A stretch of DNA of 49,771 bases, from positions 1 to 49,771 of the forward strand of contig JAQWZC010000109.1 in the NCBI GenBank assembly GCA_029253645.1. The letters run 5' to 3'. Source of the stretch: Alphaproteobacteria bacterium (GTDB taxonomy: Bacteria; Pseudomonadota; Alphaproteobacteria; RS24). The notes beneath the pieces are model-generated. The model had not been told where the DNA came from, did no database searches, and saw only the letters and a program-made list of their open reading frames with translations. Shown here piece after piece: positions 1 to 49,771 of this stretch (its first letter is position 1; each line of letters starts with the position of its first letter). The translations under genes were made by a program, and so were the position numbers.

Positions 1-119
1 CCCGCTTTCAAATTGCCTTTGGGCAGAATCCATCGGCCCCGCTGTTGCGAGGTAACAAACATTAGGGCAATGCGCTCGCCCCGAATGGCCATGGGAATAA
101 CCCCTACTTTGTGATCCAT
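1..119 (-). CDS. NUDIX hydrolase, N-terminal part only (cut by window edge)
   Basis: Reading the minus strand from the ATG at 119 gives 39 complete codons before the edge. The start MDHKVGVIPMAIRGERIALM is followed by a segment reading VTSQQRGRWILPKG at residues 22-35, which is the first strand of a NUDIX fold and the run into the NUDIX box (the box itself lies outside). NUDIX enzymes hydrolyse nucleoside diphosphates linked to another moiety; the substrate cannot be told from this fragment. A TAA lies in frame four codons upstream, so the start is well bounded. The gene diverges from the serine hydrolase at 424. Confidence 0.72.
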   Translation of the reverse strand, partial: MDHKVGVIPMAIRGERIALMFVTSQQRGRWILPKGNLKA

Positions 120-423
120 GTTTGAAACCCCTTATCGGTGCGGCTTATTGCAGATGGGTGCCGCCTAGTTAGCAACAATTGATCATCGGCGGATTTAGTG
201 ATTTTGGCAATAGCCTGTTACCGTGAGAGGCCGGATGGTCAGCAGCTTCGGTCGCCAACGAAACATTTGGCGATATAAATCTTGGCGACCCTAAAAAGGT
301 TGAAAGCGGTAAATCAGAGATACAATATACAAGCCTGCGTTGACGCCAAATAAGCTGAGTACGCCATATCGTTGGCGTTAGCCTGTAATTTATTCGAAGA
401 CATGAGACCGTAAGGATCCGGTT
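120..423. promoter_or_regulatory. Divergent intergenic region with five TTGGCG/CGCCAA elements
   Basis: This 304-base gap separates two divergent genes and I see no credible gene in it. It holds five copies of the hexamer TTGGCG or its complement: 253-258, 267-272, 282-287, 344-349 and 372-377. Two make a perfect 8-bp inverted repeat, GTCGCCAA at 251-258 and TTGGCGAC at 282-289. Another pair, TGACGCCAA at 341-349 and TTGGCGTTA at 372-380, is a near-perfect inverted repeat. The pattern suggests operators for a dimeric regulator; which regulator is unknown. An AAGGA at about 413-417 is a plausible ribosome site for the gene at 424. Confidence 0.4.
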
Positions 424-1659
424 ATGAAATTCACCATACAAGTTTTATTCGCTGCTATTTTGGGCGCGCTTAGTGTAATTGGCGTGACGGCGCGTTATCT
501 GCCACCTTATGACATTATTGCCCGCGTCGAAGCGCTAAGTGATCCAGAGAAAGTTCTGTGGACAGCCACTCGTGTGGGTGAATTATTCCCCACCCGCATC
601 GTCGCGCGCGGGGATCGGACTTTCAGGTTTAACAAAGATCCTGATTTTTTAAGTGGGTTCGAATACACCTTTGAAGGCCAGACCCAAACCATTGAAAACA
701 TGATGCGCGACATGGAAACGCTTGGTCTAATAGTCATTCATAAGGGTGCCGTCGTTTATGAAAGTTATGCTGCAGGCATAAGCCCCCATAACCATTTCAC
801 CAGCTATTCACTTGTCAAATCTTTTGTTTCAACCCTCATCGCCTTCGCAATAGAAGACGGCGCAATCTCAAGCGTAGACGACCGGCTGGATGCCTATCTG
901 CCGAAGTTGGTGAATTCCGACTACGCGGGTGTCACAATCCAACAAGCGCTTCAAATGTCGTCTGGCATTCGATTTGACAATCCAGCCACGGGTGAAGCCG
1001 AGGACACGATCAGCTGGGTCTTGAATACGGTCATATTGAACAACAAATCAGCTTTCGAAGCAGCTCACGCGTTTTCTCGAGCGTCGTCTCCGGGCACGGT
1101 CTTCAATTATAACACGGCCGAAACGCAAATCCTTCTTGAATTACTTTCCCGCACAACCAAAATGCACGCCGCCGATTATATGTCTGCAAAAATCTGGCAG
1201 CCACTTGGGATGAAGCATGATGCCTTTTGGGTGATCGACCGGCCCGGAAGCCGAGGCCGCGAAATCGGCGGCGCGTTTTTCAATGCAACGCTGGGCGACT
1301 GGGCTAGGTTTGGTCTCTTCATCAGCCAAGGCGGAAATTGGGAGGGCAAACAGCTTTTGCCGCAAAACTGGGTCGCTAGCGCGACGACGACAACTGACGA
1401 GCATTTGGCTCATGGTAAGGTAGATAAAAACTGGCGCAAGGGATATGGCTGGCATTGGTGGACCTTTGCCGACGGCTCTTTTCAGGCCGATGGCAGTCGA
1501 GGTCAGAGCATTTTCATTGACCCGTCGCGAGAGCTTGTCGTTGTGAGGTCTAGCGCATGGCCAACAGACTGGGTGGAAGTCTATGACAATCAGACGCACG
1601 AATTTTATGACGGTTTGATGGAATTTATAGACGCGAAAGTATCTGAGGCGCCAGAATGA
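424..1659 (+). CDS. Exported serine hydrolase, class C beta-lactamase / 6-aminohexanoate-dimer hydrolase type
   Basis: 411 residues. A hydrophobic N-terminus (about residues 5-23) looks like a signal peptide or anchor, so it probably acts in the periplasm. The nucleophile motif is S129-L-V-K132, the SxxK of the penicillin-recognising serine hydrolase fold; Tyr229 in FNYNTAE fits the second catalytic motif, and a Gly/Gln-rich segment near residue 360 (SRGQSIFIDP) replaces the KTG strand as is common in esterase-like members. Family members hydrolyse esters, amides or oligomers and few are true beta-lactamases; the substrate is not predictable here. The gene stands alone with its own terminator, between a divergent NUDIX gene and tRNA-Phe. 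It uses ATA, CTA and AGT codons noticeably, a mild hint of transfer that I could not quantify. Confidence 0.85.
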   Translation: MKFTIQVLFAAILGALSVIGVTARYLPPYDIIARVEALSDPEKVLWTATRVGELFPTRIVARGDRTFRFNKDPDFLSGFEYTFEGQTQTIENMMRDMETLGLIVIHKGAVVYESYAAGISPHNHFTSYSLVKSFVSTLIAFAIEDGAISSVDDRLDAYLPKLVNSDYAGVTIQQALQMSSGIRFDNPATGEAEDTISWVLNTVILNNKSAFEAAHAFSRASSPGTVFNYNTAETQILLELLSRTTKMHAADYMSAKIWQPLGMKHDAFWVIDRPGSRGREIGGAFFNATLGDWARFGLFISQGGNWEGKQLLPQNWVASATTTTDEHLAHGKVDKNWRKGYGWHWWTFADGSFQADGSRGQSIFIDPSRELVVVRSSAWPTDWVEVYDNQTHEFYDGLMEFIDAKVSEAPE

Positions 1660-1697
1660 CGCTGTGATACACCACAACAAACATGCGTCATTTTTTT
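1655..1697 (+). terminator. Intrinsic terminator overlapping the hydrolase stop codon
   Basis: AATGACGC at 1655-1662 pairs perfectly with GCGTCATT at 1685-1692, followed by T residues to 1697. The loop contains a second small stem (TGTG/CACA). The hairpin includes the TGA stop of the serine hydrolase and separates it from the oppositely oriented tRNA-Phe. Confidence 0.8.
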
Positions 1698-1704
1698 GAA
1701 TAAG

Positions 1705-1780
<76 letters not shown>

Positions 1781-1860
1781 ATCGCGCCGCGTGACAACAC
1801 GGCGTTAAGTAGGGCGTTTATAAGTCATGCATCTGGCGCTGTCTAGCCGCGTTAAAGCCC

Positions 1861-2061
1861 TTAATGCAGCTTGTCGTGGGATTCTTGTTCGGCCAATGCG
1901 GTTTCAATTTCTGCGTCAAAATCATCGGGCGGCTCAACCGCGGGCACGGCATAATGCCCGCCCATCCAGCGATGCAAATCAACATCGGAACAGCGTTTCG
2001 AGCAAAAGGGTCGAAATTTTTCGGCACTGTCCGCCGATTTACAAATCGGGCATTTGGCCAT
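1861..2061 (-). CDS. yacG: DNA gyrase inhibitor YacG, zinc-ribbon protein
   Basis: 66 residues, the usual size. Four cysteines form the zinc site: CPIC at residues 4-7 and C20/C24 in PFCSKRC, followed by the family signature DVDLHRWMGGHYAVP. YacG binds GyrB and blocks DNA binding by gyrase in E. coli. The C-terminus is acidic. The ATG overlaps the TAA of the RNase E/G gene by one base (TAATG), so translation is probably coupled. This RNase-yacG neighbourhood is common in alphaproteobacteria. Confidence 0.93.
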   Translation of the reverse strand: MAKCPICKSADSAEKFRPFCSKRCSDVDLHRWMGGHYAVPAVEPPDDFDAEIETALAEQESHDKLH

Positions 2062-3296
2062 TAATCGCCTCCGTTTTGCCGCAGCGCCTCAGCCAATGTC
2101 ATCACTTCGCGGCGGCGCGTCATCTCAACAACGCTAAACTCCGACATCGGCCCGATACGCACCGGATTTTTATCGCCGTCAAAACCCGCATCCAGCGCTT
2201 TCAACACGGCTTCATGCGCGGCTTGATCGGTCATATCAATAAAATCAATGGCAATCAGCCCGCCCAAAGCGCGCAGGCGAATTTGTTTGGCCAGCGCGGC
2301 AGCGGCTTCCAAATTCACCGCCAAAGCGTCGCCCTCAGCCGCACCGGAATTGACATCAACCGTGGTCATGGCTTCGGTCGTCTCAATCATCAGCCAAGCG
2401 CCGGAGGGCAAATCAACACGCGGCAACATCGCCTTATCCAATTGACCGGCCACATCATGGCGGTCAAATAAAATCTCGCCATCCTCAGCCGCAGATAAAA
2501 TATCTGCCAGCACCGCCATGTTTTGGCGCATAAATCCTTTGGCGGTGGCAAAACCCGCCGCGCCTTCCACCACCACGGCAGCCGTATCGGCGCGCACCAA
2601 ATCGCGCAGGGCTTTTTCAATCGGCCCCAAATCCTCGTGAATGAGGCTGGGCGCGTCCATATCCTCAGCGCGCTCCAACAGCGCTTCCCATTGCCCGGCA
2701 ACTTGCGCCATATCAGCGGCCAGCGCGTCCATCTCCTGCCCCGCCGCAGCCGTGCGCAGCACCCAGCCCGATGGACCATCCATGCCGTCAACATCAACCG
2801 CGTCAATGCCGTCGCCTTGGCGAATTTTTTCAGCCAATTCGGTCAGCCTTGTGCGCTCGGCTTCATCCTCAATCTGCCGCGATACGGCAATGCGCGTGCG
2901 ACACGGGGCCAGCACAACGCCGCGTCCGGCCAATGTCACATCGGCGGTCACTTGCGCGCCCTTATCGCCCTGCGGGGGCCGTGTGACCTGCACCAAAACC
3001 GTATCGCCATCCTCGACACAATCCTCAATCGGTGTGTCGCGGGTCGCATCTGGCACCAATGCGCGGGCTTCGCGGGCACCCAAAAAGGCACTTTTGTCAA
3101 AACCAATATCGACAAATGCCGCTTGCAGGCGACCGACAACGCGCTCCACACGCGCCAGATAAATCTGCCCGACCGTGCTGGCTTGGGCGTCGGCTTTGCC
3201 CAGCGGGGCGGCTTGAAGGGCCGTTAGATGACCGTCTTCCACTTGCGCCACGCGCAACAACCCGTTTTCGACACTCATTAAAATTTCATGCGTCAT
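2061..3296 (-). CDS. rng: Ribonuclease E/G family endoribonuclease, short form
   Basis: 411 residues. An S1-like RNA-binding region at about 36-116 (VGQIYLARVERV ... AAFVDIGFDKSAFL) precedes the DNase I-like catalytic part. The magnesium-binding residues are present: D314 and N316 in TTVDVNSG and D351 in IAIDFIDM. The protein ends just after EMTRRR and has neither the zinc-link cysteines nor the C-terminal scaffold of E. coli RNase E, so it is the short RNase G-like type found in this class. Members cut single-stranded AU-rich RNA in rRNA maturation and mRNA decay. The start has GGGGAAG upstream. It follows maf by 37 bp. Confidence 0.93.
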   Translation of the reverse strand: MTHEILMSVENGLLRVAQVEDGHLTALQAAPLGKADAQASTVGQIYLARVERVVGRLQAAFVDIGFDKSAFLGAREARALVPDATRDTPIEDCVEDGDTVLVQVTRPPQGDKGAQVTADVTLAGRGVVLAPCRTRIAVSRQIEDEAERTRLTELAEKIRQGDGIDAVDVDGMDGPSGWVLRTAAAGQEMDALAADMAQVAGQWEALLERAEDMDAPSLIHEDLGPIEKALRDLVRADTAAVVVEGAAGFATAKGFMRQNMAVLADILSAAEDGEILFDRHDVAGQLDKAMLPRVDLPSGAWLMIETTEAMTTVDVNSGAAEGDALAVNLEAAAALAKQIRLRALGGLIAIDFIDMTDQAAHEAVLKALDAGFDGDKNPVRIGPMSEFSVVEMTRRREVMTLAEALRQNGGD

Positions 3297-3333
3297 GGTG
3301 TTCTACTTCCCCTAAGAACTTCACGTTTTGTCT

Positions 3334-3894
3334 TTACGACAGCCGATAACCGGCAGCTTGCAATAAATTCGCAGTTTCAAACAAGGGCAAACCGATAATA
3401 TTACTGTGCGAGCCGACCGTGTTTGCGATGAAGGCGGCAGCGCGCCCCTGTATCGCATAGCCGCCTGCCTTGCCCTGCCATTCGCCACTATCGAGATAGG
3501 CGGCGATTTGTTCGGCGGAGAGGCGCTTCATCTGAACCCGACTGGTCACCACACGCGCCCATTGGCGCGCGCCATCCAGCAGGCAAATGCCGCTATGCAC
3601 GCGGTGACCGCGCCCTGACATTAAATCAAGGCACGCGCGCGCTTCCTCGGCGGTTTCGGTTTTCGGCAAAATACGTCGCCCGACACTGACCACCGTATCC
3701 GCCGCCAATATCAGCGCGCCCTCATGCTGGGCGCTTACGGCTTGCGCTTTGGTCATGGCCAAACGTTTGGCAAGCACCGTCGGCACTTCACGCGGGCGCG
3801 GCGTCTCGTCAATATTGGCAGGGTCAATCTGGTCGGGGGTAATCCCGATTTGCGCCAGTAAATCGACGCGACGCGGGCTGGCACTGGCCAGCAC
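3334..3894 (-). CDS. maf: Maf/YceF family nucleoside triphosphate pyrophosphatase
   Basis: 186 residues starting at a GTG; the reading LASASPRRVDLLAQIG at the N-terminus is the Maf signature. The conserved ILAADTVVSVGRRIL and SGRGHRVHSG follow, with the later GGYAIQGRAAAFI segment. Maf proteins hydrolyse non-canonical or modified nucleotides to monophosphates (house-cleaning), and some members influence septation. No ATG lies in frame between the upstream in-frame TGA and this GTG, which supports the unusual start only 7 bases after infA. The gene is thus probably coupled to infA. Confidence 0.93.
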   Translation of the reverse strand: MLASASPRRVDLLAQIGITPDQIDPANIDETPRPREVPTVLAKRLAMTKAQAVSAQHEGALILAADTVVSVGRRILPKTETAEEARACLDLMSGRGHRVHSGICLLDGARQWARVVTSRVQMKRLSAEQIAAYLDSGEWQGKAGGYAIQGRAAAFIANTVGSHSNIIGLPLFETANLLQAAGYRLS

Positions 3895-3901
3895 AAGCTG
3901 T

Positions 3902-4120
3902 TTATTTGAAGCGATAGGTAATGCGTCCCTTGGTCAGGTCATAGGGTGTCATTTCGACCGTCACCTTATCACCGGCCAGCACACGAATACGGTTCTTGCG
4001 CATTTTGCCGGCCGTATGGGCAATCACTTCATGGTCGTTCTCCAATTTCACACGAAACGTCGCATTGGGCAGTAATTCTACCACCGTTGCGTTAAACTCC
4101 AGAAGTTCTTCTTTAGCCAT
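3902..4120 (-). CDS. infA: Translation initiation factor IF-1
   Basis: 72 residues, standard length, a single OB-fold (S1-like) domain. The sequence [20 protein letters not shown] begins it and KGRITYRFK ends it, both typical. IF-1 sits in the ribosomal A site and helps IF-2 and IF-3 select the initiator tRNA. The gene lies between UPF0262 (78-bp gap) and maf (7-bp gap). In many relatives a low-molecular-weight phosphatase gene lies between UPF0262 and infA; it is absent here. Confidence 0.98.
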
Positions 4121-4198
4121 AAATCCTACCCGTTAAATTTGCCGGAGAATGACCAAGAGCGCGGCAGAAATCAACCTTTTTCTGGCCAGCCTCATCAT

Positions 4199-4699
4199 CT
4201 ATCCGCGCATTTGCAAAACTGAGATGAGCGTGAACAGCCGTCGCGCCGTATCGTCATCCAGCACCACCTTATCCGCAAGGCGGGTTTTTAATAATTCAGC
4301 ACTCTCATTATGCAAGGCGCGCCGTGCTTCATCAATGGTCTCCACACGCTCGGGCGTCGCCGTGCGCATGGCCTCAAAATAGCTTTCGCAAATCATAAAA
4401 TAGTCGCGAATATTGCGCCGAAACGGCGTCATGGACAGCTCGATGCGGCTCAAAGCCGCGCCCGCACTGTCGGATATGGCAAACACAATGCCCCTATCGG
4501 CCAGCGATAATTGCAAGCGATAAGGCCCGTCTGGCCCGCCAACCAAGGCAAAATGATTGCTTTCCAAAATATCAAAAATCGCCACGCGGCGTTCATGCTC
4601 AAGGTCAGGATTGCGCGCCACCAGTGCCGGGTCATCCAGCGATAAATGCACAATGCGCCCGGGTTTTTGTTCCGCTTTATCTTCGCCCGCAGCGCCCAT
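4199..4699 (-). CDS. UPF0262 family protein
   Basis: 166 residues with the family's conserved core: HERRVAIFDILESNHF near residues 35-50, PYRLQLSL, and MTPFRRNIRDYFMICESYFEA. The family is essentially confined to alphaproteobacteria and has no known biochemical function; no catalytic motif or membrane segment is visible. The ATG follows the hisD stop codon with no gap (TGA then ATG), indicating coupled translation. The fixed position between hisD and infA is a synteny marker rather than a functional clue. Confidence 0.9.
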   Translation of the reverse strand: MGAAGEDKAEQKPGRIVHLSLDDPALVARNPDLEHERRVAIFDILESNHFALVGGPDGPYRLQLSLADRGIVFAISDSAGAALSRIELSMTPFRRNIRDYFMICESYFEAMRTATPERVETIDEARRALHNESAELLKTRLADKVVLDDDTARRLFTLISVLQMRG

Positions 4700-6013
4700 T
4701 CAGCTATCGCTTCCCATATTCAAACGGATGGAAATCGAGCGGCCATGCGCTTGCAAGCCCTCTTCCTCGGCCAAACGCACCGCCGCCGGACCGATTTCAG
4801 CCAGCGCATCGGCATCGCATTTCACCAATGATGACCGCTTCATAAAGTCCAGCACTGACAGACCCGACGCATAACGCGACGCGCGCGCCGTCGGCAAGAC
4901 GTGATTGGGACCGGCAATATAATCACCAATCGCTTCGGGTGTGTGGCGGCCCAAAAATATGGCACCGGCATGCCGAATATTTTCAGCCATCGTATCCGGC
5001 GCGGCGACCGCCAATTCCAAATGCTCGGGCGCAAGCTCATTGACCAATGCGGGCGCGTCTTCGGTCAAATCATTGACCACTAAAATCGCGCCAAAATTTT
5101 CCCAACTGGCACGCGCAATGGCCTCGCGCGGCAATCCGGCCAGCGTCGTCTCGACTGCCGCCGCCACCGCATCGGCATAATCATTATCATCGCAAATAAA
5201 AATCGACTGTGCGACTTCATCATGTTCGGCCTGGCTCAACAGATCAGCGGCCATCCATGCCGGATCATTTTGCGTATCAGACACCACTAAAATTTCTGAC
5301 GGCCCGGCAATCATATCAATGCCGACCTGCCCAAAGACTTGCTTTTTGGCCGCTGCCACATATGCATTGCCCGGCCCGACAATAACATTCACCGGCGCGA
5401 TGCTCTGTGTGCCATAGGCCAAGGCGGCCACGGCCTGCGCCCCGCCAATGCGATAAATCTCATCAACACCGGCCAGCTTGGCGGCCACCAGAACAAGCGG
5501 GTTCAGCTTGCCATCGGGGGTCGGCACAACCATCACCACCCGCGCCACACCGGCGACACGCGCCGGAATGGCGTTCATCAAAACACTTGAGGGATAATTG
5601 GCCAAGCCGCCGGGCACATAAAGCCCCGCCGCATCAACCGTGCCCCAGCGATGGCCCAATTCGACACCCGCCGCATCGGTGAAGCGGGCATTTTCGGGTT
5701 TTTGGCGGGCGTGAAAATCAGCAATGCGCGTCGCCGCCAATTCCAGCGCGGCTTTGGTTTCGGGCGCACAGGCTGTCATGGCCGCATCAATCTCAGCGTC
5801 AGATATGCGCAAGGTTTCGGGGGTTAAGGTCTGGCGGTCATATTTTTTGGTCAGCGCGATAAGTGCTGCATCGCCGCGCGCGCGCACATCATCAATAATC
5901 GCCGCCACCGCATCATTCACATCGGCCGATTGCTCACGCTTCATGGATTGCAGAGCCGCAAAACGCTCGGCAAAATCATTATCGTCAATATGGGCGCGCA
6001 AAAAACAGGCCAT
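4700..6013 (-). CDS. hisD: Histidinol dehydrogenase
   Basis: 437 residues from the chosen ATG at 6013, close to the usual 430-440. It oxidises L-histidinol to L-histidine with two NAD, the last two steps of the pathway. Visible motifs are IAGPSEILVVSD, LLSQAEHDEVAQS (zinc-ligand Gln and His, catalytic region), LAPEHLEL, AGPNHVLPT and a C-terminal LQAHGRSI. Reading further upstream would add an unconserved basic stretch overlapping the DUF2948 gene, so I prefer the internal start beginning MACFLRAH, although an ATG at 6052 cannot be excluded. No other his genes are in the window. Confidence 0.96.
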   Translation of the reverse strand: MACFLRAHIDDNDFAERFAALQSMKREQSADVNDAVAAIIDDVRARGDAALIALTKKYDRQTLTPETLRISDAEIDAAMTACAPETKAALELAATRIADFHARQKPENARFTDAAGVELGHRWGTVDAAGLYVPGGLANYPSSVLMNAIPARVAGVARVVMVVPTPDGKLNPLVLVAAKLAGVDEIYRIGGAQAVAALAYGTQSIAPVNVIVGPGNAYVAAAKKQVFGQVGIDMIAGPSEILVVSDTQNDPAWMAADLLSQAEHDEVAQSIFICDDNDYADAVAAAVETTLAGLPREAIARASWENFGAILVVNDLTEDAPALVNELAPEHLELAVAAPDTMAENIRHAGAIFLGRHTPEAIGDYIAGPNHVLPTARASRYASGLSVLDFMKRSSLVKCDADALAEIGPAAVRLAEEEGLQAHGRSISIRLNMGSDS

Positions 6014-6035
6014 GGGGTTTCCGATGCGGTCTCGC

Positions 6036-6464
6036 TTACTTATCCAAATCATGATGCGGGCGGGCTTTGGCGGCCCACGGCGCGGTAATGTCTTCCAATA
6101 TGGCCTCACAGGCTTCAACTGCCAAGCCTATCTCGCCGCCACCGGCAAATTGCAAACGCATCTCTCCGGCAGGCGATTTGTCCGGCAGAAAATGTACCGC
6201 CAATAAGGCGACCACACCCTCGCGGCGCGTTAAATTCAGTTTCTTTTGCCTGATAGAGGTGACATTTGCAAGCTGCAGCGCGCTACGCACGCGCATTGGC
6301 GCGGCCTTTTCTTCCCAACAAAACCGATTGACCAGCAGCACAAAACGCTGCTCATCCGCCAGATAAGCCATGTCGCCAAGCTGCGCGACAGCATCTTGCA
6401 GATGCGCTGATATGACCGCCATGTCATCAGCGCTGCGCCCATAAAGTTTCAGCGGCCTGCTCAT
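6036..6464 (-). CDS. DUF2948 family protein
   Basis: 142 residues, recognised as DUF2948 by its start ([20 protein letters not shown]), the central [12 protein letters not shown] and its place between murA and hisD. The family is restricted to alphaproteobacteria and its function is unknown. No signal peptide or membrane segment is visible. The start ATG overlaps the murA stop by 4 bp (ATGA), so it is translated together with murA; hisD begins 22 bp after it. Confidence 0.88.
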
Positions 6465-7732
6465 AATGTTTCCCGCCAGATTTTTGCCCCCACAGCGGAG
6501 AGCTTTTCTTCAATGCGCTCATAGCCGCGGTCAAGATGATAGACCCGCGAAATGCGCGTTTCGCCCTCCGCCATCAGACCGGCAATCACCAAAGTAACCG
6601 AGGCGCGCAAATCCGTTGCCATGACCGGCGCGCCATAGAGCTTTTCAACCCCCGTGACAATCGCCGTATCGCCTTCCAATGAAATATCCGCGCCCAGCCG
6701 CGCCAATTCCTGCACATGCATGAAACGGTTTTCAAATATTGTCTCGCGAATACGCGACACGCCGTCGGCGCAGCACATCAGCCCCATAAATGGGGCCTGC
6801 AAATCAGTAGCGAAACCCGGATAGGGTTCGGTAGTAATCGGTGTCGGCTGCGGACGCCCTGCCGGGCCGGTGACATGCAAGCCGCCATCGGTTTCGATCA
6901 GTCCCGCTCCGGCCAAACGCATGGCCGGTGCCAGCGCGCCCAATGCCGCCTCGTCAATGCCGGTCAGCGTCACCGCGCCGCCGGTCGCTGCGACAGCCAG
7001 TGCAAAAGCTCCCGCCTCAATGCGGTCGCGCGTGACGGTATGGTCGGCACCGTGCAATTTCTCGACCCCTTGAATGGTCAAAATGCGTGTGCCTAAGCCG
7101 TCAATTTGTGCGCCCATAGCTTGCAGGCAAGTGCCGACATCAACCACTTCCGGCTCAGTTGCGGCATTGGTTATAACGGTTTCGCCTTTGGCCAAACACG
7201 CCGCCATCAGCAGCACATGAGTTGCGCCAACCGAGACGAAAGGAAAATCCACCCGCGCGCCTTTAAGGCCGCCTTTCGCTGTTGCGTTCACATAGCCGCC
7301 CTCGACAGAAATATCAGCGCCCATGGCGGCCAAGCCGTTCAGATATAAGTCAACCGGCCGCGTGCCAATGGCGCAGCCGCCGGGCAGCGAGACTTGCGCC
7401 TCATGGGCGCGCGCCAAGAGCGGCCCCAGCACCCAAAAGCTGGCGCGCATTTTCGACACCCATTCATAAGAGGCCCGCGTGCTGGTAAGCGTCGGCGTAT
7501 CAATGTTCAGGCCCTCGCCCGGGCCATTGCCAAACTCCGCGACTGTCGCCCCCAGCTCGGCCAACACTTTTGCCAAAGTGCGTGTATCGGCAAGCCGCGG
7601 CGTGCCGCGCAAAATCAGCTCCTCATCGGTCAAAAGCCCGGCCACCATGAGCGGCAGCACAGCGTTTTTAGAACCCGAGACAGCAATCTCGCCGCGCAGC
7701 CTGTGACCGCCGGATATGACGATTTCATCCAT
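6461..7732 (-). CDS. murA: UDP-N-acetylglucosamine 1-carboxyvinyltransferase
   Basis: 423 residues, full length. MurA transfers enolpyruvate from PEP to UDP-GlcNAc, the first committed step of peptidoglycan synthesis, in the cytoplasm. K22 in [11 protein letters not shown] and the catalytic cysteine C120 in [15 protein letters not shown] are present; Cys rather than Asp at this position predicts sensitivity to fosfomycin. The conserved [12 protein letters not shown] lies further on. The start codon is embedded in the last codons of a 47-aa gene, so initiation is probably coupled to it. Confidence 0.98.
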
Positions 7733-7868
7733 CAGATTGGCTCTGTTTCGTGGCCCGCTTGGCTTCTTTGCGGCGTTTCAGATTGGCGCGCAAAGCTGCC
7801 GCCAGTTTTTCTTGCCGGGCGGATTTATCGGCCGGTTTTTGATTGCTGCTATTTGGCTCTTTGCTCAT
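7725..7868 (-). CDS. Small basic protein coupled to murA
   Basis: A 47-residue frame starting [20 protein letters not shown] and ending TKQSQSDG. It is strongly charged, with an alanine/lysine/arginine-rich middle that would form an amphipathic helix (about residues 17-40). The ATG at 7868 has AAAAGG seven bases upstream. Its TGA lies within the first codons of murA (8-bp overlap), a typical coupling arrangement. There is no recognisable domain; it may be a real small protein, a leader whose translation sets murA expression, or both. Codon positions and spacing, not homology, support the call. Confidence 0.6.
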
Positions 7869-7882
7869 GCCTTTTCATAATA

Positions 7883-8152
7883 TCATTCGGGCAATTTGTC
7901 ATGCTTCGACACCACGCCACGGGTCCAGCCTGCGCCGTGCCAATCGGGGCGCAAAAAAATCTCGCGCCCCCCACATTGAGCGCAACGGAATTTATGCTTC
8001 ACCTCGTAAAGCGTCGCATTGCCGAATTTTTCGTATAGCGGCGCGGATGGCACCACCTTATGATGGCTGCATCCCTCGCACCAAACCCAGAGATTTAACC
8101 GACGCTCGACCAACCAGCCCAGCCGCACCGGCTTTACAGACGCTTTTCGCAT
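7883..8152 (-). CDS. Zinc-ribbon-like hypothetical protein
   Basis: 89 residues with two cysteine pairs spaced like a zinc ribbon: C25-E-G-C28 and C57-A-Q-C60-G-G. Between them is a KVVPSAPLYEKFG segment, and the C-terminus has RPDWHGAGWTRG. The basic N-terminus and tryptophan-rich flanks suggest nucleic-acid or protein binding, but I do not recognise a named family. It ends 14 bp before the 47-aa gene and is probably the first gene of the murA run. Confidence 0.7.
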   Translation of the reverse strand: MRKASVKPVRLGWLVERRLNLWVWCEGCSHHKVVPSAPLYEKFGNATLYEVKHKFRCAQCGGREIFLRPDWHGAGWTRGVVSKHDKLPE

Positions 8153-8276
8153 GACGCAACACAGGTTTCAACAAAATAGAACAGAAAAAGAACACTAGTA
8201 CAAGGCGCGCGCCCGTGCAATCCTTGCTTGCATCGCTGCGCGGCCTATGGCAAACAGCTTTCACGCTTTTCGCGCT

Positions 8277-8351
8277 GCTGCCGTAGCTCAGGGGTAGAGC
8301 ACTTCATTGGTAATGAAGAGGTCGGTGGTTCAATTCCACCCGGCAGCACCA
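8277..8351 (+). tRNA. tRNA-Thr (GGT), CCA encoded
   Basis: A 75-nt cloverleaf starts GCTGCCG at 8277 and ends CGGCAGC-A-CCA at 8351. The anticodon arm is CTTCA-TTGGTAA-TGAAG with anticodon GGT; the T arm has GGTTCAATTCC. It stands alone, facing the membrane-protein gene that ends at 8425. Confidence 0.97.
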
Positions 8352-8424
8352 TTTCTCGAAAATTCAGAATAAGCGCTTGGCCGCGCCATCGGCCGGGCCT
8401 ACGCCCCTTGGCTGGAGGATGACA

Positions 8425-8829
8425 TTAACGGCGGCCGAATATTTTCTTAACTTTGGGCCTTGAGCCGAGGTAAAACACCGCAGCAAATATGATAATGGCT
8501 AGGAGAACGCCCGCCTCCTTACTCAAATGACCTTCGGGGATAATCTTTATGGCACCGATATAGCCGAAAAAAAGCAAATTCGTTGTGGTGATTTGCGCCG
8601 CTGAATATTTTTTTTCAGGCGCAAACACAGTTTGCAAAGAGAAATAGGCAAACATGGAAAAGAAGGTCAATCGAAGCGTCTCGTAACGATAAAGCGGCGG
8701 AAAAAACGCCGTATTGTTATCCGACGGATAAAACAGAAAAGGCTCACCCAAAAGCGATAGGACAACGACAATGGCCGCCCAAACACCAATGAAAAAAATC
8801 GCCAGCCGTAACATAAACCTAAAGCTCAT
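8425..8829 (-). CDS. Small integral membrane protein, unknown function
   Basis: 134 residues from the ATG at 8829 (a TTG at 8862 would add 11 residues). About four hydrophobic helices are visible: near residues 4-26, 48-64, 78-95 and 100-121, with a basic C-terminus (SRPKVKKIFGRR) expected in the cytoplasm. A region between helices 1 and 2 contains YPSDNNTAFFPPLYRYETLR. No family recognised. It is flanked by tRNA-Thr and the bfd gene and shares no operon with either. Confidence 0.65.
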   Translation of the reverse strand: MSFRFMLRLAIFFIGVWAAIVVVLSLLGEPFLFYPSDNNTAFFPPLYRYETLRLTFFSMFAYFSLQTVFAPEKKYSAAQITTTNLLFFGYIGAIKIIPEGHLSKEAGVLLAIIIFAAVFYLGSRPKVKKIFGRR

Positions 8830-8934
8830 GGGGAACGGTAGCAAATGCCCGTGAAAAATCAAAACGCAATCTTTTTGGCACGCTTAATCCGAGCACCGGT
8901 TTGGACTTGCCAAAGGCGATTCTATCCTGTAATT

Positions 8935-8953
8935 AATAATCATTCGCATTATC
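8935..8953 (+). promoter_or_regulatory. Iron-regulator (Fur/Irr-type) candidate site before bfd
   Basis: AATAATCATTCGCATTATC lies 22 bases before the bfd start. It resembles the Fur consensus (GATAAT-GATAAT-CATTATC) in its left half and shares CATTCGCA and flanking positions with sites before bfr (9794-9812) and the iron-binding protein gene (46382-46400). Binding by Fur, Irr or another regulator is inferred. Confidence 0.55.
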
Positions 8954-8975
8954 AAAGGGGATTTGGAAACGCGCC

Positions 8976-9173
8976 ATGTATGTTTGCAACTGCAACGGCA
9001 TTACCGAAAAAGACGTCGCTCAAGCGATTGAGAACGGCTGCGCGCGGGCCGAAGATATTTACGAGAAATGCGGCACGCAACCTCAATGCGGCCGATGCAT
9101 TGATCGCATGCGCGCAAATTTGGCATTATTGACCGTTGAGAAAGAGCCCGCCACCGCGCTGGCCGCTGAATAA
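8976..9173 (+). CDS. bfd: Bacterioferritin-associated ferredoxin, [2Fe-2S]
   Basis: 65 residues. Four cysteines in the BFD pattern, CNC near the N-terminus (C4, C6) and CGTQPQCGRC (two ligands at the second and third Cys plus one extra), bind a [2Fe-2S] cluster. Bfd reduces the iron core of bacterioferritin so that stored iron is released under iron starvation. AGGGG precedes the start. It faces bfr tail to tail, 23 bp apart, and each gene has its own copy of the same candidate iron box, which suits their linked roles. Confidence 0.92.
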   Translation: MYVCNCNGITEKDVAQAIENGCARAEDIYEKCGTQPQCGRCIDRMRANLALLTVEKEPATALAAE

Positions 9174-9196
9174 AGCGTCGGCTTGGCCCTTACCGC

Positions 9197-9679
9197 TTAG
9201 CTATTATCAGACGCGCCGATTTGCTCTTGGAGATAATTCTGCAAGCCGGTTTTTTTAATCAAGCCCTGCTGGGTTTCAATCCAGTCAATATGCTCTTCCG
9301 TATCATCGAGGATTTTTTCAAAAATCTCGCGCGTGACATAATCGCGTTTGTCTTCGCACAGGGCGATGGCCTCTTTCAGACATTTTTGATTGAGCATTTC
9401 GACCGATAAATCAGCGGTAAACATTTCCGGCACATCCTGACCAATGCTCAGCAGACCCAAATCCTGCAAATTCGGCAGGCCTTGCAGCATTAACACGCGA
9501 TTAATAATCCAATCCGCATGTTTCATCTCGCCCAAGCTCTCATGATAGACCTTGTCGCCCAAAGCCTCAAAACCCCAATCCTTCAACATGCGTGCATGCA
9601 GAAAATATTGGTTCACTGCCGTCAACTCATTCTTCAAAATGATGTTCAGCTGCTCGATTACTTTTGCGTCGCCCTTCAT
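9197..9679 (-). CDS. bfr: Bacterioferritin
   Basis: 160 residues from ATG 9679, which has GGAG nine bases upstream and gives the standard [12 protein letters not shown] start; an ATG at 9691 would add MEQA without a ribosome site. Ferroxidase ligands E18, E51 and H54 and the haem ligand M52 (LGEMKH) are all present, as is Y25; the second glutamates lie in the [17 protein letters not shown] and [11 protein letters not shown] helices. The protein forms a 24-subunit haem-containing iron store in the cytoplasm. A candidate iron box lies about 115 bp upstream. Confidence 0.96.
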
Positions 9680-9793
9680 GGCCTGCTCCATATTCTATTT
9701 TGGCGCGCCGCGCGCGCCTTCGGTTGATAAGAAAAATATAGGGCGGCCCGGGTGAAAAGGCAAATTATTAAATGTTTTCAATAGTTTGTTACT

Positions 9794-9812
9794 AATACGC
9801 ATTCGCATTTAC
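9794..9812 (-). promoter_or_regulatory. Iron-regulator candidate site before bfr
   Basis: AATACGCATTCGCATTTAC (plus-strand reading) matches the bfd and iron-binding-protein sites at the CATTCGCA core and at most flanking positions. It lies 115 bp upstream of the bfr start and just beyond the end of the broken holin gene. The arrangement is consistent with control of bfr; no promoter hexamers are clear. Confidence 0.45.
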
Positions 9813-9820
9813 AAGCGGCC

Positions 9821-10225
9821 CTATTTCGTGCGGCCTTGCAATTTCTCAAATGTCCGCATGCCGCCCAGCCCCAGCAGCGCGTAAAGAATGGTCGTCAACA
9901 CATCGAGATGCAGCGGTGGTGGCTGCGGCGTATCGGCCGTGGTCAAGGCCAATGCCCTGACCATTTAATCGCGGGCGATGAAGTTATAAAACAAGGCCAG
10001 CCCGCACACCCAACCAATAAAGGGCCGCCATCCGGCAACAAAAACGCTTTTATGCGCGGCTTCTATTTTATTGATCTCAAGCTGCACCAAACCGGGATGC
10101 TGGGCGATGCGCGCCAGCACGGCTTTTTTATCCAACCGCTCCTTATCGGAGGTGAATAAAGCGTCCAGCACATTACCGACCGCTTCAATCGGTTGGGTCG
10201 CTTGTTGGGTCAAAAAAGAAAACAT
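9821..10225 (-). pseudogene. Gene-transfer-agent-type 3-TM holin, interrupted by in-frame TAA
   Basis: The first 86 codons encode MFSFLTQQATQPIEAVGNVL through EINKIEAAHKSVFVAGWRPF to NFIARD, the GTA_holin_3TM family pattern. A TAA at 9967-9965 stops it, yet the very next codon is ATG and the same frame runs 47 more codons, through HLDVLTTILYALLGLGGMRTF to KLQGRTK, then TAG. That second part matches the missing C-terminus of the family, so one full-length gene of about 134 codons appears split by one nonsense change. Either it is a recent pseudogene or two parts are made by stop-restart. GTA holins release gene transfer agent particles at lysis; no other GTA gene is in the window. Confidence 0.72.
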
Positions 10226-10263
10226 GCGCCATGATAACCCGCCGCCGCGGCGCGGGGATAAAA

Positions 10264-10293
10264 CAAAAAAAGGGGCGCCGCAGCACCCCTTTA
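10264..10293 (-). terminator. Terminator of nrdAB
   Basis: Read on the minus strand, AAAGGGG (10293-10287) pairs with CCCCTTT (10274-10268), with an inner GC/GC step around a small loop, and is followed by a T-rich run to 10264. It lies 43 bp past the nrdB stop. Confidence 0.82.
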
Positions 10294-10336
10294 AAATTGC
10301 TTATTCCGAGCACGTCTTAACACGCCTTAGCGCATT

Positions 10337-11296
10337 TTAGACAAACGCCTCATCCCATGTGCCTTCGGTCGAGGCTTTGGCATATTCGGTCGCGCGGCCT
10401 TCAAAGAAGTTCATATGCTCAATGCCGTTCAGCATTTCGTCCATCCATGGCAGCGGATTTTTCTCAATTTCATAAATCGGCTCGAGATTGAGCTGCACCA
10501 AACGACGATTGCCGATATAGCGAATATAATCTTTCACTTCCTGCGGCTCGAGACCCTCAACGCCGCCCATTTCAAACGCCAAATCAATAAAGGCATCTTC
10601 ATGTTTCACCACGGTTTCGCAAGCCGTATAAAGGTCTTGCTTCAATTTATCATTCCAAATGTGCGGGTTTTCTTGAATGAATGTGTTGAACAGCTTCACC
10701 GTTGAATTCGTGTGCAGCGTCTCATCACGCGCCGACCAAGTCACGATTTGGCCCATGCCCTTCATTTTATTGAAGCGTGGGAAATTCATCAAAATCGCGA
10801 AACTGGCAAATAGTTGCAGGCCTTCGGTAAAGCCGCCAAACACCGCCAAGGTTTTGGCGATATCCTCATCCGTCTCGACGCCCCATTCCTGCATGTAGTC
10901 ATATTTATCCTTCATCTCGCCATATTTCATGAAGGCTTCATATTCAATTTCCGGCATGCCGATTGTGTCCAGCAAATGCGAATACGCCGCAATATGGATG
11001 GTTTCCATATTTGAAAAAGCGGCCAGCATCATTTGAATTTCAGTCGGCTTAAACACTTGGGAATAATGCTTCATATAGCAATTATTCACTTCCACATCGG
11101 CCTGCACGAAAAAGCGGAAAATCTGCGTCAGCAAATTGCGCTCGGCACCGGTCAATTTCTTGTGCCAGTCTTTCACATCTTCGGCCAGCGGCACTTCTTC
11201 AGGCAGCCAGTGAATCCGCTGTTGCGTCAGCCAAGCATCATAGGCCCAAGGATAGCGGAAGGGTTTATAAACAATACGTTCTTCAAGAAGAGACAT
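10337..11296 (-). CDS. nrdB: Ribonucleotide reductase small subunit, class I
   Basis: 319 residues from ATG 11296, which has AAGG eight bases upstream; a GTG at 11305 would add three residues. NrdB houses the diiron centre and tyrosyl radical. Counting from this start, iron ligands are D67 (QAD), E98 and H101 (NMETIHIAAY), E158 (FTEG), E192 and H195 (ARDETLH), and the radical tyrosine is Y105. There is no N-terminal ATP-cone. The C-terminus FEGRATEYAKA... carries the tail that binds NrdA. It lies 71 bp after nrdA and shares its terminator. Confidence 0.96.
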   Translation of the reverse strand: MSLLEERIVYKPFRYPWAYDAWLTQQRIHWLPEEVPLAEDVKDWHKKLTGAERNLLTQIFRFFVQADVEVNNCYMKHYSQVFKPTEIQMMLAAFSNMETIHIAAYSHLLDTIGMPEIEYEAFMKYGEMKDKYDYMQEWGVETDEDIAKTLAVFGGFTEGLQLFASFAILMNFPRFNKMKGMGQIVTWSARDETLHTNSTVKLFNTFIQENPHIWNDKLKQDLYTACETVVKHEDAFIDLAFEMGGVEGLEPQEVKDYIRYIGNRRLVQLNLEPIYEIEKNPLPWMDEMLNGIEHMNFFEGRATEYAKASTEGTWDEAFV

Positions 11297-11367
11297 TACA
11301 TTCACCTTTTCGTTTGCATCAAATTTCAGTGGCGATATATGCCCGCCCTATCTACGCCCTCGCCCGC

Positions 11368-13344
11368 TTATTGGCAGGAGAGACATTCTTCAAAATCATT
11401 ACCCTCGGCTGCGGCCGCCATAGCATCTTGCATGGCTTTGGTGTCATCCTCGGCTTTTTCAGCGCGTTGAATGGACAGCGAGCGACAATAATACAAGCTC
11501 TTCACACCCTTTTTCCAAGCCTGATAATGCACTTGGTGCAGGTCACGCTTGTGAATGTTGGCGGGCAGGAAGACGTTTAAGGATTGCGCTTGGTCAATCA
11601 GCTCCGAGCGGTCACCGGCGAAGTCAATCAGCCAACGCTGGTCAAGTTCGAAAGCGGTTTTGAAAACGGCCTTCTCATCATCGCTCAAGAAATCAAGGTG
11701 CTGAACCGAGCCGCCCGAGGTCACAATGGACGACCAGATATCATCATTATTCTGGCCTTTTTCATCGAGCAATTTATTGAGGTGACGGTTACGCACATTA
11801 AACGAACCGGACAGCGTTTTATGGGTAAAGCTATTGCCTGCAATCGGCTCAATGCCCGGGCTGGTGCCACCGCAAATAATCGAGATGGAAGCGGTTGGCG
11901 CAATCGCCGTTTTATTTGAGAAGCGCTCATTCATGCCGCATTCCGCCGCATCAAGGCACGGGCCGCGTTCATTGGCCAGTGCTTGCGACGCCGCATCGGC
12001 TTGCTCCTTAATATGGGTGAAAATGCGCTTATTCCAAACCTTCGCCATCACGCTTTCCCACGGAATCATATTGGCTTGCAGGAAGCTGTGAAAGCCCATC
12101 ACACCGAGGCCGACCGAGCGCTCGCGCTGGGCCGAATATTTCGCTTTGGCCATATCATCGGGCGCGCGCTGGATGAAATCCTCCAACACATTATCGAGGA
12201 AGCGCATCACGTCAGGAATAAATTCTTCTTCCTTATTCCATTCATCAAATTTTTCAGCATTTAAAGATGACAGGCAGCACACGGCTGTACGGTCATTGCC
12301 GAGATGGTCCTCACCCGTTGGCAGGGTAATTTCCGAACATAAATTCGATGTTTTAATCTCAAGATTGAGCAGTTTTTGATGCTCGGGACGCAGATTATTC
12401 ACCGTATCTTTGAACACCATATAGGGTTCGCCGGTTTCAATCCGCGCCGTCAGCATACGAATCCACAAATCACGCGCCTGCACAGTGGCTTGCACCGAGC
12501 CGTCTTTGGGTGAGCGCAAGGCCCATTCTTCGTCATTTTCAACCGCCCGCATAAAGGCGTCTGAAATCAGAATACCGTGATGCAAATTCAGCGCTTTGCG
12601 ATTCGGGTCGCCACCGGTCGGGCGGCGAATTTCAACAAATTCTTCAATTTCCGGATGGTCAATCGGCAGATAAACCGCGGCAGAGCCACGCCGTAAAGAA
12701 CCTTGCGAAATGGCCAGCGTCAGACTGTCCATCACCCGAATAAACGGCACAATGCCAGAGGTCTTGCCATTCTCACCGACTTTTTCGCCGATGGAGCGCA
12801 AATTGCCCCAATAAGAGCCAATGCCACCGCCGCGCGAGGCCAGCCAGACATTTTCATTCCATAAATTAACAATATCGCCAAGGCTGTCATTGGCCTCATT
12901 CAAGAAGCAGGAAATCGGCAGGCCGCGATCCGTGCCACCATTGGAGAGAACAGGGGTGGCCGGCATGAACCAAAGCTTGGAGATATAATCATAAAGACGC
13001 TGCGCATGCGCTTCGTCATCACCATAATAAGAGGCAACGCGGGCGAATAAATCTTGGAAGCTCTCGCCCGGCATTAAATATCGGTCGGTCAGGGTCGCCT
13101 TACCGAATGCCGTCAATAGCGCGTCGCGTGACGGGTCGGTTTTAACCCGCGGCGCGGCTTTAAACTGCACCGCTTGGTCGTGGCGGTCAAAATCAAGTTG
13201 CGGCTCGCTATGCGCCGGGTCACCCTCGGCACGACGCGGCTGGCGCGCATCCAATTGCTCTTTGGTCAGCACTTCATCTTGCATTTTTTCTTTGTCCTGA
13301 CCTTTTTTGGTGGCCCCATCATCGGCCCCGTTCTCTCTAAACAT
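11368..13344 (-). CDS. nrdA: Ribonucleotide reductase large subunit, class I
   Basis: 658 residues; reduces ribonucleoside diphosphates to deoxy forms with the radical supplied by NrdB. Recognisable parts are LPISCFLNEANDS (redox-active Cys), ASRGGGIGSYWGNLRSIG, NLCSEITLPTG (catalytic Cys and Glu) and the C-terminal pair ECLSCQ that passes electrons from thioredoxin or glutaredoxin. The first 70 residues are polar linker-like sequence rather than an ATP-cone, so the overall activity site may be missing; this needs an alignment. The start has GAGGAG upstream. Control is suggested by an NrdR box and a DnaA box upstream. Confidence 0.96.
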   Translation of the reverse strand: MFRENGADDGATKKGQDKEKMQDEVLTKEQLDARQPRRAEGDPAHSEPQLDFDRHDQAVQFKAAPRVKTDPSRDALLTAFGKATLTDRYLMPGESFQDLFARVASYYGDDEAHAQRLYDYISKLWFMPATPVLSNGGTDRGLPISCFLNEANDSLGDIVNLWNENVWLASRGGGIGSYWGNLRSIGEKVGENGKTSGIVPFIRVMDSLTLAISQGSLRRGSAAVYLPIDHPEIEEFVEIRRPTGGDPNRKALNLHHGILISDAFMRAVENDEEWALRSPKDGSVQATVQARDLWIRMLTARIETGEPYMVFKDTVNNLRPEHQKLLNLEIKTSNLCSEITLPTGEDHLGNDRTAVCCLSSLNAEKFDEWNKEEEFIPDVMRFLDNVLEDFIQRAPDDMAKAKYSAQRERSVGLGVMGFHSFLQANMIPWESVMAKVWNKRIFTHIKEQADAASQALANERGPCLDAAECGMNERFSNKTAIAPTASISIICGGTSPGIEPIAGNSFTHKTLSGSFNVRNRHLNKLLDEKGQNNDDIWSSIVTSGGSVQHLDFLSDDEKAVFKTAFELDQRWLIDFAGDRSELIDQAQSLNVFLPANIHKRDLHQVHYQAWKKGVKSLYYCRSLSIQRAEKAEDDTKAMQDAMAAAAEGNDFEECLSCQ

Positions 13345-13592
13345 GCGCGCTCCTCATTCTTGGCGTCCAATATCGCTTTTCACGGCGACATTCCTGTCAT
13401 TTCCGGTCCGCTTTAAGGCTAAAAACGCACCCAAAACCGACCAAAACAGGCCTAAATTGAGGGACAGCTTACCCGCGAGCGCCGTGCGGCACTGTTGGCT
13501 CCCAGTGAGAGCCTATCACGGTATGTTTTTAACTTTCGGCGGTTTGTAGCTGGTTTTGAACAAAAGCTCTGAACCAAATACCCTCCGACCGG

Positions 13593-13639
13593 ACACTAGA
13601 TATAGTGTCTATTTCATTGAAAACGTCAACAGCTAGTTG
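13593..13639 (-). promoter_or_regulatory. nrdA promoter with NrdR box
   Basis: ACACTAGATATAGTGT at 13593-13608 is a near-perfect NrdR box (consensus ACACWATATATWGTGT). On the minus strand a TTGACG (13629-13624) could be the -35 and TATATC (13604-13599) the -10, with a rather long 19-base spacer, so the box covers the -10. A second imperfect dyad, CAAC-AGCTA-GTTG at 13627-13639, lies about three helical turns away and overlaps the -35, as expected for paired NrdR sites. NrdR represses nrd operons when dATP is high. Confidence 0.75.
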
Positions 13640-13751
13640 CATGAAACTTTAATTTTTTTTGATGTTTCTATTTTTTGCTGATTATTCAGCTATTTAGACT
13701 GATATAAAAGATGCACTCTCAAAGGCGATTTTGGGTCATTCGTCCACTAAC

Positions 13752-13760
13752 TTATCCACA
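13752..13760 (+). promoter_or_regulatory. Perfect DnaA box upstream of nrdA
   Basis: TTATCCACA, the exact high-affinity DnaA box, sits about 120 bp upstream of the NrdR promoter. DnaA regulates nrd genes in E. coli; direct control here is inferred. A single exact 9-mer is not rare in a window of this size. Confidence 0.45.
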
Positions 13761-13795
13761 GGAGAACAAATCAGGCAAATCAGTTGCAAATCACC

Positions 13796-14110
13796 TTACT
13801 GATTTGGCCTTTGGGACGGCAAAAAACGTACCAAGAGCCAAACCACGCTCACCACATGGCCCAGCACAAAAATCGGCAAGGCCCATAAGGCGGCCACGCG
13901 TTTTTGTTTTTCATGGGACAAAATCACCGCCCCCATGCAGATGCCGCCCAACATCACATCGGCCAAGGTCACCAAACCCCAAGGCTCGGCCAGCACATTA
14001 TCAAAGCCGCTGCCGCCGACGCTTTGATAGGCGGTGATGCATAAAAGCAGAAATAACAGACCGGCCAGTCCGACTGCGACCGTCAAAATAATCGATGTTT
14101 GTTTGCTCAT
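13796..14110 (-). CDS. Small membrane protein, DUF1475-like
   Basis: 104 residues with three hydrophobic helices (about 7-27, 45-64 and 74-94). The central EPWGLVTLADVMLGGI and the LWALPIFVLGHVVSVVW segment recall DUF1475 proteins, whose role is unknown. The start has a strong AGGAGG five to ten bases upstream, so the gene is likely well translated. It lies between the thiolase terminator and the nrdA control region and is not obviously part of either operon. Confidence 0.65.
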   Translation of the reverse strand: MSKQTSIILTVAVGLAGLLFLLLCITAYQSVGGSGFDNVLAEPWGLVTLADVMLGGICMGAVILSHEKQKRVAALWALPIFVLGHVVSVVWLLVRFLPSQRPNQ

Positions 14111-14190
14111 ATCGGCCTCCTATGGGTTTTACGCCGAATCAACCCGGTTGGTTTAAGTGAAGTCGGTTTAAATGAAACCGGGCATATAAA

Positions 14191-14221
14191 AAGGCCGCCG
14201 GACGAAACGCCCCGCGGCCTT
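14191..14221 (-). terminator. Terminator of the thiolase gene
   Basis: On the minus strand AAGGCCGC (14221-14214) pairs with GCGGCCTT (14198-14191), followed by TTTTATA. It begins 30 bp after the thiolase stop codon. Confidence 0.82.
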
Positions 14222-14250
14222 CATAATCAAATCGGTTTGAACGAACTGGC

Positions 14251-15435
14251 TTACAGCACTTCGAACAGACCGGCAGCACCCATGCCGCCGCCAATGCACA
14301 TGGTGACGACAACATTTTTCGCACCGCGGCGTTTGCCTTCCATCAGCGCGTGGCCGACAAGGCGCGCACCGGTCATGCCATAAGGGTGACCAATAGCGAT
14401 AGAACCGCCATTCACATTGTAATTTTCATTGTCGATGCCCAGCTGGTCACGGCAATAAAGCGCTTGGCTGGCGAAAGCTTCATTCAGCTCCCACAAATCA
14501 ATGTCATCAACTTTCAGGCCGTGACGTTCCAACAGACGCGGCACGGCAAATACCGGACCAATGCCCATTTCATCAGGTTCACAACCGGCAACGGCAAAAC
14601 CTTTAAACGCGCCCAGCGGCTCAACACCGCGACGCTCGGCTTCTTTGCCTTCCATCACCACAACAGCAGCGGCACCGTCTGACAATTGCGAGGCATTACC
14701 GGCGGTAATGAACTGGCCTTCGCCGCGCACCGGCTGAAGACCTTGCAGGCTTTCAATGGTGGTTTGCGGACGATTGCACTCATCGCGGTCAACCGTGTAA
14801 TCGACAATGGATTCTTCGCCGGTCTCTTTATTGACCTGCTTCATCTTGGTTTCCATCGGCACGATTTCATCGGCGAACAAACCGGCTTCCTGAGCGGCTG
14901 CCATACGCTGCTGGCTTAGCAGCGCATATTCGTCTTGTGCTTCGCGCGATACATTATAGCGATCGGCAACAATATCGGCGGTCTCAATCATCGGCATCCA
15001 CAAAGCGGGATAGCTGCCCATGAGTTTTTCTTCCGTGATGTTGTTGTAATTGGCGCCCTGCATTTGCACCATGGAGATGCTTTCGACACCGGCACCGACC
15101 GTCACCGGCACATTTTCATTCAGCACACGACCGGCGGCCATGGCGATGGTTTGCAAACCGGATGAGCAAAAACGGTTAACCGTGACGCCCGATGTGGTGA
15201 CCGGGCAACCGGCCCAAATAGCTGCAAGACGACCGACATTTTGTCCGGTCGCGCCTTCCGGCGTGCCGCAGCCCATAATGACGTCTTCAACATCACCGGC
15301 ATCAATACCGGCACGCTCAACGGCATGTTTAATGGCGTGGCCACCCATAGCGGCACCATGTGTCATGTTAAAGCCACCACGGCCCGACTTTGCCAGACCC
15401 GTGCGTGCGCTTGATACGATTAACGCTTCTCTCAT
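14251..15435 (-). CDS. Acetyl-CoA C-acyltransferase (thiolase)
   Basis: 394 residues from ATG 15435, which has GGGAG upstream and gives the usual start [13 protein letters not shown]; the longer frame upstream is unconserved. The acyl-accepting cysteine is C90 in [14 protein letters not shown], the histidine lies in [13 protein letters not shown] and the second cysteine in [14 protein letters not shown]. Thiolases cleave or form 3-ketoacyl-CoA; this sequence fits the FadA-like degradative class used in beta-oxidation, though a biosynthetic acetoacetyl-CoA role cannot be excluded. It is a single-gene unit with its own terminator. Confidence 0.94.
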
Positions 15436-15712
15436 AATTAGCTCCCTTAAATCCGTAAATGGGTTCAAAACTGGCGCGATATTGCGCCAAGAAGGTGACA
15501 TTTTCAATGCCATAAAGCGATTTATCCCTAAACCATGGAAATTATATCGATATTCCCTATGCGATTTACCGAAAATTAGGTGGCGGGCCGTCAAAATGCC
15601 CTATCGCCGCAAAATAAGAAGAAGAGATAAGAAGAATAAGAACAGGCGGTTTTTCCACAACGCCCTGGCGGCGCATCACAAAACCGCCACAATCAGTTTT
15701 TAGGTTAGGCTT

Positions 15713-16282
15713 ATGAATCAACAAAAACCCTCTCTGTTTAAAACGCCTCGTTTGGGTGACGCGCTATTGCTGGTTCTCCTCGGCATGGTTCTCCTCGGCT
15801 TTCCTCTCCTCTCCGCTTCGGCACAAGATTTTGCCAAGCCGGATGACAGCCAATTGAAAAAAATGCTGACACCATTGCAATATGCCGTCACCCAAAACGA
15901 TAAAACCGAGCCGCCTTATCGCAATCCGTTTTGGGATGAAAAAGCGCCCGGTATTTATGTCGATATTGTATCGGGTGAGGCGTTGTTCTCTTCCTTGGAT
16001 AAATATGATAGCGGCACGGGCTGGCCCAGCTTCACCCGTCCGTTGGAAGCGCGCTCGATTGTTGAACGCGATGATTGGAAATTTTTCGTCAAACGCATTG
16101 AGGTGCGCTCGAAATTGGCCGACAGCCATTTAGGCCATGTGTTTGATGACGGTCCGGCACCTACCGGCTTGCGCTATTGTCTCAATTCAGCGGCCCTGCG
16201 ATTTGTGCCTTTGGCCAATATGGAGGCTGAAGGCTATGGCAAATATCTTCCGGCCTTTGAAAAAGCAGGCTTCAAACTCTAA
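15713..16282 (+). CDS. msrB: Exported one-cysteine peptide-methionine (R)-S-oxide reductase
   Basis: 189 residues. A hydrophobic segment at 17-38 ending ASAQ is a likely Sec signal, so the enzyme should act in the periplasm. The MsrB core is clear: [31 protein letters not shown] and NSAALRF, with catalytic C156. Both zinc-binding pairs of classical MsrB are missing: the first lies where this protein has YVDIVSG (82-88), the second where it has [13 protein letters not shown]156 is the only cysteine in the whole protein, so reduction must come from an external thiol. It reduces the R epimer of methionine sulfoxide. It ends one base before the facing hydrolase gene. Confidence 0.92.
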
Positions 16283-17170
16283 TTAAGCCGCCTCAATCCG
16301 CGCCAATATTTCAGCCCGCACCATATCCGGCACTTCCATTGGCAGAAAATGCGATGTGCCCTTCACCATGGCGATTTTCTTATCGACAGCCAGCGCCTCA
16401 AACGCGCCCTGTCCGCGCGTAGTCGAGCCATGCTCTGCCGTCAATAAAGTAAAGGGCGCGCGCAAGCGGCGAATGAAACGCTGGCAATTTAATTGCGGCC
16501 CTTTGAAATTGGCGGCCTCCCAATGCGGCGCGCAAGCCAGTGTCACGCCATCGCCATTATCCAAAACCCCGCCCTCAATATAGGCGTCCAAAAACCCGTC
16601 GCGCCAACTGGTAAATGCACCGCGCCCGACATAGGCGGATTTTATCTTTTCCTTATTGGGCCATTCGGCGCGTCTTTTGGCAGCCATTTTGGCCAGAGCC
16701 AGCCCGCTATGCTTGCCGGTGATTTTGGCCACCAAATAAACCAGCGGCCCCATGCGCGGCACAATCACCGGATCGGCCAATATCAGACCGGCGACCAAAT
16801 CGGGCCGCTCGGCAGCGGCAAAAACACTGCTAAAGCCGCCCATAGAATGACCGCCCAGCCAGATTTTGCGGCCATGCGTTTCGGCCAATCTTTCAAGCAA
16901 GGCTATCAGGTCGCGGCCATAAATATCCCAACCGCTCATTTTTGACGGCTCGGCGGCCAGCGTGGTTAAGCCGTGACCGCGCGCATCCCACGCATAAACA
17001 TCGCATTGCGCCGCCAAGGGCGCGAGCAGCGGGTCATAAGTGCGCCCGTTAAATCCATTGGCATGCGCCCAGTGTAAAACCGGTCGGTCGGAGACCTGAT
17101 TTTGCCATTGATAAAGCGATAGCGCGCCTGACCCATCATGCGGTAGAGAGATTTGGCTGTGGTGCAACAT
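16283..17170 (-). CDS. Alpha/beta hydrolase
   Basis: 295 residues from ATG 17170, preceded by GGAAG. The nucleophile elbow is GGHSMGG with S109, the oxyanion region is WAHANGF near residue 35, and the final histidine is probably in KGTSHFLPME near residue 280. WDARGHGLT around 61-69 is typical of the hydrolase-fold esterase/epoxide-type family. Substrate unknown; not an operon member. Its stop is adjacent to the stop of msrB on the other strand. Confidence 0.88.
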   Translation of the reverse strand: MLHHSQISLPHDGSGALSLYQWQNQVSDRPVLHWAHANGFNGRTYDPLLAPLAAQCDVYAWDARGHGLTTLAAEPSKMSGWDIYGRDLIALLERLAETHGRKIWLGGHSMGGFSSVFAAAERPDLVAGLILADPVIVPRMGPLVYLVAKITGKHSGLALAKMAAKRRAEWPNKEKIKSAYVGRGAFTSWRDGFLDAYIEGGVLDNGDGVTLACAPHWEAANFKGPQLNCQRFIRRLRAPFTLLTAEHGSTTRGQGAFEALAVDKKIAMVKGTSHFLPMEVPDMVRAEILARIEAA

Positions 17171-17358
17171 AGTTTCTTCCTCTTGCGGGGAATATGCATC
17201 AGCCGCGCGAAAAGGCAAGGCAAGGTCGAAAACCGCGATAATTAAGGCGGGCGGGTGTGGCGGCGGTTTGCTAGGCAAAATAGCGATAATATGCTACGCC
17301 GAGCCTTATTCCGGTTTAACGCATATCCGTCCGGCAAAGCGCGAAAGGCTCGGCTTAG

Positions 17359-18297
17359 ATGCAAATTTATCTGCCCATCGCAGAAATGAGTGCCAACATC
17401 ATGACCCTAATCGGCATGGGTGGTTTGGTCGGTTTCATGTCGGGCATGTTTGGCGTGGGCGGCGGTTTTTTAATGACGCCCTTATTGATTTTCATCGGTG
17501 TGCCACCGGCCGTTGCCGTGGCCAGCGAGGCCAATCAAATTGTCGCCTCGTCGGTTTCCGGCGGTCTGGCCTATTGGCAACGCCGCGCCATTGATGTGCC
17601 CATGGGGCTGATTTTAATGTGCGGCGGTTTGGCAGGTTCTTATAGCGGTGTGCAAATTTTCAAAGCGCTGCGCGCGCAAGGCCAAGTTGACCTGCTCATC
17701 TCGCTTTCTTATGTCTTATTCTTATCGGTGATTGGCTTGCTTATGCTGCGCGAGAGCATTCATGCGCTCAATGCGCGGCGCAAGGGCAATCCGGTGCGGG
17801 CGCGGCGGCCCGGGCAACATAGCTGGATTTTGGGCCTGCCCTTCCGCATACGCTTTCGCCGCTCGGGACTTTATATCAGCCTTATTCCACCGGTTATTAT
17901 CGGCTTTTTTGTCGGCATGATGTCGGCGATTATGGGCGTTGGCGGCGGCTTTATCATGGTGCCGGCGATGATTTATATTTTGCGCATGCCGACCAATGTG
18001 GTTATCGGCACATCGCTGTTTCAAATTATTTTTGTCACCGCCTCGGTCACGGTTTTTCATGCCGTTGAAAATCAGACGCTGGATATTGTGCTGGCCGTTT
18101 TGCTGATGATTGGCGGCGTCATTGGCGCGCAAATCGGCGCCTATGTCGGGCAGCGTTTGCAGAGTGAACAATTGCGCGCGCTTTTGGCACTCATTGTGCT
18201 GGCGGTCGGCGCAAGATTGTTTTTTGATTTAATCATTGAGCCGCAAGAGCTGTATTCCATCACGCCGCTCACGCCGGTTTTGGAGGCGGGCCAATGA
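17359..18297 (+). CDS. TSUP (TauE/SafE) family membrane transporter
   Basis: 312 residues with about eight hydrophobic helices in two homologous halves; the repeats FGVGGGFLMTPLL (near 36) and MGVGGGFIMVPAM (near 195) mark the family. TSUP proteins move sulfite, sulfonates or other small organic anions across the inner membrane. Its stop overlaps the start of the Alph_Pro_TM gene (ATGA), which in turn touches a ccdA-like gene, so the three are probably made together. A later ATG (residue 10) is an alternative start. Confidence 0.92.
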   Translation: MQIYLPIAEMSANIMTLIGMGGLVGFMSGMFGVGGGFLMTPLLIFIGVPPAVAVASEANQIVASSVSGGLAYWQRRAIDVPMGLILMCGGLAGSYSGVQIFKALRAQGQVDLLISLSYVLFLSVIGLLMLRESIHALNARRKGNPVRARRPGQHSWILGLPFRIRFRRSGLYISLIPPVIIGFFVGMMSAIMGVGGGFIMVPAMIYILRMPTNVVIGTSLFQIIFVTASVTVFHAVENQTLDIVLAVLLMIGGVIGAQIGAYVGQRLQSEQLRALLALIVLAVGARLFFDLIIEPQELYSITPLTPVLEAGQ

Positions 18298-19067
18298 TAA
18301 ACTGCCGCCGCCTTATCGCCCTATCGGTCACAATTTGTGGGCTGGCATTATTGGCCATGCCCGCCGTGCGCGCCAATGTGCTGGTCACTGATTTATCAAA
18401 AGACCAGATTTCCATTCGCGGCGATTTTACCGGCGAAACCCTGCTGCTGTTTGGCGCCATTGACCCGCATCCGCATGGGGCCATTGATGGGGTGGTGGTT
18501 GTCTTGCGCGGGCCAAGCGAAAATATCATGCTGCGCAAAAAGCAAAAAACCCTCGGCATATGGGTCAATCAAGCGGCCTATCCAATGGGGCCTTTGCCCG
18601 GCTTTTTGGCCACTGTCAGTTCTGCGCCTTTGGTTGATTTCATTCCCGATGAGGAAAGACGCTTGCTCAATATCGGGGCCGATAAATTGCAGGCCAATAT
18701 GTTGCGCGGCACGGCGACAGATGAAGAACAACGCGCCGCATTGGCGGCTTTTATTCGCCTGAAAGAAAAAGACCGGCTATTTGCCGAAAACGCGCAAGCG
18801 GTCGAGATTATTGATGGCCGCCTGTTTCGCGCTGAGATAAATCTGCCCGCCGGTATGCCGGTCGGACGCTATGTCACTGAATTTTTCGCCTTTAAGAATG
18901 GCCGCGTGGTCGGCTATCGCACCGGCGAATTACCGGTTGATATTGTCGGCGCGGGACACATATTGGGAGAAGCGGCGCATAAACAATCGCTGCTTTACGG
19001 CCTGTCAGGTGTCGCTTTGGCGATCTTTATGGGCTGGGGTGTGGCAGCAATTTTCAGGCGGCGTTAA
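18294..19067 (+). CDS. Alph_Pro_TM (TIGR02186) family protein
   Basis: 257 residues. A signal peptide (residues 1-27, cleavage near VRANVL) is followed by an extracytoplasmic domain (SIRGDFTGETLLLFGAI, VVVVLRGP) and one C-terminal membrane helix (about 232-252) with a short basic tail. The family is confined to alphaproteobacteria, almost always next to a TSUP transporter, and has no established biochemistry. The start overlaps the transporter stop by 4 bp and its own stop TAATG overlaps the ccdA-like start by one base. Confidence 0.88.
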   Translation: MINCRRLIALSVTICGLALLAMPAVRANVLVTDLSKDQISIRGDFTGETLLLFGAIDPHPHGAIDGVVVVLRGPSENIMLRKKQKTLGIWVNQAAYPMGPLPGFLATVSSAPLVDFIPDEERRLLNIGADKLQANMLRGTATDEEQRAALAAFIRLKEKDRLFAENAQAVEIIDGRLFRAEINLPAGMPVGRYVTEFFAFKNGRVVGYRTGELPVDIVGAGHILGEAAHKQSLLYGLSGVALAIFMGWGVAAIFRRR

Positions 19068-19819
19068 TGGATGGATTTTTGGCTTCGGCCCTTGCGGCTT
19101 TTTTTGGCGGTGCGCTGAGTTTTCTCTCGCCTTGCGTCCTGCCGCTTGTGCCCGGCTATTTATGCTTTGCCGCCGGTTTGCAATTTTCAGAATTGAGCGA
19201 ATTGGATAAAAAAGGCGAAGCCACGGCGCGCATCCTGCCCGGCGCGCTGGCTTTTGTCGGCGGCTTTTCCGCGGTGTTTATCGCTTTGGGCGCGGGCGCG
19301 GCGGCCATTAATCCGCTGCTTATCGCCTATCAAGCCGAGCTGGCCTATGTCGCCGGTGGGGCCATTATCATTCTCGGCCTGCATGTCGGCGAGCTTATTC
19401 ATATTCCGTTTTTGGCTCGCGAGGCGCGGCTGAAAGACAATCAATCGATCGCGAATTCACGCGCGCCGCTTATCGCCGCCTTTATTATGGGGCTGGCTTT
19501 TGCCTTTGGTTGGACGCCGTGCATCGGGCCGATTTTAGCCACTATTTTGGCGCTGGCCGCAGCCCGCGACAGCCTCGGCGAGGGGGTTGGCCTATTGGCG
19601 ATTTACGCCGCCGGACTTGGCCTGCCGTTTATTCTGGCGGCTTTGGGAGTCGGGCGTTTTCTGGCGGCCAGCCAAAACATCAAACGCAATATGGTCTGGG
19701 TGACACGCGGCGCGGGCGCGCTGCTGGTCGGCACGGGCGCGCTGATTATGGCCGGCAGCCTGCAAAGCATTGCCAGCTATTTGCTCGACTGGTTTCCTTT
19801 CATGGCGACCTTAGGTTAG
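19067..19819 (+). CDS. CcdA/DsbD-type thiol electron carrier
   Basis: 250 residues, about six membrane helices. The two redox cysteines are C23 in FLSPCVLPLVPGYL and C152 in GWTPCIGPILAT, the CcdA pattern. CcdA-type proteins pass reducing equivalents from cytoplasmic thioredoxin to periplasmic partners, classically for cytochrome c maturation. No cytochrome biogenesis gene is nearby; instead it is the third gene of a coupled trio with a TSUP transporter, which suggests a role in periplasmic thiol or sulfur chemistry (inference). Confidence 0.9.
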   Translation: MDGFLASALAAFFGGALSFLSPCVLPLVPGYLCFAAGLQFSELSELDKKGEATARILPGALAFVGGFSAVFIALGAGAAAINPLLIAYQAELAYVAGGAIIILGLHVGELIHIPFLAREARLKDNQSIANSRAPLIAAFIMGLAFAFGWTPCIGPILATILALAAARDSLGEGVGLLAIYAAGLGLPFILAALGVGRFLAASQNIKRNMVWVTRGAGALLVGTGALIMAGSLQSIASYLLDWFPFMATLG

Positions 19820-19850
19820 GGCCGAGCAAGGACCGAACTGGGACTGAAGC

Positions 19851-20342
19851 ATGACGCATTTTTTCACTCGCTTAAAAACCGTGCCGCCCATGGCGCTGCT
19901 ATTGGGCCTTTTGGGGCTTCTGCCCTTTATCATGGGTGGTGTCGGCGTATGGCTTGCCGTTTTGGGTGATTTACGATTTGCCCTGCCGCTCATTGTCATT
20001 GCTTATGGCTGTCTGATTGCCAGCTTTTTGGGCGGCGTGCGCTGGGGCGCTGCCATGCAGAATAATGAGCAAAATAATGAACAGCATGGCGCGGACGGAC
20101 ATTTGCCGCGTCATTTGGTGATGGCGATTGTGCCGACCCTCATCGCGCTGGTGGCTTTTATGCTGCCCCTGCCGCAAGCCTTCACCTTGCTGATTATTTT
20201 ATTTGTCGCGCAAGCCGTGCTGGATATTAACAGCACGCAACAGGGCGAGATGGCGGCTTGGTATGCGCCGCTGCGGCTGCTGCTGACCATAATCGCCGGC
20301 CTCTCCATGACATCTTTATTGCTGCATGCGCTGACGCATTAG
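19851..20342 (+). CDS. DUF3429 family membrane protein
   Basis: 163 residues with four to five hydrophobic helices; LLGLLGLLPFIMGG near the start, VIAYGCLIASFLGGVRWG near residue 50 and a helix-rich C-terminus match DUF3429, a family of unknown function found in proteobacteria. A polar, asparagine-rich stretch (QNNEQNNEQHGADG) links helices 2 and 3. It starts 31 bp after the CcdA-type gene and could be co-transcribed. It ends 3 bp before the facing pdeM. Confidence 0.85.
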   Translation: MTHFFTRLKTVPPMALLLGLLGLLPFIMGGVGVWLAVLGDLRFALPLIVIAYGCLIASFLGGVRWGAAMQNNEQNNEQHGADGHLPRHLVMAIVPTLIALVAFMLPLPQAFTLLIILFVAQAVLDINSTQQGEMAAWYAPLRLLLTIIAGLSMTSLLLHALTH

Positions 20343-20345
20343 CGG

Positions 20346-21065
20346 TTAGCGCGGGCGGTCAGGCAAAAGGCGCTTGGGCGCCACCACGGCGAGGCGCGCC
20401 GTGCCGAGCATAATCGCCTCATAGGCCGCGCCGTTAAAAAGCCCGTCAAACGCTGCATCGCGAATATTCAAACTGCCGGTCAGCGCACCGAAAGCCGGTA
20501 AAATGGCGCGCGCGCCATCCTGCACAAAACACCGCCGCCTGAGGCTGCGCCCGCGTTGGCGCAATTTGGCGCATGGGTGTAAATGACCGGCCAATTCCCC
20601 GGCTTCAAAATCTGCATCACGCAACAAAGGCTCGTGGCGCATCACCAAAGCGCCGTCACCGCTTGCGCGAAACACCGGCATGGCGGTTCCGGCCAAACCC
20701 CGCGGCGGGGTCGGGTCATGATTGCCGGTCACCCATATGGTCTCCACCGAGGCCGCCAATTGCGCCAGCCCATCGCGGTCATGCGAGGCCATGCGGGCGG
20801 GCCAGTTATCATCGTGAAACGCATCGCCCAAGGACACAAAACGTTGCGGCTGATAGGTCTGAAAAGCCGCCGCCAAGCGCTGCAAGCTCGCCGCCGTATC
20901 ATAAGGCGGCAGCGCGACACCGCGCGCGGCAAATGCCGAGGCTTTTTCAAAATGCAAATCCGCGACAATCAACATGTCTTGGGCGGGCCAATAAAGCGCG
21001 CCCGATAAATCAGCGACGAGCCGCGCGCCATTTACCGTGAACTCATAATGCGTCTGCATGGCCAA
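20346..21065 (-). CDS. pdeM: Ligase-associated DNA damage response endonuclease PdeM
   Basis: 239 residues with the metallophosphoesterase motifs in order: ADLHFEKA (about 37), SLGDAFHDDNW (about 80), VTGNHDP (about 116) and AGHLHP (about 160). The PdeM family is found with an ATP-dependent DNA ligase, an MBL-fold exonuclease and a DEXH helicase; it is a nuclease/phosphodiesterase thought to act in DNA repair. Here it follows the helicase with a 23-bp overlap, so the pair is coupled, but neither ligase nor exonuclease is in the window. Confidence 0.9.
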   Translation of the reverse strand: MAMQTHYEFTVNGARLVADLSGALYWPAQDMLIVADLHFEKASAFAARGVALPPYDTAASLQRLAAAFQTYQPQRFVSLGDAFHDDNWPARMASHDRDGLAQLAASVETIWVTGNHDPTPPRGLAGTAMPVFRASGDGALVMRHEPLLRDADFEAGELAGHLHPCAKLRQRGRSLRRRCFVQDGARAILPAFGALTGSLNIRDAAFDGLFNGAAYEAIMLGTARLAVVAPKRLLPDRPR

Positions 21066-23571
21066 AACCGCTTATCCCTTCTGTCGCTTCGCGTATCAAA
21101 TCATCGGCGCGCTGGCTGTTCGGTTTGGCGGCTTCGCCCAAAAGCTCATCATCAGCCGCGCCGCGTATTGGTTCCTTGCCCATTTCCATTAAGAGTGGCA
21201 CGGCGAGCGGCGATACATGGTCGAGCCGCTTGAATAATAATTTGCCCTGAATACGCGCCAGCATGTTCCCCAAACGTCCAATATCCAATAGGCCGGTCGC
21301 CGCATCGGCGCGCGCGGCCTGCAATAAAATATGGTCGGGTTCATAACTCCGCAGCACGTCAAAAATCAGGTCAGCCGAAAACGTTACTTGCCGACCGGTC
21401 TTCTCATGGCCCGGCAGATTTTTTTCAATCAGGCCGGAAATCATCGCGCAATCGCGAAAACTACGCTTCATCAGAGATGATTCATCGAGCCATGCCTCAA
21501 GGTCATCGCCCAACATATCTTCGGCAAATAAGGCCTCAAGCGTCAGCGCCTGTTGCGCGACCATTAAGCCGATATCGCGCAAGCCCCAAATGGCGAGGCC
21601 GTAATCATTGGCCACAAATCCCATCGGCCGTGCGCCCATGCGCTCCAAACGCCGCGTCAATAACATGCCCAAAGTTTGATGCGCCAAACGCCCTTCAAAG
21701 GGAAACGCTGTCAGATAATAACGCGCCCCACGGGCAAAGCTCTCAACCAGCAAGACATCTTTTTCGGGCAGGGCCGAAAAGGCTTGCTGCATGGCCAACC
21801 ATTGCGCCACTTGCGGGGGCAAATCATCCCAGCTTGTCGGATCGCACAATATGGCGCGCACCCGTTCTGCCAAATGCGTGGAGATGGGGAATTTGCCGCC
21901 CTGATAGCTCGGCACTTTGGCATCGGCATTGGCGGCGCGCGAGACCAGAGCCTCAGTGTCGCGCACAGCCTCCAAGCGCAGCGTCTCACCGGCAAAAACA
22001 AAAGTGTCACCCGGGGCCAAAGCGGTCAGAAAATATTCCTCCATCTCGCCCAATATGCGCCCGCCCATAAGCGGGCGTCGGCTTTTTTTCGCCCGCGTCA
22101 GCCGCACTTTCAACATGGGCGCTTCGACAATCGTGCCGACATTCATGCGATAGCGGGTCGCCAAACGCGGATGCGCCAAACGATAATGGCCATTTTTTTC
22201 CACCCGCAATCGCGCATAACGGTCATAGCTTTTCAGCGCATAGCCGCCGGTCGCGACAAAATCCAGTACCCGATCAAACACGCTGCGCGGCAAATCAAAA
22301 TAAGGCGCGGCATGGCTGATTTCCTCATAAAGCGCATCAGGCGCAAAGGGCGCATGGCAGGCTGTGCCAAAAATATGCTGCGCCAAAACATCAAGCCCGC
22401 CTGTGCGCATCATCGCGCCATCCTGCTCACCGGCGGCGACGCTTTCAGACGCCGCTTGGCATTCCAACACCTCAAACCGATTGGACGGCACCAAAAGCGC
22501 CGCCGAGGCTTCATCAAAACGGTGATTGGCGCGGCCAATGCGTTGCGCCAAGCGGCTCGCCCCTTTCGGCGCGCCGACATGAATGACCAAATCAACCGCG
22601 CCCCAATCAATGCCCAAATCCAAAGTCGAGGTGCACACAACGGCGCGCAATTGCCCCGCCGCCATTGCCGCCTCAACCTTGCGCCGCCGCTCCGGTGCCA
22701 AAGAGCCGTGATGCAGCGCAATCTCCAGCCCCTCATCATTCAGCGCCCATAATTCGCGAAACACCATTTCGGCTTGCGAGCGTGTATTGACGAAGACCAA
22801 ACTTGTCTGCGCGGTTTTAATCGCCGCCAGCACATCGCCCATAGCATGGCGTGCCGTATGGCTGCCCCAAGGCAAGCGCTCATTCGTATCAAGAATCGAC
22901 AGGGCCGGCGGCGCACCGGCTTTGCCCTCAATCAGCGCGGCTTGTTCATCGCCGTTTTTTTGCGGCGTCAAAAACCGCCGCAAGGCCTCTTTATCCGCGA
23001 CCGTTGCCGACAGACCCAGCCGCTTGGCTGACGGGGCCAAAGCGGCCAATCGCGCCAAGCCGAGCGATAATAAATCGCCGCGCTTATTGGGTGCGAGCGC
23101 ATGTAATTCATCAATAATCACCGTGTCCAAATCGGCAAAATAATCCGCCGCCTCGGGCCAACTCAGCATCAGCGCCAATTGCTCGGGCGTGGTCAGCAAA
23201 ATATCGGGCGGATGGGTTTTTTGACGGGTTTTGCGATTTTGCGGCGTGTCCCCGCTGCGCGTTCCAATCCGCATATCCAGCCCCAGCTCCTCAACCGGCT
23301 GCATGAGATTGCGCTGAATATCCACCGCCAGCGCTTTAAGCGGCGACATATATAAAGTGTGCAGCTTGCCGCGCGACCCGTCGCGCACCAAAGCCTCGAG
23401 ACTGGGCATAAAACCGGCGAGGGTTTTACCGCCGCCTGTGGGGGCAATCAGCAGCGCATCACGGCCCGCTTTGGCAGCCTGCCAAAACGCCAATTGATGC
23501 GCGCGCGGCTGCCATTTACGGGCGCGAAACCAGCCGTCAAATTGCGGCGATAATACGACATTATCGGGCAT
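21043..23571 (-). CDS. Ligase-associated DNA damage response DEXH-box helicase (Lhr-like)
   Basis: 842 residues from ATG 23571; a TTG at 23598 would add nine residues. Superfamily 2 motifs are evident: Walker A APTGGGKTLAGF, DELHAL, GLSATVAD, HHGSLAPERRRKVE and QRIGRANHRF. The long C-terminal part (from about residue 430) matches Lhr-core helicases, 3'-5' translocases acting on DNA/RNA hybrids. In the four-gene repair module this helicase partners with PdeM, LigB-type ligase and an exonuclease. Only PdeM is adjacent here. Confidence 0.93.
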   Translation of the reverse strand: MPDNVVLSPQFDGWFRARKWQPRAHQLAFWQAAKAGRDALLIAPTGGGKTLAGFMPSLEALVRDGSRGKLHTLYMSPLKALAVDIQRNLMQPVEELGLDMRIGTRSGDTPQNRKTRQKTHPPDILLTTPEQLALMLSWPEAADYFADLDTVIIDELHALAPNKRGDLLSLGLARLAALAPSAKRLGLSATVADKEALRRFLTPQKNGDEQAALIEGKAGAPPALSILDTNERLPWGSHTARHAMGDVLAAIKTAQTSLVFVNTRSQAEMVFRELWALNDEGLEIALHHGSLAPERRRKVEAAMAAGQLRAVVCTSTLDLGIDWGAVDLVIHVGAPKGASRLAQRIGRANHRFDEASAALLVPSNRFEVLECQAASESVAAGEQDGAMMRTGGLDVLAQHIFGTACHAPFAPDALYEEISHAAPYFDLPRSVFDRVLDFVATGGYALKSYDRYARLRVEKNGHYRLAHPRLATRYRMNVGTIVEAPMLKVRLTRAKKSRRPLMGGRILGEMEEYFLTALAPGDTFVFAGETLRLEAVRDTEALVSRAANADAKVPSYQGGKFPISTHLAERVRAILCDPTSWDDLPPQVAQWLAMQQAFSALPEKDVLLVESFARGARYYLTAFPFEGRLAHQTLGMLLTRRLERMGARPMGFVANDYGLAIWGLRDIGLMVAQQALTLEALFAEDMLGDDLEAWLDESSLMKRSFRDCAMISGLIEKNLPGHEKTGRQVTFSADLIFDVLRSYEPDHILLQAARADAATGLLDIGRLGNMLARIQGKLLFKRLDHVSPLAVPLLMEMGKEPIRGAADDELLGEAAKPNSQRADDLIREATEGISGFGHADAL

Positions 23572-23607
23572 GAATTGACTATAGGCATTCGCGCCCAAAG
23601 CCGCCAG

Positions 23608-24678
23608 CTATCTGCCCAAATGCGCTGCCAAGTCGCGGGCCAGTTGGCGACATGAATTTTGCACCGCATTGGACACGCGGCCCAAACACAAAAAACTATG
23701 GGTCAATTCGCCAAAACAATAATGCGTCACCTGATTGCCAACAGCCGCCAAGGCCTCGGCATATTCATTGCCTTGGTCGCGCACCGGATCAAAACCGGCT
23801 GTGGCGATAATGGCGGGCGGCAATTTTTGCAAGTTCTCATTATGCAGCGGATTGGCCCAGCCATGGTCGATATTTTTATCATCGGGAAACACATTGGCGT
23901 TAAACATTTCCATCGTCTCTCGACTTAACGGAAACATCTCAGCGCAGTTTTGCATTGAGCCGGTCTCTTCAATTTTCGTGCTGACCCACGGATAGATAAG
24001 CAATTGCGCCGCCGGTTGCGCAACTTTTTGCGCCCTCGCATCACCGGCGCGCGCCTTGTCGCGCAAGATTTGGCACATGACGGAGGAAATCAGCCCACCG
24101 GCGCTATCGCCTGCCAGCGCAATGCGGCGTTTATCAATGCCCAAAACCGCGGCGTTTTCATGCACATAATCCCATAGCGCCAGCCCGTCTTCAATGGCGG
24201 CGGGAAACGCATGTTCGGGGCAGAGCCGATAATCCAGCGTGATGACTTTGGCGCGGCATATATCGGCCAGTAGCGAGCAAAACCAATCATCGGTCAAATG
24301 ATGCATAATCACCAAACCGCCCTGATGGAAAAATAAAATCGCCGGGTCGGTATCGCTGGTATGGCGCGGCTCATAAATGCGCGCTTTCAGCGTCGCGGTT
24401 TTGAGCGGCAATTCGACATCGGAAATTTTGACCCCGCGACAGCGCGGCAGCGCAATCGCATCAAAGGCGTTACCGGCTTTGCGAATATCGGCCATGGTTG
24501 GTGCTGCGCTCGCGGCGTCGGCCGTGCGCGCCATATTTTTGGCGCTCAAATTGGCCAATATTTGAATATTGGGGTCCATCTCATAGCCATCCACGCTTAT
24601 TGGCGGACCTGCCATTTTCTGAGCCAAGCCACGCGGCATCATGCGCAAAGCGCTGAGTATTAGGTTTTGAACACTCAC
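23608..24678 (-). CDS. Alpha/beta hydrolase, hormone-sensitive-lipase family
   Basis: 356 residues from a GTG with GGGAG upstream. The nucleophile motif is LAGDSAGG; the Asp is likely in GFDPVRDQG and the His in LTHSFLCLG. The family's oxyanion motif HGGG reads HQGG here (FFHQGGLVI). The first 100 residues form the cap region. HSL-family enzymes hydrolyse short acyl esters and some lipids. It lies 36 bp past the helicase start on the same strand and 32 bp after a TetR gene, so it may be controlled by that regulator. Confidence 0.88.
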   Translation of the reverse strand: MSVQNLILSALRMMPRGLAQKMAGPPISVDGYEMDPNIQILANLSAKNMARTADAASAAPTMADIRKAGNAFDAIALPRCRGVKISDVELPLKTATLKARIYEPRHTSDTDPAILFFHQGGLVIMHHLTDDWFCSLLADICRAKVITLDYRLCPEHAFPAAIEDGLALWDYVHENAAVLGIDKRRIALAGDSAGGLISSVMCQILRDKARAGDARAQKVAQPAAQLLIYPWVSTKIEETGSMQNCAEMFPLSRETMEMFNANVFPDDKNIDHGWANPLHNENLQKLPPAIIATAGFDPVRDQGNEYAEALAAVGNQVTHYCFGELTHSFLCLGRVSNAVQNSCRQLARDLAAHLGR

Positions 24679-24710
24679 CTTAAGTCTCCCGTGAAACGAG
24701 ATTAAACAAG

Positions 24711-25343
24711 CTATTGGCCTGCGCCGTCAATCCCACGCATGAACAGATTTGTGGCAAAGCGCGCGGCGCGTTGCGGGTCAATGGGATTGCGCTCCATCAT
24801 TTCATCCAGAATGGCAAAAGCCACGCCGCCAATTGTTGCGGTTAAAAACCCGGCATCATTTTCCGGCGTCATGCCCAGCTTCATGGCGCGCTCAATATCT
24901 TGGCGCATCTCGGCCAAACCGGCGGTCACTTGCGGGCCTTGCATATTGCTATTGTCCCCATCGCGGCCCCGATTGGACCGCATCAAACGATAGGTCTCAG
25001 GGTTTTCGGCATAATAGGTAAAATAGGTCAAATAGCTGGCTTCGATAAATTGCTCGAAATTTCCGGCTTTTTTCCGCGCCTCAGACAAAAGCGCGCGCAA
25101 TTCCTCGCCCGTATCATTCGACAGGGCCTCAAACACATCTTCTTTATTGGTGAAGTAATTATAAAATGTGCCGGTCGCCAAATCCGTGCGGCGGATAATA
25201 TCGCGCACCGTCGCGCCGCCATAACCAAGCTCGGCAAATACGGCGCGCGCGGCATCCAAAATCGCATCGCGATTGCTCGCCCGATTGCTGGCGCGCTTGC
25301 TGACATTTTGCCCATGCGCAAGTTTATTATGTTCAATATTCAT
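24711..25343 (-). CDS. TetR/AcrR family transcriptional regulator
   Basis: 210 residues. The N-terminal helix-turn-helix (about 24-70) contains AILDAARAVFAELGYGGATV, RRTDLATGTFYNYFTNKEDV, typical of TetR repressors; the rest is a helical ligand-binding domain with no assigned ligand. It lies 32 bp upstream of the HSL-type esterase on the same strand and 48 bp after arsC. A link to fatty-acid or ester metabolism through the esterase is a guess from position only. Confidence 0.9.
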   Translation of the reverse strand: MNIEHNKLAHGQNVSKRASNRASNRDAILDAARAVFAELGYGGATVRDIIRRTDLATGTFYNYFTNKEDVFEALSNDTGEELRALLSEARKKAGNFEQFIEASYLTYFTYYAENPETYRLMRSNRGRDGDNSNMQGPQVTAGLAEMRQDIERAMKLGMTPENDAGFLTATIGGVAFAILDEMMERNPIDPQRAARFATNLFMRGIDGAGQ

Positions 25344-25391
25344 ACGCTTACACTTAATCGAAATTGCCTTGATTGCAACTCGGCAGACGCG

Positions 25392-25736
25392 CTAGTCCAA
25401 AAATTCGGCGGCCAATTCAGGCGGGCGACAAATCACGGCGCGGCGGCCATCGCTCACCAATGGGCGTTCCAGTAAAATCGGATGCGCGACAATCGCCGCC
25501 AAAAGGGCGGCGTCCTGCTCAATCTGCTTGAGGCCAAGTTCTTTATAAACCGCCTCGCCCGTGCGCATCATGGCGCGCACATCGCCGCCGGTTTTTTTAT
25601 ACAAATCGCTCAGCGTGGCCAGATCCAGACCGGTTTTTAAATAGTCGATGACTTCCAAATCGGCTTTATCGGCCAAAATGGCCAAAGCCTGCCGTGATTT
25701 GGAACAACGCGGATTATGATAAATTTTCAGGCTCAT
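25392..25736 (-). CDS. arsC: Arsenate reductase ArsC family (glutaredoxin-dependent type)
   Basis: 114 residues with the catalytic C11 in YHNPRCSKSRQAL and the downstream substrate-binding arginines (MMRTGE, LLERPLVSDGRRAV). The fold is Spx/ArsC-like. True ArsC enzymes reduce arsenate using glutathione and glutaredoxin; many chromosomal homologues like this, with no arsenite pump beside them, have uncertain substrates. GGGGGA precedes the start. It ends upstream of pyrD, 11 bp from its stop. Confidence 0.88.
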   Translation of the reverse strand: MSLKIYHNPRCSKSRQALAILADKADLEVIDYLKTGLDLATLSDLYKKTGGDVRAMMRTGEAVYKELGLKQIEQDAALLAAIVAHPILLERPLVSDGRRAVICRPPELAAEFLD

Positions 25737-25747
25737 TTTATGTCCCC

Positions 25748-26818
25748 CTAATCAGCATTTTCCACATCAGCCCCAATCGCTTGGGTGATATTGTCAAAGC
25801 CGTCAGCGCGCAGCATCTCGGCCAGCTCGGCCTTCATGCGCCCGACCAATCCCGGCCCCTCATAAACCAGACCGGTATAAAGCTGCACCAAAGAGGCACC
25901 GGCGCGAATTTTTGCATAAGCCGCCGCTGCCGAGGAGACGCCGCCAACCCCGATAAGGGTCAGCTTGCCGCCACTGGCGCGATAAACGGCGCGCAACATA
26001 TCGGTCGCCATCTCAAATACCGGCGCGCCCGAGACGCCCCCCGCCTCATCCTTATGGCGCGATGTCGCCACCCCGTCGCGGGCCAATGTGGTGTTGGAAA
26101 TAATCAGCCCGTCAATATTTTCGGCCACAGCCAGGGCAGCCAAGCCGGCGGCGTCCTCATGGCTCATATCGGGAGCGATTTTAACCAGCACCGGAATATC
26201 GGGCGCCGCCGCGCGCACGCGGCGCATAATGTCACCCGCCGCCGCGCTGCTTTGCAAATCGCGCAAGCCCGGCGTATTGGGCGAGGAGATATTGACCGTC
26301 AGATAATCGGCCAGTTCGGCAAAGCGCGTCGCGCCGGTTTCATAATCGGCAATGCGGTCAGTGGCTTCTTTGTTGGCACCGATATTGACCCCGACCGGTC
26401 TCGTTTGATGTCTGTCTTGAGCAGATGTTTTGCGCCAGCTTTCAAGGCGCGCCAGCGCATCCATTTGGCCGCGATTGTTAAAGCCCAAGCGATTAATGAG
26501 GGCGCGCTCTCCCGTCAGGCGAAATACGCGCGGCGTCGGATTGCCGGGCTGGGGCAGCGGCGTCAATGTGCCGATTTCAGCAAAGCCGAAGCCGATGCGA
26601 TGCACGCCGGAAATCGCCTCGCCATTTTTGTCAAAGCCCGCCGCCATGCCAAATGGGTTGGCAAAATCCAGCCCCAGAAGCTCTTGCGCCAATATCGCAT
26701 CATCGGTTTTCGGGCGACCCCATGCGCCCAAAATACGCAGCCCGCGCAAGGTCAGATTATGCGCCGTCTCAGGCGGCAGGGTGAACAGCAAGGGCCGCAA
26801 ATTGCGATATAGGCTCAT
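25748..26818 (-). CDS. pyrD: Dihydroorotate dehydrogenase (quinone), class 2
   Basis: 356 residues. Oxidises dihydroorotate to orotate in pyrimidine synthesis, passing electrons to quinone at the inner membrane. An N-terminal amphipathic stretch (LRPLLFTLPPETAHNLTLRG) binds the membrane. Conserved parts are AAGFDKNGE, VNISSPNTPGLRDLQ (catalytic serine), SNTTLAR and GVGGVSS for FMN. It starts inside the last codons of the DUF952 gene (4-bp overlap). Confidence 0.96.
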   Translation of the reverse strand: MSLYRNLRPLLFTLPPETAHNLTLRGLRILGAWGRPKTDDAILAQELLGLDFANPFGMAAGFDKNGEAISGVHRIGFGFAEIGTLTPLPQPGNPTPRVFRLTGERALINRLGFNNRGQMDALARLESWRKTSAQDRHQTRPVGVNIGANKEATDRIADYETGATRFAELADYLTVNISSPNTPGLRDLQSSAAAGDIMRRVRAAAPDIPVLVKIAPDMSHEDAAGLAALAVAENIDGLIISNTTLARDGVATSRHKDEAGGVSGAPVFEMATDMLRAVYRASGGKLTLIGVGGVSSAAAAYAKIRAGASLVQLYTGLVYEGPGLVGRMKAELAEMLRADGFDNITQAIGADVENAD

Positions 26819-27165
26819 GCCGCCACCCCGCTTAAAAACCCGTCCAGCCCGTCGCGCGTCGCATTAAGGGCGAAACGCGCCGACACATGGGCGGTTTCAA
26901 ATACTGCATAAAGATGCGGAAATAAATCGCCGCCGCGTGAGGCTTCCCAGCGCAAGGCGTCGCCCAAATCGGCACTGGCGGCGGCCAAAATAACCAGCGC
27001 GCCGTGACCGGCATAATGCTTGTCCAAAGTCTCGGATAATTGCGCCGCGGTTGAAAAATGAATAAACCCGTCAGCGGCATCAACGCCGCCGGGTGCAAGT
27101 CGGCCATCCGCGCGCATTTGGGCGTCGGCTTCCGGCGACAGGATTTTATAAATCAACCGCTCCAT
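26815..27165 (-). CDS. DUF952 family protein
   Basis: 116 residues: a single small domain with DGFIHFSTAAQLSETLDKHY and RGGDLFPHLYA, which define DUF952. The fold is related to ADP-ribosyltransferase-like proteins but activity is unproven. It is encoded directly before pyrD with a 4-bp overlap and 21 bp after lysK, so all three may be one transcript. The pairing with pyrD is frequent in this class. Confidence 0.88.
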   Translation of the reverse strand: MERLIYKILSPEADAQMRADGRLAPGGVDAADGFIHFSTAAQLSETLDKHYAGHGALVILAAASADLGDALRWEASRGGDLFPHLYAVFETAHVSARFALNATRDGLDGFLSGVAA

Positions 27166-27186
27166 AAATCAGGGATAGCAGGATTC

Positions 27187-28767
27187 CTAATCCGACAGCA
27201 ATTTGCCGTCACGACCCGCCGCAATCAACGCACAGGTTTTTTCAAGCCCATAAAGCGCCGCGAAAGACCCAAAGCGCGGGCCTTGGCTTTGCCCCAACAA
27301 AACCTGATAAAGCGTTTGAAACCAACCGCGCAGATTATCTTCAAAATGCGCCATGCCGGTGGCATAAACTTCCGTTTGAATGGTCTCGCCATCGGCATTG
27401 TCCGGCAGGGCTTTCAGCCGCGTCAGCAAATCATCCAAAGCCGCTATCTCATCCGTTTCGGCGGCGCGATAGGTTTTATTGGGCGCGACAAAATCGCGAT
27501 AATAAGCCAGCGCATAATCGGTCAAGCGGTCGAGAAACGGATGCGTTTTAGCCGTCGTGCCCGGCGCATAAGTATCGATAAAGCCCCACAGCACGTCCTT
27601 ATTTTCAGCATTGGACGCGCTGACTAGATTGAGCAGCAGCGCGAAGCTGACCGGTGACGCGCTTTCAGGCACATTGCCCTGATGAATATGATAGGCCGGA
27701 TTGGCGACTTGCTGCGCCGAATCCATATCAGCAAATTTATCGACGAAAGTAATATATTCATCGACGGCTTTGGGAATGACATCGAAATAAAGTCGCTTGG
27801 CCTTGCGCGGGCTTTGGAACATGTACAGCGACAGGCTTTCTTGCGGCGCATAAGTCAGCCATTCCTCAATCGTCAGCCCATTGCCTTTTGATTTGGAAAT
27901 CTTTTCGCCATTTTCATCGAGAAACAGCTCATAAGAAAACCCTTCCGGCGGCGTGTGGCCCAGCGCTTTGGTGATGCGCGAGGATAATTTGACGGATTCG
28001 GATAAATCCTTACCGGCCATTTCATAATCCACTTCCAAAGCGGCCCAGCGCATCGCCCAATCGGCTTTCCATTGCAGCTTGCAAGTCCCGCCGGTCACGC
28101 TGGTTTCTTCCCGCGCGCCGCTATCGGGATGGGTGTAAGCAATCATGCCAGCGGCCACATCGACCGGTTCAATGGCGACCATCAGCACGCGGCCCGTTTC
28201 CGGACAAATCGGCAGAAAAGGCGAATAGGTTTTGCGGCGGTCTTCGCCCAAAGTCGGCAAAATAATATTCTGCACGGCCTCATAATTTTCCAGCACTTTT
28301 AAAAGCGTCGCGTCAAAGCCACCGCTTTGATAACGCTGTGTGGCGGACACAAACTCATAATCAAATTCAAAACTGTCGAGAAAAGCCTGCAAGCGCGCGT
28401 TATTATGCGCGGCAAAACTGTCATATTCGCCAAACGGGTCGGGCACGGCAGTCAGCGGCTTTTCGAGATGCGGCGTCAATTTATCGCCATTGGGGATATT
28501 GTCAGGCACTTTGCGCAACCCATCCATATCATCTGAAAAACAAATCAGGCGGCTTTTCTTTTCCGGTGCCAAAAGATGAAAGGCATGGCGCACCATGGTC
28601 GTGCGCGCCACTTCGCCAAATGTGCCAATATGCGGAAGGCCGGACGGGCCATAGCCCGTCTCGAAAATCACCTCATCACGGCCAAGCTTTTCAGCCCGCG
28701 CCACGACTTTGCGGGCCTCATCATAAACCCATGCTTTTGATTGTTCGGCTGCGTCGCGCTGTGACAT
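27187..28767 (-). CDS. lysK: Lysyl-tRNA synthetase, class I
   Basis: 526 residues, normal length. It charges tRNA-Lys with a class I (Rossmann) catalytic domain, unlike the class II enzyme of most bacteria; class I is typical of alphaproteobacteria and archaea. The HIGH motif is [16 protein letters not shown] (about 42-57) and the KMSKS motif reads [11 protein letters not shown] (about 287-297). It is divergent from the TerB-like gene. Confidence 0.97.
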
Positions 28768-28894
28768 GTTTCATCCTCTATTGCGGCGGAAACTATCAGC
28801 CCTTTCGGTAAAGTCAAATAGGCACATCAAACGCGCGCGCATAAATGCGCCGCCTCGGCTTGCCAAGCGCGCAAAGGGTGGTCATAAATCGGGA

Positions 28895-29350
28895 ATGAGT
28901 GCGCGCATATCAAAACCATATTTTTCCGAGCAGCAGGCGGCGCTGGCGGCTTTGCATGTCGCGCGTCAAATCGGGGCGGGCGATGCGGCGGCGCTGGACG
29001 GTTTTATTGCGCGTCAAACCGCCTTTGCCCCGTCAGATGATATGACCGGCGCGCAAAATATCACGCAAGACCTCACGCAAGACATTGCACAAGACATTAG
29101 CGATGCGCCGGATGGTGTTGAGACCTTGCTGAATTTATTGGCGGCGTCTTTAAGCGGGGATGCAGCGGCGACCGCCTATAGTCTTTGTGCCGATTTTATT
29201 GCCCTGCATGGCCGCGTCTCGCCCGAAGAAATGCGCTATTTGGAACGCCTCGGCGATGCGCTGGGGATTGACCGCTTGAGCCGCGCCGCTTTTGACCGCG
29301 CCGCCCAAACCCGCGCCACGCCCTTATCGGCCGATATTTTAAATGACTGA
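28895..29350 (+). CDS. TerB-like hypothetical protein
   Basis: 151 residues from ATG 28895 (a longer upstream frame would overlap lysK and is rejected). The C-terminal third, YSLCADFIALHGRVSPEEMR followed by YLERLGDALGID, resembles the TerB/DjlA-like helical metal-binding domain. Between the two halves is a repetitive QDLTQDIAQDISD segment encoded by 12-base DNA repeats. Function unknown; TerB domains occur in stress and signalling proteins. The stop lies 8 bp inside the next gene. Confidence 0.6.
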   Translation: MSARISKPYFSEQQAALAALHVARQIGAGDAAALDGFIARQTAFAPSDDMTGAQNITQDLTQDIAQDISDAPDGVETLLNLLAASLSGDAAATAYSLCADFIALHGRVSPEEMRYLERLGDALGIDRLSRAAFDRAAQTRATPLSADILND

Positions 29351-30131
29351 GTTTGAGCAGTTTATCGCCGCGAATGAGGCAAGTTTGCGCGCCGGTGTGA
29401 TGTTCGGCCTATTGGCCGTGTTTTTTGTGCTGGAACGCGCCCTGCCACGCCGCGCGCAAAAAATAACGGCGGCACATGCGGGCGGCAATCTGCTCATCGG
29501 CCTGTTGAATGGCGTGATGGTGCGCTTGATTGTGCCCGGCGGCTTGGCGGCGCTGGCCCTGTGGAATACGGGAGGCGGCCTGCTGGGTCTCATCGCCCTG
29601 CCCGATTGGGCGGCGTTTCTCGCCAGCCTTATTTTATTGGATTTTGTACTTTATTGGCATCATCGCGCCTTTCATGAAATCCCGCTGCTCTGGCGGCTGC
29701 ACGGGGCGCATCACAGCGATCGCAATTTAAATGTGACATCGGGCTTGCGCTTTCACCCGGGCGAGGCTCTGGTCAGCATGGCCACTAAAGCGGCGGCGGT
29801 TTGGCTCATCGGCGCGCCGGCCGTGGCGGTGATTTTCTTTGAAATCCTGCTCAATGGCGCGTCCCTTTTCAATCACGCCAATTGGCGGCTGGGCCGCATT
29901 GACGGGATTTTGCAAAAGCTCATTGTCACGCCCGATATGCATCGGCTGCATCATTCGCGGAGGCCGCAAGAAAGCTGCATGAATTACGGCTTTTTTCTAT
30001 CGGTCTGGGACCGCTTATTTGCCAGCTATCAAAGCCAACCGCGCCAAGCCCATCGCCATATTGAATTGGGGCTGACGGAGGCCGAGAATGACAACATGCT
30101 GGCCGCGCTATGGCACCCGTTTAAGCGATAA
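29343..30131 (+). CDS. Sterol desaturase / fatty acid hydroxylase superfamily protein
   Basis: 262 residues, membrane-bound. The histidine clusters of the diiron site are present: WHHRAFHEIP, LHGAHHSDRN and a final DMHRLHHSRR. About four hydrophobic helices precede and separate them. Members hydroxylate or desaturate lipids, sterols, carotenoids or alkylglycerols with oxygen; the substrate cannot be read here. Its ATG overlaps the end of the TerB-like gene by 8 bp. Confidence 0.9.
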   Translation: MTEFEQFIAANEASLRAGVMFGLLAVFFVLERALPRRAQKITAAHAGGNLLIGLLNGVMVRLIVPGGLAALALWNTGGGLLGLIALPDWAAFLASLILLDFVLYWHHRAFHEIPLLWRLHGAHHSDRNLNVTSGLRFHPGEALVSMATKAAAVWLIGAPAVAVIFFEILLNGASLFNHANWRLGRIDGILQKLIVTPDMHRLHHSRRPQESCMNYGFFLSVWDRLFASYQSQPRQAHRHIELGLTEAENDNMLAALWHPFKR

Positions 30132-30171
30132 GTGTGGACAGGCTGACAGTTTAAAACCAATAGGCGACTGA

Positions 30172-30381
30172 ACCGCGGCAATCAACCAGTGCCTGCTGGC
30201 TATTCATCCTGCGCGGGTCAAGGTTCATAGCATAACCGTTTCAAAAGATAATACCGGCTTAATCGCCCGCCCCTTTTTGGGGAAGACACATCTGGAAAGC
30301 CCGCCCAGTCGCAAGGATGCGCTGATGATGCTTTCCACCGCGCCCAGCGTGGCCTTTATGACATTCGGCTTTGCGACCTAA
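30172..30381 (+). other. Unassigned open frame in an intergenic gap, possible gene remnant
   Basis: Between the hydroxylase and the facing lactate dehydrogenase lies about 265 bp. One frame is open for 69 codons after a TGA at 30169 and ends at TAA 30379-30381, but has no good start; the only ATGs are near its end (DALMMLSTAPSVAFMTFGFA). It may be the tail of a decayed gene or chance. I see no hairpin with a T-run here. Confidence 0.2.
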
Positions 30382-30396
30382 AAACGCTGAAACGCG

Positions 30397-31557
30397 CTAA
30401 ACCTGACGGCGGCGTATCATATCCGGCGTTAGCTGGCTGAGCGCGGTGACGCCCATCAGCTTCATGCCGCGCTCAATTTCGCTTTCCAAATTGCCCAGCG
30501 CCTTTTCGACACCGGCCTGGCCCGCTGCCGCCAGCGCATAAAGATACATGCGCCCGCCCGAACACGCCGTCGCGCCCAGCGCCATGGCTTTCAGCACATG
30601 GGTGCCGCGCTTAATGCCGCCATCGCAAATCACCTCAATCTCACCGCCAACGGCGGCCAGAATTTCCTCAAGCTGGTCAAAAGGCGCGCGCCCGCCGTCC
30701 AATTGGCGGCCACCATGATTGGAAATCATAATCGCATCCGCGCCCAAATCGACTGCCCGCCGCGCATCGCCCGCGCTCATCACGCCTTTCAGGCAAAACT
30801 CGCCGCCCCATTTGGCGCGCAAATCACCGGCATCATCCCAGCTCATATTTTGGTCGAGCATGGTGGAAAAATAATCGCCGACCGAAATGGCAATATTCGA
30901 ACCCTGCCCGACATGGTTTTTCAGCTGCGATAATTCAAATTTCTCGCGCAGAAAATAATTCATCGCCCATGACGGCTTGCTGGCAAATTGAAGCATGCTT
31001 TTCGGCGTCAAGCGCGGCGGCGTGGTGAAACCCGTATGCAAATCGCGCTCGCGATTGCCGCCGGTAATCGTATCCACGGTCAGGGTCAAAATATCGAAAC
31101 GCGCCTCGCGCGCCATATCCAGCATGGCGGCATTAAGCGCGCGGTCTTTGTGAAAATAAAATTGAAACATTTTCGGCGTTGAGATGAGTTCGCCGATTTC
31201 CTGCAAGCTGACCGTGCCCAGCGAGGATACACCGAAAAGCGTGTTAAATTTTTCTGCCGCCCGCGCCACGGCGCGCTCACCTTGGTGATGAAACAGACGC
31301 TGCAAAGCGGTGGGTGAGCAAAATATCGGCAGGCCGAGCTTTTGCCCCATCACCTCAACCGACATATCAATATCGGCCACGCCGCCCAATATATTCGGCA
31401 CTAAATCATAATCCTCATAGGCCGCCGTATTGCGCCGATAGGTCAGCTCATCATCCGCCGCGCCGTCAATATAGTGAAATATCGGCCCGGGCAAACGCCG
31501 CCGCGCGAGGTCGCGCAAATCATCGACATTGCTGCATTTAGCCAGAGAACGCGGCAT
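30397..31557 (-). CDS. lldD: FMN-dependent alpha-hydroxy-acid dehydrogenase, L-lactate dehydrogenase type
   Basis: 386 residues. FMN-binding TIM barrel with family signature MISNHGGRQLDGG (catalytic His and substrate Arg) near residue 280 and CDGGIKRGTHVLKA after it. The N-terminus PGPIFHYIDGAADDE is typical. It oxidises L-lactate (or a related 2-hydroxy acid) to the keto acid, probably with electrons to the respiratory chain. It lies 4 bp after dcd. The symbol is a best guess; glycolate- or mandelate-type substrates are possible. Confidence 0.85.
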   Translation of the reverse strand: MPRSLAKCSNVDDLRDLARRRLPGPIFHYIDGAADDELTYRRNTAAYEDYDLVPNILGGVADIDMSVEVMGQKLGLPIFCSPTALQRLFHHQGERAVARAAEKFNTLFGVSSLGTVSLQEIGELISTPKMFQFYFHKDRALNAAMLDMAREARFDILTLTVDTITGGNRERDLHTGFTTPPRLTPKSMLQFASKPSWAMNYFLREKFELSQLKNHVGQGSNIAISVGDYFSTMLDQNMSWDDAGDLRAKWGGEFCLKGVMSAGDARRAVDLGADAIMISNHGGRQLDGGRAPFDQLEEILAAVGGEIEVICDGGIKRGTHVLKAMALGATACSGGRMYLYALAAAGQAGVEKALGNLESEIERGMKLMGVTALSQLTPDMIRRRQV

Positions 31558-31561
31558 GGCA

Positions 31562-32743
31562 CTAATCCTGTTTAAAATGTTTCGACAATTTCAGGCCTTG
31601 CGCCTGATAGTTGGATTTCAAATCCGCGCCGTAAAGCATATGCGGCACATCCGTCAGGCGCTCATAAACCAGCCGCCCGATAATTTGTCCATGTTCGAGA
31701 ATAAACGGCACTTCGCGCGAGCGCACTTCCAACACGGCGCGCGCGCCGCCCTTGCCGTCGCGGCCCTTGCCACCGGCTTCAGCAGCGCCAAAGCCCGGGT
31801 CAAAAAATCCAGCATAATGCACGCGAAACTCACCGACCAGCGGATTAAACGGCACCATTTCAGCGGCGTGAGTGGGTGGAATGGTGACCGCTTCACGCGA
31901 TGCCAGAATATAAAACTCATCCGGGTCGAGCACAATTTCATCAGCCGCATCGCGATAGACCGGCTCCCAATATTGCGCCACCGGCAATTGCCCGGGCTTA
32001 TCGACATCAATCAGTCCGGCATGACGTTTGCCGCGATAGCCGACGAGACCGGATTTGGTATCGCCCAGCAAATCAATCGACACGCCCAGCCCGCCATCAA
32101 TATTGGCCACGCCATCGACCAAGCCAATATCATCATGCAGACGTTTCAGCTCGGCATCATTATGCGCAGCCGCGCCACGGCGAAAACGCAATTGCGACAG
32201 GCGCGAGCCTTCGCGCACCAAAATCGGGAAGGTGCGCGGGCACACTTCCAAATAGAGATGACCCTTATAACCCGCCGGAACAATATCAAAGGCCGTGCCG
32301 AAATCGGTAATCAGCCGCGTAAACACATCAATGCGGCCGGTCGAACTTTTCGGATTGGCAAAGCCGGCCGTGCGCTCGGGCAGATTGACCGCCTCCATGA
32401 GCGGCACTAAATACACGCAGCCCGTCTCCAGCACCGCGCCTTGCGATAAGTCGATTTTATGATAAGCGCGCGCCGCCAGCTTATCGGAAATCGTGCCTTT
32501 TTCACCGGGCAGAAAACTGGCGCGAATACGATAGGCGACATCGCCCAATCTGAGGTCGAGGCTGGCCGGTTGTATCTGGTCGTCCAACACGCCGCCCGAT
32601 GCCCAAATTTGTTTTTCGCGCACCATGTTTTGAATGCCATGGGCGGGCAAAATGCCGACCGCATGGGTTTGGCCTTTGGTCATCACCGGTTCTTGCCCTG
32701 CTTCTTCGGGAAACAGCGCGCCTGTTTCGGCACCATCACTCAT
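31562..32743 (-). CDS. dcd: 2'-deoxycytidine 5'-triphosphate deaminase, long form
   Basis: 393 residues, about twice the E. coli enzyme; an alphaproteobacterial form with a tandem dUTPase-like fold. The first half contains QIQPASLDLRLGDVAYRIRA and NPKSSTGRIDVFTRLI, and the second half starts near residue 200. It deaminates dCTP to dUTP for dTTP synthesis, matching nrdAB as a dNTP-supply gene. The start at 32743 has GAGGCG upstream, though an ATG 20 codons in is possible. lldD follows by 4 bp. Confidence 0.9.
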   Translation of the reverse strand: MSDGAETGALFPEEAGQEPVMTKGQTHAVGILPAHGIQNMVREKQIWASGGVLDDQIQPASLDLRLGDVAYRIRASFLPGEKGTISDKLAARAYHKIDLSQGAVLETGCVYLVPLMEAVNLPERTAGFANPKSSTGRIDVFTRLITDFGTAFDIVPAGYKGHLYLEVCPRTFPILVREGSRLSQLRFRRGAAAHNDAELKRLHDDIGLVDGVANIDGGLGVSIDLLGDTKSGLVGYRGKRHAGLIDVDKPGQLPVAQYWEPVYRDAADEIVLDPDEFYILASREAVTIPPTHAAEMVPFNPLVGEFRVHYAGFFDPGFGAAEAGGKGRDGKGGARAVLEVRSREVPFILEHGQIIGRLVYERLTDVPHMLYGADLKSNYQAQGLKLSKHFKQD

Positions 32744-32853
32744 TTTCGCGCCTCATATGGCGCTTTTCGAATCTCAATCATGGGCCGGAGTTTACGCTTA
32801 AAATGCCCTCATGTCTTGACGCGGAGACAGTTTTTCGACATGTTCTCCTCAAT

Positions 32854-32912
32854 CGAGGTGATTTGGGCCGGCTGGCTTGCGGCCTCGTTAAATAAACAGC
32901 TAAAATCGCCGG
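32854..32912 (+). ncRNA. SAM-II riboswitch (metA motif)
   Basis: The conserved elements are in order: CGAGGTGATTTG, CTTGCGGCC (consensus CTTGCAGCC), and CAGCTAAAATCGCCGG. Stem P1 is CGAGG 32854-32858 with CCTCG 32883-32887. The pseudoknot is CCGGC 32868-32872 with GCCGG 32908-32912. A TTGACG at 32816-32821 with a weak CATGTT 17 bases on may be the promoter. SAM-II binds S-adenosylmethionine and turns down methionine genes in alphaproteobacteria; metZ follows at 32981. Confidence 0.93.
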
Positions 32913-32919
32913 AGGGAAC

Positions 32920-32942
32920 CCGGCCTCTTGGTCGGTTTTTTT
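32920..32942 (+). terminator. Intrinsic terminator after the SAM-II riboswitch
   Basis: CCGGCC 32920-32925 pairs with GGTCGG 32930-32935 (one G-U pair) around TCTT, followed by seven T. The 5' arm CCGGC (32920-32924) can instead pair with GCCGG (32908-32912), the 3' strand of the riboswitch pseudoknot. The two pairings exclude each other, giving an antiterminator without SAM and a terminator when SAM locks the pseudoknot. This is inferred from base pairing. Confidence 0.75.
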
Positions 32943-32980
32943 ATGCCGGTTACACATAAAGGGTCACGCAGGAGACGATT

Positions 32981-34168
32981 ATGACCGAGAAAAAGAAATG
33001 GCAAACGCAAACGCGCATGGTGCATGAGGGCGGTATGCGCTCGCCTTTTGGTGAGACCGCAGAGGCGCTTTATCTCACTTCGGGCTATGTTTATGACAGT
33101 GCCGAGCAAGCCGAGGCGCGTTTTAACGAAGAAGAAGACGGCTTTATTTATTCGCGTTTCGGCAATCCGACCGTGCGCGCTTTTGAAGAACGCATGATGG
33201 CGCTGGAGGGCGCAGAGGATGCGCGCGCCACCGCCACCGGCATGGCCGCCGTGACCGCATGCATGATGAGCCAGCTTGAGGCCGGAGACCATATTGTCGC
33301 CGCGCGCGCGCTATTCGGCTCGTGCCGATATGTGGTGGAAACACTCATGCCGCGCTTTGGCGTCGCCTGCACTTTGGTAGATGGGCGCGACCTTGAGGCA
33401 TGGCAAGCCGCGCTGCGACCGGAAACCAAAATCCTGTTTTTGGAAACCCCGTCCAATCCGCTGCTGGAAATCATCGACATTCAGGCGGTGGCCGATATTG
33501 CCCATAATCATGGCGCGCAATTGGTTGTCGATAATGTGTTTGCGACGCCGGTTTTGCAAAAGCCGCTAACCTTGGGCGCGGACATCACGATTTATTCCGC
33601 GACCAAACATATTGACGGGCAAGGCCGATGCCTTGGCGGCATTATTTTGGGCCGTCAGGATTATATCCAAGACCGGTTGGCGGTTTTTATGCGCCAAACC
33701 GGCCCCAGCCTCGCGCCGTTTAATGCTTGGGTGATGTTGAAAGCGCTGGAGACTTTGCAATTGCGGGTCGATGCCCATTGCGATAATGCCGAAAAATTGA
33801 CGCAAACGCTGGTGGCGCATGAGCAAGTCGCGGAGGTTTATTATCCGCATGATAAAAACCATCCGCAATATGCGCTGGCGCAAAAGCAAATGACCCGTGG
33901 CTCAAACCTTATCGCCTTTAATCTAAAGGGCGGCAAAGCCGATGCGTTTAAGCTGGCCAATGGGCTTGAGATTGCGCTTATCTCCAATAATCTGGGCGAT
34001 GCGAAAACCCTCATTACCCATCCGGCCACCACCACCCACTCAAAATTGAGCGACGCGGCCAAGGCCGAGCTGGCCATTACCGGCGGTACATTGCGCGTTT
34101 CGGTCGGGCTTGAGGATGGCGATGATTTACAAAATGATTTTGAGCAAGCCTTGGCCAAATTGGGTTAG
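32981..34168 (+). CDS. metZ: O-succinylhomoserine sulfhydrylase
   Basis: 395 residues, PLP enzyme of the Cys/Met metabolism family. The PLP lysine is K209 in YSATKHIDGQGRCLGG, a sequence typical of MetZ; Y57-S-R binds the neighbouring subunit's cofactor phosphate. It makes homocysteine directly from O-succinylhomoserine and sulfide. AGGAGA precedes the ATG. It is controlled by the SAM-II element just upstream and leads into apaG. Confidence 0.94.
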   Translation: MTEKKKWQTQTRMVHEGGMRSPFGETAEALYLTSGYVYDSAEQAEARFNEEEDGFIYSRFGNPTVRAFEERMMALEGAEDARATATGMAAVTACMMSQLEAGDHIVAARALFGSCRYVVETLMPRFGVACTLVDGRDLEAWQAALRPETKILFLETPSNPLLEIIDIQAVADIAHNHGAQLVVDNVFATPVLQKPLTLGADITIYSATKHIDGQGRCLGGIILGRQDYIQDRLAVFMRQTGPSLAPFNAWVMLKALETLQLRVDAHCDNAEKLTQTLVAHEQVAEVYYPHDKNHPQYALAQKQMTRGSNLIAFNLKGGKADAFKLANGLEIALISNNLGDAKTLITHPATTTHSKLSDAAKAELAITGGTLRVSVGLEDGDDLQNDFEQALAKLG

Positions 34169-34217
34169 ACTAAAGCTGGCGAGAGCAGTCCGTGAGCAGG
34201 CAAGGGATAAAAGCGGC

Positions 34218-34610
34218 ATGCAAAAAGCGGTGACGCGCGATATTTCGGTTTCAGTAGAAACCCGTTTTCTGGACAGCGACAGCGATCCGGATGAGGCTTA
34301 TTTTGTCTGGGCCTATCGCATCACCATTGAAAATATGGGCCATGAGACGGTGCAATTATTGACCCGCCATTGGCAAATCACCGACGCCCAAGGCCGCTTG
34401 CAGGAAGTGCGCGGCGAGGGCGTGGTGGGCGAGCAACCGACCCTCAAACCCGGCGGCACATTCACCTATTCCTCGGGCACGCCGCTCTCCACCGCATCAG
34501 GTTTTATGTTGGGCAGTTACGGCATGGTGACACAAGAGGGTGAGTGTTTTGACATTGAAGTGCCCGCCTTTTCGCTGGACAGTCCGCATGAATGCGGGAA
34601 CATAAATTAA
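34218..34610 (+). CDS. apaG: ApaG family protein
   Basis: 130 residues from ATG 34218. The DUF525 immunoglobulin-like fold is evident in FVWAYRITIENMGHETVQLL, LTRHWQITDAQG, PTLKPGGTFTYSSGTPL and GFMLGSYGMV. ApaG is linked genetically to Ap4A and Co/Mg resistance in enterobacteria; a clear biochemical role is lacking. The order metZ-apaG is common in alphaproteobacteria. It lies 49 bp after metZ and 3 bp before trkH. Confidence 0.93.
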   Translation: MQKAVTRDISVSVETRFLDSDSDPDEAYFVWAYRITIENMGHETVQLLTRHWQITDAQGRLQEVRGEGVVGEQPTLKPGGTFTYSSGTPLSTASGFMLGSYGMVTQEGECFDIEVPAFSLDSPHECGNIN

Positions 34611-34613
34611 TCC

Positions 34614-36059
34614 ATGAGCGATAATCGAACCATATTTTTTATTATCGGCCTGCTGCTGGCGGCGGTTTCGGGCGGCATGTTATTGCCCGCAACCATTAAT
34701 GCGACCAGCGGCCATAGCGATTGGCAGGTTTTCATCGGCTGTTCGCTGGTCACCGGCTTTATCGCCGGTGCGCTTATCCTGACCAATCGCGGAAAATTGC
34801 CGCCGCTTTCAGTCAAACAAGCCTTCACCCTGACCAGCCTGTCATGGCTGGCCCTGACCGGTTTTGCCGCTTTGCCCTTTGCCTTTGGCGAATTGGATAT
34901 GAGCTATACGGATGCGTTTTTTGAGGCCATGTCGGGCCTTACCACCACCGGTGCCACTGTGATAACCAATTTGGACGGCGCCCCGCCCGGTATTTTATTA
35001 TGGCGCGCGCTTTTGCAATGGTTTGGCGGCATTGGCATTATTGTTATGGCAATATCGGTTCTGCCCATGCTGAATATTGGCGGCATGCAATTATTTCGCC
35101 TTGAAAGCTCCGACACATCGGAAAAAATCCTGCCGCGCACGGCGCAGATTGCCGGTTCCATCACGCGGCTTTATTTCGGCATTACATTGGCCTGCATGTT
35201 GTCTTATCTGGCGGCCGGTATGGAGGTGTTTGACGCCATTGCCCATGCCATGACGACAATTGCGACCGGCGGCTTTTCAACCCGCAATGACAGCCTTGGC
35301 GCATTTGGCGCGCCGGTGGCTATGGTGGCGATATTTTTTATGCTGGTCTCCGCCGTGCCCTTTGTCGCCTATCTGCAATTGGTCAATCGCAAATTTGATA
35401 AATTTGTGCGCGACGAACAAATCCGCACTTTCTTTTTATTGGCTTTGGCGGCGGCGGGCATGATGTGGATTTATCAATTGGCCATGACCGGCGACAGCGC
35501 CGGTGCGGCTCTGTTATCCGCCGCCTTTAACACCACATCGATTTTGACCGGCACGGGCTATGCCACAGCCGATTACAGCGCATGGGGGCCATTCGCCATT
35601 TCAATGTTTTTCATTTTGACCTTTATCGGCGGTTGCGCCGGGTCAACCGCATGCGGGTTAAAAATCTTTCGCCTGCAAGTGGTGGTGAAAGCGGGCTGGC
35701 GCTATATCCGCCAATTGACCCGCCCCAATGGGGTTTTTGTCATTCGCTATAATGGCCGCTTGCTGGACAATGAAGTCGCCAATTCAGTGGTGGCTTTTGT
35801 GCTAATATTTATTCTGACATTTTCCGCCGTGGCCACATCGCTGAGCCTGATGGGGCTTGACCCGCTCACCGCATTATCGGCCGCCGCCGCCGCCATTGCC
35901 AATGTCGGCCCGGGCCTCGGCCCCGAAATTGGCCCGTCAGGCACTTATGCCGGTCTGCCCAATCAAGCCAAATGGGTGCTGGCTTTCGGCATGCTTTTGG
36001 GGCGGCTTGAATTTTTGACCGTGTTGGTTTTATTCGCGCCCAGCTTCTGGCGTCGCTGA
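34614..36059 (+). CDS. trkH: TrkH family potassium uptake channel subunit
   Basis: 481 residues, about ten membrane helices. The four pore loops with selectivity-filter glycines are TTTGATVI (about 103), TIATGGFST (about 217), LTGTGYAT (about 317) and NVGPGLGPE (about 430). It moves K+ into the cell, normally with a cytoplasmic TrkA regulatory protein that is not in the window. It starts 3 bp after apaG. Its 3' end overlaps the facing RND gene by 30 bp. Confidence 0.95.
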   Translation: MSDNRTIFFIIGLLLAAVSGGMLLPATINATSGHSDWQVFIGCSLVTGFIAGALILTNRGKLPPLSVKQAFTLTSLSWLALTGFAALPFAFGELDMSYTDAFFEAMSGLTTTGATVITNLDGAPPGILLWRALLQWFGGIGIIVMAISVLPMLNIGGMQLFRLESSDTSEKILPRTAQIAGSITRLYFGITLACMLSYLAAGMEVFDAIAHAMTTIATGGFSTRNDSLGAFGAPVAMVAIFFMLVSAVPFVAYLQLVNRKFDKFVRDEQIRTFFLLALAAAGMMWIYQLAMTGDSAGAALLSAAFNTTSILTGTGYATADYSAWGPFAISMFFILTFIGGCAGSTACGLKIFRLQVVVKAGWRYIRQLTRPNGVFVIRYNGRLLDNEVANSVVAFVLIFILTFSAVATSLSLMGLDPLTALSAAAAAIANVGPGLGPEIGPSGTYAGLPNQAKWVLAFGMLLGRLEFLTVLVLFAPSFWRR

Positions 36060-39000
36060 GGGCTGATAGCTAATCGGCTCTTGCGGTATGCCGCGCCACC
36101 GCCCCACCAGATTGCGAATATCCTCTTGAATACCCAAAACGCTGGGCACTAAGAACAGCACAATCAGGCTGGCAAAGCCCAGCCCCCAAGCAATGGTAAT
36201 GACCATGGGCAGCAAGAATTGCGCCTGCACGCTGGTTTCGAATAAGAGCGGTGCCAGTCCCAAAACCGTTGTCAGTGAGGTAAGCGTAACGGCGCGCAAA
36301 CGGTCGCAAATGCCGTTAATCACGGCTGTGCGTAAATCCTCGCCCTCGCCTTGGCGCTCATCAATGCGGCTGATGAGAATAATCGAATTATTGACCAATA
36401 TGCCCGACAGGCCCAACAGGCCGACAAGGCTCAAAAAGGTCAGGTCAAAACCTTGCACATAATGCCCCGTCACCATGCCGATAAGGCCAAAGGGGATGAC
36501 CGACATAATGATAATTGGGCGCGAATAGCTGGCGAAAACAAACGCCAAAACAATATAAATCAGGGACAGGCCGACCACTGCGCCGACCCGCAAGCCGCCC
36601 ATTGTTTCGGCTTGCTCTTGATTGCGACCGCCAAAACTGAAGCTGATATTATATTTCGCCGCCACTTGCGGCAGCGTCGTCGCGGCCATGTCTTGCAGCA
36701 CATCATTCGGGTCGCCCGCATCATCATCATAATCGGCAATCACCGATACCGCGACTTGGCCATCGGTGCGGCGCACGGAATCAAAGCCGGGTTTTTCGAT
36801 AATATCCACCACCGCCGTGAGCGGCACATAGCGCGGGGTGCCATTGGCCGTCATGCTGCCCGGCACGGGCAGGTCAATATCAGCCAATTGTTTGGGGCTT
36901 GAGCCATCGCGCGGTTGCAAGACGCGCAAAGTGACTTCCTCATCACCGCGGGCAAAACGTTTGGCAATCGCGCCTTCCAAATTGGCGCGGGTCAGATTGC
37001 CGACCATGGCATTGGTGAAGCCCAAAGCCGCGCCTTGGCGGTTCACTTCCAGCAATAATTCTTGCTTATTATAAAATAAATTATCGCGCGCGCGCGAAAT
37101 ACCGTCATATTCTTGCAGCTTCTGGCGCACTTCCAAGGCAGCTTTTTTCAATGTTTCCGGATCGGCATTGGCCAGACGAATATCAATATCGCGCCCGGGC
37201 GGGCCACCGCGTTGTTCGCGGATAAACACATAACGTAGCCCCGCAATATCGGGCACTAAATCTTCCCATTGTTTGACAATGTCTTTGGTGCGAATGCTGC
37301 GCGCCTCGCTGGCTGTCAGTTCGGCTGTGATAAGGGCGCGTTCTTCTCCGGTTGATGTGCCGGTGCGCCCGATTTGCGTGAAGATGACGGAAATCAATTT
37401 TTCCTCAGCCTCAGGCCCGGCTTGGGCCAGCAGCTTGGCCTCGGCGTCATAAAGCGCCTTTTCAATCAGCTTTGTGTTTTTATGCGTTTCGGCGCGTTTG
37501 GTGCCGGGCTGGAAAAACACATAAGCATTCACCACCTCGCCCTCGGGCGATGGGAAAAAGCGGAACGGCACACGCCCGCCCGCCAACAGGCCGACGCAAA
37601 TAATCAATATTGCGAGGCCCGCCGCCGCCGTTGTGTAGCGATTATCATAAACCGCGGTCACAAAACGCTTAAAGCGATTGGCGCGAAAATGCTCAAACCG
37701 GTCGAGAAACGCCTTGCGGATGCCGCGCCGCTCTTTGCGCGGTTTTTTCAGCGCATGGCTCAAATGACCGGGCAATACGAAAAAACATTCAATCAGGCTT
37801 GCCACCAAAACGCTGAATAATACCAGCGGAATGGCGCGCACAAATTGCCCCATCACACCGGTGATAAGCAGCATGGGAATAAACGCCGCCAAAGTGGTCA
37901 GCGCAGCCGCCGTTATCGGCAGCATCATACGCAAGGCCCCGCCCTCGGCGGCGGTTTGGGCATCAGCCCCACGCTCGGTCAGCGTAGCCGAATGTTCACC
38001 CACCACAATCGCATCATCGACAATAATCCCAATCGTCATAATCAGCGCGAAAAGCGACAGCATGTTGATCGTCATGCCGAGATATAACATGACGCCGAAA
38101 GTCGCCATTAAGGAAGCGGGAATGCCCGCCGCCACCCAAAAGGCAATGCGGCCATTGAGGAAAAGAAACAAAATGCACAACACCAAAAACATGCCGCCCA
38201 GCCCGTTAATCAGCAGCACATTAATGCGCTGGCGAATCTTATCGGCATTCACATCAAAAATTTCGACTTTCAATGTCGGCGGCAAAGAGGGCAGCGTCTC
38301 GGCAATATAGGCGCGCACCGCATCGGTCATTTCCAGCGCATCGCCGTTTTTCGTGCGCTGCATGGTCAGGCGAATGGCGCGGTCTTCGCCCCGCCAGCCC
38401 TCAACCGCATTGGCGTCAAATGTCTCATAAACCCGCGCCACATCACCGACCTTAATTTGGCGGCCGTCGGCTGAACTGCGCAGGCTAATCTCGCGCACAT
38501 CGCTGGCGGTTTGCGCCAAGCCGACGGCGCGCACTTGGCGTTCAACCTCGCCGCGCAAAATACCGCCCGGCACATCCAGCGATGAGCCGGCCAGCTTATC
38601 GGCAATATCTTGCGCCGTCATATTATAGCGGCGCAATTGTGCGGCCTGCGCTTCGACCCAAATTTCTTCGTCGCGAAAGCCGTTCATCACGACTTTATCA
38701 ATGCCGACATTCAGCAAGCCGTCGCGCAATTGCTTGGCATAGGCACGCAAAGCGCGTTCCTCAAACGGGCCGGAAAGCAGCACTGAGACAACCGGCTCAA
38801 AAAAAGTGGTCTGCGAAATAATCGGTTTTTCCGCATCCTTGGGCAAGGTGGTGACCGCATTCACGGCCGCCTCGACATCGCCGACGGCTTTTTGAATATC
38901 GGCCTCGGGATAAAACTCGACCGTAATGGCGGCAAAGCCGGTGCGCGAGGTGGATTTAAATTCCTTCACGCCATCGATAAAGCGCACTTCCGGCTGGATT

Positions 39001-39209
39001 GTGGCGACGATATTTTTATCGACATCCTGCGCCGTCGCGCCCGGCCAAGGCACATTAATATTGACGATTTTAATTTCCGTGGTCGGGAAAAACTGCGTGT
39101 TCAATCCCGACAGGCCGAAAAAGCCGAACATAATCATCGAGATGAAAAGCAGATTGGCGGCATTGCGATGCCGCGAAAACAGCTCAACAATGGCGCGCAT
39201 CGGATTCAT
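36030..39209 (-). CDS. RND efflux transporter, inner-membrane permease
   Basis: 1059 residues, AcrB/MdtB-like. Twelve membrane helices with two large periplasmic loops (after helix 1 and helix 7). The proton-relay motif GIIVDDAIVVGEHS lies in helix 4 near residue 400, and the N-terminus FFGLSGLNTQFFPTTE is typical. Expels hydrophobic compounds or metals together with the adaptor encoded just before it (stop TAA directly followed by this ATG). No outer-membrane TolC-like gene is adjacent. The tail overlaps trkH on the other strand by 30 bp. Confidence 0.95.
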   Translation of the reverse strand: MNPMRAIVELFSRHRNAANLLFISMIMFGFFGLSGLNTQFFPTTEIKIVNINVPWPGATAQDVDKNIVATIQPEVRFIDGVKEFKSTSRTGFAAITVEFYPEADIQKAVGDVEAAVNAVTTLPKDAEKPIISQTTFFEPVVSVLLSGPFEERALRAYAKQLRDGLLNVGIDKVVMNGFRDEEIWVEAQAAQLRRYNMTAQDIADKLAGSSLDVPGGILRGEVERQVRAVGLAQTASDVREISLRSSADGRQIKVGDVARVYETFDANAVEGWRGEDRAIRLTMQRTKNGDALEMTDAVRAYIAETLPSLPPTLKVEIFDVNADKIRQRINVLLINGLGGMFLVLCILFLFLNGRIAFWVAAGIPASLMATFGVMLYLGMTINMLSLFALIMTIGIIVDDAIVVGEHSATLTERGADAQTAAEGGALRMMLPITAAALTTLAAFIPMLLITGVMGQFVRAIPLVLFSVLVASLIECFFVLPGHLSHALKKPRKERRGIRKAFLDRFEHFRANRFKRFVTAVYDNRYTTAAAGLAILIICVGLLAGGRVPFRFFPSPEGEVVNAYVFFQPGTKRAETHKNTKLIEKALYDAEAKLLAQAGPEAEEKLISVIFTQIGRTGTSTGEERALITAELTASEARSIRTKDIVKQWEDLVPDIAGLRYVFIREQRGGPPGRDIDIRLANADPETLKKAALEVRQKLQEYDGISRARDNLFYNKQELLLEVNRQGAALGFTNAMVGNLTRANLEGAIAKRFARGDEEVTLRVLQPRDGSSPKQLADIDLPVPGSMTANGTPRYVPLTAVVDIIEKPGFDSVRRTDGQVAVSVIADYDDDAGDPNDVLQDMAATTLPQVAAKYNISFSFGGRNQEQAETMGGLRVGAVVGLSLIYIVLAFVFASYSRPIIIMSVIPFGLIGMVTGHYVQGFDLTFLSLVGLLGLSGILVNNSIILISRIDERQGEGEDLRTAVINGICDRLRAVTLTSLTTVLGLAPLLFETSVQAQFLLPMVITIAWGLGFASLIVLFLVPSVLGIQEDIRNLVGRWRGIPQEPISYQPSATPEAGRE

Positions 39210-40442
39210 TTAAGGCTGCTCCACCACTTTCACCGCAACACCCGGCGCGGCCTCATTAAAGCGCGTCATCAGCACCATATCACCGATAGAGAGGCCGCTT
39301 CTGAGCAGAACCTGCGCCCCATCATCAATGAAATCATCAAGCGTTTTGCGCGCCAAGCGCCCATTTTCAACCAGATAAACCATATTGCCGCCATAGAGCG
39401 CATTTTTGGAAATCGCCATCACATCGGGCACGGGCTGGGCCAGCAATTCAACCGTCACAAATGCCCCGCCGCGTAAATTAGAGGGCAGCTTGCCGCTCAC
39501 CCGCGCATAAACATCAACGCCGCGTGTCGCTTGGCTGATTTGCGCCCCGACCCGCTCAATCTCGGCGCGCAATTCAATCCGCTCACCGCCCAGCTGCCAG
39601 ACAATATTTACCGGACGGCCAATCACTTCGCTATTGCGCTCAAGAAAGCGACCATATTCAGCGTCGGATAAATTAAACACGACATCAAAATTATCGCTAT
39701 CAAGCAGCATGCCGACTTGGTCATTCGGGTTCAGCACCCGGCCCTCGCGCGCCGTGATATTGGCCAGAAAACCGCTAAACGGGGCAACAACTTTGGTATT
39801 GGCCAAATCGCGTTTGGCTTTTTTCACCTGCACATTTATGCGGTCCACCGCCGATTGTTGCTGCTCGGCGCGCGCCGCTTTAATCGTCGCATCGGTGGTT
39901 TTATCGTCCACTGTCTTTTGCGACACCGTGCCTTTTTTAAATAATTTCTGAGCGCGGGTTTTTTCTTGACGCGCCAATTTGGCCGCCGCTTGGCGTTCTT
40001 TCAGCACCGCTTTCGCGCCTTTGAGTTGCGCACGCGCATCGGCCAATTGGTTTTCATAGGTAAACGGGTCAATCTCCAGCAGCACATCGCCCTTGGCGAC
40101 GCGCGCGCCATCCTCAAAACCGGCACTGGTGGCAATCACCTCGCCCGATACCAAAGCGCGCAAATTCACTTCGCGGCGCGGCCTTAATTCCCCAAAGGCA
40201 GAAATGCGCGGCTGATATACGCCATAGGCGACTTTTTGCGCCGCCACCGACCAGACAATTTCGCTATTTTCGGCAGGTTTGGTTTGCGGCTTGGTGGCCA
40301 CCAGCATGGAAAAGCCAAAAAACCCGCCCATTAAAACGAGCAGGGGCATGGCTATTTTCCTTAGCCTGCCGCCCAAAGCCGGACGCAATTTATGGGATTG
40401 CGCGCGCATCCATGCTCCCAAATTGTTCAAAAACTGTTTCAT
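39210..40442 (-). CDS. RND efflux periplasmic adaptor (membrane fusion protein)
   Basis: 410 residues from ATG 40442, which has AGAGG upstream. One N-terminal membrane anchor (about 33-51), a lipoyl half-motif near LRALVSGEVIATSAGFEDG, a helical hairpin (about 118-190, rich in A/K/E) and a second half near VVAPFSGFLANITAREGRVL. It bridges the pump to the outer membrane. It is the first gene of the pump operon; the 117-bp gap to hslO contains a duplicated hslO tail and no visible terminator. Confidence 0.93.
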   Translation of the reverse strand: MKQFLNNLGAWMRAQSHKLRPALGGRLRKIAMPLLVLMGGFFGFSMLVATKPQTKPAENSEIVWSVAAQKVAYGVYQPRISAFGELRPRREVNLRALVSGEVIATSAGFEDGARVAKGDVLLEIDPFTYENQLADARAQLKGAKAVLKERQAAAKLARQEKTRAQKLFKKGTVSQKTVDDKTTDATIKAARAEQQQSAVDRINVQVKKAKRDLANTKVVAPFSGFLANITAREGRVLNPNDQVGMLLDSDNFDVVFNLSDAEYGRFLERNSEVIGRPVNIVWQLGGERIELRAEIERVGAQISQATRGVDVYARVSGKLPSNLRGGAFVTVELLAQPVPDVMAISKNALYGGNMVYLVENGRLARKTLDDFIDDGAQVLLRSGLSIGDMVLMTRFNEAAPGVAVKVVEQP

Positions 40443-40531
40443 GCTGCCTCTACCGGCACCCTTTACGCAAAATGACACTCAAACTCTGTCTTAAATATAA
40501 CGCGTCCGGCGACCTAAACCAGTCGCTTCAA

Positions 40532-40580
40532 TTATACGGCCGAAAACGCCTCATCTCATTTATACGGCGGAAAACGCCTC
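40532..40580. repeat. 28-bp-spaced duplication of the hslO 3' end
   Basis: A 21-base segment at 40560-40580, which includes the last codons and stop of hslO (EAFSAV-stop), recurs with one mismatch at 40532-40552, 28 bases away just past the gene. It looks like a small tandem duplication of the gene's tail. Confidence 0.75.
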
Positions 40581-41501
40581 GGTGGGCTCGAATACATAAT
40601 TTTCATTACAAAACTCGCAGCGCACTTCAACATTATCTTGCGCCTGCATTTCCGTGCGGTCGTTTTCAGACAATCCGGCCAGCATGTTCAACACGCGTTG
40701 GCGGGTGCACGGGCAGGCAAATGTCAGGGCGCGCGGCTCAAACACCCGCACCCCATCTTCATGAAACAAGCGAAACGCCAAGGCCTCGCCGCTTACATCG
40801 CTATCCAATAATTCGCTATCCTCAGTGGTCTGCAACAGGATTTCCAAGCGATTCCAATCATCATCAACGCGCTCAGGGTCGCCCTCGGGCGGGGTCTCAA
40901 TATCCACCACGCCGCCGGTCGCCGCCATTTGCTGCACAACAATGCCACCGGCGCGCCATTCGGTTTTGCCGCCGGGCAATAAAAGCGGCGCCGCCGCCAG
41001 TTTTAACGCCGTGCCGATTTGCTCGGAGCGTTCAAAATATCCCAATGCCGCATCGGCCAGCGTGTCGCCCTCAAGCGGCACAATGCCCTGATAGCGTTCC
41101 ATATCCGCGCCTTGGTCAACGGTGAAGGCCATATGCGCCTTATCGCCCAATAAAGCCATGGGCGGCTTGCCCGCTTTTAAGGCGGTCGCCAGCGCCGCCT
41201 CGTCAAATTGCGCGAAGCCGCGCAACCCGCCAAGGCCGTTTTCTTCCGGCGTATAATCGGCCATCAACATGGAAATCGGGCCATTGCCTTGCAATTGCAA
41301 AATAAACCGTCCGTCAAATTTCAACATTGTGCCCAGCATGGATGCCAGCACCAAAGCCTCGCCCAGCAAGCGGCTGACGGCTTCGGGATAATCATGGCGC
41401 AGCAGCACATCAGAGGCGAGACTGTTCAGCTTGACGGCGCGCCCATTGACGTTTTGCCCTTCAATACGAAACGGCAAGGCATAATTTTTTAACGCGCTCA
41501 T
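40560..41501 (-). CDS. hslO: Hsp33 redox-activated chaperone
   Basis: 313 residues from ATG 41501, which overlaps the argF stop by 4 bp. The zinc switch at the C-terminus is C263-P-C265 and C295-E-F-C298; oxidation releases zinc and turns the protein into a holdase for unfolding proteins. The N-terminal domain carries GLGGLRGFAQFDEA and PMALLGDKAHMAFTVDQG. The argD-argF-hslO order is a known alphaproteobacterial arrangement. Confidence 0.95.
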   Translation of the reverse strand: MSALKNYALPFRIEGQNVNGRAVKLNSLASDVLLRHDYPEAVSRLLGEALVLASMLGTMLKFDGRFILQLQGNGPISMLMADYTPEENGLGGLRGFAQFDEAALATALKAGKPPMALLGDKAHMAFTVDQGADMERYQGIVPLEGDTLADAALGYFERSEQIGTALKLAAAPLLLPGGKTEWRAGGIVVQQMAATGGVVDIETPPEGDPERVDDDWNRLEILLQTTEDSELLDSDVSGEALAFRLFHEDGVRVFEPRALTFACPCTRQRVLNMLAGLSENDRTEMQAQDNVEVRCEFCNENYVFEPTEAFSAV

Positions 41502-42457
41502 AATGACATTTCCGGCGCGGCCCCCATGCAATGCAGCATGATGGCTTTTTGGGCATGGGCGCGATTTTCGGCTTCGTCGAAAATAACCGATGCCGCACCA
41601 TCAATCACCTCAGCCGTTACCTCACTGCCGCGATAGGCGGGCAGGCAATGCATGAATATCGGCGCATCGCCCCTCTTCATTAAATCTTGCGTTACTTGAT
41701 ACGGGCCAAAAGCGGCGGCCCGCTTTTGCGCCTCAGCCGGGTCATCGCTCATCGACACCCAGCAATCCGTCACCAGCGCGGCGGCATGATCGGCGGCTTG
41801 CGCGGCGGTTTCGCATAGCGTGATTTTTGCGCCCTTGGCCTGCGCTGCTTTAATCTCCGCATCCGCAATCGAAAAATCAGCCGGTGTCGCCAGCGCCAAT
41901 TCAAAATCCAATTCCGCGGCGGCATGCACAAAAGACAGGGCAACATTATTGCCATCGCCCAGCCAGGCCAATTTCTGCCCCGCCAATGCGCCCTTATGTT
42001 CTTCAAAAGTCATCAGGTCAGCGACGATTTGGCAAGGATGGCTATAGGCTGTCAGCCCGTTAATCACCGGCACATGGGCATGGGTGGCCAGCTCGCTCAG
42101 CGTTTCATGCGGGCCGGTGCGCAGCATGGCTAAATCGGCAAAACGCGATATGACCTCTGCCGTATCGGCAATGCTCTCGCCGCGTCCCAATTGCATATCG
42201 CTTTGGTTTAATATCACCGTCTGGCCGCCAAGCTGGCGCATGCCCATATCAAAAGACAGCCTTGTGCGGGTCGAGGGTTTTTCAAAAATCATCGCCAATA
42301 AATAACCGGCCAGCGGCGCATCATCATCCAGTGTGCCTTTTGGTTTACCGGCGCGCGCGGCTTTGCGCTTATGGGCAGCATCCAGCAAGGCGCGCAATTT
42401 GCCATCGGGCAAATCGGCAAGGTCGAGAAAATGGCTCTGATGGTCTGCCAAACTCAT
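41498..42457 (-). CDS. argF: Ornithine carbamoyltransferase
   Basis: 319 residues. Joins ornithine and carbamoyl phosphate to give citrulline. Carbamoyl-phosphate motif FEKPSTRTRLSFDMG (about 59-73), ornithine motif MHCLPAYRGSEV near the C-terminus, and TAYSHPCQIVADLMT. It starts 3 bp after the argD stop and overlaps hslO by 4 bp. Confidence 0.96.
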   Translation of the reverse strand: MSLADHQSHFLDLADLPDGKLRALLDAAHKRKAARAGKPKGTLDDDAPLAGYLLAMIFEKPSTRTRLSFDMGMRQLGGQTVILNQSDMQLGRGESIADTAEVISRFADLAMLRTGPHETLSELATHAHVPVINGLTAYSHPCQIVADLMTFEEHKGALAGQKLAWLGDGNNVALSFVHAAAELDFELALATPADFSIADAEIKAAQAKGAKITLCETAAQAADHAAALVTDCWVSMSDDPAEAQKRAAAFGPYQVTQDLMKRGDAPIFMHCLPAYRGSEVTAEVIDGAASVIFDEAENRAHAQKAIMLHCMGAAPEMSL

Positions 42458-42460
42458 GGC

Positions 42461-43648
42461 TTACTCTCCTGCCCGCAATTTGGCGCAGGCTGTTTCTATG
42501 GCCGTCACGGCGATGTTAATCTCGTCTTGCGTCACATTGAGCGGCGGCAAAATACGCAGCACATTATCGCCCGCCCCAATGCTCAGCATTTTTTCATCCC
42601 TTAAAGCGGCGACCAAATCCATATTGGGCCGCTTGCATTTCAGCCCGACCATCAGGCCGCGCCCGCGCACATCTTCAAACATGTCGCTATTTTCTTCCAG
42701 CAGCCGCGCCAAATGCTGGCGGAAATAAATCGCCATATCCTGCACATGGGTGAGGAAAGCGTCATCATTCACCGCCGCCATCACCGCCGCGCCAACCGCG
42801 CAGGCCAGCGGATTGCCGCCATAAGTGGAGCCATGCGTGCCGGGCTGCATGACCTGGCCGACTTCTTGTGTCGTCATCACCGCGCCAAGCGGAAACCCGC
42901 CGCCAATGCCCTTGGCAATGGCCATCACATCCGGCGTCACCTCGGCCCATTCATGGGCAAATAATTTGCCGGTCCGGCCAATGCCGCATTGCACTTCGTC
43001 AAAGCCCAATAAAATATCATGCCGGTCGCATAATGCGCGCAAGCCGCGCAGAAAATCCGTGCCGACATCGCGCACCCCGCCCTCGCCCTGCACCGGCTCA
43101 ATGAGAATGCCCGCAATGGTGTCATCCATCAGGCTTTCCACCGCCGCCAAAGTCAGCTCGGGGCATTGCACAAAACCGCCGGGCGCCGGCCCAAATCCTT
43201 CGAGATAGGCTTGATTGCCGGCCGCTGCCAAAGCCGCCAAAGTGCGGCCATGAAAGGCCCCGTCAAAACCGATAAGCGTCACTTTTTCGAGCGCGCCCTT
43301 GGCCGCATGATATTTCCGCATGGCCTTAATCATGCCCTCAGCCGCTTCGGCACCGGAATTTGTGAAAAACACCAAATCGGCAAAGCTGGCATCGCATAGC
43401 GCATCGGCCAATTTTTCCTGTTCGGGAATGTGATAGAGATTGGAGACATGCCACAGCTTTTCCGACTGCGCGTGCAGCGCGGCATTAAGCTGGGGATGCG
43501 CGTGACCCAGCGTGTTGACCGCCACGCCCGAGCCGAAATCGAGATATTTCTCGCCGCTCTCGGTTTCCAGCCACGCGCCTTGGCCGCGCACAAACCGCAA
43601 GGCGGCGCGATTATAGGTCGGCATGATATGGCTGTTACCGGTGCTCAT
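42461..43648 (-). CDS. argD: Acetylornithine aminotransferase
   Basis: 395 residues from ATG 43648, with AGGAG upstream. PLP class III aminotransferase: GSGVAVNTLGHAHP near the start, FTNSGAEAAEGMIK, ILLGFDEVQCGIGRTG (cofactor Asp), and PLP Lys in VMAIAKGIGGGFPLGA. It converts N-acetylglutamate semialdehyde to acetylornithine in arginine synthesis and often also serves lysine synthesis. First gene of argD-argF-hslO. Confidence 0.95.
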   Translation of the reverse strand: MSTGNSHIMPTYNRAALRFVRGQGAWLETESGEKYLDFGSGVAVNTLGHAHPQLNAALHAQSEKLWHVSNLYHIPEQEKLADALCDASFADLVFFTNSGAEAAEGMIKAMRKYHAAKGALEKVTLIGFDGAFHGRTLAALAAAGNQAYLEGFGPAPGGFVQCPELTLAAVESLMDDTIAGILIEPVQGEGGVRDVGTDFLRGLRALCDRHDILLGFDEVQCGIGRTGKLFAHEWAEVTPDVMAIAKGIGGGFPLGAVMTTQEVGQVMQPGTHGSTYGGNPLACAVGAAVMAAVNDDAFLTHVQDMAIYFRQHLARLLEENSDMFEDVRGRGLMVGLKCKRPNMDLVAALRDEKMLSIGAGDNVLRILPPLNVTQDEINIAVTAIETACAKLRAGE

Positions 43649-43690
43649 GTCACTCTCCTGCTCGCCGCCTATCATCAGGCGGGCCAATAG

Positions 43691-43719
43691 AAAAAGCCGC
43701 CATTCAGCGAAGGCGGCTT
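43691..43719 (-). terminator. Terminator between ABC-2 permease and argD
   Basis: On the minus strand AAGCCGCC (43719-43712) pairs perfectly with GGCGGCTT (43701-43694), followed by TTTTT. It should end the permease transcript before argD, which then needs its own promoter. Confidence 0.82.
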
Positions 43720-43787
43720 GCTGAGGACGATTTTTACCCTAAAAGCGGGTTTTTTGGCAAGGGGGTGGCTGTTTTTAGCTTTGCAGT

Positions 43788-44669
43788 TTAGCTTTTCAGA
43801 CGCCAGCCGCGCGCCAAAACAAATTGGCACATGGCCGAACCGATAAGCGTCAGGCCAATAAGCATGCCCGCGCCGAATAAAAGCGAGCCTTCCGCATGGC
43901 CGGTCAGCGCATAGCGAAACCCGTCAATCATGTAAAAGAACGGATTATATTGCGTCACATTATAGGCAAATTCCGGCAATTGGGTGACCGAGTAAAATGT
44001 GCCGGATAAAAAGGCCAGCGGCGTGATGATGAAATTGGAAATCGTCGCCAAATGGTCAAATTTATCGGCCCAAATGCCGCCCAGCAGGCCAATTTGGCCG
44101 AGCAAAAGCGAGGCGATACAGGCATAAAACAAGGCGGCGAAAAAACTATGCACGGTGAAATCAACAAAAAACGACATGGCCGTAAATGTACCAATGCCGA
44201 CAAACAGCCCGCGCGTCAGCCCGCCAAAAGTAATGCCGATATTCAATTCCAGCGGCGATAGCGGCGGCATCAGAAAATCCACGACATTGCCCTGCACTTT
44301 GGCGACCAGCAGCGAGGATGAGCTATTGGCAAAGGCATTTTGCACAATCGACATCATAATCAGCCCGGGCGCGAGGAAATTAATAAACGGCACACCATTA
44401 ATATCGGGGCGCAAACCGGCCAAAGCCAGCGAGAAAATCGCCAAAAACAGCAAAGTGGTAACAATTGGCGCCATCAGCGTTTGCATCCACACTTTCGTAA
44501 AGCGGCGCACTTCTTTTTTATAAAGCGTCCATAGACCCAGCCAGTTAAAGCGGCCAAATTGGCGCACACCCAAGGCCGGATAGGCGCTGGCGGCGGGCGC
44601 ACCGGACTCTGATTTGGCATCTGAGGCGGCGGCGAGGACGGTGTTTTGCGGTGAGTCTGCTTGTTCCAT
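43788..44669 (-). CDS. ABC-2 type transporter permease
   Basis: 293 residues from ATG 44669; the longer frame upstream is unlikely. A polar 55-residue N-terminus is followed by six hydrophobic helices; FTKVWMQTLMAPIVTTLLFL, FINFLAPGLIMMSIVQNAF and ITPLAFLSGTFYSVTQLP are characteristic of ABC-2 permeases that export polysaccharides, lipids or drugs. No ATPase partner is encoded in the window, so its complex and substrate are unknown. Divergent from gcrA. Confidence 0.9.
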   Translation of the reverse strand: MEQADSPQNTVLAAASDAKSESGAPAASAYPALGVRQFGRFNWLGLWTLYKKEVRRFTKVWMQTLMAPIVTTLLFLAIFSLALAGLRPDINGVPFINFLAPGLIMMSIVQNAFANSSSSLLVAKVQGNVVDFLMPPLSPLELNIGITFGGLTRGLFVGIGTFTAMSFFVDFTVHSFFAALFYACIASLLLGQIGLLGGIWADKFDHLATISNFIITPLAFLSGTFYSVTQLPEFAYNVTQYNPFFYMIDGFRYALTGHAEGSLLFGAGMLIGLTLIGSAMCQFVLARGWRLKS

Positions 44670-44725
44670 GACGCAGACAATAGGCCAATCATGGACAGGT
44701 TCAAGGCAAATATCGTCGCGGCGAC

Positions 44726-44754
44726 GATTCGAATCATGTGGATAAGGAAGAATC
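44726..44754. promoter_or_regulatory. gcrA upstream control region: GANTC sites and DnaA box
   Basis: Three CcrM methylation sites (GANTC) lie within 29 bases: GATTC 44726-44730, GAATC 44731-44735 and GAATC 44750-44754. A perfect DnaA box (TGTGGATAA, complement TTATCCACA) is at 44737-44745. In Caulobacter gcrA is activated by DnaA and its region contains a methylation site, so the same logic is plausible here. Confidence 0.7.
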
Positions 44755-44765
44755 AGCCTTTCCCT

Positions 44766-44789
44766 TTTTCTACTATATTTAGTAGAAAA
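44766..44789. promoter_or_regulatory. Perfect inverted repeat before gcrA
   Basis: Ten-base arms 44766-44775 (ending TTTCTACTA) and 44780-44789 (starting TAGTAGAAA) are separated by TATT. The dyad lies 67 bp before gcrA, inside the divergent gap. It could be an operator; TATATT at its centre could also be a -10. Confidence 0.65.
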
Positions 44790-44855
44790 TAAAAGTAACG
44801 CCACTAGATGTGGTGGAAAAAATTGAAGATGAACTGATTTCGGAGGGTGCAAATC

Positions 44856-45338
44856 ATGGCATGGACTGACGAACGTGTTGAAATGCTTAAACAATTATGG
44901 ACTGACGGCTTATCTGCCAGTCAGATTGCCCGCAAAATGGGTGGTGTGACCCGTAATGCGGTTATCGGCAAAGTGCATCGGCTGGGGCTTTCCGGTCGGG
45001 CGACCCCGGCGCGGGTCTCAACGGCACGGATTTCTGCCGGTTCAGGACGGGCGCGCCCGTCAACGCCCTCATTATCGGGCAGCCAGCGTTTTCGAGCCAC
45101 TGAGTTGGATGATATTAAAGACCAAGTCGTGCCGGAACCGATTTTAAGCCCTGAGGAACGTGCCAGCGTCTTGCATCTGACCGAGCATACATGCAAATGG
45201 CCGATTGGGGACCCGGGCACGACCGAGTTTCATTTCTGCGGGGCGCGCGCCAAAAGCGGCAGCCCTTATTGCACAACCCATGCGGCACAAGCCTATCAGC
45301 CGCTGGAACGCCGACGTAAGAAAAAAGTCGCGCGCTAA
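44856..45338 (+). CDS. gcrA: Cell-cycle regulator GcrA
   Basis: 160 residues from ATG 44856, with GGAGGG upstream. The N-terminal DNA-binding part is WTDERVEMLKQLWTDGLSAS, QIARKMGGVTRNAVIGKVHR; the C-terminal part has EHTCKWPIGDPGTTEFHFCG and GSPYCTTHAAQAYQP, the segment that binds sigma-70 domain 2. GcrA recognises methylated GANTC promoters and drives S-phase genes with CcrM. A 34-base terminator follows. The linker (residues about 50-95) is Ser/Arg-rich. Confidence 0.96.
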   Translation: MAWTDERVEMLKQLWTDGLSASQIARKMGGVTRNAVIGKVHRLGLSGRATPARVSTARISAGSGRARPSTPSLSGSQRFRATELDDIKDQVVPEPILSPEERASVLHLTEHTCKWPIGDPGTTEFHFCGARAKSGSPYCTTHAAQAYQPLERRRKKKVAR

Positions 45339-45353
45339 AGCCTTTCGCATTCC

Positions 45354-45387
45354 GCCCCGTTCATCCGGCGCGATGGGCGGGGCTTTT
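45354..45387 (+). terminator. Terminator of gcrA
   Basis: GCCCCGTTCATC (45354-45365) pairs with GATGGGCGGGGC (45372-45383), including two G-U pairs, followed by TTTT. It starts 16 bp past the gcrA stop. Confidence 0.8.
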
Positions 45388-45440
45388 GCTGGCTTTTTTT
45401 CAGCAACTCGACAATGATAAGTGCCGTCAGGGAGAATTTT

Positions 45441-46274
45441 ATGCGTCAATTTAAAGATAAAGTCTGCGTCATCACCGGTGCAGGTAGCGGCATTGGGGCG
45501 GCCTGCGCCCACGCCATGGCCGCGCAAGGCGCCACAATTATCGGCACTGATTTGCGCCAAGACATGTTGGCCGACACCAAAGCCGCCATTAATGCCGCCG
45601 ATTCGGATGGCCGTATGGAAAGCTTCATGGTCGATGTGTCCGATCGCGATGCCATGTTTGACCTGGCCGCGCGCGTTGAAAAAGACTTTGGCGGTGCCGA
45701 CCTGATTTTGAATAATGCCGGTGTCGCATTCGGCGCGCCGGTCTCGGAGATGAGTGTCGATGATTGCAAATGGCTGATGGATATTAATTTCTGGGGTGTG
45801 GTGAATGGCACGCAAGCCTTTCTGCCGCATTTCATCACTAAGGGCAGCGGTCATGTGGCCAATATATCCTCGATTTTCGGCCTGATTGGGGTGCCGACCC
45901 AAGCCGCCTATAATGCCTCAAAATTCGCCGTATTGGGTTTTACCGAAGCCCTGCGCCATGAAATGCGCGGCTCGGATATTGGCGTCTCGACCATTCACCC
46001 GGGCGGCATTAATACAAATATTGTGCGCCATGCGCGCGTGCAGCAAGGCCCCGAAGCCGAGGCCGAGCGCGAGGAAGCGATTCAGCGTTTCGCCCAATTC
46101 ACCATGACGCAGCCCGATGGCGCGGCCAAAGTGATTATGAAGGGCATTCGAAAAAACAAGGCGCGGATTCTTATCGGCCCTGATGCCCATGTGGTGGATT
46201 GGATTCGCCGCCTGTTTCCGGCCAGCTATTTGCGGCTGCTGCCAATGATGGATTTAACCCGCAACCAAGATTAA
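45441..46274 (+). CDS. Short-chain dehydrogenase/reductase
   Basis: 277 residues from ATG 45441, with GGGAG upstream. Classical SDR: TGAGSGIG at 12-19 for NAD(P), NNAG near 91, S143 in NISS, catalytic Y157-x-x-x-K161 in YNASK. FTEALRHEMRGSDIGVSTIH and PGGINTNI follow. Substrate unknown; the C-terminus resembles those acting on lipophilic alcohols. It stands alone between gcrA and the iron-binding protein gene. Confidence 0.92.
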   Translation: MRQFKDKVCVITGAGSGIGAACAHAMAAQGATIIGTDLRQDMLADTKAAINAADSDGRMESFMVDVSDRDAMFDLAARVEKDFGGADLILNNAGVAFGAPVSEMSVDDCKWLMDINFWGVVNGTQAFLPHFITKGSGHVANISSIFGLIGVPTQAAYNASKFAVLGFTEALRHEMRGSDIGVSTIHPGGINTNIVRHARVQQGPEAEAEREEAIQRFAQFTMTQPDGAAKVIMKGIRKNKARILIGPDAHVVDWIRRLFPASYLRLLPMMDLTRNQD

Positions 46275-46311
46275 ACCGGCGCACCGCTCCGACGATTTTC
46301 ATGGATGACAC

Positions 46312-46353
46312 GCCCTAGTTGACTGACCGTGGTTGACTGGCCCTAGTTGACAT
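46312..46353. repeat. Three tandem 14-bp repeats before the iron-binding protein gene
   Basis: GCCCTAGTTGACTG (46312), ACCGTGGTTGACTG (46326) and GCCCTAGTTGACAT (46340) follow without gaps. They share GTTGAC at the same position and end in the -35-like TTGACA. Confidence 0.7.
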
Positions 46354-46400
46354 AAGAGCGGGCGCGGCTTAGAACGCAAATGATAATCATTCGCACTTGC
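46347..46400 (+). promoter_or_regulatory. Candidate promoter and iron box of the iron-binding protein gene
   Basis: TTGACA (46347-46352) and TAGAAC (46370-46375) are 17 bases apart and fit a sigma-70 promoter. Just after them, GATAATCATTCGCACTTGC (46382-46400) matches the Fur consensus centre TGATAATCATT and aligns with the bfd and bfr sites. A repressor bound here would cover the start of transcription. Confidence 0.65.
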
Positions 46401-46410
46401 AGGATATCCC

Positions 46411-47496
46411 ATGCGCTTTCGTCCCATTGCCTTATCAGCGTTTTTCAGCCTCCCTGTGGCGGCTCTTTTTGTCGGCTTACTGGTGAGCTTTGGATATGGC
46501 CCCAGCACGGCCCAAGAAACTGGGCAAAAAACCGCGCAAGAAAACCAAGTTGTTAATGTCTATTCCTATCGCCAACCGTTTTTGGTCGAACCGCTTTTCG
46601 CGCAATTCACCGCCGAGACGGGCATTCAAGTCAAAGTCATATTCGCCAAAAAAGGCCTGATTGAGCGCGTGAAAACCGAGGGCAAGCGCTCGCCTGCCGA
46701 TGTCATTTTAACGGTTGATATTGGACGCCTCCATGCCGCCCGAGAAGTGGCGCAACCGGTGCGCTCGGCGATTTTGACACGGCATATTCCAGCGCGCGCG
46801 CGCGGCACGGATGATACATGGTTCGGCCTGACCTGGCGGGCGCGTGTGGCTTATGTCTCGCGCAGCCGGGTGCCGGAGACCGATTTATCTTTTGCCGATT
46901 TGGCCGACCCGCAATTTCGCGGTCGCATATGCCTGCGCTCGGGCCAGCATCCTTACAATATCGCGCTGTTTGCCGCCTTGCTCGAGCATATGGGCGAGGC
47001 GCGGTTTACCGACTGGTTGACCGGCTTAAAGGCCAATCTGGCGGGCAAGCCATCGGGCAATGACCGCGCTCAAGTGCGTAAAGTCTATGGCGGCGCGTGT
47101 GATATCGCCATTGGCAATACCTATTATATGGGCAAAATGCAGACCAATGAGAAAAAGCCCGTTCAGCAAGACTGGGCAAAATCCGTACGCGTGGTGTTTC
47201 CCGATATGCCACGCGGCGGCGCACATATGAATTTATCCGGCATGGCGATGGCCAAATACGCGCCCAATCGCGCCAATGCCCAAAAGCTGATGGAGTTTTT
47301 GGTCTCTGCGGCGGCGCAGAAAACCTATGCTGAGGTGAATTTTGAATATCCGATACGCGCCGATATCGCGGCCTCGGTGCGGGTGCAAAGCTGGGGCAGC
47401 TTTACCCCTGACACTTTATCCCTCAATAAGATTGCCGCCTTGCGCGGACGCGCCAGCGAAATTGTGGACGAAGTTTCCTTTAATCTTGGCCCCTAA
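46411..47496 (+). CDS. Iron(III) ABC transporter periplasmic binding protein
   Basis: 361 residues. A signal peptide (1-34, cleavage after AQA-like STAQE) is followed by a type II periplasmic-binding fold. The iron ligands are the tyrosine pair Y238-Y239 in GNTYYMGKM; VNVYSYRQPFLVEPL near residue 48 and SGMAMAKYAPN are typical of the FbpA/FutA family. It captures ferric iron for an ABC importer; no permease or ATPase gene is adjacent, so they must be elsewhere. An iron box overlaps its leader. Confidence 0.92.
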   Translation: MRFRPIALSAFFSLPVAALFVGLLVSFGYGPSTAQETGQKTAQENQVVNVYSYRQPFLVEPLFAQFTAETGIQVKVIFAKKGLIERVKTEGKRSPADVILTVDIGRLHAAREVAQPVRSAILTRHIPARARGTDDTWFGLTWRARVAYVSRSRVPETDLSFADLADPQFRGRICLRSGQHPYNIALFAALLEHMGEARFTDWLTGLKANLAGKPSGNDRAQVRKVYGGACDIAIGNTYYMGKMQTNEKKPVQQDWAKSVRVVFPDMPRGGAHMNLSGMAMAKYAPNRANAQKLMEFLVSAAAQKTYAEVNFEYPIRADIAASVRVQSWGSFTPDTLSLNKIAALRGRASEIVDEVSFNLGP

Positions 47497-47535
47497 TATG
47501 GGAAGCTTTCCTCGTTAAGAAAAAGGAGGAACACC

Positions 47536-47943
47536 ATGTCATTTACCGGAAGCTGCTATTGCGGCAAAATAAAATACCAAGCCGAGGGCGATGCGGTGAT
47601 GAAACTGCAATGCCATTGTCGCGAATGCACTTATATCACAGGCGGCGCGGCCAATCTGACGATGGGCGTGGCTGAGGCGGGTTTCAAATACACCCAAGGC
47701 ACGCCATCGACTTATCAGCGTGACGATATTGACGGCGCCGTAACGCGTGAGTTTTGTGGCGATTGCGGCACACCGCTTTTGACCCGCGCCCCGGGCGCAC
47801 CAGGCGCGGTTTTGTTGAAAATCGGATCGCTCGACAATCCGGCTGATTTCAGTGGCCCTGATGCGGCCATTTATACTGATGAGAAACATGATTTCCATGT
47901 GATCGCCGATGGCGTTGCCCAATTTGGCAAATTGCCCGGTTAA
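47536..47943 (+). CDS. GFA (CENP-V) family zinc protein
   Basis: 135 residues. Zinc-binding cysteines GSCYCGKIKY, LQCHCRECTY and FCGDCGTPL give the GFA fold, originally named for glutathione-dependent formaldehyde-activating enzyme; most members have no proven activity, and a formaldehyde role should not be assumed. AAGGAGG precedes the ATG. It ends 10 bp before the triplicated hairpins of the facing amtB operon. Confidence 0.9.
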   Translation: MSFTGSCYCGKIKYQAEGDAVMKLQCHCRECTYITGGAANLTMGVAEAGFKYTQGTPSTYQRDDIDGAVTREFCGDCGTPLLTRAPGAPGAVLLKIGSLDNPADFSGPDAAIYTDEKHDFHVIADGVAQFGKLPG

Positions 47944-47952
47944 GTAATACCT

Positions 47953-48051
47953 CGGCAGAGAAATCTGCCGCCCGGTTAAACAAAAAAACCCCCGGCAGAT
48001 TGCTCTGCCGCCCGGTTAAACAAAAAAACCCCCGGCAGAAGAATCTGCCGG
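47953..48051 (-). repeat. Triplicated terminator at the end of glnK-amtB
   Basis: Three hairpins with identical arms CGGCAGA/TCTGCCG start at 47953, 47993 and 48033, exactly 40 bases apart, with different loops (GAAA, TTGC, AGAA). On the minus strand the first two (from amtB) are followed by seven T residues in CCCCCGG-flanked units, so each can terminate amtB transcription. Two full 40-base units and a partial third are present. Confidence 0.85.
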
Positions 48052-48073
48052 GGGTCACGCTCACTAGGGGATA

Positions 48074-49384
48074 TCAAGTGCGCGAGAACTCGGGATAGGC
48101 TTCAATGCCCAGTTCTTCTTTATCGAGGCCCATCATTTCGCCGTCTTCATCGACGCGGATGCCCATCACCGCTTTCAGTATCGACCACAAAATGCCACTG
48201 GCAATCATGGTGAAGATACCGACAGCAACGACGCCAATGGCCTGCACAGTGTAGGTCGCATCGCTATTGGTCAGCGGCACAATCAATGTGCCCCAAATAC
48301 CGCAAACCAGGTGAGCCGGAATGGCACCGACAACATCATCGACTTTAAACTTGTCGAGCAGCGGCACAGCCAGAACCACCAGCACACCACCCACAGCACC
48401 GATAAAGGCGGCTGCCGGAATGGACGGGGTCAACGGCTCAGCCGTGATGGAGACAAGGCCACCAATCGCACCGTTCAGCGCCATGGTCAGGTCAATTTTG
48501 CCATACAGCGCATTTGACGCAATCATTGCCGCCACAACACCGGCCGCAGCGGCCATATTGGTGTTGATGAAGATGTTGGAGATGGCTGCCGCATCGGCAC
48601 CTGAACCCAGAGCCAGTTGCGAACCGCCATTAAAGCCGAACCAACCGAGCCACAAAATGAATGTGCCCAAAGTGGCCAAAGGCATATTGGAACCCGGGAT
48701 TGGGTTAACTTCGCCATTCGGGCCATATTTACCGGCGCGCGCGCCGAGAATAATGGCACCGGCCAGAGCCGCCCAACCACCGGTTGAGTGCACCAGTGTC
48801 GAACCGGCAAAGTCAGAAAAGCCCATAGCGTCGAGCCAGCCTGTGCCCCACTCCCAGCTGCCGACGATTGGATAAATAAATCCGGTCAGGAACAGCGTGA
48901 AGATAAGGAACGGCCACAGCTTCATCCGCTCGGCAATGGTGCCGGACACGATGGAAGCTGTTGTGGCGCAGAACACCATTTGGAAATACCAGTCAGAACC
49001 GGAGGCATAGCCGCCCGAGAAATCAGGTGTTTCACCGGCAATGGCGCTGTCATCGGCTGACCATACGGAGAACAACTCACCGATATAACCACCTTCGGCA
49101 ATGCCATACATCAGATTATAGCCGACCAGCCAATACATCAGACCGGCAATGGCGAATAATGAAATGTTTTTGACACAAATCGTAGCCACATTTTTGGACC
49201 GGACCATGCCGCTTTCGAGCATGGTAAAACCGGCGGCCATGAACATGACCAAGAAACCGCAGACCAGGAACAGGAATGTGTTGAACACATAGGCTGTCTC
49301 AGGGCTGACTTCAGCGAGGGCCGGACCGGCTGCCAAAGACAAAGCCGAACCCAGTCCCAAAATTTTGAGAGTATTTTTCAACAT
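48074..49384 (-). CDS. amtB: Ammonium transporter
   Basis: 436 residues. Signal-like N-terminus (about 1-24) then eleven expected helices. Family segments include FLVMFMAAGFTMLESGMVR, ADWFGTGWLDAMGFSDFAG-like VHSTGGWAALAGA, and FILWLGWFGFNGGS. It brings in ammonium as NH3 after deprotonation; a conserved His pair lies in the pore. The short C-terminal tail (from about 410) contacts GlnK. It follows glnK by 12 bp. Confidence 0.96.
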   Translation of the reverse strand: MLKNTLKILGLGSALSLAAGPALAEVSPETAYVFNTFLFLVCGFLVMFMAAGFTMLESGMVRSKNVATICVKNISLFAIAGLMYWLVGYNLMYGIAEGGYIGELFSVWSADDSAIAGETPDFSGGYASGSDWYFQMVFCATTASIVSGTIAERMKLWPFLIFTLFLTGFIYPIVGSWEWGTGWLDAMGFSDFAGSTLVHSTGGWAALAGAIILGARAGKYGPNGEVNPIPGSNMPLATLGTFILWLGWFGFNGGSQLALGSGADAAAISNIFINTNMAAAAGVVAAMIASNALYGKIDLTMALNGAIGGLVSITAEPLTPSIPAAAFIGAVGGVLVVLAVPLLDKFKVDDVVGAIPAHLVCGIWGTLIVPLTNSDATYTVQAIGVVAVGIFTMIASGILWSILKAVMGIRVDEDGEMMGLDKEELGIEAYPEFSRT

Positions 49385-49396
49385 TGGTGGAGTCCT

Positions 49397-49750
<354 letters not shown>

Positions 49751-49771
49751 TCAATCAAGCTTAGAAGCTTG

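Follow-up and report, generated by a model that had tools for sequence, protein, structure and literature searches.

We found that a SAM-II riboswitch very probably controls metZ by transcription attenuation, turning the gene off in the presence of SAM. In the window (the whole stretch of 49,771 nucleotides that was analysed, to which all positions refer), we observed the aptamer and two mutually exclusive pairings of its pseudoknot strand, which are conserved and co-vary; metZ follows downstream, and its ribosome site is free of both structures.

Aptamer and gene context

A SAM-II riboswitch had originally been predicted at 32854-32942, with an Infernal search against the Rfam SAM-II family as its check. 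cmscan bore this out by matching SAM_alpha (RF00521, SAM-II) on the forward strand at 32845-32924 with 61.3 bits and an E value of 1.9e-11, against a gathering cut-off of 36 bits. The match spanned the full model (positions 1-79 of 79) and was the only SAM-II copy in the genome assembly; a search of the window for a tandem SAM-V or any further Rfam riboswitch gave nothing above the respective cut-offs. In the Rfam alignment, P1 was formed by CGAGGU (32854-32859) and GCCUCG (32882-32887), with compensatory changes in the family at two of its pairs. The 5' strand of the P2 pseudoknot, CCGGC (32868-32872), lay inside the P1 loop, and sequence, folding and family pair counts all placed its 3' strand, GCCGG, at 32908-32912. 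The predicted aptamer (32845-32924) would be expected to bind SAM.

The aptamer was located upstream of a methionine/SAM biosynthesis gene, metZ (32981-34168, forward strand), the regulated gene, which encodes an O-succinylhomoserine sulfhydrylase of 395 aa (NCBIfam TIGR01325, 551.6 bits, cut-off 510). PS1-clade and Rhodobiaceae MAGs and isolates supplied the closest named relatives of metZ, which points to a marine alphaproteobacterium belonging or close to the PS1 clade as the source of the window. A likely promoter (32816-32844, forward strand) consisted of a -35 element TTGACG (32816-32821), a 17-nt spacer and a weak -10-like CATGTT (32839-32844). This promoter was not listed by the automatic promoter scan; its position fits that of SAM-II promoters, which usually lie just ahead of the aptamer (PMC1273637). 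The stretch CTTGAC...TTTTTCGACATGTT upstream of the aptamer was largely preserved in the same genus, and transcription would likely start near 32851, just before P1. Divergent to metZ, a gene for a 2'-deoxycytidine 5'-triphosphate deaminase (31562-32743, reverse strand; PRK07559, 563 bits) had its intergenic region in common with the riboswitch promoter.

Immediately downstream of the seven T of the terminator, an ATG opened a frame of 13 codons (32943-32984) that overlapped the metZ start as ATGA. It was considered as a leader peptide and rejected, for the frame was broken in relatives of the G008 type and the ATG was missing in the G010 relative; the frame probably arose by chance.

Terminator and antiterminator

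An intrinsic terminator was present between P2 and the open reading frame (32920-32942). It comprised a 6-bp stem-loop, CCGGCC-UCUU-GGUCGG (32920-32935, -9.5 kcal/mol), which was conserved in the family, and a U tract of seven T (32936-32942), which was kept in the same genus and where the attenuated RNA is expected to end. The 5' arm of this terminator, which the 3' end of the aptamer match overlaps, can pair with the P2 3' strand to the exclusion of the alternative pairings. The resulting antiterminator hairpin, GCCGG-AGGGAAC-CCGGC (32908-32924), had an energy of about -9 to -10 kcal/mol and showed a compensatory change in the family, and its pairing co-varied across alphaproteobacteria. The original prediction had GCCGG pairing either with CCGGC in the aptamer loop or with CCGGC in the terminator arm (32920-32924); both were confirmed as possible pairings, and every position and sequence it gave, including the seven T, was exact.

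These pairings suggest the following course of events. Without SAM, GCCGG (32908-32912) would pair with CCGGC (32920-32924) as the latter leaves RNA polymerase, so that the 5' arm of the terminator would be occupied and metZ would be transcribed by read-through. When SAM is bound, the P2 pseudoknot would keep GCCGG on the aptamer loop; CCGGCC would thereby be freed to pair with GGUCGG, and transcription would stop within the U tract, near 32942, to give an attenuated RNA of roughly 90 nt. Termination in the cell and its SAM dependence are what we infer from this arrangement.

The leader was folded with and without the pseudoknot constraint, a check that had been proposed. Since ViennaRNA cannot treat pseudoknots, a block on the P2 strands stood in for the SAM-bound state. 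When P1 was held, the antiterminator reached a probability of 0.99 once base 32924 was available; when the P2 strands were blocked, the terminator reached 0.99 once 32935 was available. The energies of the two hairpins were nearly equal (-8.8 to -9.9 kcal/mol for the antiterminator, -9.5 to -10.5 kcal/mol for the terminator). For the full-length RNA without ligand, the terminator was favoured at equilibrium (0.92 unconstrained, 0.67 with P1 held), which weighs against attenuation, and a working switch would therefore depend on the order of co-transcriptional folding. In these models such dependence agrees with an attenuator, SAM dependence entering through the assumed constraints. Folding the entire leader by free energy alone gave no useful signal (z -1.27).

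Mononucleotide shuffles of 32913-32980 (20,000 in all) served as a chance control for the hairpin and T tract. Of these, 0.005% contained a hairpin with a stem of 6 bp or more and, after it, seven or more T in eight positions, and 0 of 20,000 gave such an element with an arm complementary to GCCGG. Chance was excluded for the terminator layout because the same layout was conserved in relatives, and this conservation is stronger evidence than the shuffles against a chance origin of the hairpin and T tract.

Conservation and co-variation

Relatives of the same genus (a PS1-clade genus) that have the aptamer also had a hairpin and T tract much like those here, and the layout was kept in most of the family. 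Four members of the family (L009, L010, L011 and L019) had an intact aptamer with a shortened terminator stem, and three of them, L010, L011 and L019, a broken T tract as well. In these four the terminator is weaker or lost; attenuation there may be less strong, or expression may be controlled by another type of platform.

Pairs were counted in a family alignment of 20 sequences, leaving out four same-genus sequences whose P2 strand had been shifted by one base by MAFFT. Paired cells amounted to 99.2% in P1, 99.0% in P2, 100% in the terminator and 98.0% in the antiterminator, and P1 and P2 showed changes on both sides. In one genus the same position was changed in all three competing strands: C to U in the loop, G to A in the P2 strand and C to U in the terminator arm. 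As a result, the P2 pair went from C-G to U-A, the antiterminator pair from G-C to A-U, and the terminator pair from C-G to U-G. P2 and the antiterminator were thus preserved by compensation, and the terminator retained a U-G pair. This three-strand change is probably a single event of limited weight.

We extended the comparison to about 100 alphaproteobacterial SAM-II leaders in which P2 could be located, a set made up of the family, named metZ loci and high-scoring matches from across the class, and hence not an unbiased sample. A terminator lay downstream in 60 of these leaders, and in 31 of the 40 distinct combinations of P2 and arm, a helix of 5 bp or more can form between the arm and its own P2 strand. 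Watson-Crick helices between arms and their own P2 strands averaged 3.88, compared with 3.45 (sd 0.12) after permutation, and none of 5000 permutations reached as high a value, relatedness among the sequences being ignored in this comparison. Outside the family, the arm followed P2 strands of other sequence, as with GGTCGG and CCGATC in Parvibaculum relatives. Many metZ SAM-II leaders from further afield (Hyphomicrobium, Ancylobacter and others) gave no terminator in the scan; named metZ loci of this kind included L053, L057-L059, L064, L071, L074-L076, L083, L089 and L100. This suggests that lineages differ in the type of platform that they use for metZ.

Alternative explanations

The aptamer might instead act on translation by hiding a ribosome site, the terminator-like hairpin being incidental. 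The crystallised metX SAM-II has been described in this way (PMC10907184), and a Shine-Dalgarno-like GGAGGG (32911-32916) does fall partly within P2. However, the Shine-Dalgarno sequence of metZ, AGGAG (32970-32974), is not in P2; it lies 57 nt further downstream, outside both alternative structures. Furthermore, no in-frame start codon was conserved after GGAGGG, as several relatives in the genus lack the frame from ATG 32943 or have it interrupted, and the hairpin with its seven T was conserved and far above chance. We therefore consider control of translation very unlikely. A real terminator that does not respond to SAM and keeps basal read-through constant is slightly less probable again. 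At the metA SAM-II switch of S. meliloti, a downstream terminator of this kind has been reported (PMC9373788), and equilibrium folding favoured the terminator with or without the pseudoknot; yet a terminator that ignores SAM would not need a 5' arm that is complementary to, and co-varies with, the P2 strand.

A further alternative retains attenuation and changes the antiterminator, which would be formed by the aptamer loop GGCCGG (32866-32871) and the arm CCGGCC (32920-32925) in place of the P2 3' strand. In the window's own sequence this was the strongest duplex (-14.1 kcal/mol), since CCGG is self-complementary and occurs in both strands. In the family, however, only 85% of its cells were paired and no compensatory change was seen, and most arms of the Parvibaculum type matched the P2 3' strand over 6 bp (one of them G-U) as against 3-4 Watson-Crick pairs with the loop, so that we regard a loop antiterminator as the least probable of these alternatives. 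Starting from the preferred reading, attenuation through the P2 3' strand, the near-equal hairpin energies could be taken to make the PS1-clade switch a purely kinetic and unusually finely balanced SAM-II attenuator, with a role of its own for the RNA of about 90 nt; we give this very little credence.

Comparison with known SAM-II systems

The original prediction contrasted SAM binding that frees a terminator with SAM-II switches usually being described as acting on ribosome access. As to the mechanism, the anatomy, the conservation and the three-strand co-variation support it, but the implied surprise did not stand, since the founding paper of 2005 (Corbino 2005, PMC1273637) already described terminators downstream of SAM-II. 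The ribosome-access view derives from metX, the member whose crystal structure was solved (PMC10907184); it is current for metX SAM-II and some others, but only for those. The S. meliloti (Sinorhizobium meliloti) metZ switch is described as acting through a terminator (PMC9373788).

That switch, described in 2022, concerns the same gene and the same predicted SAM-driven terminator; a small RNA of about 100 nt (RZ) is reported to accumulate there under high SAM (PMC9373788), compared with the roughly 90 nt expected here, the two systems being likened by description. In the tandem SAM-II/SAM-V arrangement of marine bacteria, the SAM-II unit is the half that controls a terminator (PMC9481103); those hosts are likewise marine alphaproteobacteria with SAM-II acting via a terminator, whereas here SAM-II stands alone. 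The switch at 32854-32942 provides a clean terminator-type SAM-II example from a small-genome marine lineage, with competing pairings that co-vary, and a comparative data point in which three competing strands can be traced across families. It leaves the picture of SAM-II function unchanged. The SAM-II switches with terminators reported earlier (PMC1273637; Barrick and Breaker 2007, PMC2258182) share with it the aptamer family, an alphaproteobacterial host, a methionine-pathway gene, a terminator between P2 and the open reading frame, and the same OFF-switch logic, and nothing of substance differs here except the species. Together, the arrangement has been known for SAM-II since 2005, and the metZ leader is a clean further example of it in a new species.
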